56,220 nt of DNA from Microcaldota archaeon (GCA_021827605.1 JAKAVF010000024.1:1-56220), one strand, 5' to 3'. Shown: positions 1-56,220, counted from the first letter of the stretch. A program made the numbers and translations. The notes: a model not told the origin generated them from the letters alone.

Positions 1-425
1 GATCTCTCTTTGAAGTAATCGTAATCTGTCTCTTCCATGTTCTCTGCGTCTGCTTTCACATGGACACCCTCCCCTGCGAGGAAATCGATGAGCTGCTTCC
101 TGCTTATCTTCTCCCTTATATTGTCAGCCTCTGGGTGGTTGTAGACTATCCTTATGAATCTCTTGTAGTAGTCCACCTTCGCCTTTATAACGGCATCGAA
201 AAGGAGAAGCCTGTACTGCAGGCGCGCGCTGTGCGGTATGTCTATGAGCTCCTTCTGGTCTAAGTTCTTGAACGTAACCTTCTTGATTATCTTGTATGGC
301 ATCCGAAACTTCTTGCCGTCCTCCTCTACGAATTGCGATCCCTTGTCTCCGGTCGTGTCGGTTCCTGCGCCTGGCCCAAAGACCTCCTTGGTCTTTTCAA
401 CCTGCTGGTTGTCTCGTCTGTCCAT
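1..425 (-). CDS. Unrecognised protein, C-terminus cut by window edge
   Basis: An open frame of about 141 codons starts with ATG at 425 and runs off the left edge. The N-terminal 35 residues are polar and rich in Gly, Asp and Thr. The rest is a mixed helical, strongly charged region (residues about 45-140) with many Lys, Arg, Tyr and Ile and no signal peptide or membrane segment. I do not recognise a family. It lies downstream of the tetraether synthase-like gene on the same strand with 74 bp between them, so co-transcription is possible. The codon use looks like that of its neighbours. Real gene likely; function unknown. Confidence 0.6.
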   Translation of the reverse strand, partial: MDRRDNQQVEKTKEVFGPGAGTDTTGDKGSQFVEEDGKKFRMPYKIIKKVTFKNLDQKELIDIPHSARLQYRLLLFDAVIKAKVDYYKRFIRIVYNHPEADNIREKISRKQLIDFLAGEGVHVKADAENMEETDYDYFKER

Positions 426-499
426 TTTACCACTTAAATTTCTTTTTTCTGCTATTTAATTCTGTCGATTTAGGGGAATTGATAGAAAAATAAAATAAA

Positions 500-2608
500 T
501 CAGGCCTTCTTCTCCGCCTCTATTGCAGGAACCATGTCCTTCTGCTGAGTTGGCTGCTGCGCAGGGTACTTCGTCTTGAACACCGGGAAGTTCGCAACGG
601 GCTTTCCTCCATTGATGGGGAGCGCGAAGTAGTCTGTCATGTTTGCGTAGGTCTTCTGGAACAGCTCGCTCTGCTCGAGCTCTTTAACGTTCCTTATGTA
701 CTTGTCTGCCCTGTAGTTCCAGTTCGGGTTTGCCTTTGCCCATTCCTTCGCAGGTATCGAGTACTGCTTCTGTATCTTGTCCCTATATACTTCAGGGAAC
801 ACGTTGAACGTGCAGAACGGAAGCACCTGGCCATCCGGCATCGCATAGTGGATGTCGCACTTCTCTACCCTGTGTATGTCGTAGCTGTGCTCGTCCTGGA
901 AGTGCATCATTCCGAGGAACAGCGTCTTGCTGTGGAGTGCTCCCATTGAGTTGAAGTCCCTCTTCAGGAATACGTCCATGAGCATCTTCCCGAGGTTGAG
1001 GCTCTTCGGCTGCTTCTGCTTGTCGATGAGCTTCGGGACGCTGAGAAGCGTCCTCATAGCTATGAGCTTCCTCTGAATCTTGCTCTTCCCGTGCATCTGG
1101 TCAACCGCCCTCTGCAGTTTCTCTACCAGTGCGGCTGCGTCGATGAAGTCTGTTATCGGGATTAGTTTATCGTCGCTGTCCTTAAACAAGTATGTTGCAG
1201 CGCCGCATGCGAAGTGGATTGATAGGTCATATTTGTATTCGCCACTCAGCGCTTCGAGGAACTTGTTTATTCCACCTACGTAAGGCACAGAGAACCAGTG
1301 CTCCTTCCTTATAACGCCGTTTGTCTGCTGCTCGATAAGCTTTATCGCGCCCGGAATAGTTATCCTCTGCTTCTCTCTCAGCCTTGTCGGCATCCTCCCC
1401 ACAAGTGAGACGGGCTGGAAGTTGACAGCCCTGACTACGTCCATGTTGTTTACCGCGAAGTTTATCATAGCTCCGAGCTCGTGGTCGTTTATCGTCCTGA
1501 TGACCGTAGGCACGAACACGATCCCTATCCCAGCCTTCCTGCATGCGTCCAGCGCCTTTGGAACCTCCCAGTAGTTCTTTGGGTTAGTCCTTGGGCTTAC
1601 TCCGTCGCAGCTCATGTAAAGTGTACCGCAGCCTGCCTGCCTTACCTGCTTTGCCAGCTCCGGGTTCTCCCCTAATATTATTCCTGTCGTGTTGAGCTGG
1701 ATCTGGTCGAAGCCGGACTTCTTGGCCCTCTTGATCACCTCTACTATGTTCGGGTGCATCATGGGCTCTCCGCCGGTTATCTGAAGTGCGTTTGCGGGTA
1801 TCGGCTTCGCTGCCTTCAGGTTCCTGAATATCTTCTCCAGCTCGTCCACTGTAGGTTCGTATATCGGCTCCCCCTCCTTGGCGTAGAAGAAGCAGTACCA
1901 GCAAGAGAGGTGGCACCTGTTTGTAATGACTACGTTGGCAAGACCTGTGTGTGTCTTGTGACGCTCGCATATTCCGCAGTCGAACGGACAGTTCTGCCCC
2001 TGGCCAAGGTAGTTCGGGTTGTCTATGCCCCTTCCGAAGTAGTTGTACCTCTTCATCTTCGTGTACATGTCATAGTCTTCCCAGTACTTCTCGACTGCCC
2101 ACTTGTGTTCCGGGCAATACTTCCTTATCATGACGTTGTCTCCGTCCTTGTAAATCGTTCCTGGTATGATCAGCTTGCACTCTGGGCATACCGTCATTGT
2201 CTTCTCGATGACTGGCAGCTTCTCCATCTCCTCTACAGTCCTGTGGTAAGGGGCAAGGATTGGGTTTTGCGATGGATCGATGCCGTCCTCTTTTATCTCA
2301 GGCCTCTTGCTGTTGACCTCTTCGACCAGGCCCTTCTTCTCATCAACAGGCTCTATTCTGGCCTCCTTCTTCTCAGCATCCACTTCGTCCGAGCATCCGC
2401 AAGAGCCTCCGCCGCAGCCGCAAGCGTCCGCCTCTTCCTGCGCGCCTTTCCCGCAGCCGCAGCCCTCATCAGGCTCCTGACCGTGGCCTCCGCAGCCGCA
2501 GGAATCCCCTTCAACGACGAGCTCCTCTACAGCCAAGGTTCCCTTCGCTGCGCTTGCCATTCCCTTTTTCTCATTTTTGCCTCCAAAATTGAAACTCTGT
2601 CCAGTCAT
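500..2608 (-). CDS. tes: Radical SAM protein of the tetraether lipid synthase (Tes) family
   Basis: A 702-residue protein. Residues 141-214 carry paired Cys motifs (CPEC 141, CPEH 165, CPFDCGIC 207), followed by the radical SAM motif CHLSCWYC at 232-239 and GGEP at 279-282, then the blocks LNTTGI and NFQPVSLVGRM. This order and wording match the MJ0619/Tes family, which joins two archaeol chains C-C to make membrane-spanning tetraether lipids using 5'-deoxyadenosyl radical chemistry. The assignment by family is fairly strong; the activity is inferred. The first 80 residues are an unusual extension with four CGC pairs (C37/39, C50/52, C63/65, C70/72) in a Gly-rich setting, absent from the family core as I know it. 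A tetraether membrane fits an acidophile or thermophile. A polyprenyl synthase lies at 19520. Confidence 0.8.
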   Translation of the reverse strand: MTGQSFNFGGKNEKKGMASAAKGTLAVEELVVEGDSCGCGGHGQEPDEGCGCGKGAQEEADACGCGGGSCGCSDEVDAEKKEARIEPVDEKKGLVEEVNSKRPEIKEDGIDPSQNPILAPYHRTVEEMEKLPVIEKTMTVCPECKLIIPGTIYKDGDNVMIRKYCPEHKWAVEKYWEDYDMYTKMKRYNYFGRGIDNPNYLGQGQNCPFDCGICERHKTHTGLANVVITNRCHLSCWYCFFYAKEGEPIYEPTVDELEKIFRNLKAAKPIPANALQITGGEPMMHPNIVEVIKRAKKSGFDQIQLNTTGIILGENPELAKQVRQAGCGTLYMSCDGVSPRTNPKNYWEVPKALDACRKAGIGIVFVPTVIRTINDHELGAMINFAVNNMDVVRAVNFQPVSLVGRMPTRLREKQRITIPGAIKLIEQQTNGVIRKEHWFSVPYVGGINKFLEALSGEYKYDLSIHFACGAATYLFKDSDDKLIPITDFIDAAALVEKLQRAVDQMHGKSKIQRKLIAMRTLLSVPKLIDKQKQPKSLNLGKMLMDVFLKRDFNSMGALHSKTLFLGMMHFQDEHSYDIHRVEKCDIHYAMPDGQVLPFCTFNVFPEVYRDKIQKQYSIPAKEWAKANPNWNYRADKYIRNVKELEQSELFQKTYANMTDYFALPINGGKPVANFPVFKTKYPAQQPTQQKDMVPAIEAEKKA

Positions 2609-2648
2609 CTTTACACCAGTATTATCAGGATTATGGCGCTTTCAATCT

Positions 2649-2662
2649 CTTTAAATACTTTT
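2649..2662 (-). promoter_or_regulatory. TATA box for the tes-like gene
   Basis: On the minus strand the sequence reads AAGTATTTAAAGAG about 41-54 nt before the ATG at 2608, a good archaeal TATA element. The predicted transcript has a short leader. Confidence 0.5.
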
Positions 2663-2782
2663 GCATCCGCTGGTTTACGAAAGGTAAAAACCCGTTTTCC
2701 TTCGACGGAGAATTGGGGATGTTATTTTCTGGTAAGGTAGACGACGCTATCGTCCGTAGTGGCTGGTGTCTGCGCCGACAGC

Positions 2783-3751
2783 TCATCTCCTTCCATCCTT
2801 CTTGTATGCGCGCTTCCTGTTGAAGTCAAAATGCGAGTTACTGTGGCCGTGCATCGGCCCCCTGTGCTGACCACCACGCCGCTGCTCTTGCGGCTTTTGC
2901 TGATACTGCTGCATTTGCGGCTTCGGCTTTATCGGAGCGCTCCTTATCTTCTGCACGGTTTCGTCAAGGGTCTTCTTGAGCTCCTTGCCTATGAACTTTT
3001 TAGTATAATAGTCAGCCTTGAGGCCTATGCTGATTTTCGTCGCATAGACCCTCGCTATCCTGCCCCTTATCTCCCGCGGAGCTGTGTTAACCACCGGCAG
3101 CTTGAACAGCACTCCATACTTGGGAGGCTTGCTGCCGAACTTTATGTGCTTGAACAGGCTCTTCTCTGCGCCGAGCAATTGCACGGTGCTTGCAGGCATC
3201 GTAGCTAGCCGCTCCATTGAGCCAGCCTTGCTGAGCAGTTCCGCGGCTATCTTCTCGTCAGTAAGATAGGTGGTATTCGGAAGAATCCTCTCGGATGCGA
3301 TCTTTATGTAGTCCTCAAGCGAGGTGAGAACGCGCAGGAGGTTGTTGCTGAGCTCTGCAAACTCGATGACCGCTTTCTTCTCCTCAAGGTTCATCTTCCT
3401 CCCTATAGTCTTGCCAGACTTCTCGTGTATAATCTTAGCCATCTGTTCGTTATTGATTATCTTCTTTATCTCTTCTATGCTCGGCTGCTCGGGCTTCGTC
3501 AGCAGCAGCGCCAGGTCAGCGAGGCTCTTCGCGTTGTTTACCCTTATTTCTGGGAAGTAAATCCCGAACCATTCCGTAAGCCGCTCGTAAGTCAGGTTGT
3601 AGCTCTTGTTCGTCTCGAGGTATGCGTTTATCGCCTGTATCAGAGCATATTCCTCGCTGGAGTATGCCTCCTGTATTCCGGCCTTGGCACTGGCTAGCAT
3701 CTTTGCGCGAAGTTCCTCAAAAGAGCCTTCTTTCACTGCCAATGCATACAC
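2783..3751 (-). CDS. nop5: Nop5 (Nop56/58-type) C/D box RNP core protein
   Basis: A 322-residue protein with GTG start at 3751. The Nop domain is recognisable at residues about 170-285: ATMPASTVQLLGAEKSLF, then KYGVLFKLP and REIRGRIARVYATK, which bind L7Ae and the C/D guide RNA. The N-terminal half is the fibrillarin-binding and coiled-coil region. The tail from about residue 286 is Gln/Arg/Gly/His-rich and ends basic, typical of Nop5 tails. The protein scaffolds the 2'-O-methylation RNP with fibrillarin and L7Ae (L7Ae is at 15227; no fibrillarin gene lies next to it here, although the two are neighbours in many archaea). Confidence 0.9.
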   Translation of the reverse strand: MYALAVKEGSFEELRAKMLASAKAGIQEAYSSEEYALIQAINAYLETNKSYNLTYERLTEWFGIYFPEIRVNNAKSLADLALLLTKPEQPSIEEIKKIINNEQMAKIIHEKSGKTIGRKMNLEEKKAVIEFAELSNNLLRVLTSLEDYIKIASERILPNTTYLTDEKIAAELLSKAGSMERLATMPASTVQLLGAEKSLFKHIKFGSKPPKYGVLFKLPVVNTAPREIRGRIARVYATKISIGLKADYYTKKFIGKELKKTLDETVQKIRSAPIKPKPQMQQYQQKPQEQRRGGQHRGPMHGHSNSHFDFNRKRAYKKDGRR

Positions 3752-3808
3752 CTGTAGCTAGATTAAAATAGACGGTGATACTTATTCGATGGAGTTTAAA
3801 TATTTATG

Positions 3809-5110
3809 CTAAGAACCGGTCGGCGAATAGTTTGGATATGCGTATACTGCCATAGACATCGGGCCGCATGCACCGAGTGGGAGAAAGAACCCTTTCTGTG
3901 GTAGTTTACAGAGTATATTAGCTGAAATATCGGCGTAATATGTGCCAGGTGCCTGCGACTGGCATGTTGCAAGGAACGCTTCGTCTCCATTGCTGTCAGT
4001 GGCTGCCCGCCTTTGCGTGCAGCCTGATGGCCAGGTAACTGAGCACGTGAGGCCATAGTTAAAGTAATCGCCGCATGCTGCGGTTATGACGACAAAGGAG
4101 TTCGAGTTGGATAGTGTATAGTTTATTGAACCCGTGGTCGGGCTGCCGTCCTCTGGCGGAATCAAAGCCTGCTTATTTATCACAGGTACAGGTGCTTTAG
4201 TCAAGCCTATTGTAGCTAGTGCGCCGGTTGGCGGTATTTTGCATGCGGAGATCCTGCAGTTAAGTACTTGATTAAGACCGCAAAAAGCTGTGTTGCGCCC
4301 TATCGCTGTTGTATTTGTTGAAGCGTCTTCAGCGTCAACGGAGTAGTTCGGCGCAATCGGCCCATATGCGTAAAGGTTTATGGCACCAGCGCAGATATAA
4401 CTGGCAAAGGAACCGGTTAGCGTATCGTTGATTGGAAGATCGCCGGTTGCGCTCCCCGTCATGAACGATGCTGACACAGTCGTGGTTGTGGTGGTGCTAG
4501 TAGTGGTCGAGCCTCCGGTAGACGTTGTGGATTGCGTTGCCCCTCCGGATTTTCCTACGGTGATGTATGGGGATGCAATCTGCTCTAGTATCCAACCGTT
4601 CTGCCCCCCTTCCGGACCAGGTGCGGTTGTGTATCTCACCCACAGTATCCCGCTGAACGCAGTTCCTATCGGCTGGTTTCCGAGCGCCGCACCGGTATTG
4701 CTGTAGCATGGGGTGTTGTTTACCTGCAAGGTCGTGCCGCTGTCCAACTCATACGCATTTCCAGGCGTATAGGAGGTCTTCGGCACCCCGCTCGCATTGA
4801 GATAGACCCACGCGTTAGACGGGTACGGCCCGCCGGTTGAATCTGTCCCGGTTGTGCATGCGACCGCGACGTTGTACTCGTTGTATCCGTTGTTCTGCCC
4901 AAGGAGAAACGATACAGTTCCATTTGTCGCGAGCGCCAGGTCAGTGCAGGTGTAATGGAACTTCACGTTGCATTGGTTGCCGACTATCCCGCTAGGGGCA
5001 AATACGCCGATGATGTAAAGGACCGCGAGCACTATCAGTATGATCAGGATGGCCCATCCATATGTCATGAGGTATTCCATCGCGCTCTGCGCCGCCCTTC
5101 CTCTTTCCAT
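3809..5110 (-). CDS. Class III-signal pilin/adhesin paralogue P1 (large)
   Basis: About 433 residues. The N-terminus has the class III signal motif (AQSAMEYLMTYGWAI) followed at once by a hydrophobic helix (ILIILIVLAVLYIIGVF), as in archaeal type IV pilins cleaved by an EppA-like peptidase before the Gln. The head domain has four Cys seen in all paralogues here (QC..TC, VAC, PCY) and the block LWVRYT. A Thr/Ser/Gly linker (residues about 205-225) leads to a second Cys-rich domain ending YPNYSPTGS, shared only with P2 at 9689. ATG at 5110 is preferred to 5119 because the TATA-like TTATTAAC at 5141 predicts transcription starting near 5117. The first 208 bp after the signal start are almost identical to the partial gene at 55992. 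Adhesin role inferred. Confidence 0.75.
   Translation of the reverse strand: MERGRAAQSAMEYLMTYGWAILIILIVLAVLYIIGVFAPSGIVGNQCNVKFHYTCTDLALATNGTVSFLLGQNNGYNEYNVAVACTTGTDSTGGPYPSNAWVYLNASGVPKTSYTPGNAYELDSGTTLQVNNTPCYSNTGAALGNQPIGTAFSGILWVRYTTAPGPEGGQNGWILEQIASPYITVGKSGGATQSTTSTGGSTTTSTTTTTTVSASFMTGSATGDLPINDTLTGSFASYICAGAINLYAYGPIAPNYSVDAEDASTNTTAIGRNTAFCGLNQVLNCRISACKIPPTGALATIGLTKAPVPVINKQALIPPEDGSPTTGSINYTLSNSNSFVVITAACGDYFNYGLTCSVTWPSGCTQRRAATDSNGDEAFLATCQSQAPGTYYADISANILCKLPQKGFFLPLGACGPMSMAVYAYPNYSPTGS
4885..5092 (-). repeat. Inverted near-identical copy of 56013-56220
   Basis: Read on the minus strand, this segment of P1 matches 56013-56220 (plus) with two differences in 208 positions, both near 4994-5000 (GCCCCT here, ACCCCG there). 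The match starts just inside the pilin signal peptide and still continues at the right window edge, so its full length is unknown. Synonymous sites are conserved, unlike between other paralogues, so the copies are recent or homogenised. Confidence 0.95.
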
Positions 5111-5246
5111 AGACAACATGTAGCGAATAGGAACGCATCTTTATTAACGTTTTGCAAAAGCGGCAACCCGCTACCCGATTTGCCATCTGTTCGAGGGAAA
5201 GTAATAAATAAGCCTATTCCTAACTATTCCTGCGACCGGTGTACAC

Positions 5247-8200
5247 ATGCTTTACCTCGATGAGGTTGTTATACATAACTTTAAGTCTTTTAAGCACGCA
5301 GTTATACGCTTCAACAAGGGCTTCAACTGCATAGTTGGGCCTAACGGCTCTGGCAAGTCCAACATCTGCGATTCCCTCCTCTTTGCTATGGGGGAGATGT
5401 CCCTCAAGAGGATGCGGGCAACATCCTCGCTCCAGCTGATAAACAACTTCGCTAAGCCAGGCGATGATAAGCTAAAACGCGCATTTGTCAAGGTGCGTTT
5501 CGCAGGCGACAAGGAACTGGAGATATCGCGCTCTATCAAGTCCAACAAGAAGGTGGGCTATCGCCTGAACGGGAAACGTGCGACCAGACAGGAAGTCCTA
5601 GAGGTTCTCCGCTCATACAAGGCAGACATGAACGAGACAAACACCATGACGCAGGGCGAGATAACCTATCTCCTCAACCTTACTCCAAAGGAGAAGAGGG
5701 AGCTAATTGATGTAGCTGCGGGAATCCGTGAATTTGACGAAAAGAGGGATGCCGCGATGCGCGAGCTGGAGAAGGTCGACATAAAGATAAACGAGGCCAA
5801 GGGCATCCTCCATGAGAGGCTCGGCTTCCTCCACGAGCTCGAGAAGGAGAAACAGGACGCAGAGCGCTACCTTGATCTCACCAACATCGTCAAGAGGTCC
5901 AATTTCACCCTCCTCAAGATGAGGGAAAAGGAAGTGCAGGAAAAGTATGAAGACGCGATAAGGACCATATCGGAGAAATCGGAGGAGAAGCAGAGGCTGG
6001 AAAGGAAGGTCTCCGAGCTGGAATCGCAGCTCTCATCAATCACGGCAGACAGGGACAAGCTTACCAAGAGCCTAAACGCGAAGAACGCAGAGGCTGGCTC
6101 CACAAACAAAATCCTAGAGGAAGTGAACAGGAACATCGCGATTTCATCGACGCAACTCAGTGCGCTGACCGAGAGCATAGATGCGGCAAAAGATAGGATC
6201 TCTGAGCTCAGGAAGGAGCACGATAGGATAAAGGAAAAGGAAAATGGGAATGCCGATGTGCTGAAGAAGCTTGAGTTTGAGCTTGATGTCAAGAAGAAGA
6301 GCATCCCGGATATAGACGAGACTTTCGAAGATTCACAGGGCTCAGGCAACCTATCGGAAAGGTACGAGGCAAACTACAAGAAGAGCGAACAGATAGAGGG
6401 AGAGCTGCTTGCCGCCTCCTCAAAGCTCGCCCAATCGAAATCCGAATACGAGAACCTCGATAAGAATGCACTTGACATACAGAAGTCGCTCAATGAGCTT
6501 GGCGCAAAGAGAGGCTCGCTTACAGTAAAGATAAAATCAAGCAAGGAGGCACTCTCCAACTTAGAGAAGAGCAAGCAGCAGGTGGAGGCAGAGCTGGAGG
6601 GAGAGAGGAAGAGGGCCGCAGAGCTAAAGGAACGCTCCGAAAAGCTGTATGAGGAGCATACAAATGTCCGCGAGCAGCTTGCGGTAGCCGGGAGGAGCCG
6701 CGACTCTGGCGCAGGAGTCCTGAAGAAGAGCATAAAGAGCGGATTTTACGGAAGGGCGCAGGACCTCTGCGAGTTCGATGAGAAGTATGAACTCGCCATA
6801 CACGCCGCCGCCGGGGCAAGGCTCAACTACTTCGTGGTTGACTCCGCATACACGGCCAGCGAGGCAATTGACATTTTGAAGAGGGACAGGCTAGGAAGAG
6901 CGTCCTTCATTCCGCTTAAAGAGGTTTCTGTAAAGGATCCGAGAGCGCCGAAAGGCCTGAAGCCGATCATAGAGTTCGTCAAGTTTGACAAGGAGTATGC
7001 GCCGGCGTTCTCCTACATATTCTCCAACACCTATCTCGTTGACAGCATAAACGACGCAAAGAAGGAGGGTCTTGGCACGCATAGGTTTGTCACGCTCGAA
7101 GGAGACATAATCGAGACATCGGGGATAATAACCGGCGGAAGCATGAAGGCAGCTTCTACTCCCGCGGCGCTCGAGGCGCGGCTGAAGAAGCTCGACTCGG
7201 AGAGGAGGGACCTGACGGAAAAGATGAATGAGGCTAACACCGTTATAGCAATGCTGCAGAAGAAGCTTGCCAACTACGAGACCGAAGTTATCAATTATGA
7301 CATCGCGCTCAAGACTTCGCTCGACACAGAGAACGAGGTCAACAGGGAGATGGATTCGCTTGATGCAAAGGTAAAGGCGCTTGAGGAGAGGAAGAAGCTG
7401 CTCAAGGCTAATATCGATACCGCTATGGCCGAGAAAGAGAGGGCAGAGCACAATATCAAGGCGCTCAAGGAGGAGAGCACCAGGCTGAGGGCCCAGATCG
7501 AGAACGTCATGGCCCAGAAGGGCAGGAGCCCTAAGGCAAAGGAGGATGCTGAGAAGGCGAAGAGGCTGCGTGAGGAGCTTGAGGAGCTCAAGATAAGGAT
7601 TGCAACTATCACGAAAGAGAGCGATATGCTGAAGGCGAGGCTTTCCGAAATCGAGCAGGAGATAAAGAAGGAAACCACTCTCCTCTCCACAGACAAGGAG
7701 AAGATGAAGCAGATGGAGAAGTCGCTCCAGGATCTCGAGTCGCAGAGGAAGGAGCTGCAGGAAGTGATGGAAAGCCAGGACAAGAAGACCGCTGGCCTGT
7801 TCAAGGAGATAAAGGAGCTCGAGGAGAAAGCCAGCCAACTCGGTTTTGATAAGGGCAAGGCGAATAGCGAGAGCGAAAGGATAAGCAGGGATGTAATCGA
7901 GCTCGAAGGCAAAAAGGAGCAGTACCAGACAAGGCTATCTGACATAAAGGCGGAGCTCATGTCCTACCAGAATGTAGACGAACTCAAGGGGATGAAGAGC
8001 GACGAGCTGGACAAGCAGCTCATAATATCAAAGAACGAGCTCGAGCGGCTAGGCGCGGTAAACCTGAAGGCTCCAGAGATGTACGACTCAAAGAAGAAAG
8101 ACGCAGAGGAGTCGCAGCAGAAGATGGAGATACTCGGGAGCGAGAAGGAGTCTATAATGTCCATGATAGGGCAGATAGAGACTAAGAAGATGGCAATATT

Positions 8201-8639
8201 CATCGAGACCCTTTCGATAGTTAACGAGAACTTCCAGAAGCTCTATGGCTATATATTCGACGGTAGTGCATCCCTTCACCTTCAGGATTCAAAAGATCCG
8301 TTCAATTCTGGGCTATTGATAAAGACGAAGCTGGGGAGCAAGGAGATGAATGCCGACCAGTTCTCCGGCGGCCAGAAGTCGCTGCTTATGCTGATGCTTA
8401 TCTTCGCAATCCAAATGAGAAAGCCTATGTCTCTATATATCTTCGATGAGATAGACATAGCGCTGGATAAGGAGAACACGAAGAAGCTCTCCAAGCTGAT
8501 CAAGGAGATGAGCCAGAAGTCGCAGTTTGTGGTTGTCAGCCACAACGATTCGCTCATCGCCGCAGCAGACACTGCGGTAGGCGTCGTAAATAAGGCGAAT
8601 GAGTCGCAGGTCGTCGGCGTCCAGCTGACAAGCAAGTAG
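5247..8639 (+). CDS. smc: Chromosome segregation ATPase SMC
   Basis: A full-length SMC of 1130 residues. Walker A is GPNGSGKS at residues 31-38; a long coiled coil rich in Glu, Lys, Ala and Leu runs from about 165 to 490; a hinge (GFYGRAQDL to ITGGS) covers about 495-635; the second coil runs to about 975. The C-terminal ATPase has the ABC signature FSGGQKSLLML near 1039 and Walker B YIFDEIDIALD near 1064. It loads on DNA and compacts and separates chromosomes. No ScpA/ScpB partner follows: the next gene, 13 bp downstream, is signal peptidase I. A TATA-like GTAATAAATA lies at 5201-5210. Confidence 0.97.
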   Translation: MLYLDEVVIHNFKSFKHAVIRFNKGFNCIVGPNGSGKSNICDSLLFAMGEMSLKRMRATSSLQLINNFAKPGDDKLKRAFVKVRFAGDKELEISRSIKSNKKVGYRLNGKRATRQEVLEVLRSYKADMNETNTMTQGEITYLLNLTPKEKRELIDVAAGIREFDEKRDAAMRELEKVDIKINEAKGILHERLGFLHELEKEKQDAERYLDLTNIVKRSNFTLLKMREKEVQEKYEDAIRTISEKSEEKQRLERKVSELESQLSSITADRDKLTKSLNAKNAEAGSTNKILEEVNRNIAISSTQLSALTESIDAAKDRISELRKEHDRIKEKENGNADVLKKLEFELDVKKKSIPDIDETFEDSQGSGNLSERYEANYKKSEQIEGELLAASSKLAQSKSEYENLDKNALDIQKSLNELGAKRGSLTVKIKSSKEALSNLEKSKQQVEAELEGERKRAAELKERSEKLYEEHTNVREQLAVAGRSRDSGAGVLKKSIKSGFYGRAQDLCEFDEKYELAIHAAAGARLNYFVVDSAYTASEAIDILKRDRLGRASFIPLKEVSVKDPRAPKGLKPIIEFVKFDKEYAPAFSYIFSNTYLVDSINDAKKEGLGTHRFVTLEGDIIETSGIITGGSMKAASTPAALEARLKKLDSERRDLTEKMNEANTVIAMLQKKLANYETEVINYDIALKTSLDTENEVNREMDSLDAKVKALEERKKLLKANIDTAMAEKERAEHNIKALKEESTRLRAQIENVMAQKGRSPKAKEDAEKAKRLREELEELKIRIATITKESDMLKARLSEIEQEIKKETTLLSTDKEKMKQMEKSLQDLESQRKELQEVMESQDKKTAGLFKEIKELEEKASQLGFDKGKANSESERISRDVIELEGKKEQYQTRLSDIKAELMSYQNVDELKGMKSDELDKQLIISKNELERLGAVNLKAPEMYDSKKKDAEESQQKMEILGSEKESIMSMIGQIETKKMAIFIETLSIVNENFQKLYGYIFDGSASLHLQDSKDPFNSGLLIKTKLGSKEMNADQFSGGQKSLLMLMLIFAIQMRKPMSLYIFDEIDIALDKENTKKLSKLIKEMSQKSQFVVVSHNDSLIAAADTAVGVVNKANESQVVGVQLTSK

Positions 8640-8652
8640 GCATGGTGCTCTT

Positions 8653-9657
8653 TTGTTAAGGAAGCGAAAACGCGCAACAACAGAATCAAGGAAGAAAAGG
8701 GAGAGGAGAGTGAACACTCTTCCACTTTATGTCATCCTCATAGTAATGTTCGTGCTCTACCTATTCACTCAGGGCACTCCAGCGCTTTCTGTGGTATTCG
8801 GGATAGTCGCTTTCGTACTCATAATAATCCTGCTTGCTGCCGAGATCTTCAATGGAGTTGAAGAGAGCGGGTTCATGAGGAACGTGCTGGAGATAGTGGT
8901 GGCAATCGTCATTGTGATAGGGATATGGTTCCTCCTCAGGATAATACTCAACACAGCATATCCACTTGACGTTGTCCCAAGCTGCAGCATGCTTCCGGCG
9001 CTGCACAGGGGCGACATGATACTCGTCCAGGGCGTAGGCCCGTCCGGAATCAATGCCCCGATAGTGAACATCACGCCCGAGGAATGGAATGCATCTTTTT
9101 CCAACGTTGGCAGCGAGGCGCTGCAGTGTGTTGCATATGAAATAAATGGGAACCAACTCTACGTTTCCCAGCTCGTGAAGCCAGGCTATCAGGTCGGACT
9201 CATAGAAAGCAACGGCGCAGGCACGAAAATAGTCCCGTACAACGCGCAGACGGGTGCAGTCAGGTACATGTGTGGGATAGCTAACGCAACCTACCAGAAC
9301 GGCACTGTTGTGCAGAGCGCTTATACACAGTCGATAACCGTAGACAACACCACCATAACCGGAGACAGGAACAACAGTGTAATTGTCTACCAGACGGCTC
9401 CGCAGGACCTGTTCTACAGGTACGGCGATAGCTACATAGTGCACAGGGCGTACGCGCTCCTCAACGTTTCAGGCACCTACTATGTCCTTACGAAGGGCGA
9501 CAACAATCCAGGCCTTGACATACAATATCTCAATACGCCACCAAACATCTCGCAGGTCAGCGGAAGAGTGATAGGAAGCGTTCCGTATCTGGGCTACATA
9601 AAGCTCATACTAAGCAGCAGCTTTGTTGAGCCAGCCGGATGCAACCTAACGCTCTAG
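8653..9657 (+). CDS. Signal peptidase I, archaeal/ER type (S26B)
   Basis: 334 residues, TTG start 13 bp after SMC. Three hydrophobic segments lie at about 23-40, 45-65 and 80-98. They are followed by the catalytic serine box PSCSMLP (Ser112), then GDMILVQG, a catalytic His in YIVHRA (His264) and the Asp box KGDNN (282-285). His instead of Lys marks the archaeal/Sec11 type. It removes Sec signal peptides on the outer membrane face; class III pilin signals are normally cut by a different enzyme. The loop between Ser112 and His264 is unusually long (about 140 residues, with several N-glycosylation-like NxT/S sites). A second, minor point: three rather than one or two membrane helices precede the active site. 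Confidence 0.88.
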   Translation: MLRKRKRATTESRKKRERRVNTLPLYVILIVMFVLYLFTQGTPALSVVFGIVAFVLIIILLAAEIFNGVEESGFMRNVLEIVVAIVIVIGIWFLLRIILNTAYPLDVVPSCSMLPALHRGDMILVQGVGPSGINAPIVNITPEEWNASFSNVGSEALQCVAYEINGNQLYVSQLVKPGYQVGLIESNGAGTKIVPYNAQTGAVRYMCGIANATYQNGTVVQSAYTQSITVDNTTITGDRNNSVIVYQTAPQDLFYRYGDSYIVHRAYALLNVSGTYYVLTKGDNNPGLDIQYLNTPPNISQVSGRVIGSVPYLGYIKLILSSSFVEPAGCNLTL

Positions 9658-9688
9658 GACTAACGTAAACTTTTGCCGAGCTATTTAC

Positions 9689-10972
9689 TTATGAGCCGGT
9701 CGGGGTGTAATCTGGGAATATATAGGCGCCGTCTGTCAACGCGGTTGGGCATGGCTGCGCTTTGCATGCCGGCACGGCGACGCATGTTTTAGTGATTTGA
9801 CAACTTACAGAATAATTGAAGTAGTATATAGGCCCAACTGCCTGGGACTGGCAAGTCGCTATATAAACACTGTCAAAGCCAACTGCATCGGTCAGGCTCT
9901 GCCTCTGCGTGCATCCTGTCGGAAGAGATGCTGCGCTGCACGGGCCATACTCAAATCCGCACGTGCCGACAAGGACTACGAACGAGTTAGCCGTAGATAC
10001 TGTATAAGATACGTTAACATACAAGTTTCCTCCTGTACCGTTCTTTAAGTACGTTGAATAAGTGGGCGACCCATTCAATCCTATTGCTGCAATGGTAAGG
10101 TTTGGAGGCGTGCTTGAGGTAGTGGCGCTGCAGCCTGATGATGAATGGCCTATTGATGAATATGGGCCGCCGCTCACAGAATCTTGCTGATCCACGGTCC
10201 ATGCTGCGGTTATTCCTGGATACGGCGAGATGTTCCCACCGCTGGCCACACCGCCGCATATGTAAAGGGAGTATTTACCAGGGGTTTCATTCAACGACGT
10301 TGTTGCAGATGTTCCCGATGCGGTTAGATATGTCCCCTGTATGCTCGTCGTAGAAGAGGTCGCGGTGGTGCTAGTAGTGGTCGAGCCTCCGCCGCTGCCG
10401 CTTCCGGATCCGCCTGCGCCTACAGACACCTGTACTGAGGCAACTTCAGAAAGCACAGTGGGGTTAGCCCCTCCTGGGGTTCCAGGCAGGTTCGTATATT
10501 TTATCCATAGGAATCCGGTGAATCCGGCACCGTACTTCTGGCTTCCGAGAAGAGAGCCTGTGCTGCTATAGCAAGGAATGTTGTTAACCTGCGCAAACGT
10601 ACCGCTCTCAAAAAGGTATGTGTTTGAATAGGGATAGGATGATTTAACCGCGCCGGTGGAATTGAGGTACATCCATGCGGTTGACGGATTAGGACCTCCA
10701 GTTGCATTCTTCGTCTGCGTGCACGCTACGGCTATATTATATTCCGTCGTCCCGCTGTTTTGGCCGAGCAGGAACGATACGCTGCCGTTTGTCGCAAGAT
10801 GGAGGTTCTGGCACGAATACTTGAATAGGGCATTGCACTGCGTTCCAAGTATCTTGTTCGGTGTAAAGATGCCAAGAATGTAGAGCACGGCCAGCACGAC
10901 AAGTATGACGATGATTGCCCATCCATAGGTCATAAGGTACTCCATTGCGCTCTGCGCTTTCCTGCCAGTCAT
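9689..10972 (-). CDS. Class III-signal pilin/adhesin paralogue P2 (large)
   Basis: About 427 residues, with the same plan as P1: class III motif AQSAMEYLMTYGWAI, hydrophobic helix, head domain with the four conserved Cys (QC..SC, VAC, PCY) and LWIKYT, a Gly/Ser/Thr linker at about 198-218, then a second Cys-rich domain ending FPDYTPTGS. ATG at 10972 is chosen because a TATA-like ACTTTAAAG sits right at the upstream alternative ATG (11002). Unlike the P1/P8 pair, the DNA of the signal region differs at many synonymous sites from P1, so this duplication is older. Twenty-eight bp in the linker (10364-10391) are nevertheless identical to P1. Confidence 0.75.
   Translation of the reverse strand: MTGRKAQSAMEYLMTYGWAIIVILVVLAVLYILGIFTPNKILGTQCNALFKYSCQNLHLATNGSVSFLLGQNSGTTEYNIAVACTQTKNATGGPNPSTAWMYLNSTGAVKSSYPYSNTYLFESGTFAQVNNIPCYSSTGSLLGSQKYGAGFTGFLWIKYTNLPGTPGGANPTVLSEVASVQVSVGAGGSGSGSGGGSTTTSTTATSSTTSIQGTYLTASGTSATTSLNETPGKYSLYICGGVASGGNISPYPGITAAWTVDQQDSVSGGPYSSIGHSSSGCSATTSSTPPNLTIAAIGLNGSPTYSTYLKNGTGGNLYVNVSYTVSTANSFVVLVGTCGFEYGPCSAASLPTGCTQRQSLTDAVGFDSVYIATCQSQAVGPIYYFNYSVSCQITKTCVAVPACKAQPCPTALTDGAYIFPDYTPTGS
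10364..10391 (-). repeat. 28-bp linker block shared with P1 (4490-4517)
   Basis: The two linker-coding segments are identical over 28 bp and diverge on both sides. They encode the Gly-Gly-Ser-Thr-rich joint between the head domain and the C-terminal domain in P1 and P2. Confidence 0.85.
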
Positions 10973-11129
10973 TCGGACACATTCACTTAATGGAAAAGCC
11001 ATCTTTAAAGTCTTTCTGTAATCCGGCTTTTGCTGATTTGGTCAGGCTTTATCAACAAAATTCGGCTCTTTCGGTAAAGCCACGTAGACGTGCGCCTGAA
11101 GTGCAAGCTGAAGTTCCCCAAACTAAATA

Positions 11130-11140
11130 CTTATATATAC
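11130..11140 (+). promoter_or_regulatory. TATA box of the L30e-S12-S7-EF2 operon
   Basis: CTTATATATAC lies about 80-90 nt before the L30e ATG. It predicts transcription from about 11160, leaving a leader of about 60 nt that contains the hairpin at 11171-11206. Confidence 0.6.
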
Positions 11141-11170
11141 TTTTCGCCTCTAATACTCTTGACGATTTTC

Positions 11171-11206
11171 TACCGGGAGTTATGCGCCCAGGCGCTGGGA
11201 ACGGTA
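11171..11206 (+). other. Structured leader upstream of L30e
   Basis: TACCG (11171-11175) pairs with CGGTA (11202-11206). Inside, CCCAG (11187-11191) pairs with CTGGG (11195-11199) around a GCG loop, with an asymmetric internal loop between the stems. It lies in the predicted leader, 15 nt before the L30e start. Eukaryotic L30 binds a kink-turn in its own transcript; whether this element acts likewise is speculation. Confidence 0.35.
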
Positions 11207-11220
11207 CAAAAAGTGTGTTA

Positions 11221-11517
11221 ATGGCTGATTTATCAACCAATATACGTCTAGCTGTGGACAGCGGTAAGGTAGCCCTCGGCATCAACAAGGTCATGGACAC
11301 GATAAAGGATAACTCTGCGAAGCTTATAGTCGCGGCCGCCAACGGGAAGCAGGGCACAATCCAGGACGTGCAGCACATGTCAAAGATCGCAAACATAAAA
11401 GTCGTGCTATTCAACGGCAACTCGATTGAGCTCGGTGCAGTCTGCGGGAAGCCGTTTTCCGTTTCAGTGCTCTCGGTATTAGAGGAGGGCCATTCAAAGA
11501 TATTAGAGGAAGCTTGA
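11221..11517 (+). CDS. rpl30e: Ribosomal protein eL30 (L30e)
   Basis: 98 residues, matching the usual length (about 95-105) and the L7Ae/L30e fold: LAVDSGKVALGINKVMDTIK, LIVAAANG and a C-terminal SVLSVLEEG. It is a 50S subunit protein that binds RNA. ATG at 11221 is the family-typical start; an in-frame ATG at 11182 lies inside the leader hairpin. It is first in an operon with S12, S7 and EF-2. In many archaea nusA stands between L30e and S12; here S12 begins one base after the L30e stop, so nusA is missing from this position. Confidence 0.93.
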   Translation: MADLSTNIRLAVDSGKVALGINKVMDTIKDNSAKLIVAAANGKQGTIQDVQHMSKIANIKVVLFNGNSIELGAVCGKPFSVSVLSVLEEGHSKILEEA

Positions 11518-11518
11518 C

Positions 11519-11947
11519 ATGCCAAATGGAGAATTTGCAGCGAGGAAACTACTCAAGCAGAGAAAGCACCAGCGGATGCTCAAGAAGTGGCTCAAGAGGA
11601 GGAAGCTGAAGAACAAGCAGAAGTACGACCCTATGGGGACCGTGCCAAGGGCAAAAGGCCTCGTCCTCCAGAAGTTCGCTGTCGAGCAAAAACAGCCACA
11701 CTCTGGCATGATAAAGTGCGTTAGAGTCCAGCTCATAAAGAACCACAAGGTCGTTGGAGCTTTCTGCCCGGGAGACGGAACGGTCAACTTCATCGACGAA
11801 CACGACGAGGTGACCATAGAAGGGCTTGGAGGATCGCAGAGGGGCCAGATGGGATGCATACCGGGCATGAAGTACAAGGTTGTCGCGGTCAACGGGACAG
11901 ACCTCGAGCAGATAAGGAGAGGAAAGAAGGAGAAGCAGAAGAGATAA
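11519..11947 (+). CDS. rps12: Ribosomal protein uS12
   Basis: 142 residues, the normal archaeal length. Recognised by KYDPMGTVPRAKG, the decoding-centre region KQPHSGMIKCVRVQL and FCPGDGTVNFIDEHDEVTIEG. It is a 30S subunit protein of the A-site decoding centre. ATG lies one base after the L30e stop codon. It is followed by S7, as in the classic archaeal str operon. Confidence 0.96.
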   Translation: MPNGEFAARKLLKQRKHQRMLKKWLKRRKLKNKQKYDPMGTVPRAKGLVLQKFAVEQKQPHSGMIKCVRVQLIKNHKVVGAFCPGDGTVNFIDEHDEVTIEGLGGSQRGQMGCIPGMKYKVVAVNGTDLEQIRRGKKEKQKR

Positions 11948-11973
11948 TTAGATAATTATAGTCAATGATTTTC

Positions 11974-12735
11974 ATGGCAGAGGAAATTGCGCAGGTTGAG
12001 GAAAAGAAGGAGCCCGCGGTGCAGCAGCCTGTACCGGCAGCGGAGGCGCAGCCTACCGAAGCGAAGAAGCCGAGGAAGAGAGCTCCTAAGGCAGCCCCGC
12101 CATCCGGCGAATCCATTGTGATAGGGCCGAAAGCGGAAATACTCCTCTTCAACAAGTACAGCTATGATGTTGAAATACTTGACCCCAGCCTCAGGAACTA
12201 CGTTAACTTAAGGCCCATGGTATACCCGGAGAGCTTCAGGAGGACAAGCGGGAAGAGGTTCTCAAAGGCGAATATCAACATAGTAGAGAGGCTCGCGAAC
12301 GACATGATGAGGGGAGGCACGGGCGGAAAGATATCCGGAAAGACTGTAAGGACAAAAGGCAGGCTCCAGGGCAAGAAGATAACCGTCATGCTGGTGATTG
12401 AGGGCGCTTTCGGGATGGTTGCTAAGCAGACAGGGAAGAACCCTCTCCAGGTATTCATCAATGCGCTCGAGAATGCGGCGCCTATAGAGGATACAACAAG
12501 AGTCAGATACGGGGGAATAATCTCCAATGTATCTGTAGACATAAGCGCCAGCAGAAGGCTCGACGTCGCAATAAGGAACCTCTCCATGGCCGCAATCGTC
12601 GGCTCGTTCAACAATAAGCGCGACATAACCAGCACGCTCGCGTCGGAGATAATTCTTGCAGCGAAGAACGACATAAACAGCTATGCGATAAAGAGGAAGA
12701 ACGAGATAGAGCGCATGGCAAGAAGCGCGAAGTAA
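11974..12735 (+). CDS. rps7: Ribosomal protein uS7 with N-terminal low-complexity extension
   Basis: 253 residues. The S7 core covers about 60-253, with RRTSGKRFSKANINIVERL, KTGKNPLQVFINALENAAP and the C-terminal AIKRKNEIERMARSAK. The first 45 residues are a Pro/Ala/Glu/Lys-rich segment, probably disordered, longer than usual. It organises the 3' domain of 16S rRNA. ATG 11974 is preferred to an ATG three codons upstream. It sits between S12 and EF-2. Confidence 0.95.
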   Translation: MAEEIAQVEEKKEPAVQQPVPAAEAQPTEAKKPRKRAPKAAPPSGESIVIGPKAEILLFNKYSYDVEILDPSLRNYVNLRPMVYPESFRRTSGKRFSKANINIVERLANDMMRGGTGGKISGKTVRTKGRLQGKKITVMLVIEGAFGMVAKQTGKNPLQVFINALENAAPIEDTTRVRYGGIISNVSVDISASRRLDVAIRNLSMAAIVGSFNNKRDITSTLASEIILAAKNDINSYAIKRKNEIERMARSAK

Positions 12736-12759
12736 ATATATTTTTCATAGTGGTAGCCT

Positions 12760-14952
12760 ATGGCACGAAAGGAAATGGTCGTCGAGGAAATAATGAAGAT
12801 AATGGGCAATATCGACCAGATAAGGAACGTAGCGATAATTGCGCATGTGCATCACGGCAAGACCACGCTCACCGACTCACTTCTCGCAAAGGCGGGCCTG
12901 ATATCAAAGCAGGTAGCCGGAGACGTTCTTTATACAAACTACGAGGCGATAGAGAAAGACAGGAGGATGACGATTAAATCAGCAGCTATCTCTCTCGGAT
13001 TTACTTATGAGGGAAAGGAGTACATAGTAAACCTCATCGATACGCCTGGCCACGTAGACTTCGGCGGTCACGTCACCAGATCTATGAGAGCTGTCGATGG
13101 AGTAATCCTCGTCGTCGACCCAGTAGAGGGAATAATGCCGCAGACGGAAACCGTTCTCAGGCAGTCGATGAAGGAGAAGGCAAAGCCGGTGCTATTCATA
13201 AACAAGACTGACAGGCTGCTCACAGAGCTTAGGCTGACCCCTGACCAAGCTCAGGCGAGGCTCGGAGAGCTTATCAACAATGTAAACAGGCTTATAGAGC
13301 AATATGCTCCAGAGGAATTCGCCGAGAAGTGGAAGGTCAGCGTGGAGAAAGGCAGCGTTGCAATTGGGTCTGCAGCCGACAAGTGGGCGACGTCACTCAA
13401 GACGATGCAGAAGTACAACACGGGCTTCAAGAGGATATACGAGCTCACGGAGAAGCAGGACATGAAGACACTGCAGGAGGTCGCTCCTATCGACGAGACA
13501 ACGCTAACGATGATAGTAGATCATCTTCCGAGCCCAAAGGAAGCCCAGAAGTACAGGATACCACACCTCTGGCACGGCGACCTTCAAAGCGCAGCTGGGC
13601 AGGATATGCTCAACGTAGACCAGAAGGCGAAGACGATAGCTGTAGTCTTTGGAATAAACTACGACCAGAGGAGCGGAGAGGTGGCGATCGCAAGAGTCTT
13701 CTCGGGAGCGATCAAAAAGGGCATGGAATTCAATGTTTCCGGGAGGAACGAACCGCAGAGGCTGCAACAGGTAGGGATATTCATGGGTCCGGACAGGGTG
13801 ATAGTAGACCAGATTTCTGCCGGCAACATAGCAGCGCTCATAGGCATGAAGGATGTGAGCGTAGGAGACACGATAAGCGAAGAGCCTGTCGAGCCGTTCG
13901 AGCAGATAACGCACTACTCGAAGCCGGTAGTTACTAAGGCGATAGAGGCAAAGGACTCGCGCGATACGACAAAGCTGATAGAGGCGCTTATCAAGATAAA
14001 GAAGACAGAGTTTGGAGTTGAGGTGCAGATAAACCAAGATACAGGAGAGTACCTCCTCAGCGGCATGGGAGAGCTGCACCTTGAGGTCATCGAGACAAAG
14101 CTGAGAGACGAATATAAGATCCCGATTATAACGAGCGAGCCTATCGTAATCTATCAGGAGACAATAGAAAAGAAGGTGGGCCCGATAGAGGGAAAGTCGC
14201 CGAACAAGCACTCGAAGTTCTATGTCATGATTGAGCCGCTCCCGAAGGGAGTGGTAGACGCGATAGAGAACGGCACTATCAAGGACGGAAAGCCGAAGGG
14301 TCAGGCAGCGATAGAGGCGATGATAAAGGCGGGACTTGACAGGCCTACGGCAAAGGGCGTTGTCATCGTCGCGAACAGGTGCATGCTTGTAGACGCGTCC
14401 AAGGGCGTCCAATACTTAAACGAGGTCATGGAGCTTCTCATCGACGGCTTCAAGGAGGCCACAAAGGATGGTCCGCTAGCAAGGGAAAAGGTCTACGGCG
14501 TAATGGCTAGCATAGTGGACGCGACAATCCACGAGGATCCGGTGCACAGGGGCCCCGCGCAGATAATACCTGCGATGAGGAATGCTGTTTACGCCGGAAT
14601 GCTTACTGCTGGAGTCAACCTCATGGAACCGAAGCAGATCCTAACCGTCAATATGCCGCAGGACTACATGTCGGACATAATCACGCTCCTGCAGGGAAAG
14701 AGAGGAGTGGTCCAGAACATAACGCAGGACAGAGACCAGGTCACGATAGCCGCGAAGATGCCGGTCGCGGAGATAATCAAGGGCTTTTCGAACGACATAA
14801 GAGGCCAGACGCAGGGAAGGGCTCTCTGGACTACGGAGTTCGCAGGATTCGAGCCGCTGCCTCCTGCTCTAAAGGACAAGGTTGTCAGGGAGATAAGGAA
14901 GAGGAAGGGACAGCCGGAAGAGCCACCGAAGCCTGAGCAGTTCATGGAATAA
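12760..14952 (+). CDS. fusA: Translation elongation factor aEF-2
   Basis: 730 residues, the normal length. GTPase domain: G1 at about 28-36, switch region RRMTIKSAA, DTPGHVDF (G3) and NKTDR (G4); then domains II-V. Histidine 596 in DPVHRGPAQIIPA is the diphthamide position. It drives ribosomal translocation. The odd point is the G1 loop, which reads AHVHHGKTT: the Asp almost always present (AHVDHGKTT or AHIDHGKTT) is His31 here, encoded by an unambiguous CAT. The remaining G motifs are intact, so the factor should be functional. It is the last gene of the operon. Confidence 0.97.
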   Translation: MARKEMVVEEIMKIMGNIDQIRNVAIIAHVHHGKTTLTDSLLAKAGLISKQVAGDVLYTNYEAIEKDRRMTIKSAAISLGFTYEGKEYIVNLIDTPGHVDFGGHVTRSMRAVDGVILVVDPVEGIMPQTETVLRQSMKEKAKPVLFINKTDRLLTELRLTPDQAQARLGELINNVNRLIEQYAPEEFAEKWKVSVEKGSVAIGSAADKWATSLKTMQKYNTGFKRIYELTEKQDMKTLQEVAPIDETTLTMIVDHLPSPKEAQKYRIPHLWHGDLQSAAGQDMLNVDQKAKTIAVVFGINYDQRSGEVAIARVFSGAIKKGMEFNVSGRNEPQRLQQVGIFMGPDRVIVDQISAGNIAALIGMKDVSVGDTISEEPVEPFEQITHYSKPVVTKAIEAKDSRDTTKLIEALIKIKKTEFGVEVQINQDTGEYLLSGMGELHLEVIETKLRDEYKIPIITSEPIVIYQETIEKKVGPIEGKSPNKHSKFYVMIEPLPKGVVDAIENGTIKDGKPKGQAAIEAMIKAGLDRPTAKGVVIVANRCMLVDASKGVQYLNEVMELLIDGFKEATKDGPLAREKVYGVMASIVDATIHEDPVHRGPAQIIPAMRNAVYAGMLTAGVNLMEPKQILTVNMPQDYMSDIITLLQGKRGVVQNITQDRDQVTIAAKMPVAEIIKGFSNDIRGQTQGRALWTTEFAGFEPLPPALKDKVVREIRKRKGQPEEPPKPEQFME

Positions 14953-14956
14953 GGAA

Positions 14957-15130
14957 TCAGGTCGCGCTTCTTGATCTGCTTTTCATCTCGAGCCCTCTCA
15001 GCATGGAACCCATCACCTTTACGCCAAGCTCAGCATCCCCTTTTGCGACGACATTCGACAACCTGGTTCTCGCCACTGCTTCGGATAGCCTGATCAGGCC
15101 ATCTACCACTCTTCCGCTAACGAGAAAGCT
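14957..15130 (-). pseudogene. Remnant resembling the C-terminal lid of MCM helicase
   Basis: An open minus-strand stretch of 57 codons ends with TGA at 14957-14959 and is preceded in frame by a TAA at 15131. It encodes GRVVDGLIRLSEAVARTRLS followed by an Ala/Asp/Glu segment, closely resembling the AAA+ lid of MCM helicases (R-x-L-x-x-L-I-R-L-S-E-A-x-A-[RK]-x-R-L-S). No upstream MCM sequence remains: the L7Ae promoter and gene follow directly. A tiny gene starting at GTG 15109 cannot be excluded. The family match rests on about 20 residues. Confidence 0.5.
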
Positions 15131-15138
15131 TTAAATAC
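15128..15138 (+). promoter_or_regulatory. TATA box of the L7Ae-S28e-L24e operon
   Basis: CTTTAAATACG lies about 90 nt upstream of the L7Ae ATG and overlaps the upstream edge of the MCM-like remnant. It is the best TATA match in the gap. Confidence 0.5.
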
Positions 15139-15226
15139 GTTATAGGCTAATACCTACTAACAGTCAGATTCTTCTTGTATAGGCAAGGAAGCCAAATACT
15201 GAATGAAGGAAACCGACGGTGTTTTT

Positions 15227-15685
15227 ATGGCAAAATCTTACGTAGAATTCAAGGTAGCACCAGATGTGGTAGCGAAGACTGGAGAGGCTCTCCAGCTTGC
15301 AAAGCAGAGCGGAACGATAAGGAAGGGCGCAAACGAAGTCACAAAGAGTGTGGAGAGGGGGCTCGCTACACTTGTAGTGATTGCGGAGGACGTCGAACCT
15401 GAGGAAGTGGTGGTGCATATACCAAAACTATGCGCACAGAAGAAGATCCCGTATACTTACATGCCGACGAAGGAAGACGTAGGCAAGGCAGCAGGCATGA
15501 ATGTTCCTTGTGCTGCGGTAGCCATTGAAAAGCAGGGAGGGGCAGCTAATGCCATAAAGGAGGTCGTCTCAAAGACAACAGGAGTCGCTCCGGCGTCTGC
15601 GCCTTCAGTGAAGAAGGAGGAAAAGAAGGCGACGGCAGAACCGAAGAAGGAGAAGGCAGCTGCTGCGACAGCAAAGAAGGAATAA
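15227..15685 (+). CDS. rpl7ae: Ribosomal protein eL8 / L7Ae, k-turn binder
   Basis: 152 residues. The L7Ae core (about 1-120) includes GTIRKGANEVTKSVERG, LVVIAEDVEPEEVVVHIP and MNVPCAAVAI. A Lys/Ala/Glu-rich tail (about 122-152) is added. It binds kink-turns in 23S rRNA and in C/D, H/ACA and RNase P RNAs, so it works with Nop5 at 2783. ATG 15227 is the conserved start; an upstream ATG at 15203 would add eight non-conserved residues. First gene of the L7Ae-S28e-L24e operon. Confidence 0.94.
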   Translation: MAKSYVEFKVAPDVVAKTGEALQLAKQSGTIRKGANEVTKSVERGLATLVVIAEDVEPEEVVVHIPKLCAQKKIPYTYMPTKEDVGKAAGMNVPCAAVAIEKQGGAANAIKEVVSKTTGVAPASAPSVKKEEKKATAEPKKEKAAAATAKKE

Positions 15686-15719
15686 TAAGGGAAAAATGAA
15701 AGGGAAAACGCTGATATAA

Positions 15720-16016
15720 ATGGCAGACGAACCATCGAAGTCCGAAGCACCAAAGGCTGCGGTGCAGGCACAACCCCAGAGGCAACAGCACGAGGGCCAG
15801 CCGCAGTTCTCGGGATTTCTTGCCGAGATAGTCGAGATGAACGAGACGACGAAGACCGGCATTTACGGAGAGATTTATACTGTTTCGTGCAGGATCCTTG
15901 AGGGAAAGGACAAGGGCAGGATAATAAGGAGAAACATGATCGGGCCTGTCAAGGTCGGCGATATTGTAAGGCTTCCAGATACAAGCAGAGAAGCAAGGGA
16001 GATAAAGGTAAAGTAA
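15720..16016 (+). CDS. rps28e: Ribosomal protein eS28
   Basis: 98 residues. The OB-fold core covers about 30-98: FLAEIVEMNETTKTGIYGE, VSCRILEGKDKGRIIRRN and the conserved end DTSREAREIKVK. The first 28 residues are a Gln/Pro/Ala-rich extension (family length is about 65-75). It is a small-subunit protein near the mRNA exit. It lies 34 bp after L7Ae and 9 bp before L24e, the usual archaeal order. Confidence 0.94.
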   Translation: MADEPSKSEAPKAAVQAQPQRQQHEGQPQFSGFLAEIVEMNETTKTGIYGEIYTVSCRILEGKDKGRIIRRNMIGPVKVGDIVRLPDTSREAREIKVK

Positions 16017-16025
16017 GCTGGTTTC

Positions 16026-16298
16026 ATGAAGTGCACTTATTGTTCAACGGAGATAAAGAAGGGCACGGGCCTTATGTACGTCCATAGGATAGGCGATACC
16101 GCATTCTACTGCTCAAATGCATGCTTCAAGAACGGAGTAGTGATGCGAAGGAAGCCAAACAGAAAGCTTGTTTCTGGGCCAGCCGTTGCGAAGGCGGTGA
16201 AGCCGACGGTGGAGAAAATGACCGAGAAGAAGGAAGAAAAGAAAGAGGAGAAGAAACAAGAGAAGCCAGCACAAACAGCGACTTCTGCAAAGAAGTAA
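16026..16298 (+). CDS. rpl24e: Ribosomal protein eL24
   Basis: 90 residues. The zinc-ribbon core (1-50) has CTYC, then YCSNACFKN and the basic RRKPNRKL. The last 30 residues are a Lys/Glu repeat tail (EKKEEKKEEKKQEK) absent from typical 60-70-residue archaeal L24e. It is a 50S subunit protein. In many archaea ndk and infB follow; here ftsZ is convergent 35 bp downstream. Confidence 0.92.
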   Translation: MKCTYCSTEIKKGTGLMYVHRIGDTAFYCSNACFKNGVVMRRKPNRKLVSGPAVAKAVKPTVEKMTEKKEEKKEEKKQEKPAQTATSAKK

Positions 16299-16333
16299 CG
16301 CTTTTAAAAGAGATTGGCTAAGAAGTCTCTCGC

Positions 16334-17428
16334 TTACCCTTTCGACGCCAGCTCTTCTGCAAAAACGTCATCTAGGTCGACCTCTTCTGCCTGCTTGATT
16401 TTCTTTGCTAGTCCATTGTCCGTATAGTCCGGGAAATCTACACCGCTGACGACAAGCATGACCCTTAGCGCATCCTTCTGCATCTCTGTATCTATCCTGG
16501 CGCCCCACTTGAGCAGCGCATCACCGCTTATCCTGCTCGCAACTTCCTGGAACACGGATTCAGCCTCTCTGAGAGTGAGGCTCTCGCCTCCGACTATGTT
16601 GACAAGCGCCTTCTTCGCCGACCCGAAGTTCGCATCCAGCATCGGGCTCTTGACAGCGTTGTCGAGAGCGACAATCGCCCTGCTCGCTCCATTCTGCGTG
16701 GCTATCCCTTCTCCAGAGCCGATGACAGCGTAGCCGCCGTCCTTTAGCACGCTCCTGAGGTCAGCGAAGTCAATGTTAACCATTCCAGGCTTCGTCACCA
16801 TCTCGACTATCCCCTTTGTCGCGCCGGCGAGCACCTCGTCCGATACCCTGAAAGCCATGTTGAGCGGAAGGTCTGGAGCCACAGCAAGGAGCTTGTCGTT
16901 GTGGATTATAATTACCGTGTCTGTAACCTTCTTCAGCTTTGAAAGCCCCTCAAGCGCATTCTTCATCCTCATCTTTCCTTCGCTCGAGAACGGAAGCGTT
17001 ACTATAGCAACAGTGAGCGCACCGGCCTCCTTCGCCTGGTGCGAAATCGTAGAGATTGATCCTGTCCCTGTCCCTCCTCCGAGCCCGCATGTGATGAATA
17101 CGAGCTGCGCATCTCCGAGAAGATGCTTTATCTCGTCCTTGCTTTCCATGGCAGCCTCTTCGCCTACTCTTATGTCGCTGCCTGCGCCCAGTCCCTTGGT
17201 CAGCCTTTTCCCGAGAAGCAGCTTCCTCTCCGCCTTTGTCTTGACCAGGTGCGGTGCATCAGTGTTCATCGCTACGAGCGTTGCGCCCTGCACTCCTATG
17301 CTGGATAGCCTTGAAATAGTGTTGCTGCCGCTGCCGCCTGTGCCTACTACGTAGATCTTAGGCTTCGCGCTTTCTATGAAACGGAGAATCTCCTCGTCAT
17401 CAGGACTGAGATTGCCTGGAACTGCCAT
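16334..17428 (-). CDS. ftsZ: Cell division GTPase FtsZ
   Basis: 364 residues. The GTP-binding tubulin/FtsZ domain has YVVGTGGSGSNT near the N-terminus, MNTDAPHL and the signature GLGGGTGTGS, followed by the catalytic T7 loop VNIDFADLRSVL. It polymerises into the Z ring at the division site. The C-terminal tail is short and ends EELASKG. It is a single-copy monocistronic gene here, divergent from the unknown gene at 17602 and convergent with the L24e operon. Its TATA element lies at 17469-17479. Confidence 0.97.
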   Translation of the reverse strand: MAVPGNLSPDDEEILRFIESAKPKIYVVGTGGSGSNTISRLSSIGVQGATLVAMNTDAPHLVKTKAERKLLLGKRLTKGLGAGSDIRVGEEAAMESKDEIKHLLGDAQLVFITCGLGGGTGTGSISTISHQAKEAGALTVAIVTLPFSSEGKMRMKNALEGLSKLKKVTDTVIIIHNDKLLAVAPDLPLNMAFRVSDEVLAGATKGIVEMVTKPGMVNIDFADLRSVLKDGGYAVIGSGEGIATQNGASRAIVALDNAVKSPMLDANFGSAKKALVNIVGGESLTLREAESVFQEVASRISGDALLKWGARIDTEMQKDALRVMLVVSGVDFPDYTDNGLAKKIKQAEEVDLDDVFAEELASKG

Positions 17429-17468
17429 GAAAACTACCTGTGGTCGCTGCTACTATTTCTTTCCAAAG

Positions 17469-17479
17469 GGATATAAATC
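17469..17479 (-). promoter_or_regulatory. TATA box of ftsZ
   Basis: Minus strand GATTTATATCC about 41-51 nt before the ftsZ ATG at 17428. Confidence 0.55.
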
Positions 17480-17570
17480 TATATTGAAGTTTCAGGGAAG
17501 AGAACCTCACCTTGCAGGAAGGGGCCAAAATCGTAAAAGGTATGTTGAAGTAAGTCAAAAACCGAGAGGC

Positions 17571-17580
17571 TTAAATATCA
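17571..17580 (+). promoter_or_regulatory. TATA box of the unknown gene at 17602
   Basis: TTAAATATCA lies 22-31 nt before the GTG start, so the transcript is probably leaderless. This supports GTG 17602 as the start. Confidence 0.5.
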
Positions 17581-17601
17581 AGAATAACTCACCTTTCTAT
17601 T

Positions 17602-18438
17602 GTGGAAACACGAAAAATAGAAGTGGGCAAAGCTACTGCATCGGATCTTGATGAGATAAGGTGCATCTTCAGCGAGAGCGCGCCAAAGGAAGCGGAACGG
17701 TTCCTTCCGCTCTGGAACAGTGCAAAACAAACATTCTCTGACGCTCTCGCCTATCACGATAAGGGCGATGAAGCCTCGTGCCGCTCACTGCTTGGCCACA
17801 TGGACGGATTCATAAGAGCTAGCATTGGCACGGCTTTCGGCATCGACTTATCGGATGGAAGCGGAACGATCAGCGAGTTGAGAGACTCTATTGCAAGGAT
17901 CAGCGTCAGCGATGGATCAGCGCCAGAAGCGCTTATCGCCGGCAGGCTGCTCAGTGCAGCCATATTGATAGAGAGGTATGCTACAGCAGCCAACAGTCCA
18001 GATGGCGCCAAGCCAATGGCGGTCGTTGCACCGCTCCCGCCTCCGCCACCTCCAGCTCCTCAGCCTCGAAGCGCAGCCTTCATGGCAGAGGAGGAAATCC
18101 ATAGGTATAGCGTACAGTACTTCAACGGCGATGAACGCAGGGAGAAATATGAGGAAGCGCTCTCGACTGCAATGGGCAGGCTTGCCCACGCTCCGATTCC
18201 AGCTGCATTGAAGGGCCTTGCAGGCAGAATAGACGGCATATGGCAGTACGGAGCCGGATCGCTCGAGCAGTTGCGGTCCTTCATAGACACAATGGTAACC
18301 AATCCAAACGTAATGAAGACTCTGGAGTCGAATGCAAGGGAGTTCGCAAGCGCACTTGTTGATGCGAGCAGAGCTCTGAATGCGTTGACAAGCTACATTG
18401 AGAAGCAGAAGAGCGCCAGGCAGACCAACCGTAGATGA
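17602..18438 (+). CDS. Unrecognised soluble protein with proline-rich linker
   Basis: 278 residues from a GTG start supported by a TATA box 22-31 nt upstream. Two helical, Ala-rich regions (about 1-135 and 165-278) are joined by a proline tract (PLPPPPPPAPQP, about 148-160). No signal peptide, membrane segment or catalytic motif was found. Content of Ala, Glu and Arg is high and codon use matches the neighbours. It is divergent from ftsZ and followed on the same strand by deoxyhypusine synthase, which has its own TATA box. The function is unknown; division-related work is suggested only by position. Confidence 0.7.
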   Translation: METRKIEVGKATASDLDEIRCIFSESAPKEAERFLPLWNSAKQTFSDALAYHDKGDEASCRSLLGHMDGFIRASIGTAFGIDLSDGSGTISELRDSIARISVSDGSAPEALIAGRLLSAAILIERYATAANSPDGAKPMAVVAPLPPPPPPAPQPRSAAFMAEEEIHRYSVQYFNGDERREKYEEALSTAMGRLAHAPIPAALKGLAGRIDGIWQYGAGSLEQLRSFIDTMVTNPNVMKTLESNAREFASALVDASRALNALTSYIEKQKSARQTNRR

Positions 18439-18473
18439 ACTGCCAGCTTTCGACCTCTAACGCGATATGCTCT

Positions 18474-18485
18474 GTATTTATATCT
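18474..18485 (+). promoter_or_regulatory. TATA box of deoxyhypusine synthase gene
   Basis: GTATTTATATCT lies 31-42 nt upstream of the GTG at 18516. Confidence 0.5.
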
Positions 18486-18515
18486 CTTGCGTCATGAATT
18501 ACCTGTGGATCAGGT

Positions 18516-19469
18516 GTGAAGATGAGCGATAAGGAAAAGCTGCTGAAGGGCAAGATAAAGGATATAAAGCTCAAGAAGGGCATGAAAGTATCCGAGCTCA
18601 TAGAAGAAATGAGGAAGATGGGCGGATTCTCGGGCCAGCACATGGTTGAGGGAGTGGACGCCCTGCGGAACATGATAAGTGACAAGGAATCGTTCAACTT
18701 CCTCTCTTTCCCCGCAGACCTCGTTTCCACTGGGCTCAGGGGCGTTCTCGCCAGCATGGTGAAGCACTTCGATGCTATAATCACCACCTGCGGGACCTTT
18801 GACCATGACATAGCCAGAGCGGTTGGAGGGGTGTACAACATAGGCACCTTTGAGATTGACGACAACTATATGCACAAGGCCGGGGTGTACAGGCTGGGCA
18901 ATGTCTTCATAGACAAGGACGAATATGGACCTAAGGTAGAAGAGGCATTCACGAAGGTCATGAAGGAGATATATTCAGAAAAGGGTCATCCGACTGAATT
19001 CAGCGCTAGCGATCTCGCACGCGAGTTCGGAAAGCGAATCAAGGACGAGAATTCGATACTGCGGCAGGCATACCTGCACAACGTGCCTGTCTATGCGCCC
19101 GGCATACTGGACGGCTCCTTTGGCACTCAGATGGTCTACTTCGCGCAGACTAACGACTTCAAGCTCAACCTGATAAAGGATGAGGCAGCTCTCAGCAACA
19201 TCGCATTCGACCACAAGGTAACCGGAGCGCTGATGCTCGGCGGCGGGATAAGCAAGCACCACGTCATCTGGTGGAACCAGTTCAAGGACGGCCTCGACTA
19301 CGCTGTCTACATAACCACAGCATCTCAATACGACGGCAGCCTGTCAGGCGCCAGGCTCACAGAGGCGGTCTCGTGGGGCAAGGTCAAAGAGAAGGCGAAA
19401 TATACCACTATAGACGGGGATGCGACGATAATCCTTCCGGTAATAGCTGCAGCACTTGACATCGTCTAA
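18516..19469 (+). CDS. dys: Deoxyhypusine synthase
   Basis: 317 residues, the usual length. Recognised by MVKHFDAIITTCGTFDHDIA, the NAD-binding region, GGGISKHHVIWWNQF and SGARLTEAVSWGKVKEKA with the catalytic Lys at about residue 289. It transfers the aminobutyl group of spermidine to a lysine of aIF5A, the first step of hypusine formation. aIF5A is not in the window. GTG 18516 and ATG 18522 are both possible starts. It stands alone between two TATA boxes. Confidence 0.95.
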   Translation: MKMSDKEKLLKGKIKDIKLKKGMKVSELIEEMRKMGGFSGQHMVEGVDALRNMISDKESFNFLSFPADLVSTGLRGVLASMVKHFDAIITTCGTFDHDIARAVGGVYNIGTFEIDDNYMHKAGVYRLGNVFIDKDEYGPKVEEAFTKVMKEIYSEKGHPTEFSASDLAREFGKRIKDENSILRQAYLHNVPVYAPGILDGSFGTQMVYFAQTNDFKLNLIKDEAALSNIAFDHKVTGALMLGGGISKHHVIWWNQFKDGLDYAVYITTASQYDGSLSGARLTEAVSWGKVKEKAKYTTIDGDATIILPVIAAALDIV

Positions 19470-19480
19470 CGACATGGGCA

Positions 19481-19490
19481 AATATAAATC
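19481..19490 (+). promoter_or_regulatory. TATA box of the polyprenyl synthase gene
   Basis: AATATAAATC lies 30-39 nt upstream of the TTG start at 19520, suggesting a leaderless or nearly leaderless message. Confidence 0.5.
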
Positions 19491-19519
19491 CCTTTCTAGC
19501 AAATAACTTCTGTGGTATT

Positions 19520-20413
19520 TTGCGCCCGCTAGCTATTCGTATCAATAAGGGGGTTCTCGTTCCATCGGGGGTGCGTTCAGCTCTCTCACTTGCGCAAAAG
19601 AGGATAAAGCAGCTCAGCAAGGAAGAGTTCGTCAACGAAGAACTCTATGAGGCATCCACACATCTTCTGAAAAGCCCGGGAAAGATGGTCAGGCCAGGCC
19701 TGGTATTCAGTTCAGCTCTCCTTCTCGGAGAGGACCCGAAGGAATACGTTGATCTTGCCGTTGCGATAGAGCTCCTGCACACCGCATCCCTCATTCATGA
19801 TGACATACTGGACATGGACTCAATCAGGAGGAGCAGGGAAGCGGTCCACATAAAATTCGGGACTGAGAAGGCGATACTGGCAGGTGATGCGCTCATAGCG
19901 AAGGCGATACAGCTGGCAAGCGCCTATGGGCCAATCGCGGTCAGGAGGGCGTCTGAAGCCTCAATGGACATGTGCGCCGGGGAGACGATAGATATAATGG
20001 TGCAGTCGAAGCAGGTCTCGCTTGATCTGAATTCCTATCTCAAGATAGCGCAGCTCAAGACCGCTTCCCTGATGGGAGTCTCTGCAAGCGTTGTCGCAGA
20101 CTGCATCTCATCCGGTGAAAGGCAGGCCCTCTATGAAATCGGCATGAACATGGGATATTCCTTCCAGCTGCGGGATGACATAATGAACCATCTCGGCATA
20201 AACGAGGAATCGAGAAAGAGCACAACTTCAGACTCGTCGCGATCGAGGCCGAACATAGTCTCCGTCTTTGAGGCGCACGGGAAAGACAGCCCGGTCAAGA
20301 CCGCGATAAAGCTGAATAATTTCTATATAGAGAGGGCAATTGGCCTGCTGAACGACCTGAGGAACGGGGGAATGTTCAAGGCTTATCTAGATTTCCTGAA
20401 AATAGACGAGTAG
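19520..20413 (+). CDS. Trans-polyprenyl diphosphate synthase (GGPP-type)
   Basis: 297 residues from TTG 19520. The trans-prenyltransferase fold shows KMVRPGLVF, the first Asp-rich motif HDDILDMD (93-100), GDALIAKA and the second motif FQLRDDIMN near 214-222. It condenses isopentenyl units to geranylgeranyl or farnesylgeranyl chains for archaeal lipids, which fits the tetraether synthase at 500. The second Asp-rich motif is degenerate: DDIMN replaces the usual DDILD/DDxxD, so one metal ligand is lost. Activity is still likely since the first two Asp remain. Start uncertain: GTG at about residue 18 is an alternative. Confidence 0.88.
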   Translation: MRPLAIRINKGVLVPSGVRSALSLAQKRIKQLSKEEFVNEELYEASTHLLKSPGKMVRPGLVFSSALLLGEDPKEYVDLAVAIELLHTASLIHDDILDMDSIRRSREAVHIKFGTEKAILAGDALIAKAIQLASAYGPIAVRRASEASMDMCAGETIDIMVQSKQVSLDLNSYLKIAQLKTASLMGVSASVVADCISSGERQALYEIGMNMGYSFQLRDDIMNHLGINEESRKSTTSDSSRSRPNIVSVFEAHGKDSPVKTAIKLNNFYIERAIGLLNDLRNGGMFKAYLDFLKIDE

Positions 20414-20419
20414 AAGCAA

Positions 20420-21673
20420 TCAGTCGAATTTTATCGAGTCTCCGATCTTCGGAGCATATGCGGCAAAGCCCTCCTCCTTCAGCGCACTTGCAAGCGATAT
20501 CGTGTTATCCTCATCACCATGCACGCAGACCACCGCCTTTGGGTCGCTCCTCTTAACGTATTCGAAGAGGTCGCTCATCCCTGCGTGGGCGGAGAAGTCG
20601 TTGAAGCTGACCGGCTGCGGAATCCTGTGCTTCACCCCCTGGATTATTATTGTCCCGTCCTGCATCAGCGTCTTTCCGTTTGTGCCTTCCTGCTGATAGC
20701 CGGTAAGGAATATCTCCGAATTCGGACCAAGCTTTGTTATGTAATCGAGAACTGGACCGCCATGCAGCATTCCCCCGGTTGTGAGGATGACCGATGGGCC
20801 ATTGAGCGCCTCCTTTCGCTCGTCCCTTTCCGTAATCCAATTGACGTTCATCGCAGCCTTTGAAAGAAGGTCGTAGTTCGCTATGTAATTTGGGCTGTTC
20901 AGCACTATCTGCGTTGCGTCCTTTGACATTCCATCGAAGAAGGTGTACTGTGCTAGGTCGTGCTGGTAGAGGAGCGCAAGAAGTTCCTGGCTCCTGCCGA
21001 CCGCAAATGCCGGGACGAGCGCTGTCCCGCCGTTGTCGACCACTCTCTTCACACCATCTATGAAGTCCTTCACTACCTTCTTCCTGTCCTGGTGCTCCCT
21101 CGTCGCGTATGTCGACTCGATGATCAGCACGTCGCTCTTCACAACCTCAGCACCCTTGTGCAGAAGCTGGGGCGACAGCTTGAAGTCTCCGGTATAGACT
21201 ACGCGCCTGTAATCCTTTGCCTGCATCCTTTCCACAAGCGAGATCGAGCTGCCGCAGATGTGCCCAGCATCGAAGAATTCAATATCGAAGTTCCCAAAGT
21301 GCGTGACGTGGTGGTAATCCATGCTTATGTACCTGTTGATGAACTCCTTCAGCTGCCTATTCGAGAACTGCGGCTTTGTATGCTCTTTCTTCGCTATACC
21401 GAGCGAGTCGTCAAGAAGGAGGTTGGACAGCCTCAGCGTAGGCTGGGTCCCGAAGCTTGGTATGAGGTTCTCGTTGTAGAGGCCTGGGGAAAACCCACTA
21501 TGATCGAGGTGCGCATGGCTGACTATCAGCGCATCGGCCTTCGGTGAGCCGACGGGGAATTCCATCCTGTGGTCGAGCTTTACGCCAAAGTCAAAAAGCA
21601 GGCTCCTGTCATCCTTCATGAGGATTGCAGATCTACCAACCTCCTGTGCGCCTCCATAGAACTTCAATTGCAT
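20420..21673 (-). CDS. Beta-CASP metallo-beta-lactamase RNase (aCPSF2-like)
   Basis: About 417 residues. MBL motifs: HAHLDH at about 53-58, DAGHICGSS and YTGDF; beta-CASP motifs: IESTYATREH, PAFAVGRSQELL and FNDFSAHAGMSDL, ending VCVHGDE. It lacks N-terminal KH domains, so it resembles aCPSF2/RNase J-like enzymes rather than aCPSF1. Likely a zinc endo- or 5'-3' exoribonuclease acting in mRNA processing and decay. GTG at 21682 is an alternative start three codons upstream. It is convergent with the prenyltransferase gene (6 bp gap). Confidence 0.92.
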   Translation of the reverse strand: MQLKFYGGAQEVGRSAILMKDDRSLLFDFGVKLDHRMEFPVGSPKADALIVSHAHLDHSGFSPGLYNENLIPSFGTQPTLRLSNLLLDDSLGIAKKEHTKPQFSNRQLKEFINRYISMDYHHVTHFGNFDIEFFDAGHICGSSISLVERMQAKDYRRVVYTGDFKLSPQLLHKGAEVVKSDVLIIESTYATREHQDRKKVVKDFIDGVKRVVDNGGTALVPAFAVGRSQELLALLYQHDLAQYTFFDGMSKDATQIVLNSPNYIANYDLLSKAAMNVNWITERDERKEALNGPSVILTTGGMLHGGPVLDYITKLGPNSEIFLTGYQQEGTNGKTLMQDGTIIIQGVKHRIPQPVSFNDFSAHAGMSDLFEYVKRSDPKAVVCVHGDEDNTISLASALKEEGFAAYAPKIGDSIKFD

Positions 21674-21710
21674 CGAAAACACTATGACTACTATGAAGAG
21701 CCCAGAGCTT

Positions 21711-22400
21711 TTAGCTCTTTTGAGTCGGATGCTGCGGGGAGCCGGTTTTGGCCCCTGTTATGTAGAGGAACAGCGCAATCCTTCCTGTGTCAAGCTTGTT
21801 CTCCTTCACTACCCTCCTTATCTTCACATCAAAGCCGCCAAAGAGGCGCTTCACGCTTTTTTCATCGAAATAGAAGTGCGGAACGCCTTTTTCTACTCCT
21901 TCCAATGGAATGTAATTCCTATGCCCAATCCTCCTGAACCTGTTCGCCTCCGATTTCTTGTATTTTGAGTTATAGGTTGGTGCAGTTATCAGCAGCAGCC
22001 CGCCAATTTTCGTAACGCGCTCAATCTCCTTTGCAATCCTCTTAAGATTCTTGTATGTCGAATGATGGATTGCTGATATTGAGATTGTTGCATCAAAGAA
22101 TCCATCCTTGTAAGGGAACTTTTTGCTGCTGTCGTGGAGAGCCAGGTGCATCGTCATTCCCTTTTCTTTCAGCCTGTTCCTAAGCGCCTTGACCGCAATT
22201 TCGGAATTATCAAACCCATATGCATCCAGTCCATTTTCAATGAAGTATACCGAATTTCTTCCGAAACCACAACCTATGTCAAGCACCCTCTTCATTCCCT
22301 TTCTCTTCATTTCCCTGACCAGTGCCGGTACTGCCTCGTTCGGTTTGCCGAAGAAGTATTTTCTCTCCTTTTCGCCTGAAAGCGACCAATAGTCCCTCAC
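21711..22400 (-). CDS. Class I SAM-dependent methyltransferase
   Basis: 229 residues. Motif I VLDIGCGFGRNS (about 39-50), an acidic motif II (YGFDNS), motif post-I HDSSKKFPY and FDATISISAIHH show a Rossmann-fold methyltransferase of the type 11/25 group. The C-terminal part (from about 140) includes RIGHRNYIPLEGVEKGVPHF, possibly substrate binding. The substrate cannot be told. It lies 37 bp upstream of the RNase gene on the same strand, so co-transcription is likely. Confidence 0.85.
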   Translation of the reverse strand: MRDYWSLSGEKERKYFFGKPNEAVPALVREMKRKGMKRVLDIGCGFGRNSVYFIENGLDAYGFDNSEIAVKALRNRLKEKGMTMHLALHDSSKKFPYKDGFFDATISISAIHHSTYKNLKRIAKEIERVTKIGGLLLITAPTYNSKYKKSEANRFRRIGHRNYIPLEGVEKGVPHFYFDEKSVKRLFGGFDVKIRRVVKENKLDTGRIALFLYITGAKTGSPQHPTQKS

Positions 22401-22430
22401 GGATCCACCTAATCGGATTGCCTATAGAAT

Positions 22431-22440
22431 GTATATAAAT
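22431..22440 (+). promoter_or_regulatory. TATA box that fixes the start of the 22468 gene
   Basis: GTATATAAAT lies 28-37 nt before ATG 22468. The alternative ATG at 22429 lies just upstream of the TATA box, so it cannot be used. Confidence 0.65.
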
Positions 22441-22467
22441 CTTAGCTTTCAATATGTTTCGAATGCT

Positions 22468-23226
22468 ATGCCTGATGAAATCAATTTTTTCGATTTAGCT
22501 TCACTGCTCAAAATAAAGCCTGACACCACCATGGAGCGGTTCGGCGGGATGCTCAACTCCTCTTACTTTGACGGTGCGAACATTGCTGCTACTCTCTCGC
22601 AGAAGAAGCTCATATCCTTCAATACGGCGCTCCCAGGCCAGAGTATAATAACCATAACAGACACCGGCAAGCAGCTCATCGATGAGGCTAACACTAAGGC
22701 GAACATGGACTTCGACCATCTTGACCTTGCCGTAATAACACAGGTCTCCAACGGGAAGACCACGCCAAACGATATAGGTGCTGGCATTAATGTCAGACCA
22801 CGGGACTTAGCAATGCACTTATTCAAACTTGCGCAGCAGGACTTCGTTACCTATGAGTTCAGGAGCGGCGCAGTCTCTGTCATGTTAACTGAGAAGGGTT
22901 TCAAACAGGTCAAGGCAGGCATGCCTGTCAAGCCGAAGCCGCAGGTACAGCCGACGATGGCTGCACCGGGCGCAAGCGGAGCAGGCGCGCCGATGGCGGG
23001 AGCAGTTCCGATCCAGGAGGAGTTGCTGGCACAGGACCAAGCTGCAATGGAGGGTGTGCCTGGAGGAGAACAGCCAGAACCCACTGTAGCACAAATGTCT
23101 CCAGAAGAGGTAGAACAGAAGATTAAGAAGTCGAAAGGCGCAAAGACCCGCAATATGGCTATCGCTGTGGTAATAATAGTAGTAATAGTCGTACTCGGCT
23201 TGGCTTTCTGGGCTGGTTATCTATAA
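22468..23226 (+). CDS. Membrane-anchored winged-helix-like protein
   Basis: About 252 residues. Residues about 1-140 look like two winged-helix units: LDLAVITQVSNGK... followed by RPRDLAMHLFKLAQQDFVTY and SVMLTEKGFKQV is a typical helix-turn-helix and wing pattern. A long Pro/Gly/Ala/Gln linker (about 145-200) leads to a basic patch and a single C-terminal hydrophobic helix (MAIAVVIIVVIVVLGLAFWA). The protein would be tail-anchored with the DNA-binding-like part in the cytoplasm. I do not recognise a named family; a role as a membrane-tethered regulator is inference. Confidence 0.7.
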   Translation: MPDEINFFDLASLLKIKPDTTMERFGGMLNSSYFDGANIAATLSQKKLISFNTALPGQSIITITDTGKQLIDEANTKANMDFDHLDLAVITQVSNGKTTPNDIGAGINVRPRDLAMHLFKLAQQDFVTYEFRSGAVSVMLTEKGFKQVKAGMPVKPKPQVQPTMAAPGASGAGAPMAGAVPIQEELLAQDQAAMEGVPGGEQPEPTVAQMSPEEVEQKIKKSKGAKTRNMAIAVVIIVVIVVLGLAFWAGYL

Positions 23227-23260
23227 ACTGCCTAAAGTAAGACTGCAACAGGATTAGTTC

Positions 23261-23541
23261 TCATTTTGCGATTTTGTCTATTGTACCTCCAGTATAGTCC
23301 GCCCAGTAAGAGATTGTATTATCGACGGCCATGCCATATGGGGAATATTCAGGTCAAGGCAAACAGGGCGACACTGCCTCCTGCTATCGGCACGGAAGAG
23401 ATACCGCCCGTATAGCCATTGTATTCTGTCCAATATACATTCGCGTTGTCAACAGCAAGGGAAAATGGGTCTATCTGTCCGCTGACCAGCACTGTCACGC
23501 TGCCTCCGCCAACAGGCATAATATCAATTGTAACCCGACTG
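23261..23541 (-). pseudogene. Frameshifted remnant of a YWTD/NHL-like beta-propeller
   Basis: Two propeller-like repeats in two different frames follow the LamG gene. Frame one (up to 23541) has GGSVTVLVSG, then DPFSLAVDNANVYWTEYN and GGISSVPIAGGS; frame two, ending with TGA at 23261-23263, has YSPYGMAVDNTISYWADY and GGTIDKIAK. Both repeat the plan P-x-x-[LM]-A-V-D-N-x-x-x-Y-W. A shift separates the LamG frame from the first repeat, and another separates the two repeats. No start codon of its own is evident. It probably is the decayed end of a former, larger surface protein. Confidence 0.6.
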
Positions 23542-24372
23542 CCAGCTCTGCGTAAATGTAGACGAGGATGCTGTTGCATTCTCGCCATTTCCGCTGTAAT
23601 CCGTCGTGTCTCCGTTGAATTGGTACCATGCGCTAAGGCTATTTATTGAGATTGGAATGCCACCTATTCCCTGTTCAAATAATGCTCTGACCTGGCTTGG
23701 CGAAAGCACAGTGTTGTAAATCTGCATATTCGCAATATATCCATTAAACTGCCCTGCCCCGCAAGTCACAGAACTGCCTATTAGATAGTCACTCCCTACA
23801 GACAGCCCGCTCACGGTAGTGTTGCTCATTGATTTTACTCCGTTGATGTAAAGTGTAACATTCTCGTTAGGAGGTGTGGTCGGTGCCAGCGTTACAACTA
23901 CGTGCGCCCATGTGTTGTTCTGTATGCTTCCGGCATGGAAGCTGCTTCCGTTTGTGAACCCACCGCCGGTGCACGCGTAGAACCAGAGCTCTCCTCCATT
24001 CTCCGCAAGCGTCCATGTGGAGCTTATTACCGGGTGATTCCCAGCTGTTTCATTTATCTTCACCCATGCAGATACCGTAGTCGCTATTGTATTGCTGGAA
24101 AATGCCAATGGGGTGTCAATAGCGGATGTCGGACTCAAGAGGCTGGCTACGTACTTAGGCTCTGCATCATTGCATACTCCCTGCAGGAAGATTGGCAGCG
24201 TTCCAGGACCATTCGGTCTGAATGCAACGCACGCGCCGCCTATTCCTGAAGGTGGAACATTTCCGTATCCGCTAAAAAAGAAAAGTATTACAGCAACTAT
24301 AGAGATTAGTATGAGCGCCCATACGTAAGTGGTGAGGTACTCTATCGCGCTTTGTGCTCTACCATTCATCAT
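23524..24372 (-). CDS. Class III-signal pilin fused to a LamG-like lectin domain (P9)
   Basis: 282 residues. The N-terminus AQSAIEYLTTYVWAL plus the hydrophobic helix ILISIVAVILFFF is a class III pilin signal, divergent from the other paralogues. It is followed not by the four-Cys head but by a LamG/concanavalin-A-like domain at about 75-282: TTVSAWVKINE, NTWAHVVVTLAP, NVTLYINGV, GYIANMQIYNTVLS and a second strand pair beginning AWYQFNGDTTDYSGNG. Such domains often bind sugars, so a glycan-binding pilus tip or surface lectin is a reasonable inference. The stop at 23524 is followed by the frameshifted propeller remnant. It is divergent from the metabolic operon over a shared AT box. Confidence 0.75.
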   Translation of the reverse strand: MMNGRAQSAIEYLTTYVWALILISIVAVILFFFSGYGNVPPSGIGGACVAFRPNGPGTLPIFLQGVCNDAEPKYVASLLSPTSAIDTPLAFSSNTIATTVSAWVKINETAGNHPVISSTWTLAENGGELWFYACTGGGFTNGSSFHAGSIQNNTWAHVVVTLAPTTPPNENVTLYINGVKSMSNTTVSGLSVGSDYLIGSSVTCGAGQFNGYIANMQIYNTVLSPSQVRALFEQGIGGIPISINSLSAWYQFNGDTTDYSGNGENATASSSTFTQSWQSGYN

Positions 24373-24388
24373 AAGGCTTGCGATAAAA

Positions 24389-24402
24389 AGGAATAAATAA
24401 GG
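24389..24402. promoter_or_regulatory. AT-rich box placed to serve both divergent genes
   Basis: AGGAATAAATAAGG lies 17-30 nt before the LamG pilin ATG (24372, minus) and 29-42 nt before the GTG at 24431 (plus). Read either way it resembles a TATA element, and both messages would be nearly leaderless. Confidence 0.4.
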
Positions 24403-24430
24403 TTGCTGTTTATCTGTTCTAGTGGTGTGA

Positions 24431-25048
24431 GTGGCGGTTCTATTTGACTACGACAAGGCGCAGCGCCTTCTGAACAGGTATAAGATAAGGTCGATAGAGA
24501 GCAGGTACGTTTCCTCTCCTGAAGCAGCAATAAAATTTGCGGATAATGACCCAATAGTCCTGAAGGCACTAACAAATAAGGCGCTCCACAAGACAAAGAG
24601 CGGGCTTGTCGTCCTTAATCTGTCCACGGACAAGGAGATAAGAAACGCGTTCAATGCACTCTCAAAGAAAGCGGCGAGATTCAAACCCTACAAGATACTC
24701 GCACAGAGGATGGTGAAAGACGGCATAGAGATAATATTGGGAGGAAATACTGATCCGCAGTTCGGGAAGATGGTGCTGCTGGGCCTTGGAGGAATCTACG
24801 TTGAGACATTCAAGGATTTCGCATTGAGGACATGCCCAATAACAAGGTACGATGCAAGATCGATGCTGGAGCAGCTGAAGTCGAGGAAGATAATCGCGCC
24901 GGATGAAAAGTCATCAAAGATGCTGGAAGAGCTTCTATTGAAAGTTTCGAGGATGTTCGCCGCCAGCGAAATGAAGGAGCTTGACCTAAACCCAATAATA
25001 CTGCACGATGGCACATATGACGCCGTAGACTTGAGAATGCTGGAGTGA
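24431..25048 (+). CDS. acdB: ADP-forming acyl-CoA synthetase, beta (ATP-grasp) subunit
   Basis: 205 residues, GTG start. It fits the ATP-grasp beta subunit of ADP-forming acetyl-/acyl-CoA synthetases: VLKALTNKALHKTKSG, MVKDGIEIILGGNTDPQFG, GLGGIYVE and the C-terminal ELDLNPIILHDG. With the alpha subunit at 26302 it converts acyl-CoA, ADP and phosphate to free acid, CoA and ATP. In this operon the two subunit genes are separated by two others. Substrate unknown. First gene of a six-gene plus-strand operon with gaps of 0-4 bp or small overlaps. Confidence 0.88.
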   Translation: MAVLFDYDKAQRLLNRYKIRSIESRYVSSPEAAIKFADNDPIVLKALTNKALHKTKSGLVVLNLSTDKEIRNAFNALSKKAARFKPYKILAQRMVKDGIEIILGGNTDPQFGKMVLLGLGGIYVETFKDFALRTCPITRYDARSMLEQLKSRKIIAPDEKSSKMLEELLLKVSRMFAASEMKELDLNPIILHDGTYDAVDLRMLE

Positions 25049-25052
25049 AAAA

Positions 25053-25508
25053 ATGGCAAAGCTAAAGGAACTAGTGAGAAAGTGCATGGAATCAACATAC
25101 TATTGCACTATTGCAACCTCTGAAAATGGCTCAGCATGGGCTAGCCCAGTAGCATTTGCATATGACAAGGACTTCAACCTTTACTTTGTTTCGAGCACGT
25201 CTTCGCGCCATATGAAAAACATAGCGCGCAACAGCAGGATTGCAGTCGCGATTTATACTACTGTGCAAAAAGTGGCAGGCCCAAAAATAGGAGTCCAGCT
25301 TGAAGGGAGGGTCGAAATCGTGAAAGGGACGCTTAACATCCTTAAGGCGTACAAGACCTACTTCGGTAGGCTAGTCAAGTGGGATGGCGCGACGCTGAAA
25401 TACTTCAGGAGCAGGAATCCAGAATGGAAGTTTTTCAAGGTCAACACGGCAAGGCTCTTCTACTTCAACAATGGGCTGTTTGGGGAAGAGAGGCAGAGAG
25501 TGAAATGA
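25053..25508 (+). CDS. Pyridoxamine 5'-phosphate oxidase-family flavoprotein
   Basis: 151 residues. The split-barrel flavin fold is suggested by YYCTIATSENGSAWASPVAF, LYFVSSTSSRHMKNIARNSR and IAVAIYTT, then VQLEGRVEIV. Members bind FMN or F420 and reduce or oxidise various substrates; the specific one here cannot be told. It starts 4 bp after acdB and ends at the base before the SDR gene, so it is part of the same operon. Confidence 0.75.
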   Translation: MAKLKELVRKCMESTYYCTIATSENGSAWASPVAFAYDKDFNLYFVSSTSSRHMKNIARNSRIAVAIYTTVQKVAGPKIGVQLEGRVEIVKGTLNILKAYKTYFGRLVKWDGATLKYFRSRNPEWKFFKVNTARLFYFNNGLFGEERQRVK

Positions 25509-26300
25509 ATGGACGTCGACAAACTTTTTGACCTGAGTAATCAAGTTGCGATTGTAACGGGCGCATCAGCCGGCTTGGGCCAGGTATTTGCCGAGACCCT
25601 TGCTTCGAAAGGTGCAAAATTGGCGCTGTGCGCAAGGAGGGCCGCCCCATTAAGGAAGTTTGCAGACGCTCTCAAGAAGAAATACAATGTAAGGGTATTT
25701 TACGAGGTGGTGGATGTTACCGACGAAAAGCAGGCATCAAGGTTCTGCGCGTCTGTATTCAAAACCTACGGCAAGATAGATATCCTTGTCAACAACGTTG
25801 GTACATCTGGAGTAACTGCGACGGACCAGCCTACGTTCACAATCAGCAAAGAAAGGTTTAGCAAAGAAGTGGAAAAGAACCTGCATAGCTGCTTCATCAT
25901 GTCAAGGGAGGCAGGGAAATACATGGCAAAAAGGCATTACGGTAAAATAATAAATCTTTCAAGCGTCCTCGGAATCATCGCTTCAAAAGGCTGGTACATG
26001 CCAGCTTACTATGCCTCAAAAGGCGGGGTAGTAAATCTCACGCGCGGCCTTGCTGTTGAGTTTTCACAATTTGGGATAAATGTTAACACAATAGCTCCTG
26101 GCACATTCCCCAGCGAGTCCACAAAAAAGGACATATTCAACGACAAGAAGGTAATGAGGTATATTGAATCCCTAAATCCACTGCACCGGCTGGGTAAGCC
26201 AGATGATCTAAAGGGCGTTGTGCTCCTGTTGGCCTCTCACGCTTCTGATTATATAACGGGGCAGACAATATCTGTTGACGGAGGATGGACAATATGGTGA
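25509..26300 (+). CDS. Short-chain dehydrogenase/reductase (SDR)
   Basis: 263 residues, the normal classical SDR length. Cofactor motif TGASAGLGQ (18-26), NNVG, catalytic Ser (NLSSVLG) and YYASKGG (Tyr-x-x-x-Lys), then APGTFPSES and the end SDYITGQTISVDGGW. The residues after the first beta strand (LCARR) suggest NADP(H). It oxidises or reduces a hydroxyl/keto group in the pathway of this operon. The neighbours are a flavoprotein and acdA; 1 bp gap to acdA. Confidence 0.9.
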   Translation: MDVDKLFDLSNQVAIVTGASAGLGQVFAETLASKGAKLALCARRAAPLRKFADALKKKYNVRVFYEVVDVTDEKQASRFCASVFKTYGKIDILVNNVGTSGVTATDQPTFTISKERFSKEVEKNLHSCFIMSREAGKYMAKRHYGKIINLSSVLGIIASKGWYMPAYYASKGGVVNLTRGLAVEFSQFGINVNTIAPGTFPSESTKKDIFNDKKVMRYIESLNPLHRLGKPDDLKGVVLLLASHASDYITGQTISVDGGWTIW

Positions 26301-26301
26301 T

Positions 26302-27696
26302 ATGTTGAAAACAAACTATGCGGATCTCAGTGCGATGATGCACCCGAAGAGCGTGGCGATAATCGGAGCTTCGGAGAAGTCAGGTAAAGTCGGCGCCGTA
26401 ATCATGCAGAATTACCTGGATTCGGGATTCCAAGGCGAGATATACCCAGTCAACATCAGCTCCAGCGGCAAGATACTCGGCAAGACTGCCTACAAGAGCA
26501 TCCTTGAAGTAAGGAGGAGCATAGACCTCGCAGTCATATCAATCCCTGCGGAGTTCGTGCCGCAGGCGTTGGATGAGTGCGGTAAGGCCAAAGTGAAGGG
26601 TGTGGTCATAGTCTCAAGCGGGTTCTCTGAGGTTGGGAGGTCAGACCTGCAGGAAAAGCTGATAGCAATTGCGAGGAAGTACAAACTCCCGGTCATAGGG
26701 CCAAACTGCCTTGGCATAATGGATCCAAGGTCAAGGAGTGATACCCTCTTCCTGCCCACCTTCAAGATAGACCGGCCAAAGATTGGCAGCATCAGCTTTG
26801 TTTCGCAGAGTGGGTCGGTAGGCAGCTCGACTCTTGACCTGATAAGCGGGGAAGGGCTAGGCCTGGCGCGCTTTATATCTTATGGGAATGCGGCAGTAGT
26901 CGATGAAGTCGATATTCTCGAATTTCTTGGCAGAGACAGCGACACAAAAGTCATAGCTTTCTACCTTGAAGGCGTAAAGCGTGGGAAGGAGTTCATAGAA
27001 GTCGCATCAAGGGTGACAAAGAAGAAGCCGATCGTGATACTGAAGGGCGGAACAACAGAATCAGGAGCCGCAGCCGCGCACTCGCACACCGCCTCTCTTG
27101 CAGGCAGCAACGAGGCTTACAAGGCAGTCTTCACGCAGTACGGATTCGTGCAGGCAAACAATCTCGAGGAACTGCTCTACTTCGCAAAGGTGTTCGACAC
27201 GCAGCCGCTGATGAAAGGCAACCGTGTGGCAGTGATAACAAACGGTGGCGGCCATGGCGTGCTCGCCACAGATGCGCTATACCAGAATGGCCTTGTATTT
27301 CCAGAGCTCACCAAGCAGACACGGGATTCTCTCAGGAAGGTTATGCCCTCTATAGTAAACATACGCTTGCCTATGGACATAGGGGGTGATGCTGATGACA
27401 AGAGATACTCCGACGCACTTGAGCTGCTGAGCGCTGACCCGAACGTGGATGCGCTTATGGTCATAACCCTTTTCCAGACGCCTGGCGCCGACGAGAAAGT
27501 CGCTTCGATGGTAGCAAAATATGCTGCAATCAAGGCGAAGCCGCTTGTTGCGGTGAGCACCGGAGGTGCTTATACCAGGTCCCATATATCGGTCATGGAA
27601 GAGATGGGCGTCCCGGTCTATGAGTCGCCGGATTCTGCCGCGTCAGCGCTTTCCGCTTTGTACAGGTACTCGAAATACAGGATGGCGAAAAAATGA
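26302..27696 (+). CDS. acdA: ADP-forming acyl-CoA synthetase, alpha subunit
   Basis: About 464 residues. CoA-binding and succinyl-CoA synthetase-like domains: MMHPKSVAIIGASEKSGKVG, PVIGPNCLGIM, SFVSQSGSVGSS and HSHTASLAGSNEAY, with the phospho-His at about 260. It acts with acdB at 24431 to make ATP from acyl-CoA. ATG 26302 starts 1 bp after the SDR stop; an upstream in-frame start at 26275 would overlap SDR. The end overlaps the aminotransferase start by 4 bp. Confidence 0.93.
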   Translation: MLKTNYADLSAMMHPKSVAIIGASEKSGKVGAVIMQNYLDSGFQGEIYPVNISSSGKILGKTAYKSILEVRRSIDLAVISIPAEFVPQALDECGKAKVKGVVIVSSGFSEVGRSDLQEKLIAIARKYKLPVIGPNCLGIMDPRSRSDTLFLPTFKIDRPKIGSISFVSQSGSVGSSTLDLISGEGLGLARFISYGNAAVVDEVDILEFLGRDSDTKVIAFYLEGVKRGKEFIEVASRVTKKKPIVILKGGTTESGAAAAHSHTASLAGSNEAYKAVFTQYGFVQANNLEELLYFAKVFDTQPLMKGNRVAVITNGGGHGVLATDALYQNGLVFPELTKQTRDSLRKVMPSIVNIRLPMDIGGDADDKRYSDALELLSADPNVDALMVITLFQTPGADEKVASMVAKYAAIKAKPLVAVSTGGAYTRSHISVMEEMGVPVYESPDSAASALSALYRYSKYRMAKK

Positions 27697-29033
27697 CAAA
27701 GATAAGGATAACGAAAAAGACGATGGACATCATAAAGAGAGACAGGAACGTGATGTTCACCACTACAAGGGAACACTATCCGTTTGTGGCAAAGAGCGGA
27801 CGCGGCGACTTTGCGTACGATGCGGAAGGGAACAAGTTCATAGATTTCTCAAGCTTCATAAGCATATACAACTTTGGCGTGAATGGGAATGCAGCAATAA
27901 GGAATGCGATAAAGAAGCAGGTCGATGAGCTGATGCACTCTGCGTTCACTGACTACTACGCAGAGCTGCCAGTCGAGTTCGCTGAGAATCTTGTCAAGAT
28001 GATGCCGAAAGGATTCGGCAGGGTTTTCCTCTCTAATTCAGGCACAGAGGCGAATGAGGACGCGATAAAGCTGTCAAGGCTGTTCACGAGGAAAAGCTAT
28101 ATAATGGGGTTCTTCAATGCATTCCATGGCAGGAGCATAGGCGCCCTCGGGCTTACCTCTACAAAGATCGCGCAAAGGGAGCGCTTTGGACCATTCCCGA
28201 ATGTGGTGCACGCGGTTTATCCCAATCCATACAGGTGCGAATTCGGCACAGACAACGCGGAGGATTGCGCAAACGCATCAATCGATTACATAGAAAGGAA
28301 CATCTTCCAACGTACTTACTCGGCGAAGGAGATAGCTGCAATTTTCATAGAGCCGGTGCAGGGGGAGGGCGGCTACATCGTGCCACCTGTAAAATTCATG
28401 AGAGAGTTGAGGAAACTTGCAACGGATAACGGTATCCTGCTTGTGTCCGATGAAGTACAGTCCGGATACATGAGGACCGGAAAGTTCCTTGCAATGGAGC
28501 ACTTCGGAGTGACTGCAGATATCTATACGATGGCAAAGGCAATCGGAGGCGGACTGCCTCTCGGCGCTACAATAGCAAAGAAAGAGCTCGGCGACACGCC
28601 ACCAGGGTCGCATGCGGGCACATTTGGCGGAAACCTTGCAGTGATTGCGGCAGCAAATACATCGCTGAAGTACGTAATGAAGAACAGAAGAAAGATTGAA
28701 TCAACGGTTAAGAAGAATGGCAGGAAGATAATGAAAAGACTTGAGCAGATGAAGGATTCGTATGAGATAGTCGGTGATGTTAGAGGAATCGGGATGATGA
28801 CCGCGCTGGAATTGGTAAAAGATAAGGAAAACAAGGTGCCTGCCGTGAAAGAGAGGGAGGCGGTGCTGGAGGAGTGCTTCTACAACGGGCTTATCGCCCT
28901 GCCTGCGGGGGAATCAACAATAAGGATTATACCTCCAATAACGATCGGGGAAAATAATCTTGATCGCGGGTTGAATATACTTGAAGATGCAATAAAGAAA
29001 GTTAATGGGCAAGGAAAAAGCAGGGTTGACTGA
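27693..29033 (+). CDS. Class III PLP aminotransferase
   Basis: 446 residues. The fold-type I class III pattern includes GRVFLSNSGTEANEDAIKLS, FHGRSIGALGLTSTK, FIEPVQGEGGY, VSDEVQSGYMRTGKF and the PLP lysine in YTMAKAIGGGLPLG (about residue 281). It is closest in appearance to 4-aminobutyrate or omega-amino acid aminotransferases; the substrate is not determined. It overlaps acdA by 4 bp and abuts the ComA-like gene without a gap, so the six genes form one operon. Confidence 0.9.
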   Translation: MTKIRITKKTMDIIKRDRNVMFTTTREHYPFVAKSGRGDFAYDAEGNKFIDFSSFISIYNFGVNGNAAIRNAIKKQVDELMHSAFTDYYAELPVEFAENLVKMMPKGFGRVFLSNSGTEANEDAIKLSRLFTRKSYIMGFFNAFHGRSIGALGLTSTKIAQRERFGPFPNVVHAVYPNPYRCEFGTDNAEDCANASIDYIERNIFQRTYSAKEIAAIFIEPVQGEGGYIVPPVKFMRELRKLATDNGILLVSDEVQSGYMRTGKFLAMEHFGVTADIYTMAKAIGGGLPLGATIAKKELGDTPPGSHAGTFGGNLAVIAAANTSLKYVMKNRRKIESTVKKNGRKIMKRLEQMKDSYEIVGDVRGIGMMTALELVKDKENKVPAVKEREAVLEECFYNGLIALPAGESTIRIIPPITIGENNLDRGLNILEDAIKKVNGQGKSRVD

Positions 29034-29873
29034 ATGGAAAAGATAGAGCATGCATACAAATACGTAAAGACGCTGGAGTTGCCGCCGAAGCCCAGAAAAA
29101 GCTGGAAAACAGAGGTAAGAATCCCGTATTACAGCTCTGTAGTGACAAGGACCTACATAAAAGAAGTCCTTGAAACCTGGAGCGAATACTTCGACGGCCT
29201 CAAGTTTGCATGTGGCACCCATAAGCTGCTTCCAAAGAGCGTAGTCAGAGAAATAATCAAGATGGCGCACGATTATGACGTCTATGTTTCCACAGGCGGG
29301 TTTGTTGAGAGAGTTACGGTAGATGGTTCTAAAGCGGTCGATGCATATTTCGATGAATGCAAGGACCTTGGCTTCGATGTGATCGAGATATCAAACGGAT
29401 TTGTGACCAGCATGACCCTTGAGGACAAGGTTGCAATGGTAAAGAAGGTAAGGAGCATAGGCCTGAGGCCGAAGCCTGAGATAACGCTCATGAAAGGCGC
29501 TGGCGCAGGCACGCACATAGTTGGCTACAAGACGGAGATGAAGCCAATCAGCGAAGCGATTAAAGAGGCAAAAATGCACATCCGCGCTGGCGCGAAAGAG
29601 ATAATGATGGAGTCGGAAGGCATAACAGAGGATCTCCCTCCTGAAAAGTGGAGGACTGATATAATAAAGAAGCTGATTTCGGAATTTGGCTATGGGCTAT
29701 GGATGTTCGAAGCTGCTGATCCAGAAGTGTTCAAATGGTACCTAAAGCACATAGGAAAGGACGTTAACCTGTTTATAGACCACACGCAGATTACCGAATA
29801 CAATGCATGGCGGCTCGGGTACTGGGGAGACCGCGATATCTGGAAGGGCCAGAAGTTTTCTTACAAGCACTAG
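29034..29873 (+). CDS. Phosphosulfolactate synthase (ComA)-family protein
   Basis: 279 residues, close to the family length. The (beta/alpha)8 barrel of the ComA family shows FDGLKFACGTHKLLP, YVSTGGFVE, GFDVIEISNGF, and PEITLMKGAGAGTH... with a C-terminal LWMFEAADPEVFKWYL. In methanogens ComA adds sulfite to phosphoenolpyruvate to start coenzyme M synthesis. Coenzyme M is unlikely here, so this may be a relative with another role, as in plants and some bacteria. Last gene of the operon; 2 bp from the convergent prpD. Confidence 0.75.
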   Translation: MEKIEHAYKYVKTLELPPKPRKSWKTEVRIPYYSSVVTRTYIKEVLETWSEYFDGLKFACGTHKLLPKSVVREIIKMAHDYDVYVSTGGFVERVTVDGSKAVDAYFDECKDLGFDVIEISNGFVTSMTLEDKVAMVKKVRSIGLRPKPEITLMKGAGAGTHIVGYKTEMKPISEAIKEAKMHIRAGAKEIMMESEGITEDLPPEKWRTDIIKKLISEFGYGLWMFEAADPEVFKWYLKHIGKDVNLFIDHTQITEYNAWRLGYWGDRDIWKGQKFSYKH

Positions 29874-29875
29874 GG

Positions 29876-31249
29876 CTAGGATAGCACGGCGATTGAAAAG
29901 AGCCGGTCGATACTGTCCATCTTTTCAATTTTCCATATCGTTTCAAGGATGTACTCCGCTCTGCTTCTGCTCATCACATCTGAGGATAGGTCAATGAATT
30001 TCTCAGCGAGCTCCTCGTCGCTCATTGGATTCTTTGGATGCCCTCTCGAGTAAATCTGCTCTTTGTGGATACTGCTTCCATCCTTCAAGACAATCCGTAT
30101 TCCAGCAGCATTCACGGTCCCGCCTTTGTTGAATAGAGCGGTGTACTTTTTGTTTTCTGCTACCTGTATCCTCTTCATAAGATTCAAAGTTTTCCTATCG
30201 CCTATCCGCCTTTCGCTCGTTGAAGAAAGGTCCACATCCTTATCAAGGAGTGAAACGGCAACAAGATAAGGCAGGCTGTGGTCTGCGGTCTCCTTTGTTA
30301 AGGGATGCCACTTCTCTGGGTCTTTCCCGAGTATCTTGTATCCGGCTTCGTTTGTTTCCACTACAACTCTCTTTATCGCATCAACGCCAGCGACATTTTT
30401 TACGGCTTCGATTGCACAGGATATCGCGGTTTGCGCGCGCGTTTCGGCCGGATAGAACTTGAAGAGGTTCTGCCCGATCTTGAATCTGTTCCTCCTGTTC
30501 CCAAACTTTTTCGTATCGAGGCTGAACCTGCCGCTCACCAACTTCCAGAACCCGTTCTCACCCTCGAAGACGGGAGAAGGTCCTGTCATACCATTCCTGG
30601 CGAGCTCGGCTGCGAATATGGCGTTCCTTGCCGAGTTGGCAAATGCAGGAGCCTTCCACATCGAGAGCTCTCCGGCCCTCACCTGCCTCATCGTAATATG
30701 CGAATTGAGCGCGATGTTTATCGCCTGCTCTATCTTTTCCTCTCTTAATCCCATAAGCCGCGCAGCAACGGCACTGACAGAGACCAATCCATATGTTACA
30801 TGGTCCCAGCCGTGCTTCCACAGGCTCGCTGCATCAGCCAGTCTGCACTGCAGCTCATACGCTAGCGTTATGCCTAGAATCACGTCCTTCCCCGTACCTT
30901 TCTGCGCCTCTACTACCGCAAGGATTGGGAATATATTGTCGCTGGGATGTGAGAACTCCTTTCCATCGTATGTATCGTTGTAATCGAAATATCTTGCCAT
31001 TGTCCCGTTTACAAATGCTGCGAACGATGCATCTGTCTTGTAGTGAGTTCCCAGTAAGGTTGCGGAATATCTAGACTCTATATCCTTGAGCGTCGCTCTT
31101 GCTATCCTTACGGGCTCGGCATTGAATGCGCCAATCGCGCACCCGAACGTGTCAACCAGCGATCTCTTTGCGCTGTGCACTGCTTCTTTTGGAAGGTCGC
31201 TGAAGCTGACAGAGCTTACGTACTTTGCGATGTCTCTGGCTATAGTCAA
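29876..31249 (-). CDS. prpD: MmgE/PrpD-family dehydratase
   Basis: 457 residues, the usual length. Recognised by SAKRSLVDTFGCAIGAF, FVNGTMARYFDYNDTY, SHPSDNIFPILAV, GWDHVTYGLVSVSAVAARL and MWKAPAFANSARNA. Members dehydrate 2-methylcitrate and some also citrate, or decarboxylate cis-aconitate. It overlaps the isocitrate dehydrogenase stop by 4 bp (ATGA) and is the last gene of the mdh-gltA-icd operon. No aconitase gene is present in the window, so it may provide citrate/isocitrate conversion (inference). Confidence 0.88.
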   Translation of the reverse strand: MTIARDIAKYVSSVSFSDLPKEAVHSAKRSLVDTFGCAIGAFNAEPVRIARATLKDIESRYSATLLGTHYKTDASFAAFVNGTMARYFDYNDTYDGKEFSHPSDNIFPILAVVEAQKGTGKDVILGITLAYELQCRLADAASLWKHGWDHVTYGLVSVSAVAARLMGLREEKIEQAINIALNSHITMRQVRAGELSMWKAPAFANSARNAIFAAELARNGMTGPSPVFEGENGFWKLVSGRFSLDTKKFGNRRNRFKIGQNLFKFYPAETRAQTAISCAIEAVKNVAGVDAIKRVVVETNEAGYKILGKDPEKWHPLTKETADHSLPYLVAVSLLDKDVDLSSTSERRIGDRKTLNLMKRIQVAENKKYTALFNKGGTVNAAGIRIVLKDGSSIHKEQIYSRGHPKNPMSDEELAEKFIDLSSDVMSRSRAEYILETIWKIEKMDSIDRLFSIAVLS

Positions 31250-32334
31250 GCGCTCTCACCTATCTTCCTGATTATTTCCTCTGTCATCGCCTTAGTGCCA
31301 ACATGCCTTCTTGGATTCAGGTCATATGTGACCTTCTTCCCCTCCTTTATCACTTCCACCACCGCTTCTTCGAGTGCGACAGCGGCCTTGTTCTCGCCTA
31401 TATGACCAAGCATCATAGCTGCACTTAGTATGCACGCTGTCGGGTTTGCTTCGTCCTTCCCCGCATGCTTTGGCGCGCTTCCGTGAATCGGCTCGAAAAC
31501 TGCGTATTTTTCCCCTATATTTGCACTCGGCGCTATCCCAAGCCCGCCGACCAATCCGGAACAGAGGTCTGACACAATGTCGCCGTAAAGATTCGGACAA
31601 ACCAACACATCGTACAGCTCTGGCTTTATCACAAGCTGCATGCACATGTTGTCCACTATCCTGTCCTCAAACGTGATCGATGGATATTTTTTTGCCACGG
31701 CCTGCACAGTCTTTAGGAAAAGACCATCGGAATACTTCATTATGTTCGCCTTGTGCACGGCTGTTACCTTCTTCCTTCTGTTGGCCTTCGCATAATCGAA
31801 AGCGAACTTCGCTATCCTCCTGCTGCCGAATACGGATATCGGCTTTAGGGATATCGCACTGTCCTTCCTTATCGTCTTCCCTGTGTTCTTCTTCGCGAAC
31901 GAGATAAGATCGATTGTCGCTTTCTTTCCCTCATCGAACTCTATACCGGCATACAGGTCTTCGGTATTCTCTCTGATAACTACCAGATCTACGCCGGAGT
32001 ATTTCGATTCGACTCCAGGAAGGAGTTTTGCCGGCCTTACGTTTGCGAAGAGGTCCAGCTTCTGCCGCAACTCCACGTTCACGCTCCTGAAACCAGACCC
32101 GACAGGCGTAGTAATCGGGCCTTTCAGCGCAACCGTGTTCTTTCTTATCGAAGCCAGCGTTTTCTTCGGAAGCACGCTTCCGTGCTTCTTTTCAGCTTCT
32201 TCGCCCGCCGGCATTTCCTCCCAATCTACACCGAAGCCAAACCTTCGCGCAATAGCATCCACGCACGCCTGCGCGGCTCCGGAAACCTCAGGACCTATTC
32301 CGTCGCCGGGGATGAGTGTTATCTTGTATGCCAA
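31246..32334 (-). CDS. icd: Isocitrate dehydrogenase
   Basis: 362 residues, TTG start 4 bp after the citrate synthase stop. The decarboxylating dehydrogenase fold shows LIPGDGIGPEV, the substrate loop TTPVGSGFRSVNVELRQKLD, ENTEDLYAGIE and GLGIAPSANIG. The Ser-x-Asn pattern in FRSVNVELR fits isocitrate rather than 3-isopropylmalate. The cofactor loop HGSAPKHAGK has Lys where NADP enzymes do (NAD enzymes usually have Asp), so NADP is likely. It makes 2-oxoglutarate. Confidence 0.9.
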   Translation of the reverse strand: MAYKITLIPGDGIGPEVSGAAQACVDAIARRFGFGVDWEEMPAGEEAEKKHGSVLPKKTLASIRKNTVALKGPITTPVGSGFRSVNVELRQKLDLFANVRPAKLLPGVESKYSGVDLVVIRENTEDLYAGIEFDEGKKATIDLISFAKKNTGKTIRKDSAISLKPISVFGSRRIAKFAFDYAKANRRKKVTAVHKANIMKYSDGLFLKTVQAVAKKYPSITFEDRIVDNMCMQLVIKPELYDVLVCPNLYGDIVSDLCSGLVGGLGIAPSANIGEKYAVFEPIHGSAPKHAGKDEANPTACILSAAMMLGHIGENKAAVALEEAVVEVIKEGKKVTYDLNPRRHVGTKAMTEEIIRKIGESA

Positions 32335-32338
32335 GCGC

Positions 32339-33481
32339 TCACTTCCTCTTTTCTATCGGGATAAATTTCAAGTCGACCGGCCCAGTATAGTAGTCGATTG
32401 GCCTTATCAGCCTATTGTCCTCGTACTGCTCGAGCGCATGCGCAGACCATCCAGATACCCTTGAGATGGCGAATATCGGCGAGTCAAGCTCCAGCGGCAG
32501 GCCGAGACCTTTGTAGATAATCGATGAGAAGAAGTCGACATTCGGATAGAGCTTCTTCTCCCTGAACATCACCTGCTCTATCTTGTCAGCGATGTCATAC
32601 CACTTCATGTCTCCCATCGCCTTGCTGAAGCGCTCTGCTGTCTTCTTCAGTATCTTCGCTCTGGGGTCGTACACCTTATAGACCCTGTGGCCTATGCCCA
32701 TCATCTTCTGGTGCTTTGACAGTGTATCTTTGATATACGGTTCAACGTTCTCGACAGAGCCTATTGCCTGCAGCTGCCCCATCACAGCCTCGCTCGCTCC
32801 CCCGTGCAGTGGACCCTTGAGCACCCCTATACCAGTAGTCATAGCGGAGTACATGTCGCTAAGCGTTGAAACGGTTATCCTAGCGGCAAAAGTTGACGCA
32901 TTGAAGCTGTGTTCAGCGTGCAGCACAAGATCCTGGTCCATTGCCTTTGCCTCTATCTCGCTCGGCCTTTTTCCTGTGACCATGTACAGGAAGTTCGCTG
33001 CGTGCCCAAGCGACGGGTCAGGCTTTACTATCTTCATCTTGTTGTTTATCCTGTTGTAATAAGCCACTATGGTCGCGAATTTTGCAACCATCGACTTTCC
33101 CTGTGCAAGATGGTAATCCGTAGTGATGCCCTCGACATCCTTGTCGCCTCCTGCGAGAGAGCTTACCGCTGTCCTAAGCGCCTCCATCGGCGTTGTCTTG
33201 TGCGCCACCTCTTCAAGGATCTCCACGACGTATGCGGGAAGCTCGCGCATGGATGAAAGCTCCTCCGTAAATTTGGCAAGCTCTCCCCTGTTAGGCAGCT
33301 TCCCTTCGAGAAGCAGGTATGTCACTTCGTCAAAAGTGCAGTTCACGGCGAGGTCCTCTATGGAGTATCCCCTGTAATAGAGCTTGCCCTTCTCCCCATC
33401 AACTTTGCATATCTTTGATTCCCCCGCGATTACGCCCTCAAGCCCCTTCTTGAATCCAGGAGGTAGTTTCCCATTTGCCAT
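32339..33481 (-). CDS. gltA: Citrate synthase
   Basis: 380 residues, the archaeal/short bacterial length. GESKICKVDGEKGKLYYRGY, HAEHSFNASTFAARITVST, GPLHGGASEAVMGQL, GIGHRVYK and the catalytic Asp region VDFFSSIIYKGLGL are present; His residues of the active site are in LHAEH, LHGG and GHRVYK. It condenses oxaloacetate and acetyl-CoA. A methylcitrate activity cannot be excluded given PrpD in the same operon. It follows mdh after 15 bp. Confidence 0.95.
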   Translation of the reverse strand: MANGKLPPGFKKGLEGVIAGESKICKVDGEKGKLYYRGYSIEDLAVNCTFDEVTYLLLEGKLPNRGELAKFTEELSSMRELPAYVVEILEEVAHKTTPMEALRTAVSSLAGGDKDVEGITTDYHLAQGKSMVAKFATIVAYYNRINNKMKIVKPDPSLGHAANFLYMVTGKRPSEIEAKAMDQDLVLHAEHSFNASTFAARITVSTLSDMYSAMTTGIGVLKGPLHGGASEAVMGQLQAIGSVENVEPYIKDTLSKHQKMMGIGHRVYKVYDPRAKILKKTAERFSKAMGDMKWYDIADKIEQVMFREKKLYPNVDFFSSIIYKGLGLPLELDSPIFAISRVSGWSAHALEQYEDNRLIRPIDYYTGPVDLKFIPIEKRK

Positions 33482-33496
33482 AGCAGCACCAAAACA

Positions 33497-34429
33497 TCAA
33501 TTCAATTTCAATCCTCTTACCGAACCCATTATCTTTTCTGCCGACAGCTTTACCAGAGCCTTCTCGTCGTCTTTCAGCTTCAACTCGACCACCTTCTCTA
33601 TCCCATTTGCGCCGAGCACCACTGGCACGCCCATGAAGATATCCCTTATCCCATACTCCCCCTCAAGGTACGCTGCGCACGGGAGGGTCATCTTCTTGTC
33701 CTTCAACATCGCTTCTATCATAAGTGCAAGCGATGCGGCTGGAGCATAGAATGCGCTCGACTCCTTCTCGAGCTTTATGATTTCAGCACCGGCATTCCTC
33801 GTCCTCTCGACAATCTTCGCCAACTTTTCCTTTGAGAGAAGTTCATCTACTGGAGTCCCGCCAACCGTGGTGTATCTCGGGAGCGGCACCATGAAGTCGC
33901 CATGGCCTCCGAGCACCAGCGCGGATATGTCGCTGACGCTCGCTCCCAGCTCCTTTGCTATAAATTCTCTGAATCGCGATGAGTCCAGTATCCCCGCCAT
34001 GCCCATCACCCTCTGCTTCGGGAACCCGGTGACAGACTTTGCAAGCAAAACCATAGAGTCCAGCGGGTTCGTTATGACTACCAGCTTGCTCTCCGGCGCA
34101 TACCTCTTGACCTGCTCGCATACGCCTCTCAATATCCCAGAGTTCGTGGCGAGGAGATCCTCCCTGGACATCCCTTCCTTTCTCTGCGCGCCAACAGTGA
34201 CAGCCACTATCTCACTTCCGCTTATGCTAGAGAAGTCGCCGGTTCCCTCTATGTTGACATCGAAACCGAATATGGGAGCGCTCTCGTTGAGGTCTAGCGC
34301 AATCCCTTCGGCAGTCTCTGCTGTCCTATTCCAGAGCACTATGTCGCATAGTTCCTTGTAAGCGAGGATTTGCGCGGTCGTTGAGCCTACTCTTCCAGCA
34401 CCAATTATAGAGACTTTTGCCCTTGCCAT
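33497..34429 (-). CDS. mdh: Malate dehydrogenase
   Basis: 310 residues. Cofactor loop VSIIGAGRVGSTTAQ; substrate motif AQRKEGMSREDLL with Arg for dicarboxylate binding; VITNPLDSMVLL; catalytic His in LVLGGHGDFMVP. The Arg in the QRKxGM loop favours malate over lactate. The residues after the second strand (LWNRT instead of an acidic residue) suggest NADP(H) use. It supplies oxaloacetate to citrate synthase, the next gene. First gene of the minus-strand TCA operon. Confidence 0.92.
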   Translation of the reverse strand: MARAKVSIIGAGRVGSTTAQILAYKELCDIVLWNRTAETAEGIALDLNESAPIFGFDVNIEGTGDFSSISGSEIVAVTVGAQRKEGMSREDLLATNSGILRGVCEQVKRYAPESKLVVITNPLDSMVLLAKSVTGFPKQRVMGMAGILDSSRFREFIAKELGASVSDISALVLGGHGDFMVPLPRYTTVGGTPVDELLSKEKLAKIVERTRNAGAEIIKLEKESSAFYAPAASLALMIEAMLKDKKMTLPCAAYLEGEYGIRDIFMGVPVVLGANGIEKVVELKLKDDEKALVKLSAEKIMGSVRGLKLN

Positions 34430-34550
34430 ACCGCATCCGACACTGATAAATCAATCAGAAGCTATTAATACATTGCAGTGGTTTACCGGAAGCAAGCGAA
34501 TTTGAAAGCAAAAGGTATTAATAGGTTTTCGATAGAGTATTTAGTGCCTT

Positions 34551-34584
34551 AAAGACTACTTTTACGTCAAAAGAAACAGTCTTT
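34551..34584. other. Hairpin upstream of eS19
   Basis: AAAGACT (34551-34557) pairs with AGTCTTT (34578-34584); inside, CTTTT pairs with AAAAG. It ends 16 nt before the eS19 ATG and is followed by more T residues. It could be a leader element or, less likely, a terminator-like signal. Confidence 0.35.
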
Positions 34585-34599
34585 TTATCGAATGATTTT

Positions 34600-35010
34600 A
34601 TGGCTAATGTACTCGAAGTTAAAGGCTCTGAGCTCGTAAAGCTAGCTGCTGCAAAGCTCAAGGAGAAGATGAAGAAGCCCGACTACCTGAACTATGCGAA
34701 GAGCGGCGCGGACAAGGAGCGCCCTCCTGAAGACCCTGACTTCTACTGGGTTAGAAGCGCATCGATACTCAGGCAGGTCTACGTGAACGGCCCCGTTGGC
34801 GTGTCTACGCTCAGGACAAGGTATGGCTCACGAAAGGGGCACGTGGTCCACAGGCGCCACCACATGCAGAGCGGCGGAAGCATAATAAGGGACGCATTTG
34901 ACGGGCTGGAGCAGCTCAGCCTCATAAAGAAGACGAAGAGAGGGAGAGTGATAACCCCGCAGGGCAAGTCGTTCCTGGACAAGCTCAGCAAGGAGATAAA
35001 GAAGGATTAA
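34600..35010 (+). CDS. rps19e: Ribosomal protein eS19
   Basis: 136 residues. KPDYLNYAKSGADKERPPED, FYWVRSASILRQVYVNGPVG, the basic loop GSRKGHVV and the end GRVITPQGKSFLD match the family. It is a 30S head protein needed for maturation of 16S rRNA. First gene of an operon running through PDCD5, eL39, eL31 (and perhaps aIF6); the hairpin 34551-34584 lies in its leader. Confidence 0.95.
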   Translation: MANVLEVKGSELVKLAAAKLKEKMKKPDYLNYAKSGADKERPPEDPDFYWVRSASILRQVYVNGPVGVSTLRTRYGSRKGHVVHRRHHMQSGGSIIRDAFDGLEQLSLIKKTKRGRVITPQGKSFLDKLSKEIKKD

Positions 35011-35035
35011 GAAGGAGGAGACCAAAAGGATATTT

Positions 35036-35350
35036 ATGGATTATGAAGAGGATCAGCAGGATCCTGAACAGAAGAAACTCAGGAAAGCGATAATGCAGCA
35101 GTACAAGGCTGCGCAGATCGAGCAGCAGAAGAAGGAAGTGATGCAGAGGCTGCTTGCACCGAATGCATATGAGAGGCTCATGAATATAAGGGCCGCGAAC
35201 CGCGAGCTTTATTCTCAGCTGGTGAATCTCATAATATCGCTCGCGCAGGGCAACAGGATAAACGGAAAGATAACAGAGGAGCAGTTGATAATGATATTGC
35301 AGAAGGTTACAGCTAGACCCGAATCAAAAATCGAGTTCAAGCACAAGTGA
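35036..35350 (+). CDS. PDCD5-family DNA-binding protein
   Basis: 104 residues. A highly charged helical protein: QQKKEVMQRLLAPNAYERL, then NIRAANRELYSQLVNLIISL, ITEEQLIMILQKV and the end KIEFKHK match the archaeal PDCD5/DUF122 family. Archaeal members bind DNA or associate with chaperonin; exact role unclear. It lies 25 bp after eS19 and 27 bp before eL39, as in many archaea. Confidence 0.9.
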   Translation: MDYEEDQQDPEQKKLRKAIMQQYKAAQIEQQKKEVMQRLLAPNAYERLMNIRAANRELYSQLVNLIISLAQGNRINGKITEEQLIMILQKVTARPESKIEFKHK

Positions 35351-35377
35351 GAAGAAGAGAGATAACAAAGTGGGAAG

Positions 35378-35539
35378 ATGTCGAAGAAAACGCAGCTAAA
35401 GAAGATCAGGCTCGGAAAGAAGATAAAGCAGGGAAGGCGCACGCCTACGCTTGCGGTCGTCCGCACGCACAGGAGAGTGCAGCAGAACCTTTTCCAGAGG
35501 AATTGGAGAAGGACTAAGATGCGAATATCTGGAGAATAG
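35378..35539 (+). CDS. rpl39e: Ribosomal protein eL39
   Basis: 53 residues. ATG TCG AAG opens a very basic protein: LKKIRLGKKIKQGRRTPTL, VVRTHRRVQQN and QRNWRRTKMRI, the typical eL39 pattern (RRHWRRTKL at the end in relatives). It lines the peptide exit tunnel. It lies between PDCD5 and eL31, its usual place. Confidence 0.93.
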   Translation: MSKKTQLKKIRLGKKIKQGRRTPTLAVVRTHRRVQQNLFQRNWRRTKMRISGE

Positions 35540-35561
35540 ATGATACAGAGATAGTGATTAT

Positions 35562-36005
35562 ATGGCAGAGAGATTGATTACGATAAACCTGAGGAAATAC
35601 CTGGTAAAGCAACCACGCACAAAGAGGGCGAGAAAAGCCAGCCGCTATGTGCGCGAAAGGATAGCGCACTACACCAAGATAAATCCGGAGAATGTCAAGA
35701 TCGGCTACGACCTCAACAACCTGATATTCAAGTATTACTCGAGGAAGATGGTGCCGCTCAAGGTCAGGGTCAAGATAGGGACCGACACGGCAGACGTATT
35801 GCCTTATACTGAGGGAAAAGCCGAGGCTCCAAAGGAGGAGAAGAAAGGAAAGAAACCCCTCCTTTCGATAACCAAGAAGGAGAAGCCAGAGGCGCAGCAG
35901 CCGGCAAAGGAAGCCCAGAAAGAGGGAAAGGAGAAGGCGCAACAGAAGCCTGAAGCGAAGAAGCAGGAACAAAAGCCAGGCGAATCCTCAAAGCAGGCCA
36001 AGTAG
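35562..36005 (+). CDS. rpl31e: Ribosomal protein eL31 with long charged tail
   Basis: 147 residues. The eL31 core (1-85): RLITINLRKYLVKQPRTKRA, KASRYVRERIAHYTKI and LKVRVKIGTDTADVLPYTEG. The last 60 or so residues are a Lys/Glu/Gln/Pro low-complexity tail, not part of the family. It is a large-subunit protein near the tunnel exit. It is followed by aIF6, which has its own TATA box. Confidence 0.94.
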   Translation: MAERLITINLRKYLVKQPRTKRARKASRYVRERIAHYTKINPENVKIGYDLNNLIFKYYSRKMVPLKVRVKIGTDTADVLPYTEGKAEAPKEEKKGKKPLLSITKKEKPEAQQPAKEAQKEGKEKAQQKPEAKKQEQKPGESSKQAK

Positions 36006-36015
36006 GCGACTGTTT

Positions 36016-36029
36016 ATTAAATATTTATT
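36016..36029 (+). promoter_or_regulatory. TATA box of aIF6
   Basis: TTAAATATTTATTC-type element 19-32 nt before the ATG at 36048; the message would be almost leaderless. Confidence 0.4.
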
Positions 36030-36047
36030 CGTATTATTAGTGATAGA

Positions 36048-36722
36048 ATGGGCGTTGCTAAATGCACTATAAAAGGGAGCGATTATCTTGGTGCATTCAT
36101 CAGCGCAACAGACAAGTACGCGTTCTTCGGCAACGATGTCACAAAGCACAATGAAGACTTGATATGCAAGAACCTTGGTGTGCATCCGGTCTTTCTTCCT
36201 GCTTTCGGGACCTCCCTTGTAGGCCTGTTCATAAAGGCGAACTCGAACGGTATGCTCCTCTCCAATCTAGTTGAGGAGAGGCAGATCCATATGCTCAAGG
36301 AGCAGAGCCTCGACATAAACATATCGGTTCTCGAGAGCGGGCTGAATGCGGTCGGCAATAACATACTCGCCAATGACAAGATTGCCATAGTCAATCCTGA
36401 CTTCGATGCTGTAGCGGTCCAATCCATAAGTGATGCGCTCGGAGTAGAGACAGTAAAGGATGAGATCGGCGGTTTCAAGACAGTAGGGGCAAACAATATA
36501 CTCACGAACCGGGGCCTTGTGATAACAAACAACGCCACCGACGCGCAGAAGGCAAAGGTAGACAGGATTACGGGCTTCAACTCGATAAGCACGACCGCGA
36601 ATACGGGAGCACTCAGCCTTGGCCTCTCCGTCGTTGCGAACTCCAAAGGGATAGTCGTCGGTGACAGCACGACCGGCTTTGAACTGGCCCGCATAATGGA
36701 AGGCCTCGAGCTCAACGAATAG
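36048..36722 (+). CDS. eif6: Translation initiation factor aIF6
   Basis: 224 residues, the exact family length. The pentein repeats are visible: YLGAFISATDKYAFFGN, VHPVFLPAFGTSLVGLFIKANSN-type blocks, NANSNG/NSKGIVV and AIVNPDFDA. It binds the 50S subunit and prevents premature joining with 30S. It is followed after 10 bp by an unknown gene and prefoldin alpha. Confidence 0.95.
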   Translation: MGVAKCTIKGSDYLGAFISATDKYAFFGNDVTKHNEDLICKNLGVHPVFLPAFGTSLVGLFIKANSNGMLLSNLVEERQIHMLKEQSLDINISVLESGLNAVGNNILANDKIAIVNPDFDAVAVQSISDALGVETVKDEIGGFKTVGANNILTNRGLVITNNATDAQKAKVDRITGFNSISTTANTGALSLGLSVVANSKGIVVGDSTTGFELARIMEGLELNE

Positions 36723-36732
36723 GAGAGAACAT

Positions 36733-37200
36733 ATGGATGTCGAACAGCTTATGGGGCTGGTAAAGGAGGTTGTCGCGAAATCCCAGAAGCTGAGTTCAGC
36801 GCATATACTGGATAAAAAAGCACCAGTAAACTACGCCTGCATCTTCACGCACAGCATAGCTGAGTTTGAAGAAATGTCAAAGTTGGCGCACAAACTTGGC
36901 TCAATCGCACAAGAAACGCCAACCGGTCCTGTCTTTGAAATTTCTCCTCTCCAGACAGCGGCAGGAGCTCTCAGGCTATTGAAAATACGAAAGCCGGATC
37001 CAAAACGGCCTGAGAGGGGAGACGCAGATTTTACAATAGAGGATTTCGGCACATTCAAAAAAGAATATCTCGGAAAACCGGGGTTCACCCTCATTAAGCG
37101 CGCAGAATATGAAATGGTCGAGCTAATCGACCCATCATATGATGTCATCGCTTACTTCTCACACCCGACGCTTGCTGAGATTCTGAAGCTCAACAGATGA
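36733..37200 (+). CDS. Unrecognised archaeal protein in the aIF6-prefoldin interval
   Basis: 155 residues. It contains the distinctive segment LLKIRKPDPKRPERGDADF followed by a Phe/Gly-rich part (GTFKKEYLGKPGFTLIKR) and ends YFSHPTLAEILKLNR. No signal or membrane segment. In many archaea ribosomal protein eL20 (LX) lies between aIF6 and prefoldin alpha; this protein does not look like LX. It starts 10 bp after aIF6, so it is co-transcribed with it. Function unknown. Confidence 0.75.
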   Translation: MDVEQLMGLVKEVVAKSQKLSSAHILDKKAPVNYACIFTHSIAEFEEMSKLAHKLGSIAQETPTGPVFEISPLQTAAGALRLLKIRKPDPKRPERGDADFTIEDFGTFKKEYLGKPGFTLIKRAEYEMVELIDPSYDVIAYFSHPTLAEILKLNR

Positions 37201-37202
37201 GG

Positions 37203-37213
37203 TTATAAAAAGG
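37203..37213 (+). promoter_or_regulatory. TATA box of prefoldin alpha
   Basis: TTATAAAAAGG lies 43-53 nt before ATG 37256. Confidence 0.45.
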
Positions 37214-37255
37214 TTGTGAAAGAAAGGATATACCTGATACTAGGAAGTGTTTTTT

Positions 37256-37720
37256 ATGGCAACACCAAACATTAATCCATCGAATCCACCGAAGAAGCCA
37301 CAGCCTGCCGCGCAGTCATCGAGCGGCGAGCAGTTGGACGAGCTGCGCTACATGCACCAGATATACCAAAACCAATATGCGTCCATAGCAAGCGAGATAA
37401 GCACCAGGCTCGATGCACTGAAGAACTTCCAGAACACACAGCAAACTCTGGAGAATATAGACGCGGTAGTAAACAAGAACCTTCTCCTTGGGCTAGGCGG
37501 CGGCGCATATGCCAGTGGTACCATAACGAATCAGAACAGCGTGGTTGTGAACGTCGGCGGGGGTTTCCTTGTAGAGAAGGATATAGACAGCGCGAAGGGA
37601 TACGTTGCAAAGGCGATCGACAACACGACGAATGCGATAAACCAGCTGACTAAGGACAGGAGGGAGCTGGAGCGTGTATTGCTCGAGATTGCATACAGGA
37701 TAGAAGCGATCTCCCACTGA
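37256..37720 (+). CDS. pfdA: Prefoldin subunit alpha
   Basis: About 154 residues. The two coiled-coil helices (about 27-70 and 110-150) flank a beta hairpin region with KNLLLGLGGGAYASGTI and VVVNVGGGFLVEKDIDSA, diagnostic of prefoldin alpha. The first 25 residues are Pro/Asn/Gln-rich. It binds unfolded proteins with the beta subunit and passes them to the thermosome. ATG 37256 is preferred; GTG/TTT-rich codons upstream would add MFF. It is followed 14 bp later by ftsY, the common archaeal order. Confidence 0.93.
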   Translation: MATPNINPSNPPKKPQPAAQSSSGEQLDELRYMHQIYQNQYASIASEISTRLDALKNFQNTQQTLENIDAVVNKNLLLGLGGGAYASGTITNQNSVVVNVGGGFLVEKDIDSAKGYVAKAIDNTTNAINQLTKDRRELERVLLEIAYRIEAISH

Positions 37721-37734
37721 TTCTGGGTCATAAA

Positions 37735-38931
37735 ATGTTCGACGGATTGAAGAGGAAGCTTTCAGAAGCTGTAAAGATATTCGCCAAGAAAGAGGAAAAG
37801 GAGATTGAGAAGGAGATAGAAGCAAGGGAAGAGAAAGCTGATGTGGTAGGGCCGAAGGCGGCAGGTGAAATTGAGGAAAGTGCCGCACCCAAACAGCAGC
37901 AACCGGCGCAACAGGCTAAACAGGAGGAAGAGATTCCCTCTGCCCCTGAGCTACAACCAGTCGAATCGAAGAGAGAAGTAAGGGAAGAGAAAAAAGGGGA
38001 AGAGAAGGGCAACAAGGAGCTGCTCAAGCTATCGCTAAAGACGAAGATAAAGGGGGTCTTCACAAGTAATGTAGCTCTTGGTGACAGGGAGATAGACGAC
38101 TTTCTAGAAAACCTGAAGTTGTCCCTCCTCCAATCGGATGTCTCTTTTGAGGCTACGGAAGCGTTCCTCGAGGATCTCAGGGGGAACCTCAAGTCAACTA
38201 AGCTTGACTCAAGAAACATACAGGGGAATCTTATCGACGCGGTCAGAAAGTCGCTATTCGACATACTTGCAAAGAGTGGAAGGGGAGTAGATATAAAGCA
38301 GTTTGTAAAAGAGAGGGTTGCCGCAGGTGACATACCTGTGAAGATACTTTTCCTTGGTCCAAACGGCACCGGAAAGACCACAACTATAGCAAAGATCGCC
38401 CACACATTCAAGAGCGAAGGCATAAGCAGCGTGATGTCAGCCAGCGATACGTTCCGAGCTGCAGCGATCGAGCAGACCGAGCACCACGCAGCGAAAGTCG
38501 GCGTACCCGTCATAAAGAGCAAGTACGGCGCAGATCCTGCAAGCATAGCTTTCGATGCCATAGCCTATGCGAAGTCGCACAGCATACAGGCGGTGCTCAT
38601 CGACAGCGCAGGGAGGCAGGAGACAAACAAGAACCTTATCAAGGAGATGGAGAAGATGGTACGCGTTGCACAGCCGAATATAACGATTTTTGTAGGCGAG
38701 AGTACAACGGGTAATCAGCTATCCGAGCAGGTGCGCGAATTCGCCAAATTCATGAGGATAGACGGGATAATACTCACAAAGCTGGACGTTGATGCGAAAG
38801 GAGGAAATGCGATATCCATCGCATACACAACCGGCATTCCGCTTCTCTATCTTGGCACAGGGGAGTCGTATGACGCTCTCGTCAGGTACACCCCAGACTT
38901 CATAGTGGACTCGATTCTCCCGAACAACTAA
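37735..38931 (+). CDS. ftsY: Signal recognition particle receptor FtsY
   Basis: 398 residues. The acidic Glu/Lys/Gln-rich A region (1-95), N domain (about 96-190) and G domain: LFLGPNGTGKTTT (about 206-218), SASDTFRAAAIEQ, IDSAGRQ and TKLDVDAKGG, with GTGESYDAL near the C-terminus. It is the membrane-associated GTPase that receives SRP and delivers nascent membrane proteins to the translocon. It is the last gene of the block; the pilus ATPase follows 33 bp later. Confidence 0.96.
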   Translation: MFDGLKRKLSEAVKIFAKKEEKEIEKEIEAREEKADVVGPKAAGEIEESAAPKQQQPAQQAKQEEEIPSAPELQPVESKREVREEKKGEEKGNKELLKLSLKTKIKGVFTSNVALGDREIDDFLENLKLSLLQSDVSFEATEAFLEDLRGNLKSTKLDSRNIQGNLIDAVRKSLFDILAKSGRGVDIKQFVKERVAAGDIPVKILFLGPNGTGKTTTIAKIAHTFKSEGISSVMSASDTFRAAAIEQTEHHAAKVGVPVIKSKYGADPASIAFDAIAYAKSHSIQAVLIDSAGRQETNKNLIKEMEKMVRVAQPNITIFVGESTTGNQLSEQVREFAKFMRIDGIILTKLDVDAKGGNAISIAYTTGIPLLYLGTGESYDALVRYTPDFIVDSILPNN

Positions 38932-38964
38932 TTTAAGCCTTTTCCTCCATAATGAATAGATTTC

Positions 38965-40281
38965 ATGGACCAGAAGCTCTACGCGATAGAGGACCTTGTG
39001 CTAAAGCAGCTTGTTGGAAAGTTCGCTGAACACTCCGAAGACGAAAACCGGAAAACATTCATATACACAGCGGCAAAGAACATAAAGCCGGACATAAGCG
39101 AGAGCGAGCTTGGGGAGATTTACGCTGACGTCAACGACCTTGCCCCGATAAAGGACCTGTTAGAATCGAATACTATAGAGGACATAACGGTCAACAACAC
39201 TAAGAACATCTACGTCTTTGACTCGCTCCGCGGATTCGTCAAGCTTGATGCGAGCTTTGACAGCCAGGAGAAGCTAAACAGGTTTGTCGGGAAGCTCAAG
39301 CTATATGCGACCAACCAGCAGGCCCACGGCAAGATAATGGACGTGCATATGCCGAGCGGAAGCAGGGCGAACATAATAACATCGCCGGTCGGATACGATG
39401 TTACCATAAGGAACTTCAAGCAGAAGCCGCTCAGCATAATAGACCTGATCAACAACAGGACCCTTGACTACAAGATCGCATCAAGACTATGGCTGTACGT
39501 TGACGGGCTCAGGGTGAAGCCGGCCAACCTTATGATAGGCGGGATTCCCGCATCCGGGAAGACGACGCTGCTCAACACTCTCTTCTCGTTCTTCAGGCCG
39601 GAAAAGAGGATTGTCACAATAGAGGAAACATACGAGCTAAACACAGAGGCGCACGACAACACGGCCAGGCTGGAGACGAACACTGACCTCCCCATGACTG
39701 AGCTAGTCAAGAACGCGCTTAGGATGAGGCCGGACCTTATAATTATAGGGGAGATAAGGGGCGCAGAGGCGAACGACCTTGCCATGGCCATGAACATAGG
39801 GAAGATAAGCATGGGTACGATACACGCATCGACAAGCAGGGACGTGATACTCAGGCTTGAGCACTCGCCGATGGACGTGCCCAGGGACATAATCCCAGTG
39901 ATAGACGCGATAGTTGTGGTTTCATCGCTCTACAGGGACGGCAAGCCGCAGAGGAAGGTAGTCCAGATATCGGAGATATCCGGCATTGAGACCCAGGTGC
40001 TCCTCTCCGACGTGTTCAAGTACGACTACAAGACGAACCAAGCAGCACCGATGATGCCGAGCATAACCTACAGGGACAATCTCTCAAAGATGGTCGGCGT
40101 GTCTCCTTCCGAGATCCTTGCAGAGGAGGCAGTGCGCGCCAGGATACTAGAGCAGCTTAATATAATGGGCAAGCGCGACATGAAGAGCATAAGCGAGGCG
40201 GTCAGCGCATACTACGACAACCCGGAGGCGCTTCTCAGGTCTCTCGGACTTGGCCAGCTGTCGCCAGCCGTGCCGGTATAA
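38965..40281 (+). CDS. Type II/IV secretion-pilus ATPase (GspE/TadA/FlaI superfamily)
   Basis: 438 residues. Walker A GGIPASGKTT near 192-201, the Asp box VTIEETYELN, Walker B LIIIGEIRGAEAND near 255-268 and the His box MGTIHASTSRD are all present. This is the motor family for type IV pilus, archaellum and secretion systems. It is convergent (24 bp) with the five-pilin operon at 40306-43849, so it is a good candidate motor for those pilins. No TadC platform protein, prepilin peptidase or FlaH follows. Confidence 0.93.
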   Translation: MDQKLYAIEDLVLKQLVGKFAEHSEDENRKTFIYTAAKNIKPDISESELGEIYADVNDLAPIKDLLESNTIEDITVNNTKNIYVFDSLRGFVKLDASFDSQEKLNRFVGKLKLYATNQQAHGKIMDVHMPSGSRANIITSPVGYDVTIRNFKQKPLSIIDLINNRTLDYKIASRLWLYVDGLRVKPANLMIGGIPASGKTTLLNTLFSFFRPEKRIVTIEETYELNTEAHDNTARLETNTDLPMTELVKNALRMRPDLIIIGEIRGAEANDLAMAMNIGKISMGTIHASTSRDVILRLEHSPMDVPRDIIPVIDAIVVVSSLYRDGKPQRKVVQISEISGIETQVLLSDVFKYDYKTNQAAPMMPSITYRDNLSKMVGVSPSEILAEEAVRARILEQLNIMGKRDMKSISEAVSAYYDNPEALLRSLGLGQLSPAVPV

Positions 40282-40305
40282 TCCGGAAATCGAAGCAGAA
40301 TAGGG

Positions 40306-41130
40306 TTACGACATCCTACTCCTTAAGTAAAGTACGATTATTACGATGATTATTATCACTACTGCTATCAGGATTATCAGCGGGGATGACAGTGGGAGAA
40401 GCGCGCTGCCGGGCACTGTTGTTGATCCTATGGTAGTTGTACTTACTGTAGAGCTTCCACCGCCAGAAACCGTAGTTGTCCTTACCGTAGTGCTGCTGCC
40501 GCCACCTGTCTTGTTCCCATAAGCATTGGTGGACTCGACGCTGACCTGCGCTGTGACCGACGCAAGCTGCACTGTTATCCATTTATTGGTGGTGCTGTTC
40601 TCAGGGCCAGCGTTTGCGGTATATCTCGCCCAGAGAATCCCGGTAAACGATGTTCCTGAGCTCAGGAATGCACCGTTGGCAAGGAGGCTGCCGTCATTCC
40701 CATAGCACGGCAGGTTGTTGATCTGGATTTTGACACTGCTCTGGAGTGCATATGCGCTCAAGGAATTATAGGTTCCAGAAAGCGTGAGATTGTTGTTAAA
40801 GTAGTACCATGGGCTCGTGGATGAGAAAGGCCCACCCGTCGTCGTATTCGTCGATTCCGTGCAGGCGAATGCAATATTGTATTCCGGCACCTCTGTGTTC
40901 TGCCCACCTGTGAAAGATACTGTTCCGTTTGATGCAAGGCTTGGATTTGCGCAGTAGTAGTTGAAGTTCGCATTGCACGATGTGCCGAAGACGGATCCGG
41001 GGCTGAACACGTGCAAGAGATAAAGTATTCCAAGGACAACCAGTATGACAAGTATGGCCCATCCATAGGTCATGAGATATTCCATCGCGCTTTGCGCTCT
41101 GTCAATTCTATTCCTGTGCAACAAAATCAC
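40306..41130 (-). CDS. Class III-signal pilin paralogue P3 with C-terminal membrane helix
   Basis: 274 residues, GTG start directly after the P4 stop. Signal motif AQSAMEYLMTYGWAI (residues 12-26), helix ILVILVVLGILYLLHVF, head domain with the conserved Cys (SC..YC, FAC, PCY), block LWARYT. After a Thr/Ser/Gly-rich linker (about 208-240) the protein ends with a second hydrophobic helix (LIILIAVVIIIIVIIVLYLR) and a short basic tail. A pilin with both ends in the membrane cannot assemble in the usual way unless the C-terminus is cleaved, which makes it unusual; it may be a base or anchor subunit. Confidence 0.8.
   Translation of the reverse strand: MILLHRNRIDRAQSAMEYLMTYGWAILVILVVLGILYLLHVFSPGSVFGTSCNANFNYYCANPSLASNGTVSFTGGQNTEVPEYNIAFACTESTNTTTGGPFSSTSPWYYFNNNLTLSGTYNSLSAYALQSSVKIQINNLPCYGNDGSLLANGAFLSSGTSFTGILWARYTANAGPENSTTNKWITVQLASVTAQVSVESTNAYGNKTGGGSSTTVRTTTVSGGGSSTVSTTTIGSTTVPGSALLPLSSPLIILIAVVIIIIVIIVLYLRSRMS
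40999..41067 (-). repeat. 69-bp block identical to 43727-43795
   Basis: The segment encoding the transmembrane part of the signal region in P3 is identical over 69 bp to that in P7, though the two genes differ elsewhere and P4-P6 between them differ at many synonymous sites. It suggests local gene conversion. Confidence 0.9.
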
Positions 41131-41733
41131 TCACCTGGCTGACCCGATCTGTACTGAAATGGTTCCGACCTGCGAAATCAGATAGGGATTGGATATGCTG
41201 TTCGCACCAGGGCCATCAGTGTACTCCACCCAGACTTTCCCGTTGATCTGGGTTCCAATCGGCAATGGTGCCAATGATGTGCCAAGCGGGTTTCCATTGA
41301 CATCATAACACTGGAGATTCCTTATCGTCGATATTGTTCCGCTGTCGAGCGATAGCGACTTTGAGGGGATTGGCTGCACTGCGCTAACATTTCCGCTAAG
41401 GTTTGCATATTCCCATGGGCTTGTCATATTTGCGAACGGCTCCCCAGTAGTAAGGTTTGTCGCCTGAGTGCACGCAAACGCAAGGTTATACTCTGTATTT
41501 CCACTGGTCTGCGCAAATTCGAACGAAAGCGCGCCTGTTGCATTTATCGCGGGAAGCTGGCAAAGGAACTTCGCATTCGGTGAGCAGGTATTTCCTACAT
41601 ATCCCGAGGGATTGAAAACATTGAACAGGTAGAGGACAGCAAGGACTATCACTATGATGATTATGGCCCATCCATAGGTCATGAGATACTCTATCGCGCT
41701 CTGCCCCTTTCTATTTCCATTTATATAATTCAT
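41131..41733 (-). CDS. Class III-signal pilin paralogue P4
   Basis: About 200 residues, ATG at 41733 sharing one base with the P5 stop (TAATG). Signal motif GQSAIEYLMTYGWAI, helix IIIIVIVLAVLYLFNVF; head domain with the Cys set (TC..LC, FAC, QCY), KVWVEYT and the C-terminal SNPYLISQVGTIS. It has no Thr linker and no C-terminal extension, so it is a minimal form of the family: signal plus head domain. Confidence 0.8.
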   Translation of the reverse strand: MNYINGNRKGQSAIEYLMTYGWAIIIIVIVLAVLYLFNVFNPSGYVGNTCSPNAKFLCQLPAINATGALSFEFAQTSGNTEYNLAFACTQATNLTTGEPFANMTSPWEYANLSGNVSAVQPIPSKSLSLDSGTISTIRNLQCYDVNGNPLGTSLAPLPIGTQINGKVWVEYTDGPGANSISNPYLISQVGTISVQIGSAR

Positions 41734-42332
41734 TATGATACACCTACTGTGGTGCTGAGGGTCGCAACCTGCGTATCGATATACGGGTTGGATGTGCTGT
41801 TCGCGCCTGGCGCATTGGTGAACTTCACCCATATCTTTTCGGTTATTGGTGCACCTACCTGCACCTTAGATGAATATGGCGAGTTCGGGATATTCCCATT
41901 CTGGTCGAAGCACTGCAGGCTGTTCACCGTGATGGTCTGCTCGGTCTGCATGAACTTTGGCTCACCGAAAGAGAGGTATTTCACTTGCGTTAGAAAGCCG
42001 GTAGAATTCATGTAGTACCAAACACCCCCAGAATTGACTTTTGTGAGGTTCGCAAACGGCTCTCCGGTCGTGACGTTCTGCGCATCCGAGCATGCAAACG
42101 CAAGGTTATATTCAGTGGAGCCTGTGTTCTGACCGAACGTGAACGTCAAGAGCCCGTTCGTCGTTATGTATGGAGCAAGGCATTGATACTTGAAATTAGC
42201 AGAACAGGTTGTCCCTACAAGGCCGCCTGGATTGAATACGTTCAACAGGTAAAGGACGCCTAGTACGACGAGAATGATGATTATGGCCCATCCATATGTC
42301 ATCAGGTATTCCATCGCGCTTTGCGCTCTCAT
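41733..42332 (-). CDS. Class III-signal pilin paralogue P5
   Basis: About 199 residues. ATG 42332 (MRAQS) is preferred to a TTG six codons upstream. Signal AQSAMEYLMTYGWAI, helix IIIILVVLGVLYLLNVF; Cys set TC..QC, FAC, QCF; IWVKFT and SNPYIDTQVAT. A minimal form like P4. It lies 18 bp after P6 or slightly more with the later start and overlaps the P4 start by one base, so translational coupling is likely. Confidence 0.8.
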   Translation of the reverse strand: MRAQSAMEYLMTYGWAIIIILVVLGVLYLLNVFNPGGLVGTTCSANFKYQCLAPYITTNGLLTFTFGQNTGSTEYNLAFACSDAQNVTTGEPFANLTKVNSGGVWYYMNSTGFLTQVKYLSFGEPKFMQTEQTITVNSLQCFDQNGNIPNSPYSSKVQVGAPITEKIWVKFTNAPGANSTSNPYIDTQVATLSTTVGVS

Positions 42333-42368
42333 GCTGTTCTCTTCTTCCAAATATTCACCATTGGTGTA

Positions 42369-43133
42369 TCATGCTTTTTGTGCTGGTGCAGATGCTGCTA
42401 CTGTCGTAGTTGTTGATGTCGTAGACGAACTCTGAGATGAGGATATCCTTGTGCTTACTGTTGCAGCCTGCGTCACTATATACGGATTTGACGTAGTGTT
42501 TGCTCGCCCTGGTCCATTTGTGTACTTGAGCCATATCGTCCCGGTGAATGGCGTCCCGACCGCAAGCTGGGAAGGTACGGAGGTTGAAGCTGCAGTAGTC
42601 GTTGTGCTCGTTGTCGTGCTAGCAATTATTGCGGAAGCGTAACTCTGGAATTCTAAAACATGGCCATTGCTTATGACCGCGCTTCCCTTAAGCGCTATCC
42701 CATTTATGTCATAGCAAGTTATCCCATTTATGTAGACAAACTTGTTAGTGTAGAGGACATAGGCATTTGTTTGGCTGTAGGTGTTCGAGAGCGATCCGTC
42801 TGCGCCAAGGTACTCCCATGGGTTTCCGCCTCCTGCAACATACGGCTGTCCTGAACTTAAGTTGGAGCCTGCAGTGCAAGCGAACGCGAGGTTGTACTCT
42901 GTCGCCCCGGTATTCTGGCCGAACAGGAATGAGAGCTGCCCATCAGCTGCGAGCACCGGCGTCTGGCATACATACTTGAACTGTGGAGTGCACACCGATC
43001 CTATGAGTGAGTTCGGAGTGAACACGTTCAGCAGGTACAATATCCCTAGCACGACGAGAATTATGATTATGGCCCATCCATATGTCATAAGGTATTCCAT
43101 CGCGCTTTGCGCTCTGGTTTTTGCATTTATCAT
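42369..43133 (-). CDS. Class III-signal pilin paralogue P6 with two Thr/Ser tracts
   Basis: 254 residues. Signal AQSAMEYLMTYGWAI, helix as in P5; Cys set VC..VC, FAC, TCY; IWLKYT and SNPYIVTQAAT. A Thr/Ser/Ala insert (about 168-190) interrupts the head domain between the fourth Cys and the IWLKYT block, and a second tract forms the C-terminus. The same insertion site is used in P7 but not in P4 or P5. Thr-rich tracts may be O-glycosylated or act as spacers. Confidence 0.8.
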   Translation of the reverse strand: MINAKTRAQSAMEYLMTYGWAIIIILVVLGILYLLNVFTPNSLIGSVCTPQFKYVCQTPVLAADGQLSFLFGQNTGATEYNLAFACTAGSNLSSGQPYVAGGGNPWEYLGADGSLSNTYSQTNAYVLYTNKFVYINGITCYDINGIALKGSAVISNGHVLEFQSYASAIIASTTTSTTTTAASTSVPSQLAVGTPFTGTIWLKYTNGPGRANTTSNPYIVTQAATVSTRISSSQSSSTTSTTTTVAASAPAQKA

Positions 43134-43144
43134 TCTATCACCGA

Positions 43145-43849
43145 TTAACTAGAAGTAACGCTCACAGTAACATATGCGATCTGCTTCGCGTTCCACGGGT
43201 TGCCGGCGCTTCCTGGTGTCCCCTGGTCCTTCGTATATCTTATCCAGAGGTTGCCACTGAACTGCGTATTCAATGGGAGCACTGCACCTGACTTTACTGT
43301 TGAGGTGGTGTTGGTACTTGTTGTCGTGCTTGTCGTAGTTGTTGTGGATGTGTTGTAGCCCGAGAATGAGTACACCACATGCAAAGCATGGCTGGAAACC
43401 GGCATCAATAGCGTTCCGGTTGTGCCGAAGCACGGCAGGTTGTTGACGTTCAGCTTTACCCCGCTTGAGAGCGTATATGTGCTGCTTGAGTTGTAAGAGG
43501 TCTTGAGGGAGCCTGTGCTATTCACATAATACCACGGGCTGGTGCCGTTTGTGAACGGTCCTCCCGACGTTGAGTTCGTCGATGCGGTGCATGCAAGCGC
43601 GATGTTGTAGTAGTTCTGTCCGGTATTCTGGCCTATAAGTACGGAGAGCTCTCCGCTTGTAGACATGACCGGCGTCTGGCACAGGTATCCAAAGTTCACT
43701 ATGCACTGATTGCCAATCACTGAATTGGGGCTGAACACGTGCAAGAGATAAAGTATTCCAAGGACAACCAGTATGACAAGTATGGCCCATCCATATGTCA
43801 TAAGGTATTCCATCGCGCTTTGCGCTTTAGTATTTAGATTCGGTCGCAT
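43145..43849 (-). CDS. Class III-signal pilin paralogue P7, first gene of the array operon
   Basis: 234 residues. Signal AQSAMEYLMTYGWAI, helix ILVILVVLGILYLLHVF identical to P3; Cys set QC..LC, LAC, PCF; LWIRYT. A Thr/Ser/Asn tract at about 170-192 interrupts the head domain as in P6. A TATA box at 43881-43890 precedes it; gaps to P6, P5, P4 and P3 are 11, 18, 0 and 0 bp, so the five genes are probably one transcript. Confidence 0.8.
   Translation of the reverse strand: MRPNLNTKAQSAMEYLMTYGWAILVILVVLGILYLLHVFSPNSVIGNQCIVNFGYLCQTPVMSTSGELSVLIGQNTGQNYYNIALACTASTNSTSGGPFTNGTSPWYYVNSTGSLKTSYNSSSTYTLSSGVKLNVNNLPCFGTTGTLLMPVSSHALHVVYSFSGYNTSTTTTTSTTTSTNTTSTVKSGAVLPLNTQFSGNLWIRYTKDQGTPGSAGNPWNAKQIAYVTVSVTSS
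43727..43795 (-). repeat. 69-bp block identical to 40999-41067
   Basis: Copy in P7 of the block described in P3, covering the transmembrane part of the pilin signal region. Confidence 0.9.
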
Positions 43850-43880
43850 AATCCCTACCTGAAAGCTCTACTCAAAATAA

Positions 43881-43890
43881 GTTTAAAAGG
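43881..43890 (-). promoter_or_regulatory. TATA box of the five-pilin operon
   Basis: Minus strand CCTTTTAAAC lies 32-41 nt before the P7 ATG at 43849. No other convincing TATA element lies between the five pilin genes, consistent with one transcript. Confidence 0.5.
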
Positions 43891-43912
43891 CTTTGGCTTT
43901 CTACGGAAGCGC

Positions 43913-45049
43913 CTACGGCAGGAAATCCTTGTTCCTTATTTTCTCCCTTATATAATCGCCAACAAAAGTGAGGCGCGGGCCCTGCAGCGTATCCTGCTCG
44001 AGCTTCTGCTTCAGCTTCAGGACAAGCTTAAGCTCTTCGACCCATTCCTTGTGCCTGCTTATCCATGGATAGTTGAGCATTTCCTGCGCCCTCTTCAGGT
44101 CGACGTCACTTGCCTTGAGTGTCATTTTCTTCAAGAAATCGTACTTTTCCAGGTCTGACATAGTTACTCCTATGAACCTCGCCTCAGGAGTCGCTATGTC
44201 GCCTCCGATGTAAGCGAGGTTTATGCTGCCGGTCTTTATTGTCCAGTAGATGTACCATCCCCATGCGTCTCCATCGTTGAATACATATACCGGAAGGCCC
44301 ATGTCGGCAAACTTCCTTATCATCCTTCGCGTTCCCCTTGTCGCCTGGCCGCCAGGCGTGAGTAGGATACAGTTCTCCTTCTTCCAGAAACCATCCTCGT
44401 TGAGCCTCTGCCAGATTGCATCCTTCTCTACTACAAGCACATATTTTGCTTTTACGCCTACGAACTCTATCTCATTGTCAACGTCGCTCGGGATAGCCCA
44501 TCCGCTCCTTCCCATCTTGCTCGCGTCTATCTCTATCTTCTCCCCTCCGAAAGTGTCCATGACTTTCATGTTCCCGACAAGCACTCCCTTCCTCGTCGCG
44601 TTAAGGTTCAGGTCCTCCCTCCTTATGCCGAGCGAGGCCTCGAGGTCTTCTATGAGAGGGTTTGACTCTGCCTGTTCGCTGAATATGTTCTCGTCTACAT
44701 CCTCCCCAAGCGAGTACTTGAGCTGGTAGAAGAGACCTCTTATGCTCGTGTGCAGGTTCTCGACTATGAACTTGTGGCACTTTGTGGCGATTGCCACTGT
44801 CTGCATGAACCTCTTGGTCTGGGCGGTGTTTATGAAGCTCCGCTCCTCCCTGTTCTTCCCTACTGTAAGGAATCCCCTCTTCTCATCAAAAGTTATGTTG
44901 GACTTTGTCCTTGCAAGGGTGCTGAACTTCGGCGCCTTCCTCGCCATTATCTCCTCGGCTATCTCCTCCCCGAAGCCCTCAAGCATCTTTCTCGGCTTGC
45001 CGTCCTTACCCTTTTCATCTCTCTTTCCGTCCTTCATGTTCCTCCCCAA
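43913..45049 (-). CDS. top6A: DNA topoisomerase VI subunit A
   Basis: 378 residues. The winged-helix region has the catalytic Tyr108 in TSIRGLFYQLK; the Toprim domain has VVEKDAIWQRL and the acidic cluster VFNDGDAWGWYIY. It is the DNA-cutting subunit of the type IIB topoisomerase and relative of Spo11. The B (ATPase) subunit normally lies next to it, but here the neighbour 1 bp upstream is lonB, so top6B must be elsewhere. The first 25 residues are a Lys/Gly-rich extension. Confidence 0.95.
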   Translation of the reverse strand: MGRNMKDGKRDEKGKDGKPRKMLEGFGEEIAEEIMARKAPKFSTLARTKSNITFDEKRGFLTVGKNREERSFINTAQTKRFMQTVAIATKCHKFIVENLHTSIRGLFYQLKYSLGEDVDENIFSEQAESNPLIEDLEASLGIRREDLNLNATRKGVLVGNMKVMDTFGGEKIEIDASKMGRSGWAIPSDVDNEIEFVGVKAKYVLVVEKDAIWQRLNEDGFWKKENCILLTPGGQATRGTRRMIRKFADMGLPVYVFNDGDAWGWYIYWTIKTGSINLAYIGGDIATPEARFIGVTMSDLEKYDFLKKMTLKASDVDLKRAQEMLNYPWISRHKEWVEELKLVLKLKQKLEQDTLQGPRLTFVGDYIREKIRNKDFLP

Positions 45050-45050
45050 T

Positions 45051-47093
45051 TTATGAAGACTTCAGGTACTTCCTGAGCTCTGCTATTATCTCGTCCCTTC
45101 TTTTTGTCTTCTTCAGGGAGTGCTCAATCACCTCTGCTATGGTTTTTACTGGAATAAGCTTCACCTTCTTCCTGAGATCTGCGCTGAGGTAAACGTCATC
45201 AAGATTCTTCGCAGGTAGTATAACGGTAGCAATCCCGTCCTTTATCGCGGCACGCACCTTGTTCGTGACGCCGCCGACAGGAAGCACCTCTCCCCTGACG
45301 GAGAGCGATCCTGTCATCGCAACGCTCTGGTCAACCGGTATGCCTTCCATGGCGGATATGATGCTGATTGCAAAGATCGGAATTGCACTGTCGCCCTCTA
45401 CTCCTTCATATGCCTGTAAGAACTGCACATGCATGTCGTAGTTCGCTATGTCCCTTCCCATGTGCTTTTTGATTATTGCGCTGACGTTCTTGACGGCCTC
45501 TGTCGCTATCCTTCCGAGCTTGCCGGTAGGTATGAACTTGCCTTCAGCCCGTGATCCTGCAGGCGTCACCTCTGCAACTATAGGCATAACTATCCCGGGA
45601 GAGAGGACTGTGCCTCCGACGACGGCAAGGCCATTTACCTTTCCGACTGCAAAGCCCTTCGTAGTGAAAACACGGTACTCCTTCCTGTAGTCGACCAGCT
45701 GCGATACAACCTGCGCCTCTATAGGATTCGCAAGGTCCCTTCCTGCTATCACGTCGTCTTTTGTTACAAGCGCATGGTGCCTCTCAACCGCTATGTCACC
45801 TGCTGCCCTAACGAGCCCGCCAAGGTCCCTTAGCACAAGGGTCAGCTTGCCCTTTCTTCCGCTCCTTACGCGCGCCTCCTCTATCATTTCTTCTACAGCG
45901 CCCCTGTCAAAGTGCGGGATCTTGCCGTCCTTCTTTATCTCCTGCGCTATGAACTGTATTATCTTCTCTTCATTGGCCGGAGTATCTGCCAGCGATTCAT
46001 CCATGTACACCTCGTATCCGTAACCCCTTATCCTTGATCGCAGCGCTGGGTGCATGTGCTGGACGTCGCCGAGGTTGCCAGCTGCAACCAGTATGAAGTC
46101 GCACGGCACGGGCTCTGTTTTGACTAGTGCGCCGGAGCTCATCTCGCTCTGCCCTGTTATAGAATACTTCTTCTCCTGCATGGCTGTTAGGAGGTCCTGC
46201 TGGGACTTTGGCTCCAGCCTTGATATCTCGTCTATGTAAAGGACTCCTTTGTTCGCCTTGTGCACGGCTCCGCTCTCAACCCTCAGGTGCGCCGGCGTGC
46301 CAAGCCCTCCGCTCTGGAGTGGGTCGTGCTTGATGTCTCCGAAGATTGCGCCTGCTCTTGAGCCAGTCGCATCCTGGTATGGCGCGTGCGTCATGCCAGT
46401 ATTGTCAACTATCAGTTTCGGCTCGTTGAAGTCGCCCATTCCCGGAAGCCCTACTCTTCTGGTCAGACCTGATGTGAAGAGCGCGATAGAGCCGAAGACA
46501 AGTATTCCCAAGATCAGCGCAGCTATTACTATTATCTCGTACCCGCTTACAAGGCCCGAAAGGGATATCCCTATGAGTATGATTACAACGAGCAGGATTA
46601 TCGGGGTTATCATGGATCCTCCGCGGGTGAGCGCCATCCTGTTCTTCGCCCTCTCCCTCTGCAGTATCTGCCTTCCCTGACCGTCGCCAAGCTTCTCGCC
46701 TACCGCCTGGTGCGGATACGTCTTGACAGCTTTTACTATAGGGACGTTCTCGTCGTTCACATTCCTGTAGACAAGAACATCTTCAAGGTCTGTGATGGGA
46801 AGCATCTCAGCCATGGCCTGCGCCAGCATGGTCTTTCCAGTCCCTGGGCTGCCGATTAGAAGGACATGCCTCCTCTGCTTCGCTGCCTTCTTTATAATCT
46901 TGACCGCGTTCTCCTGACCTACAACCTGGTCTATCAGCTTGTCAGGAATCTGCACATCTGCGGTGCTCTTCAGATTCTTGAGAGTCGTGTGCTTCTCCTG
47001 CTTCTTTTCAGCGGCAGCTGCCATTGCCTGCGCAGCCGGTGCTGTCGCAGGGTTTTGTTTTGCGTCTTTCTTCGGTATCGCCCTCTTGGCCAT
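45051..47093 (-). CDS. lonB: Archaeal membrane-bound Lon protease (LonB)
   Basis: About 680 residues. Walker [12 protein letters not shown] near 78-88; a membrane region within the ATPase module with two helices (about 158-180 and 185-210: [18 protein letters not shown] and [17 protein letters not shown]), typical for LonB; AAA sensor regions; C-terminal protease with the catalytic Ser in EGDSAIPIF (about 567) and Lys in [11 protein letters not shown] (about 609). ATP-dependent degradation of abnormal membrane and soluble proteins. The first 45 residues are Ala/Gln/Lys-rich. It probably shares a transcript with top6A. Confidence 0.95.
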
Positions 47094-47135
47094 CATGAAT
47101 CACTATAAGTCGCAAACTAAGATACGACATTAAGG

Positions 47136-47145
47136 GCTTTAAAGC
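47136..47145. other. Perfect 10-bp palindrome GCTTTAAAGC before lonB
   Basis: The palindrome lies 43-52 bp before the lonB start and overlaps the best TATA-like sequence on the minus strand, so it could be a promoter element or a site for a dimeric regulator. The rest of the 47097-47314 gap shows no tRNA or gene that I can support. Confidence 0.25.
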
Positions 47146-47270
47146 TTATGTGGTGCTTAGGCAGGAACTCGGCGCTTTGCGCACTGATTATTCCAAACCA
47201 TAGAAGACCGTAATAAAAAGAGATAACTAGCCACCGAACCCGTCGCGAACGCCATTGGCATAGCAAGCTT

Positions 47271-47280
47271 TTTATATCTA
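47271..47280 (+). promoter_or_regulatory. TATA box of uL29
   Basis: TTTATATCTA lies 35-44 nt before the GTG start at 47315. Confidence 0.5.
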
Positions 47281-47314
47281 AATCCTCAGAATATGTTTAC
47301 TGATTATGCATTAG

Positions 47315-47521
47315 GTGTTAGAAATAAAGTCAAAAGACATAAGAGCGCTACCTGATTCTGCGCTGAAGGCAAAGCTAAGTGAGCTATCCCTTGAGCTCGG
47401 AATTGAGAGGAGGAAGATCGCGTCCACAGGAGTTGCGAGCAAGGTAGTGAAAACACGGGAGATAAAGAGAACCGTAGCTAGAATCAAGACAATCCTCAAG
47501 GAGAGGGGTGTAAAGGTATAA
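47315..47521 (+). CDS. rpl29: Ribosomal protein uL29
   Basis: 68 residues, GTG start. LEIKSKDIRALPDSALKAKL, then LSLELGIERRKIA and KTREIKRTVARIKTILKER are the two-helix hairpin of L29. It is a 50S subunit protein at the tunnel exit that contacts SRP. The stop codon shares a base with the aIF1 ATG (TAATG), as in the archaeal S3-L29-SUI1 order; S3 is not upstream here. Confidence 0.93.
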   Translation: MLEIKSKDIRALPDSALKAKLSELSLELGIERRKIASTGVASKVVKTREIKRTVARIKTILKERGVKV

Positions 47522-47826
47522 TGGCAGACACTTGTCCTAACTGCGGTCTGCCAATGGAGCTATGCGTCTGCAAAGTGCTCGATAGGGAGACTGAGACAAA
47601 GATTCGCGTCTACCAGAAGAAGGCGAAGTTCGACAAGTACATGACGGTTATAGAAGGCATAAACCAGGACGAGATAGCCAGGACGACAAAGGAGCTCAAG
47701 AGGGCGCTGGCGTGCGGCGGAACAGACAGGGATGGGACCATAGAGCTGCAGGGGGAGCACAAGGAGGCGGTGAAGAAGACGCTTATAAAGTTGGGCTACA
47801 AGGAAGGGAACATAGACGTTGCCTGA
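47521..47826 (+). CDS. Translation initiation factor aIF1 (SUI1)
   Basis: 101 residues. CPNCGLPMELCVCKVL near the N-terminus (paired Cys) and the SUI1 core: KYMTVIEGINQDEIARTTKE, LKRALACGGTDRDGTIELQG and TLIKLGYKEGNIDV. It controls start-codon selection with aIF2 and aIF1A. It is coupled to uL29 by a one-base overlap. Confidence 0.94.
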   Translation: MADTCPNCGLPMELCVCKVLDRETETKIRVYQKKAKFDKYMTVIEGINQDEIARTTKELKRALACGGTDRDGTIELQGEHKEAVKKTLIKLGYKEGNIDVA

Positions 47827-47837
47827 TTTTGTATCTA

Positions 47838-47847
47838 TTTTTATACC
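47838..47847 (+). promoter_or_regulatory. TATA box of the DUF6884-like/GIY-YIG-like pair
   Basis: TTTTTATACC lies 20-29 nt before the ATG at 47867. The two genes probably have their own, leaderless transcript. Confidence 0.5.
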
Positions 47848-47866
47848 TTAAAGACAAAGCAGAATC

Positions 47867-48268
47867 ATGCGGGTCTACATAACGCATTGCTCTGCGAAAA
47901 AGGGCAACTTACTCAAGGAACCTGGAGAAAAGGCAACGCCAGACAGACTTTATACCGCCGCTCCAACAAGGCGATTCATGAAAAAGTGCAAGGAGCGGGA
48001 AGTAGATTGGGCGATATTCTCAGACAGATACAGAGTATGGTTCCCGAACACCGAGAACAGCCGGTGCGGGAAGAGCCCGGGCAGCGTTACAGTGGACGAG
48101 TTTGCCGGCCTGGTCCGGGATTTTGACAACAAGCTCTGGAAATACGGTGAGGTAATGTTCTATAATAGTCCTGGTCGCTTCCACAGGCTGTATAAAAGGC
48201 TTCTGGACGCAAGTACATCCAGGGATAAAATAAAGATGATAACGCACCATGGCGAGATAGTGAGATAA
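47867..48268 (+). CDS. DUF6884-like protein
   Basis: 133 residues. The N-terminus YITHCSAKKG, then DRLYTAAPTRRFMKKC and VDWAIFSDRYRVWFPN match the pattern I know for DUF6884 proteins (Cys near the N-terminus, LYtSxxF, W-x-I-x-S-x-x-Y). The enzymatic role of the family is not known to me. It overlaps the next gene by one base (TAATG). The match is from memory of the family pattern and not tested. Confidence 0.55.
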   Translation: MRVYITHCSAKKGNLLKEPGEKATPDRLYTAAPTRRFMKKCKEREVDWAIFSDRYRVWFPNTENSRCGKSPGSVTVDEFAGLVRDFDNKLWKYGEVMFYNSPGRFHRLYKRLLDASTSRDKIKMITHHGEIVR

Positions 48269-48990
48269 TGCAATCGGCTTTTGGAGAATCCACTAATGAT
48301 GACGCATGCAAGAGGCTCCACCAGGAGCTGGGTTTACTGAAAGTCGTCAAATGGCCGTTCGATTTAGAAGATCTTCCTGAAAACGGGGTGTATTTCTTCT
48401 ATGAGGAAGGAGAAAGCTGGGGCCACGGCGGAGAGGAACCAAGGATAGTCAGGATAGGGACACACAAGGAAGGCAACTTCAAGAGCAGGGTGAGGGAGCA
48501 CTATGTTTTCGACGAGGGAAAACTGGATTTCAACAAGGACCAGCCAGCGCCGAAGGAGCGCAGCATATTCAGGAAGAACATAGGAAGGGCTCTCCTTGCA
48601 AAAGAAAAAGACAATTACCTAAAGGTGTGGGAGATCGATTACACCACAAAAGAAAACAGGAAAAAGTTTGGTGAACTCCGCAACATAGAAAAGGAAAAGG
48701 ATCTGGAAAAGCGGATTTCAAGGATCCTTAGGGAGCGGTTCTCCTTCAAGTATATAACAGTAAACGGCGAAAGGGACAGGATGGGTTCTTCTGGCATAGA
48801 AAGCGAACTCATAGGTACCGTTTCGCGCTGCAGGAAGTGCAGGCCATCAAAGGATTGGCTTGGACTATATTCGCCGAAAAAAGGAATAAGGAACAGTGGC
48901 ATGTGGCTTGTCCAGCACCTTGGATCTAGTCCTCTTGATAGGGCAGGCTGGGAATCCGTGTGCGCCGCGATAAAGAGGACAGAGATGTGA
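48268..48990 (+). CDS. GIY-YIG-like protein
   Basis: 240 residues. DLPENGVYFFYEEGE, PRIVRIGTHKEG and FKSRVREHY give the GVYFF...RIGTH pattern of GIY-YIG-like nucleases; FRKNIGRALL follows. The C-terminal part has CRKCRPSKDWLGLYS and GMWLVQHLG. It may be a nuclease paired with the DUF6884-like protein; the two-gene module sits between aIF1 and kae1 and looks accessory. Function is inferred only. Confidence 0.5.
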   Translation: MQSAFGESTNDDACKRLHQELGLLKVVKWPFDLEDLPENGVYFFYEEGESWGHGGEEPRIVRIGTHKEGNFKSRVREHYVFDEGKLDFNKDQPAPKERSIFRKNIGRALLAKEKDNYLKVWEIDYTTKENRKKFGELRNIEKEKDLEKRISRILRERFSFKYITVNGERDRMGSSGIESELIGTVSRCRKCRPSKDWLGLYSPKKGIRNSGMWLVQHLGSSPLDRAGWESVCAAIKRTEM

Positions 48991-48992
48991 AT

Positions 48993-49970
48993 ATGGCAGT
49001 CCTTGGGATAGAAAGCAGTGCTCATACGCTCGGTGTCGGCATAGTCGAGAAAGGAAGGGTGCTGTCCAACGAGAAGATCATGTACGAGATAGGGACTACC
49101 GGTATTATCCCGGCAAAGGCGGCTGACCTCCATGCGGGAAACATAGGCATCGTTTTAGCCAACGCTCTTTCAAAGGCTGGAATGACTATGAAGGACATTG
49201 GTGCAGTCGGGTACACGAAAGGTCCCGGTCTTGGACCGTGCCTTAGGATAGGACAGCTTGCCGCGCTATCGCTCTCGATGCGCCACGGTATCCCGATATT
49301 GCCCGTCAATCATGCAGTAGGGCACATAGAGGCTACGCGCCAGAGCTTCGGCGCAAAAGATCCCGTCGTCCTGTATGTCAGCGGGGGAAACTCGCAGATT
49401 CTTGGCCTTGTGGACGAGCCCTTCAGGCACTATCATATATTCGGTGAGACGTTTGATGTTGGGGTTGGAAATATGCTTGACAGCTTCGCACGGGAGGCCA
49501 AGCTCAATCCCGCATGGGGATCTAGCGTCGCTAAGCTGGCGGAAGGTGGCAAATACATTGATATGCCGTATACAGTCAAGGGAATGGACTTTACTTTTAC
49601 CGGCCTTCTCACAAGCGCGGTAAAGAAGCTTGAAACGAACAGCGCAAGGGACGTCGCGTATTCGATGCAGGAAACAGCCTTCGCAATGCTCTGCGAGGCG
49701 ACGGAGCGCGCCCTCCTCCTAACTAAGAAGAGGGAGATCCTCCTTTCCGGCGGCGTGGCGCAGAGCAAGAGGCTGGGGGAGATGATGAGGCTGATGGCGG
49801 AGCCGCACGCGGCAAAGGTGTTTGTCGCACCGAACGAGCTCAACGCTGACAATGGCGCGATGATCGCACTGGTAGCGGAGAAGATGCTGCAGTCAGGAAT
49901 GAAATATTCAACAAAGGACTGCAACACAAAGCAGAAATACAGGATAGACACCGCAGAGATAAGGTGGTAG
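48993..49970 (+). CDS. kae1: tRNA threonylcarbamoyladenosine protein Kae1
   Basis: About 325 residues. VLGIESSAHTLGVGIV, GYTKGPGLGPCLRIGQLAAL, the metal ligands in NHAVGHIEAT (His-x-x-x-His), YVSGGNSQIL, and LLSGGVAQSKRLGEM fit the Kae1/TsaD family. It transfers threonylcarbamoyl to A37 of ANN-decoding tRNAs in the KEOPS complex. ATG 48993 is chosen because upstream in-frame codons overlap the previous gene. It overlaps nothing and is followed 2 bp later by bud32, which in some archaea is fused to it. Confidence 0.95.
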   Translation: MAVLGIESSAHTLGVGIVEKGRVLSNEKIMYEIGTTGIIPAKAADLHAGNIGIVLANALSKAGMTMKDIGAVGYTKGPGLGPCLRIGQLAALSLSMRHGIPILPVNHAVGHIEATRQSFGAKDPVVLYVSGGNSQILGLVDEPFRHYHIFGETFDVGVGNMLDSFAREAKLNPAWGSSVAKLAEGGKYIDMPYTVKGMDFTFTGLLTSAVKKLETNSARDVAYSMQETAFAMLCEATERALLLTKKREILLSGGVAQSKRLGEMMRLMAEPHAAKVFVAPNELNADNGAMIALVAEKMLQSGMKYSTKDCNTKQKYRIDTAEIRW

Positions 49971-49972
49971 AT

Positions 49973-50590
49973 ATGGAGAAATTATCCGAAGGTGCAGAAT
50001 CAATCCTTTATGCAGCGGAGATTGCAGGCATTCCGGCCGTCGTAAAGGACAGGGTTGTGAAAAGTTATAGGGCGAGGGCGCTCGATGATGAGATTCGCTC
50101 AAGAAGGACGAAGTCTGAGGCCAGGATACTCGCACGTGCATCAGCAGCTGGAGTAAAGGTGCCTAAGGTGCTGATGCTTGGGGAACACCAGATATTTATA
50201 GAGAGGCTCGATGGCGGCACCCTCAACGCAATAGTGCAGGAGGGCAAGGCCAAAAAAGAGCAGCTGGAGTGGATATTCCTCGAGTCTGGCAGGCGCCTCG
50301 CAGAATTGCACGCGCTCGACATCGCACACGGCGACTATACTCCGGCGAACATAATGGTTTCAAGCAGCGGTGTTTTTGTGATAGACTTCGGGCTTGCCGA
50401 AGTGACGAAATCCAGCGAGGAGAAGGCGCTCGACCTCCTCCTCATGAAGCGATCGGTAAGCAGGAAGCTCTATAGGATTTTCCTTTCATCGTACTCCGCA
50501 ACATTCAGCGATGCAGAAGCTATAACCGAGAGGCTTGAAGAGATAGAGAAGAGGGGAAGGTACCAGACTAGGACGCTCGTCACAGGATAA
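49973..50590 (+). CDS. bud32: KEOPS kinase/ATPase Bud32
   Basis: About 205 residues, a small kinase without an extended C-lobe. Gly-rich start LSEGAESILY, Lys in VVKDR, catalytic loop HGDYTPANIMV and DFGLAEV, and a basic end. In relatives the loop reads HGDLTTSN; the change Leu-Thr-Thr to Tyr-Thr-Pro is minor. It stimulates Kae1 in t6A formation. It starts 2 bp after the kae1 stop. Confidence 0.93.
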   Translation: MEKLSEGAESILYAAEIAGIPAVVKDRVVKSYRARALDDEIRSRRTKSEARILARASAAGVKVPKVLMLGEHQIFIERLDGGTLNAIVQEGKAKKEQLEWIFLESGRRLAELHALDIAHGDYTPANIMVSSSGVFVIDFGLAEVTKSSEEKALDLLLMKRSVSRKLYRIFLSSYSATFSDAEAITERLEEIEKRGRYQTRTLVTG

Positions 50591-50606
50591 GTGTAGAGGA
50601 GCTTAG

Positions 50607-51578
50607 CTAGAAGCTGCTCTTCGCAATCTCCAGAGACTCAGAAGCCGGGAGCTCCGTCTCCTCTGGGAGCGTCTCTATCGCTACTCTCGAATAGGCGAGC
50701 GCGACCATCGCGATGAAGGACATTGCAGCTATCACAGCAGCGTAAACATTTGCCGAATTCAGGTACATGTATGAAAAAAGCCCTACGGTAAGTACGCTGA
50801 CTATCGTGCTGAACCTGAAGCTCGCCCTCCTGCTCAGGAACACGCTTATCGCAGCTATGAACGAGAGCGTTGCCAGAGCGGTCTCTGCGAGCAGGAACGA
50901 GAGTGCCTGCAACGGGTTTGCAAGGAGGCCGTTTAACCCACCTGCCTGGCCGAAAAGGGAAGGAATCCTAAGCACAAGCTGGTACGAAGAATATATGAAA
51001 ACCAGAAACACGAAAAGCATCAGCGCGCCGGCGAAGAACCCGAGCGTGTTGTACCTTATCACCTCGCTGGCTCGCAGCTTAGGTATCTTGTCTATGTCGT
51101 CAAGGCAGTAGTATGTGCCATTGTGCTCTATCAGATCCTCATAGCAGAATGCCCTGTGGCAGTAGTCACATATCGCATAAGCCCTTCTCCATGGGTGCAG
51201 CTCGCATGTCATATGCTCAGCTATCCTCCTCGACTCCTTCGCGGTGAGGTGCTTAGCGCCCTTCCGCCCGACCGGAGTCGTAGTCACGCCATACTCCTCT
51301 TCCATGGCTTCGTTCTCAGTTACGATGGGTATGTTCTCCTCTTTCTGCTGCGATATGAACGTTACCTTTTCCTCCTTTTCCCTTACGGCCTGCGGCTTCG
51401 CGGCGGCTGCCTGCGGCTGAGGTTGCGGTTTTTGCTGTTGAACAGGAGCAGCTGGGGGCGCCGGTTTCACAGACGGAACAGCAGCTGGTTTTGCCTCTGG
51501 CTTCTTGACCTTCTTTTTCTCCTCTTCCTCTTCTTCCCTTGCTTTGAAGATGAGGAGATCATCTGGGTTCAAAGCCAT
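50607..51578 (-). CDS. Membrane protein with B-box-like zinc motif
   Basis: 323 residues. The first 110 are Pro/Ala/Gln/Lys/Glu-rich and probably disordered. Then a Cys/His cluster CELHPWRRAYAICDYCHRAFC and YCLDD at about 124-163 resembles a B-box or RING-like zinc site. Four hydrophobic helices follow (about 180-200, 226-246, 255-273 and 279-300). The C-terminus is acidic. I do not recognise a family; a membrane zinc protein of unknown role. Confidence 0.65.
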   Translation of the reverse strand: MALNPDDLLIFKAREEEEEEKKKVKKPEAKPAAVPSVKPAPPAAPVQQQKPQPQPQAAAAKPQAVREKEEKVTFISQQKEENIPIVTENEAMEEEYGVTTTPVGRKGAKHLTAKESRRIAEHMTCELHPWRRAYAICDYCHRAFCYEDLIEHNGTYYCLDDIDKIPKLRASEVIRYNTLGFFAGALMLFVFLVFIYSSYQLVLRIPSLFGQAGGLNGLLANPLQALSFLLAETALATLSFIAAISVFLSRRASFRFSTIVSVLTVGLFSYMYLNSANVYAAVIAAMSFIAMVALAYSRVAIETLPEETELPASESLEIAKSSF

Positions 51579-51588
51579 ATGGCCTCAC

Positions 51589-51822
51589 TCAAGCAAATTT
51601 CTTAGCCTTCTCAATTGCCATCCTCTTCTTCTTCTCGAAGATTCCCTTGTGCTTAGCGCAGCTTATGCAGTACAGCGTCTTTCTCCTTTCGAAGAATCGC
51701 ACGTCCTGCGTGTTCTGCATCCCTGTATTAAAGCTGATGGCTCTCTCAAAAATGACAGCCTTGTTCCTTGGGACTTTCCTTCCGCACGAGTCGCAATTGA
51801 CTAATGTTTCTTTTCCTCTCAA
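51589..51822 (-). CDS. eS26-like zinc-ribbon ribosomal protein
   Basis: 77 residues. Cys pairs NCDSCGRKVPRNKA (Cys10, Cys13) and YCISCAKHKG (Cys52, Cys55) with VRFFERRKTL between match the eS26 pattern (CDNCGRxVPKDKA and YCVSCAIH). eS26 lies at the mRNA exit of the small subunit. It is 10 bp from the zinc membrane gene on the same strand. If not eS26, then another small zinc ribbon. A TATA-like CCTTATTTAATC lies 46-57 nt upstream on the minus strand. Confidence 0.6.
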   Translation of the reverse strand: MRGKETLVNCDSCGRKVPRNKAVIFERAISFNTGMQNTQDVRFFERRKTLYCISCAKHKGIFEKKKRMAIEKAKKFA

Positions 51823-51888
51823 TAATACACCTTACTAGTGTTATGGCTAACAGCTCCGCAGCTGTATAGATTAAATAAGGTTCACACC

Positions 51889-51900
51889 CCTATATATTAA
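51889..51900 (+). promoter_or_regulatory. TATA box of the RpiB-like gene
   Basis: CCTATATATTAA lies 34-45 nt before ATG 51934. Confidence 0.5.
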
Positions 51901-51933
51901 TATCTTTAGCTTACGAGTAAAACGTTGATATTC

Positions 51934-52482
51934 ATGAAGATTTACGTCATAAGTGACAGCCCGGAATACGCAGTGACCGCGACGAACGCGATAAACAAAG
52001 CAGGCCACACAGCAATAATGAGTGAGACGAGGAGCGATGACACAAGGGTATTGCTCAACGACCTCAAGGCTAACGCAACCTCTGGATTTGATATGGTCCT
52101 TTTCCTTAGCCAGAACGCAAAGGATGTTGCACTGTCCGCGAATAAGCTCCAGGGAATAAACGCGATAGCGTGCAAGGACCCGGAGGATGCGGAGGAAGCC
52201 GTCTCGGACACCAGGGCGAACGTTATCCTTGTCGATTCGATGAAGGTATCGAGGAAGGCGCTCACCGACATACTAGATGCGATGCTCTCTGGGGGAAATC
52301 CTGCACCTAAGCAGCCTGCGCCGTTGCCAAGGCAGAGTCAGCAGGCCCAGCAGAAAGAATGGCAACCGCGTCAGCCAATGAAGATGCCCAAGATAAGCCT
52401 GGGTGCTGGCAAGGTCATAGGAGACGTGAAAAAGAAGGGACTTAAGAGGTCGCTCAAGGACACTTTCGGAATTGAGGATTGA
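51934..52482 (+). CDS. RpiB-like fold protein with proline/glutamine-rich tail
   Basis: About 182 residues. The first 115 resemble ribose-5-phosphate isomerase B in layout: YVISDSPEYAVTATNAINKAG, DMVLFLSQNAKDVALSANKL, GINAIACKDPEDAEEAVSD and NVILVDSMKVS. The catalytic Cys region CGTGxG of RpiB is not evident, so enzymatic activity is doubtful. Residues about 118-150 are Pro/Gln-rich, then a basic C-terminal segment. ATG 51934 is preferred to 51925. It is followed by a HTH regulator gene. Confidence 0.55.
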   Translation: MKIYVISDSPEYAVTATNAINKAGHTAIMSETRSDDTRVLLNDLKANATSGFDMVLFLSQNAKDVALSANKLQGINAIACKDPEDAEEAVSDTRANVILVDSMKVSRKALTDILDAMLSGGNPAPKQPAPLPRQSQQAQQKEWQPRQPMKMPKISLGAGKVIGDVKKKGLKRSLKDTFGIED

Positions 52483-52491
52483 GGGAGTAAT

Positions 52492-52818
52492 CTGTACACT
52501 AACTGCGACGAGATTTTCAAGCTCACGATACCGGCAGCCAGGGCTGCCGTAGCAAAGGCGCTCGACAAGAGATATGGCATGAGCCAGCAGCAGATTGCGA
52601 AGCGACTTGGCGTTGCCCAGGCTGCAATCAGCAAGTACTTGAGTGGGGGTTATTCGCAGAGGATAAAGATGGTGGAAAAGATAATCGAGAAAAAGGGGTA
52701 TGAAATCCCTATTGCAAAGATGATTGCCAGTAAGAAGGACAGGGAGACGGTCTCCCTAAAAGTTGACGAGCTTGCCGCGAACGGCTACATAGTAAAGGAG
52801 GCATTGAAGCTTATCTGA
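52492..52818 (+). CDS. HTH transcriptional regulator with apparent CTG start
   Basis: About 108 residues from CTG 52492 (73 from the first ATG, 52579). The helix-turn-helix SQQQIAKRLGVAQAAISKYL, preceded by IPAARAAVAKALDKRYG, matches an archaeal regulator family whose members begin Met-x-x-Pro-Cys-Glu; here the aligned start is LYTNCDE, with CTG at the Met position. GAGGGAG lies 5-11 nt before it as a ribosome binding site. No ATG, GTG or TTG is present in this frame between the previous stop and 52579. It could be a CTG initiation, a sequence error or a gene with a lost start. Confidence 0.6.
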   Translation: MYTNCDEIFKLTIPAARAAVAKALDKRYGMSQQQIAKRLGVAQAAISKYLSGGYSQRIKMVEKIIEKKGYEIPIAKMIASKKDRETVSLKVDELAANGYIVKEALKLI

Positions 52819-52823
52819 TAAAA

Positions 52824-53396
52824 TTAGCTCCTATTCCTGAAGGAGAGGATCTCGCTTCCAGCATTCTCTATCTGTATTCGCGCGACATCCTGCTTCTTCC
52901 TGAACCCGGAAAGCACTGCCTCGGCGAACCTCAGCTTTCTCGTACCGTCATAGATCTGCTTCATCATGTCGAAATACCATTCTGCCTTCTTTATGTCGCT
53001 GTGCCTTAGGTGTTCGAGTATCTCTCTCTTCAGCTCACCCACAACGTCCATTAATCCAAGCAAGTATGCCTCGTTCTCAACGCCAAGTTTTGAGAGCGTA
53101 GGGATCTTCTTGTTTGTCTTTATGCTGTGGAAGACGTAAGCCTCGACATATTCCTGGTATGCCTGCAGCGTATTGTACTTGAATCTGCTGTCAATCTTCT
53201 GTAGCTTCTTTACGATTGCTGACATTTCCTCTAGCCTCTTCTCAGCCTCATCTTTTTCGTCGTTGTGCAGTAGAGTAATTGTTTGGCCGGCTGACCTAAT
53301 TATGTCCCTGCTCATCTGCATTACAGCGTCGAAGTCCTTCTGTTTCTTCTCGAGGTAATCGGCAATCGCTTCCACATCGTTTTTGAACTCTTTCAT
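52824..53396 (-). CDS. Translin-family protein
   Basis: About 190 residues, nearly all helix. DYLEKKQKDFDAVMQMSRDI, IRSAGQTITLLH, LGVENEAYLLGLMDVVGELK and AEWYFDMMKQIYDGT match archaeal translin/C3PO-related proteins, which bind single-stranded RNA or DNA as oligomers. ATG 53396 is chosen because the longer start at 53507 overlaps the OGG gene. It is the last gene of GlyRS-ogg-translin. Confidence 0.85.
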   Translation of the reverse strand: MKEFKNDVEAIADYLEKKQKDFDAVMQMSRDIIRSAGQTITLLHNDEKDEAEKRLEEMSAIVKKLQKIDSRFKYNTLQAYQEYVEAYVFHSIKTNKKIPTLSKLGVENEAYLLGLMDVVGELKREILEHLRHSDIKKAEWYFDMMKQIYDGTRKLRFAEAVLSGFRKKQDVARIQIENAGSEILSFRNRS

Positions 53397-53400
53397 AGCA

Positions 53401-54252
53401 TCACACAGTCCTTTCGTTGTGGAAAAGATACTGCTGCGCGTATCCGCGGTAGGCATCCCACATCCTATCTGATATCTCATGGATCTCTTTAATCTTTTTC
53501 TTCTCACCGTTGAAATACAGCCTCTCCATTGCGCGCTTAACGTGCACGTCTATAGGGAAAGCATTCAGGTTTCCGTATCCCATTAGCGCTATGCAGTCAG
53601 CGACCTTGTCCCCGACTCCCTGTATCTCCATCAGCTCCTCTTTGAGTTTTCCATAGTTATTTGGATTAAGCTTGTAAAGATTGAGATTGTTTGTGCAGTA
53701 ATCGGCGGCGTGCACCAGGTACTTTGCCCTGAATCCCGCCCCGCATGCGAGGAAATTCTTCTCCGAAACTTTTAGGAGATCTTCACTCTTCGGGAAAGAC
53801 TTTCCGGCAACTTTTCCATTGTTATCAATTATGTCTCTCCCATACCTCTCGATTATTTTCCTTACTATGAGTCTTATCCTTTTCACGTTGTTGAACTGGG
53901 AGATTATGAAGCATACTGTTGTCTCCCAAGGGTCATTGACCGTGAGCCTCATCCCCTCATACCTGTCTATCGCGCGGCCGACATGTACATCCGTGTTTAT
54001 TCTCTTGTATATTTTCTCCATGTCATCGTCGAGCCTGAACCTCTTCTTGACTTCTGCCTTCGCTGACAGTATGTCATTGCTTGTTATGTTGAGCTGCCCC
54101 TTCTGTGGCGTGCCCTTAAATGAAACTTTGATAATAGCCCCGCCGCTTGCATACGAAAGGGAGTTTTCCTCTTTGGAATAGTCTGCATAGAAAGTGAGCG
54201 GCTGTGCACTCTCAAAAGTATGCTTTAGATCAAACTCCCTTACTTCAATCAT
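53401..54252 (-). CDS. ogg: 8-oxoguanine DNA glycosylase (OGG1/AlkA-like)
   Basis: 283 residues. The HhH-GPD segment EIQGVGDKVADCIALMGYG has the catalytic Lys216, and AFPIDVHVKR the Asp235; the N-terminal beta region (about 1-90) is that of OGG1/AlkA. It removes 8-oxoguanine from DNA and cuts the strand. It overlaps the GlyRS end by 4 bp and precedes translin. Confidence 0.9.
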   Translation of the reverse strand: MIEVREFDLKHTFESAQPLTFYADYSKEENSLSYASGGAIIKVSFKGTPQKGQLNITSNDILSAKAEVKKRFRLDDDMEKIYKRINTDVHVGRAIDRYEGMRLTVNDPWETTVCFIISQFNNVKRIRLIVRKIIERYGRDIIDNNGKVAGKSFPKSEDLLKVSEKNFLACGAGFRAKYLVHAADYCTNNLNLYKLNPNNYGKLKEELMEIQGVGDKVADCIALMGYGNLNAFPIDVHVKRAMERLYFNGEKKKIKEIHEISDRMWDAYRGYAQQYLFHNERTV

Positions 54253-55712
54253 GAAACTTCACTTACGCTCTTCCTCACCTGTTTTGCATCGTCCCTGTTT
54301 CGTATTGTGACCGTATCATCGGTGAGCGTATCGTAGTCTATCGTTATGCAGTATGGAACTCCTATCTCATCTGCCTTCGCATAGCGCTTACCTATGCTTC
54401 CGGCTTCTGAGTAATAAACAGGCACATGCATAGAAACAAGCTTTCTGTAGAGCGCCTTGGCCTTGTCTACTAGCTTGTCGTCCTTCTGCAGTGGGAACAC
54501 TCCGTATCTGTACGGCGCTAGCGACTCGTTTAGCCTTAGCCAGCTCCACCCGCGGTCTTTTCCTTCTTCGAACACAGCATCAAGGATAGCAAAGAGCGGC
54601 CTGTCGACACCGATGCTCAACTCCACTACGTGCGGCAGTACCTTCTTCTCATCGCTTGTCACGGAGAGGTCTTTGCCCGATTGCTTTGCATGCGAGGAAA
54701 GGTCGTAGTCAGTCCTGTAAGCCAAGCCAGAGAGCTCTATATAATCATAAGAGGTCTTTACCTCAAGGTCAAAATTGCATCTTGAATAGTGGGGGGTCAC
54801 CTCGACCTGCCTGAACCTGTAGTTTCCCTTCTTGAACCCGAGCGCGAGCGCAAATCCATTCTCTAGATAGAGCAATAGCGCGAAGTGCCTGTTAGGTATT
54901 ACCCTCTTCTTTAGGAGGTCGCCTATCGCTACCATCTCTTCTTCCTTGCTTCCTTTGAGCAGGACCGGTATCTCTCCTTCTTCAACTTCTTTCATACCGG
55001 GCCCTTCCAGCCCGCTTTTCTCGTCTTCGGGATCGAAGAACACCTCGACGTCCATTTGCGAGAATTCCCGCATCCTTATTGTCTGTTGCCTTGGTGATAT
55101 CTCATTCCTGTACACCTTTCCGGTTTGCGCAATCGCAACAGGAAGCTTCATGCTGTTGACTGTGAAAAGGTGCTTGAAATCCACGAATATTCCCTGCGGC
55201 GTCTCCGGCCTCAGATATCCAGGAACTGCGCCCGTCGGGCCCATCGCAGTCTTGAATAAAAGATTGAACGTCTCGACTTTCCCAAATTCCGACTTCCCGC
55301 ATGTAGGGCATTTGATCTTATTTGCTTTCAGCTCCCTTTCTAGCTCACCGTTGTTCATCTTTTCTATCTTTCCTATGCTTTGCGCATCTCCTTTCTTTGA
55401 GTAGAATTCCTCGAGAAGCTTGTCTGCCCTGTGCGGCGTCTTGCACGATGCGCAAGTGACAAGAGGGTCTGTAAACGAAGTAAGGTGCCCGCTAGCCTTG
55501 AATACAGGCTCCGGCATTATCGTAGTGGTGTCGACTTCATAAGCGCCGAGCTGCTCTACGAATGTTCTTCTCCATAGCGCTATGAGGTTATTCTTTATCC
55601 TGACTCCAATAGGGCCATAGTCATAGAAGCCGCCTACCTCACCGTAGATATTGAAAGCCTGGAAGTAGAATCCCCTTCTCTTGATTAGCGTAAGCAAATC
55701 GTCTATTTTCAT
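54249..55712 (-). CDS. glyS: Glycyl-tRNA synthetase
   Basis: About 487 residues. Class II motifs: motif 1 near GFYDYGPIGVRIKNNL, the insertion with paired Cys (CASC, CPTC), PQGIFVDFKHLFTVN, motif 2 YRNEISPRQQTIRMREFSQMD and motif 3 near VELSIGVDRPLFAILD. This is the archaeal/eukaryotic dimeric type. ATG 55712 is preferred to a GTG three codons upstream; a TATA-like element is at about 55748-55757. First gene of GlyRS-ogg-translin. Confidence 0.96.
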   Translation of the reverse strand: MKIDDLLTLIKRRGFYFQAFNIYGEVGGFYDYGPIGVRIKNNLIALWRRTFVEQLGAYEVDTTTIMPEPVFKASGHLTSFTDPLVTCASCKTPHRADKLLEEFYSKKGDAQSIGKIEKMNNGELERELKANKIKCPTCGKSEFGKVETFNLLFKTAMGPTGAVPGYLRPETPQGIFVDFKHLFTVNSMKLPVAIAQTGKVYRNEISPRQQTIRMREFSQMDVEVFFDPEDEKSGLEGPGMKEVEEGEIPVLLKGSKEEEMVAIGDLLKKRVIPNRHFALLLYLENGFALALGFKKGNYRFRQVEVTPHYSRCNFDLEVKTSYDYIELSGLAYRTDYDLSSHAKQSGKDLSVTSDEKKVLPHVVELSIGVDRPLFAILDAVFEEGKDRGWSWLRLNESLAPYRYGVFPLQKDDKLVDKAKALYRKLVSMHVPVYYSEAGSIGKRYAKADEIGVPYCITIDYDTLTDDTVTIRNRDDAKQVRKSVSEVS

Positions 55713-55991
55713 AAAACGCACGTATTCACACTATCTTTTACAATACAGTATAAATCACTTTGTAACATTCTCCAGCCTGTCGTTTAGAAGTGGGTAGAAC
55801 CTGAATTTATACGCCCCTGCGGAATCCATGTTATTCGTATCGTCATTCACATTTTTATATCCTTTTTGTTCTGCGGTTCGCTCTCATCCCATTCCTGAAG
55901 GATGTTGGATCTCCCGCTCGTCTTGCTAAAACCACAGTTTCTGACTCCAATAAGATATATAAATGCAATCTGGTATTTCTATCTGTTTTAT
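55713..55991. other. Intergenic region with two tiny minus-strand frames
   Basis: The gap between GlyRS and the last pilin shows no tRNA or recognisable gene. On the minus strand a 31-codon frame (GTG 55850 to TGA 55755) follows directly on another short frame that ends at 55846 (ATGTGA overlap) and has no start codon; the second encodes a Lys/Glu/Asp-rich peptide. Both could be remnants or chance. The promoter of the last pilin overlaps this stretch. Confidence 0.3.
55953..55965 (+). promoter_or_regulatory. TATA box of pilin P8
   Basis: AGATATATAAATG lies 27-39 nt before the ATG at 55992, a strong archaeal TATA element; the message is probably leaderless. Confidence 0.65.
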
Positions 55992-56220
55992 ATGAGGAAA
56001 GGCGAATACGCAGCGCAGAGCGCGATGGAATACCTCATGACATATGGATGGGCCATCCTGATCATACTGATAGTGCTCGCGGTCCTTTACATCATCGGCG
56101 TATTTACCCCGAGCGGGATAGTCGGCAACCAATGCAACGTGAAGTTCCATTACACCTGCACTGACCTGGCGCTCGCGACAAATGGAACTGTATCGTTTCT
56201 CCTTGGGCAGAACAACGGAT
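55992..56220 (+). CDS. Class III-signal pilin paralogue P8, cut by window edge
   Basis: The first 76 codons of a pilin. MRKGEYAAQSAMEYLMTYG... carries the class III signal and the same transmembrane helix (ILIILIVLAVLYIIGVF) as P1; the mature head starts with QCNVKFHYTC. From codon 8 onward the DNA matches P1 with two differences in 208 bp; only the first 7 codons and the upstream region differ. Its promoter is different from that of P1. Whether the C-terminal domain is the same is not visible here. Confidence 0.85.
   Translation, partial: MRKGEYAAQSAMEYLMTYGWAILIILIVLAVLYIIGVFTPSGIVGNQCNVKFHYTCTDLALATNGTVSFLLGQNNG
56013..56220 (+). repeat. Inverted near-identical copy of 4885-5092
   Basis: Matches the minus strand of 4885-5092 at 206 of 208 positions, 51 kb away and in opposite orientation. 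The match still holds at the window edge. Confidence 0.95.

What the first reader, a model, noticed from the sequence alone, without database searches (positions are those of the whole stretch)
40306..43849. Operon of five tandem class III pilins convergent with a pilus ATPase
P7-P6-P5-P4-P3 are one probable transcript with gaps of 0-18 bp. Each has the QSAMEYLMTYGWAI signal and a head domain with four conserved Cys (C-x6-C, AC, then C[YF]), a QN[TS]GxxEYN box and a G-x-[LIVA]-W-x-[YF]-T box. I do not know this head domain under any name. With P1, P2, P8 and P9 there are nine such proteins in 56 kb. The ATPase at 38965 is a candidate motor, yet neither a TadC-like platform nor a prepilin peptidase is nearby. 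This may be a new type IV pilus family of DPANN archaea.
Basis: partly seen in the sequence, partly recalled or inferred. Interest (0 to 1): 0.65.

Follow-up and report, generated by a model that had tools for sequence, protein, structure and literature searches.

The report
Pilin gene cluster of ultrasmall archaea
Five side-by-side genes in a tiny host-dependent type of archaeon encode building blocks of hair-like surface fibres (type IV pili) from a pilin family that no public database names yet; close relatives already grow in the lab with their hosts, so it can now be tested whether these fibres are how such archaea grip a host.

Summary
P3-P7 (window 43849 to 40306, minus strand) are five intact, closely packed pilin-type genes. 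The cluster, with the convergent ATPase, is conserved gene for gene in a sister species under strong purifying selection (dN/dS 0.06-0.14). The genome is a Micrarchaeota. The head domain matches nothing in Pfam, NCBIfam or PDB sequences but is almost universal in its order. AlphaFold gives a type IV pilin shape (helix plus beta-sandwich); the best PDB fold match, an archaeal type IV pilus, is weak (E 0.01). Cysteines covary as C1-C2 and C3-C4.

The 'missing' parts lie elsewhere in the genome: an A24 prepilin peptidase and an ATPase/split-TadC/pseudopilin locus. About 23 class III proteins are spread over the genome, several carrying LamG, beta-propeller, Kelch or DUF2341 domains.

The ATPase link is weaker than thought: in most relatives that ATPase sits in a conserved housekeeping block without pilins, and a complete relative lacks it but keeps the pilins.

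Verdict: a new pilin family of a known machine, probably host-adhesion pili. Type IV pili in Micrarchaeota were already reported (Mia14); the passages I read do not describe this pilin family.

The parts
43145..43849 (-). P3: prepilin (class III signal, TM helix, head domain with Thr-rich insert), first gene of the cluster
   Evidence: orthologue in L072, dN/dS 0.056
42369..43133 (-). P4: prepilin, head with Thr-rich insert and tail
   Evidence: dN/dS 0.079; GGTGAT Shine-Dalgarno-like site
41733..42350 (-). P5: prepilin, simplest form (signal + head); TTG start at 42350 or ATG at 42332
   Evidence: AlphaFold model of mature P5, mean pLDDT 83.5, pTM 0.74; dN/dS 0.061
41131..41733 (-). P6: prepilin, start overlaps P5 stop (TAATG)
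   Evidence: dN/dS 0.069
40306..41130 (-). P7: prepilin with an extra C-terminal transmembrane segment and basic tail; GTG start directly after P6 stop
   Evidence: the only such tail among 150 class III proteins besides its own orthologue; dN/dS 0.143
43881..43888 (-). possible archaeal TATA box (TTTTAAAC) about 35 nt before the P3 start; weak, by eye
   Evidence: sequence; not tested
38965..40281 (+). stand-alone VirB11/TadA-type ATPase (438 aa; Walker A GIPASGKT, IIGEIRG, GTIHA); candidate but unproven motor
   Evidence: Pfam T2SSE 6e-31; closest solved relatives 2oap, CpaF, FlaI; motifs; distribution
37247..38931 (+). prefoldin-like gene and ftsY: ancestral neighbours of the ATPase, not pilus genes (names from own knowledge of the sequences)
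   Evidence: synteny
43913..47096 (-). topoisomerase VI A-like and Lon-like genes: ancestral convergent neighbours of the ATPase; the pilin cluster lies between them and the ATPase (names from own knowledge of the sequences)
   Evidence: synteny
3809..5119 (-). P1: same signal and head plus Thr-rich linker and an unknown 220-aa C-terminal domain
9689..11002 (-). P2: as P1; C-terminal domain 31% identical to that of P1
23524..24372 (-). P8: class III signal plus LamG/ConA lectin-like domain, a different head
   Evidence: Pfam Laminin_G_3 9.2e-20
55902..56220 (+). P9: start of a P1-like pilin, cut off by the contig end
   Evidence: 211 nt at 98.6% identity to P1

Best explanation
P3-P7 are structural subunits of an adhesive archaeal type IV pilus. 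Each is made with a short leader ending in [KRA][GA], cut before QSA[MI]EYL by the single A24 prepilin peptidase encoded on contig C15. The mature protein has a hydrophobic N-terminal helix that packs into the filament core, and a disulfide-stabilised beta-sandwich head (pairs C1-C2 and C3-C4) on the outside. Filaments are built by machinery encoded in trans, most likely the C6 locus (ATPase, two half-length TadC-like proteins, pseudopilins). The stand-alone ATPase next to the cluster may be an alternative motor. Several similar pilins, and related pilins carrying lectin-like, propeller, Kelch or DUF2341 domains, would decorate the filaments and bind surfaces, most likely the host archaeon. 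P7, with its second membrane segment, may cap or anchor the filament base. Shown: gene structure, conservation, predicted fold, presence of peptidase and platform genes. Inferred: cleavage, assembly, filament, host binding, role of P7.
For: Five intact genes conserved in order in a sister species with dN/dS 0.056-0.143. AlphaFold model of P5: helix 3-26 then beta-sandwich, pLDDT 83.5; best PDB fold match is the Pyrobaculum archaeal type IV pilus 8fk7, probability 0.96 but E 0.01. C78 and C138 are lost together in 19 of 20 departures among 67 homologues while C40 and C48 never are, as expected for two disulfides. Genome-wide: A24 peptidase over its Pfam cut-off with a GGAD motif; C6 locus with ATPase, two T2SSF-like proteins and class III-type pseudopilins, same layout in a relative (L195). 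25 homologous places in the genome, several with LamG, DUF2341, Kelch or propeller domains. Family present in 80 of 83 sampled genomes of its own taxonomic family and 72 of 78 of the sister family (my count).
Against: No experiment shows cleavage, secretion or filaments for any member. The fold match is below significance. TadC-like hits in the own genome are below Pfam's cut-off (22-23 bits against 25.2). The head also occurs in a protein without a class III signal (L040, C19:89090), so it is not exclusively a pilin domain. The motor is not settled.
Confidence: 0.7

Rival explanations
1. The adjacent stand-alone ATPase is the dedicated motor of this pilin cluster, using a TadC platform supplied from elsewhere.
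For: Convergent adjacency kept in the sister species. In other relatives class III genes lie directly beside the ATPase on the same strand: overlapping its end by 4 nt (G055, L206), 2 nt after it (G135, L203), or upstream (G008 L204, G020 L192). Over 55 loci pilins are more frequent at +/-1 gene (10/108) than at +/-4 to 6 (8/275), Fisher p 0.012; pilin calls there are a regular-expression heuristic and the loci are not independent.
Against: In most loci the ATPase sits in the prefoldin-ftsY block with no pilin. No TadC found in the fetched flanks of 55 loci. The complete genome G056 (A_DKE) lacks the ATPase but has the pilins.
Confidence: 0.25
2. The proteins use the class III route but do not form long pili: they are single or short pseudopilus surface receptors, as in the Sulfolobus bindosome.
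For: Large C-terminal cargo domains on many members; a C-terminal membrane segment in P7; head domain also in a Sec-signal protein (L040).
Against: The basic members (P5, P6 and most of the 67 homologues) are plain 160-210 residue helix-plus-head proteins, as major pilins are; thin filaments that could be pili were seen on ARM-1 cells (PMC11329633), and ARM-1 (G017) carries the family.
Confidence: 0.2
3. The array is a store of variant cassettes for switching the expressed head (antigenic variation).
For: P3 and P7 share about 70 identical nucleotides in the helix while the heads align at about 66%; P1 and P9 share 211 nt at 98.6%, consistent with recombination.
Against: All five genes have their own start and ribosome-binding context and all are under purifying selection; gene order and identity are the same in the sister species, so no recent shuffling of heads is seen.
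Confidence: 0.07

Closest known systems
Archaeal type IV pili (euryarchaeal clade 2 / PilA type and clade 1 systems of Makarova et al. 2016, PMC4858521)
   Same: class III signals, A24 peptidase, VirB11-family ATPase plus TadC, many pilins encoded away from the ATPase/TadC locus, DUF2341 proteins as putative tip adhesins
   Different: head domain of a family not in Pfam or NCBIfam; two half-length TadC-like genes in C6; an extra ATPase without TadC; a large pilin set for a 0.97 Mb genome
Type IV pili of Ca. Mancarchaeum acidiphilum Mia14 (PMC5498576)
   Same: same phylum; two type IV pilus systems, a single FlaK-like peptidase, LamG proteins linked to pilus loci
   Different: the passages I read name no pilin family and do not describe this cluster; not compared gene by gene here
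Type IV pili of the ultrasmall episymbiont Nanosynbacter lyticus TM7x (PMC12206443)
   Same: ultrasmall host-dependent cell, two pilus systems, a pilin with a C-terminal beta-propeller as candidate adhesin, demonstrated role in host binding
   Different: a bacterium; analogy of function only, no homology of the head tested
Pyrobaculum calidifontis type IV pilus (PDB 8fk7)
   Same: best fold match of the P5 model (probability 0.96)
   Different: E 0.01, low TM-score, 10% identity; no detectable sequence relation

Membership tests
archaeal type IV pilin | class III signal with cleavage site before a hydrophobic helix | tested here: met
   [KR][GA]|QSA[MI]EYL in P2-P7, AA|Q in P1. Pfam's Class_IIIsignal model did not hit P3-P7 at E 1, so this rests on the motif
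archaeal type IV pilin | N-terminal helix followed by a beta-rich head | tested here: met
   AlphaFold model, (prediction, not a structure)
archaeal type IV pilin | processing by an A24 prepilin peptidase | tested here: inconclusive
   peptidase gene present; cleavage itself not testable
archaeal type IV pilin | assembly into a filament | not testable with these tools
   needs protein work; only thin filaments on ARM-1 in the literature
type IV pilus machine | secretion ATPase plus TadC platform in the genome | tested here: met
   C6 locus; T2SSF hits below the curated cut-off in this genome, above it in the relatives checked
type IV pilus machine | ATPase next to the pilins has its own TadC | tested here: not met
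   none in the fetched flanks of 55 orthologous loci
archaellin / S-layer domain | match to the known family models | tested here: not met
   no Pfam or NCBIfam hit for 67 homologues

The most novel reading that the evidence does not exclude
This order of Micrarchaeota runs a host-recognition pilus system of its own: one lineage-specific pilin head, a constant filament helix kept alike between paralogues by recombination, and a set of interchangeable adhesin-tipped pilins, served by two or three ATPases (one stand-alone) that share platform and peptidase.
Probability: 0.2. Interest if true: 0.75.

Novelty: new member of a known kind. Interest (0 to 1): 0.48.

Why it matters
How DPANN archaea recognise and hold their hosts is open; pili-like links have been seen by microscopy, but pilins have rarely been assigned (a Nanohaloarchaeota study states that none were annotated, PMC9563170). 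This work gives a concrete, searchable pilin family present in nearly all sampled genomes of the order, including two that are in co-culture (ARM-1 and A_DKE), plus a list of adhesin-bearing pilins. It turns 'pili-like structures' into proteins that can be looked for by mass spectrometry or antibody.

Tried and rejected
Pfam and NCBIfam scans of the heads: nothing above cut-off. PDB sequence search with the family profile: nothing. BFVD fold search: nothing significant, so no viral origin suggested. AlphaFold of the C-terminal domain of P2 with four homologues: pLDDT 39.7, discarded, not searched further. Bacterial promoter scan: not applicable to archaea, ignored. Operon as a chance run: rejected. 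Recent gene conversion between P3 and P7: the 99-nt helix segment differs by 6 within this genome, 7 within the sister and 7-11 between them, so conversion is possible but not dated; not claimed. The S-layer paper of Ca. M. harzensis is not held.

Full report
What is there. The five genes P3-P7 are real and intact: 43145-43849, 42369-43133, 41733-42350 (or 42332), 41131-41733, 40306-41130, all on the minus strand. Spacing is 11, 18 (TTG start) or 36 (ATG start), -1 and 0 nt; GGTGAT and GGTGAA precede the starts of P4 and of P5 (TTG), and AGGTGA lies directly at the P7 start. A convergent ATPase gene ends 24 nt from P7. Some motif details in the finding are loose (see observation check), and P8 belongs to another head type, LamG.

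Conservation. A sister species (MAG DBS1-1.bin129, locus L072) keeps Lon, topoVI-A, P3, P4, P5, P6, P7, ATPase, ftsY and the prefoldin-like gene in the same order, at about 85% DNA identity. Orthologous pilins are 85-91% identical in protein with dN/dS 0.056-0.143 at dS 0.64-0.92. These are working genes.

Lineage and distribution. With the signal removed, the head profile matches 167 of 295 sampled genomes of the phylum; by my count from the table 80 of 83 in the own family, 72 of 78 in the sister family of the order, and 15 of 134 others. Whether it occurs outside the phylum was not searched to the same depth.

Structure. AlphaFold on mature P5 with 67 sequences gives helix 3-26 followed by about eight strands, pLDDT 83.5, pTM 0.74. 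Foldseek's first PDB match of 350,542 chains is an archaeal type IV pilus, 8fk7 (probability 0.96, E 0.01, TM below 0.4), so this supports but does not prove the fold. In the 67 homologues the first two cysteines are invariant, and the third and fourth are lost together in 19 of 20 cases: predicted disulfides C40-C48 and C78-C138 of mature P5.

Machinery. The genome (971 kb, 52 contigs, 91.5% complete) holds one A24 prepilin peptidase on C15 with a GGAD motif, and on C6 an ATPase, two T2SSF-like proteins of 241 and 265 aa, and several class III-type small proteins. The C6 layout, including the DNA ligase-like neighbour, recurs in relative G051 (L195). The complete relatives checked also have a second ATPase/TadC locus with clear T2SSF scores; this genome and its sister lack it in their assemblies. 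Nothing in the window is needed to explain the 'missing' platform and peptidase.

The ATPase beside the cluster. It is a VirB11/TadA-type ATPase with all catalytic motifs, with orthologues at 53-68% identity in about 80 of 85 family genomes. In most of them it lies after prefoldin and ftsY and, in many, faces topoVI-A and lon. The pilin cluster therefore sits inside an old convergent junction. Pilin-type genes do turn up next to the ATPase in several other relatives, once overlapping its end by 4 nt (G055) and once starting 2 nt after it (G135), and are mildly enriched there (10/108 against 8/275, p 0.012). A_DKE lacks the ATPase while keeping family pilins. So it is a plausible but dispensable pilus motor.

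Repertoire. The profile finds 25 places in this genome, about 23 with class III-type signals. Many have a Thr-rich linker and a further domain: LamG (P8, L034, L037), DUF2341 (L027, L028), Kelch (L024), beta-propeller (L033, weakly L038), Gly-rich (L030), and an unknown domain in P1, P2 and L023. Ten relatives carry 8 to 30 matches each. DUF2341 is proposed as a tip adhesin in archaeal pili (PMC4858521), and a propeller-bearing pilin is the candidate adhesin of host-binding pili in the ultrasmall bacterium TM7x (PMC12206443). By analogy I infer that these pili serve adhesion, most likely to the host.

Literature. Mia14 was reported to have two type IV pilus systems, one FlaK-like peptidase and LamG proteins linked to pilus loci (PMC5498576). 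ARM-1 shows thin filaments that could be pili (PMC11329633), while the connecting nanotubes there come from the host. A_DKE contacts show thin filaments ascribed mainly to the host (PMC8975820). None of the passages read names this pilin family.

Verdict. A new, order-wide pilin family within the known archaeal type IV pilus kind, not a new machine. Confidence 0.7 that P3-P7 are pilins assembled in trans; 0.25 that the neighbouring ATPase is their dedicated motor.

Noticed in passing
window 55902-56220: The contig ends inside a P1-like pilin gene, 211 nt at 98.6% identity to P1: an assembly break at a pilin repeat, so further pilins may be missing from the assembly.
   Followed up: partly
window 40306-41130 (P7): P7 and its orthologue are the only ones of 150 class III proteins checked with a C-terminal membrane segment and basic tail; possible anchor or cap.
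   Followed up: partly
L040 (G000 C19:89090-89230): The head domain occurs in a 666-aa protein with an ordinary Sec-type signal instead of a class III signal, so it can serve outside pili.
   Followed up: no
G011 C1:581313-603725: Array of about ten class III proteins of 290-310 aa, the length of the LamG pilins; a larger expansion than in the window.
   Followed up: no
G000 and G129 whole genomes: Both lack the ATPase/TadC locus with strong T2SSF scores that the complete relatives have; loss or incomplete assembly.
   Followed up: partly
L095, L102, L139, L144: Four MAG records titled Marsarchaeota carry this Micrarchaeota family; possibly mislabelled or contaminated bins.
   Followed up: no
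window 43720-43822 and 40990-41094: P3 and P7 share about 70 identical nucleotides in the helix region while the heads align at only about 66%; gene conversion possible.
   Followed up: partly
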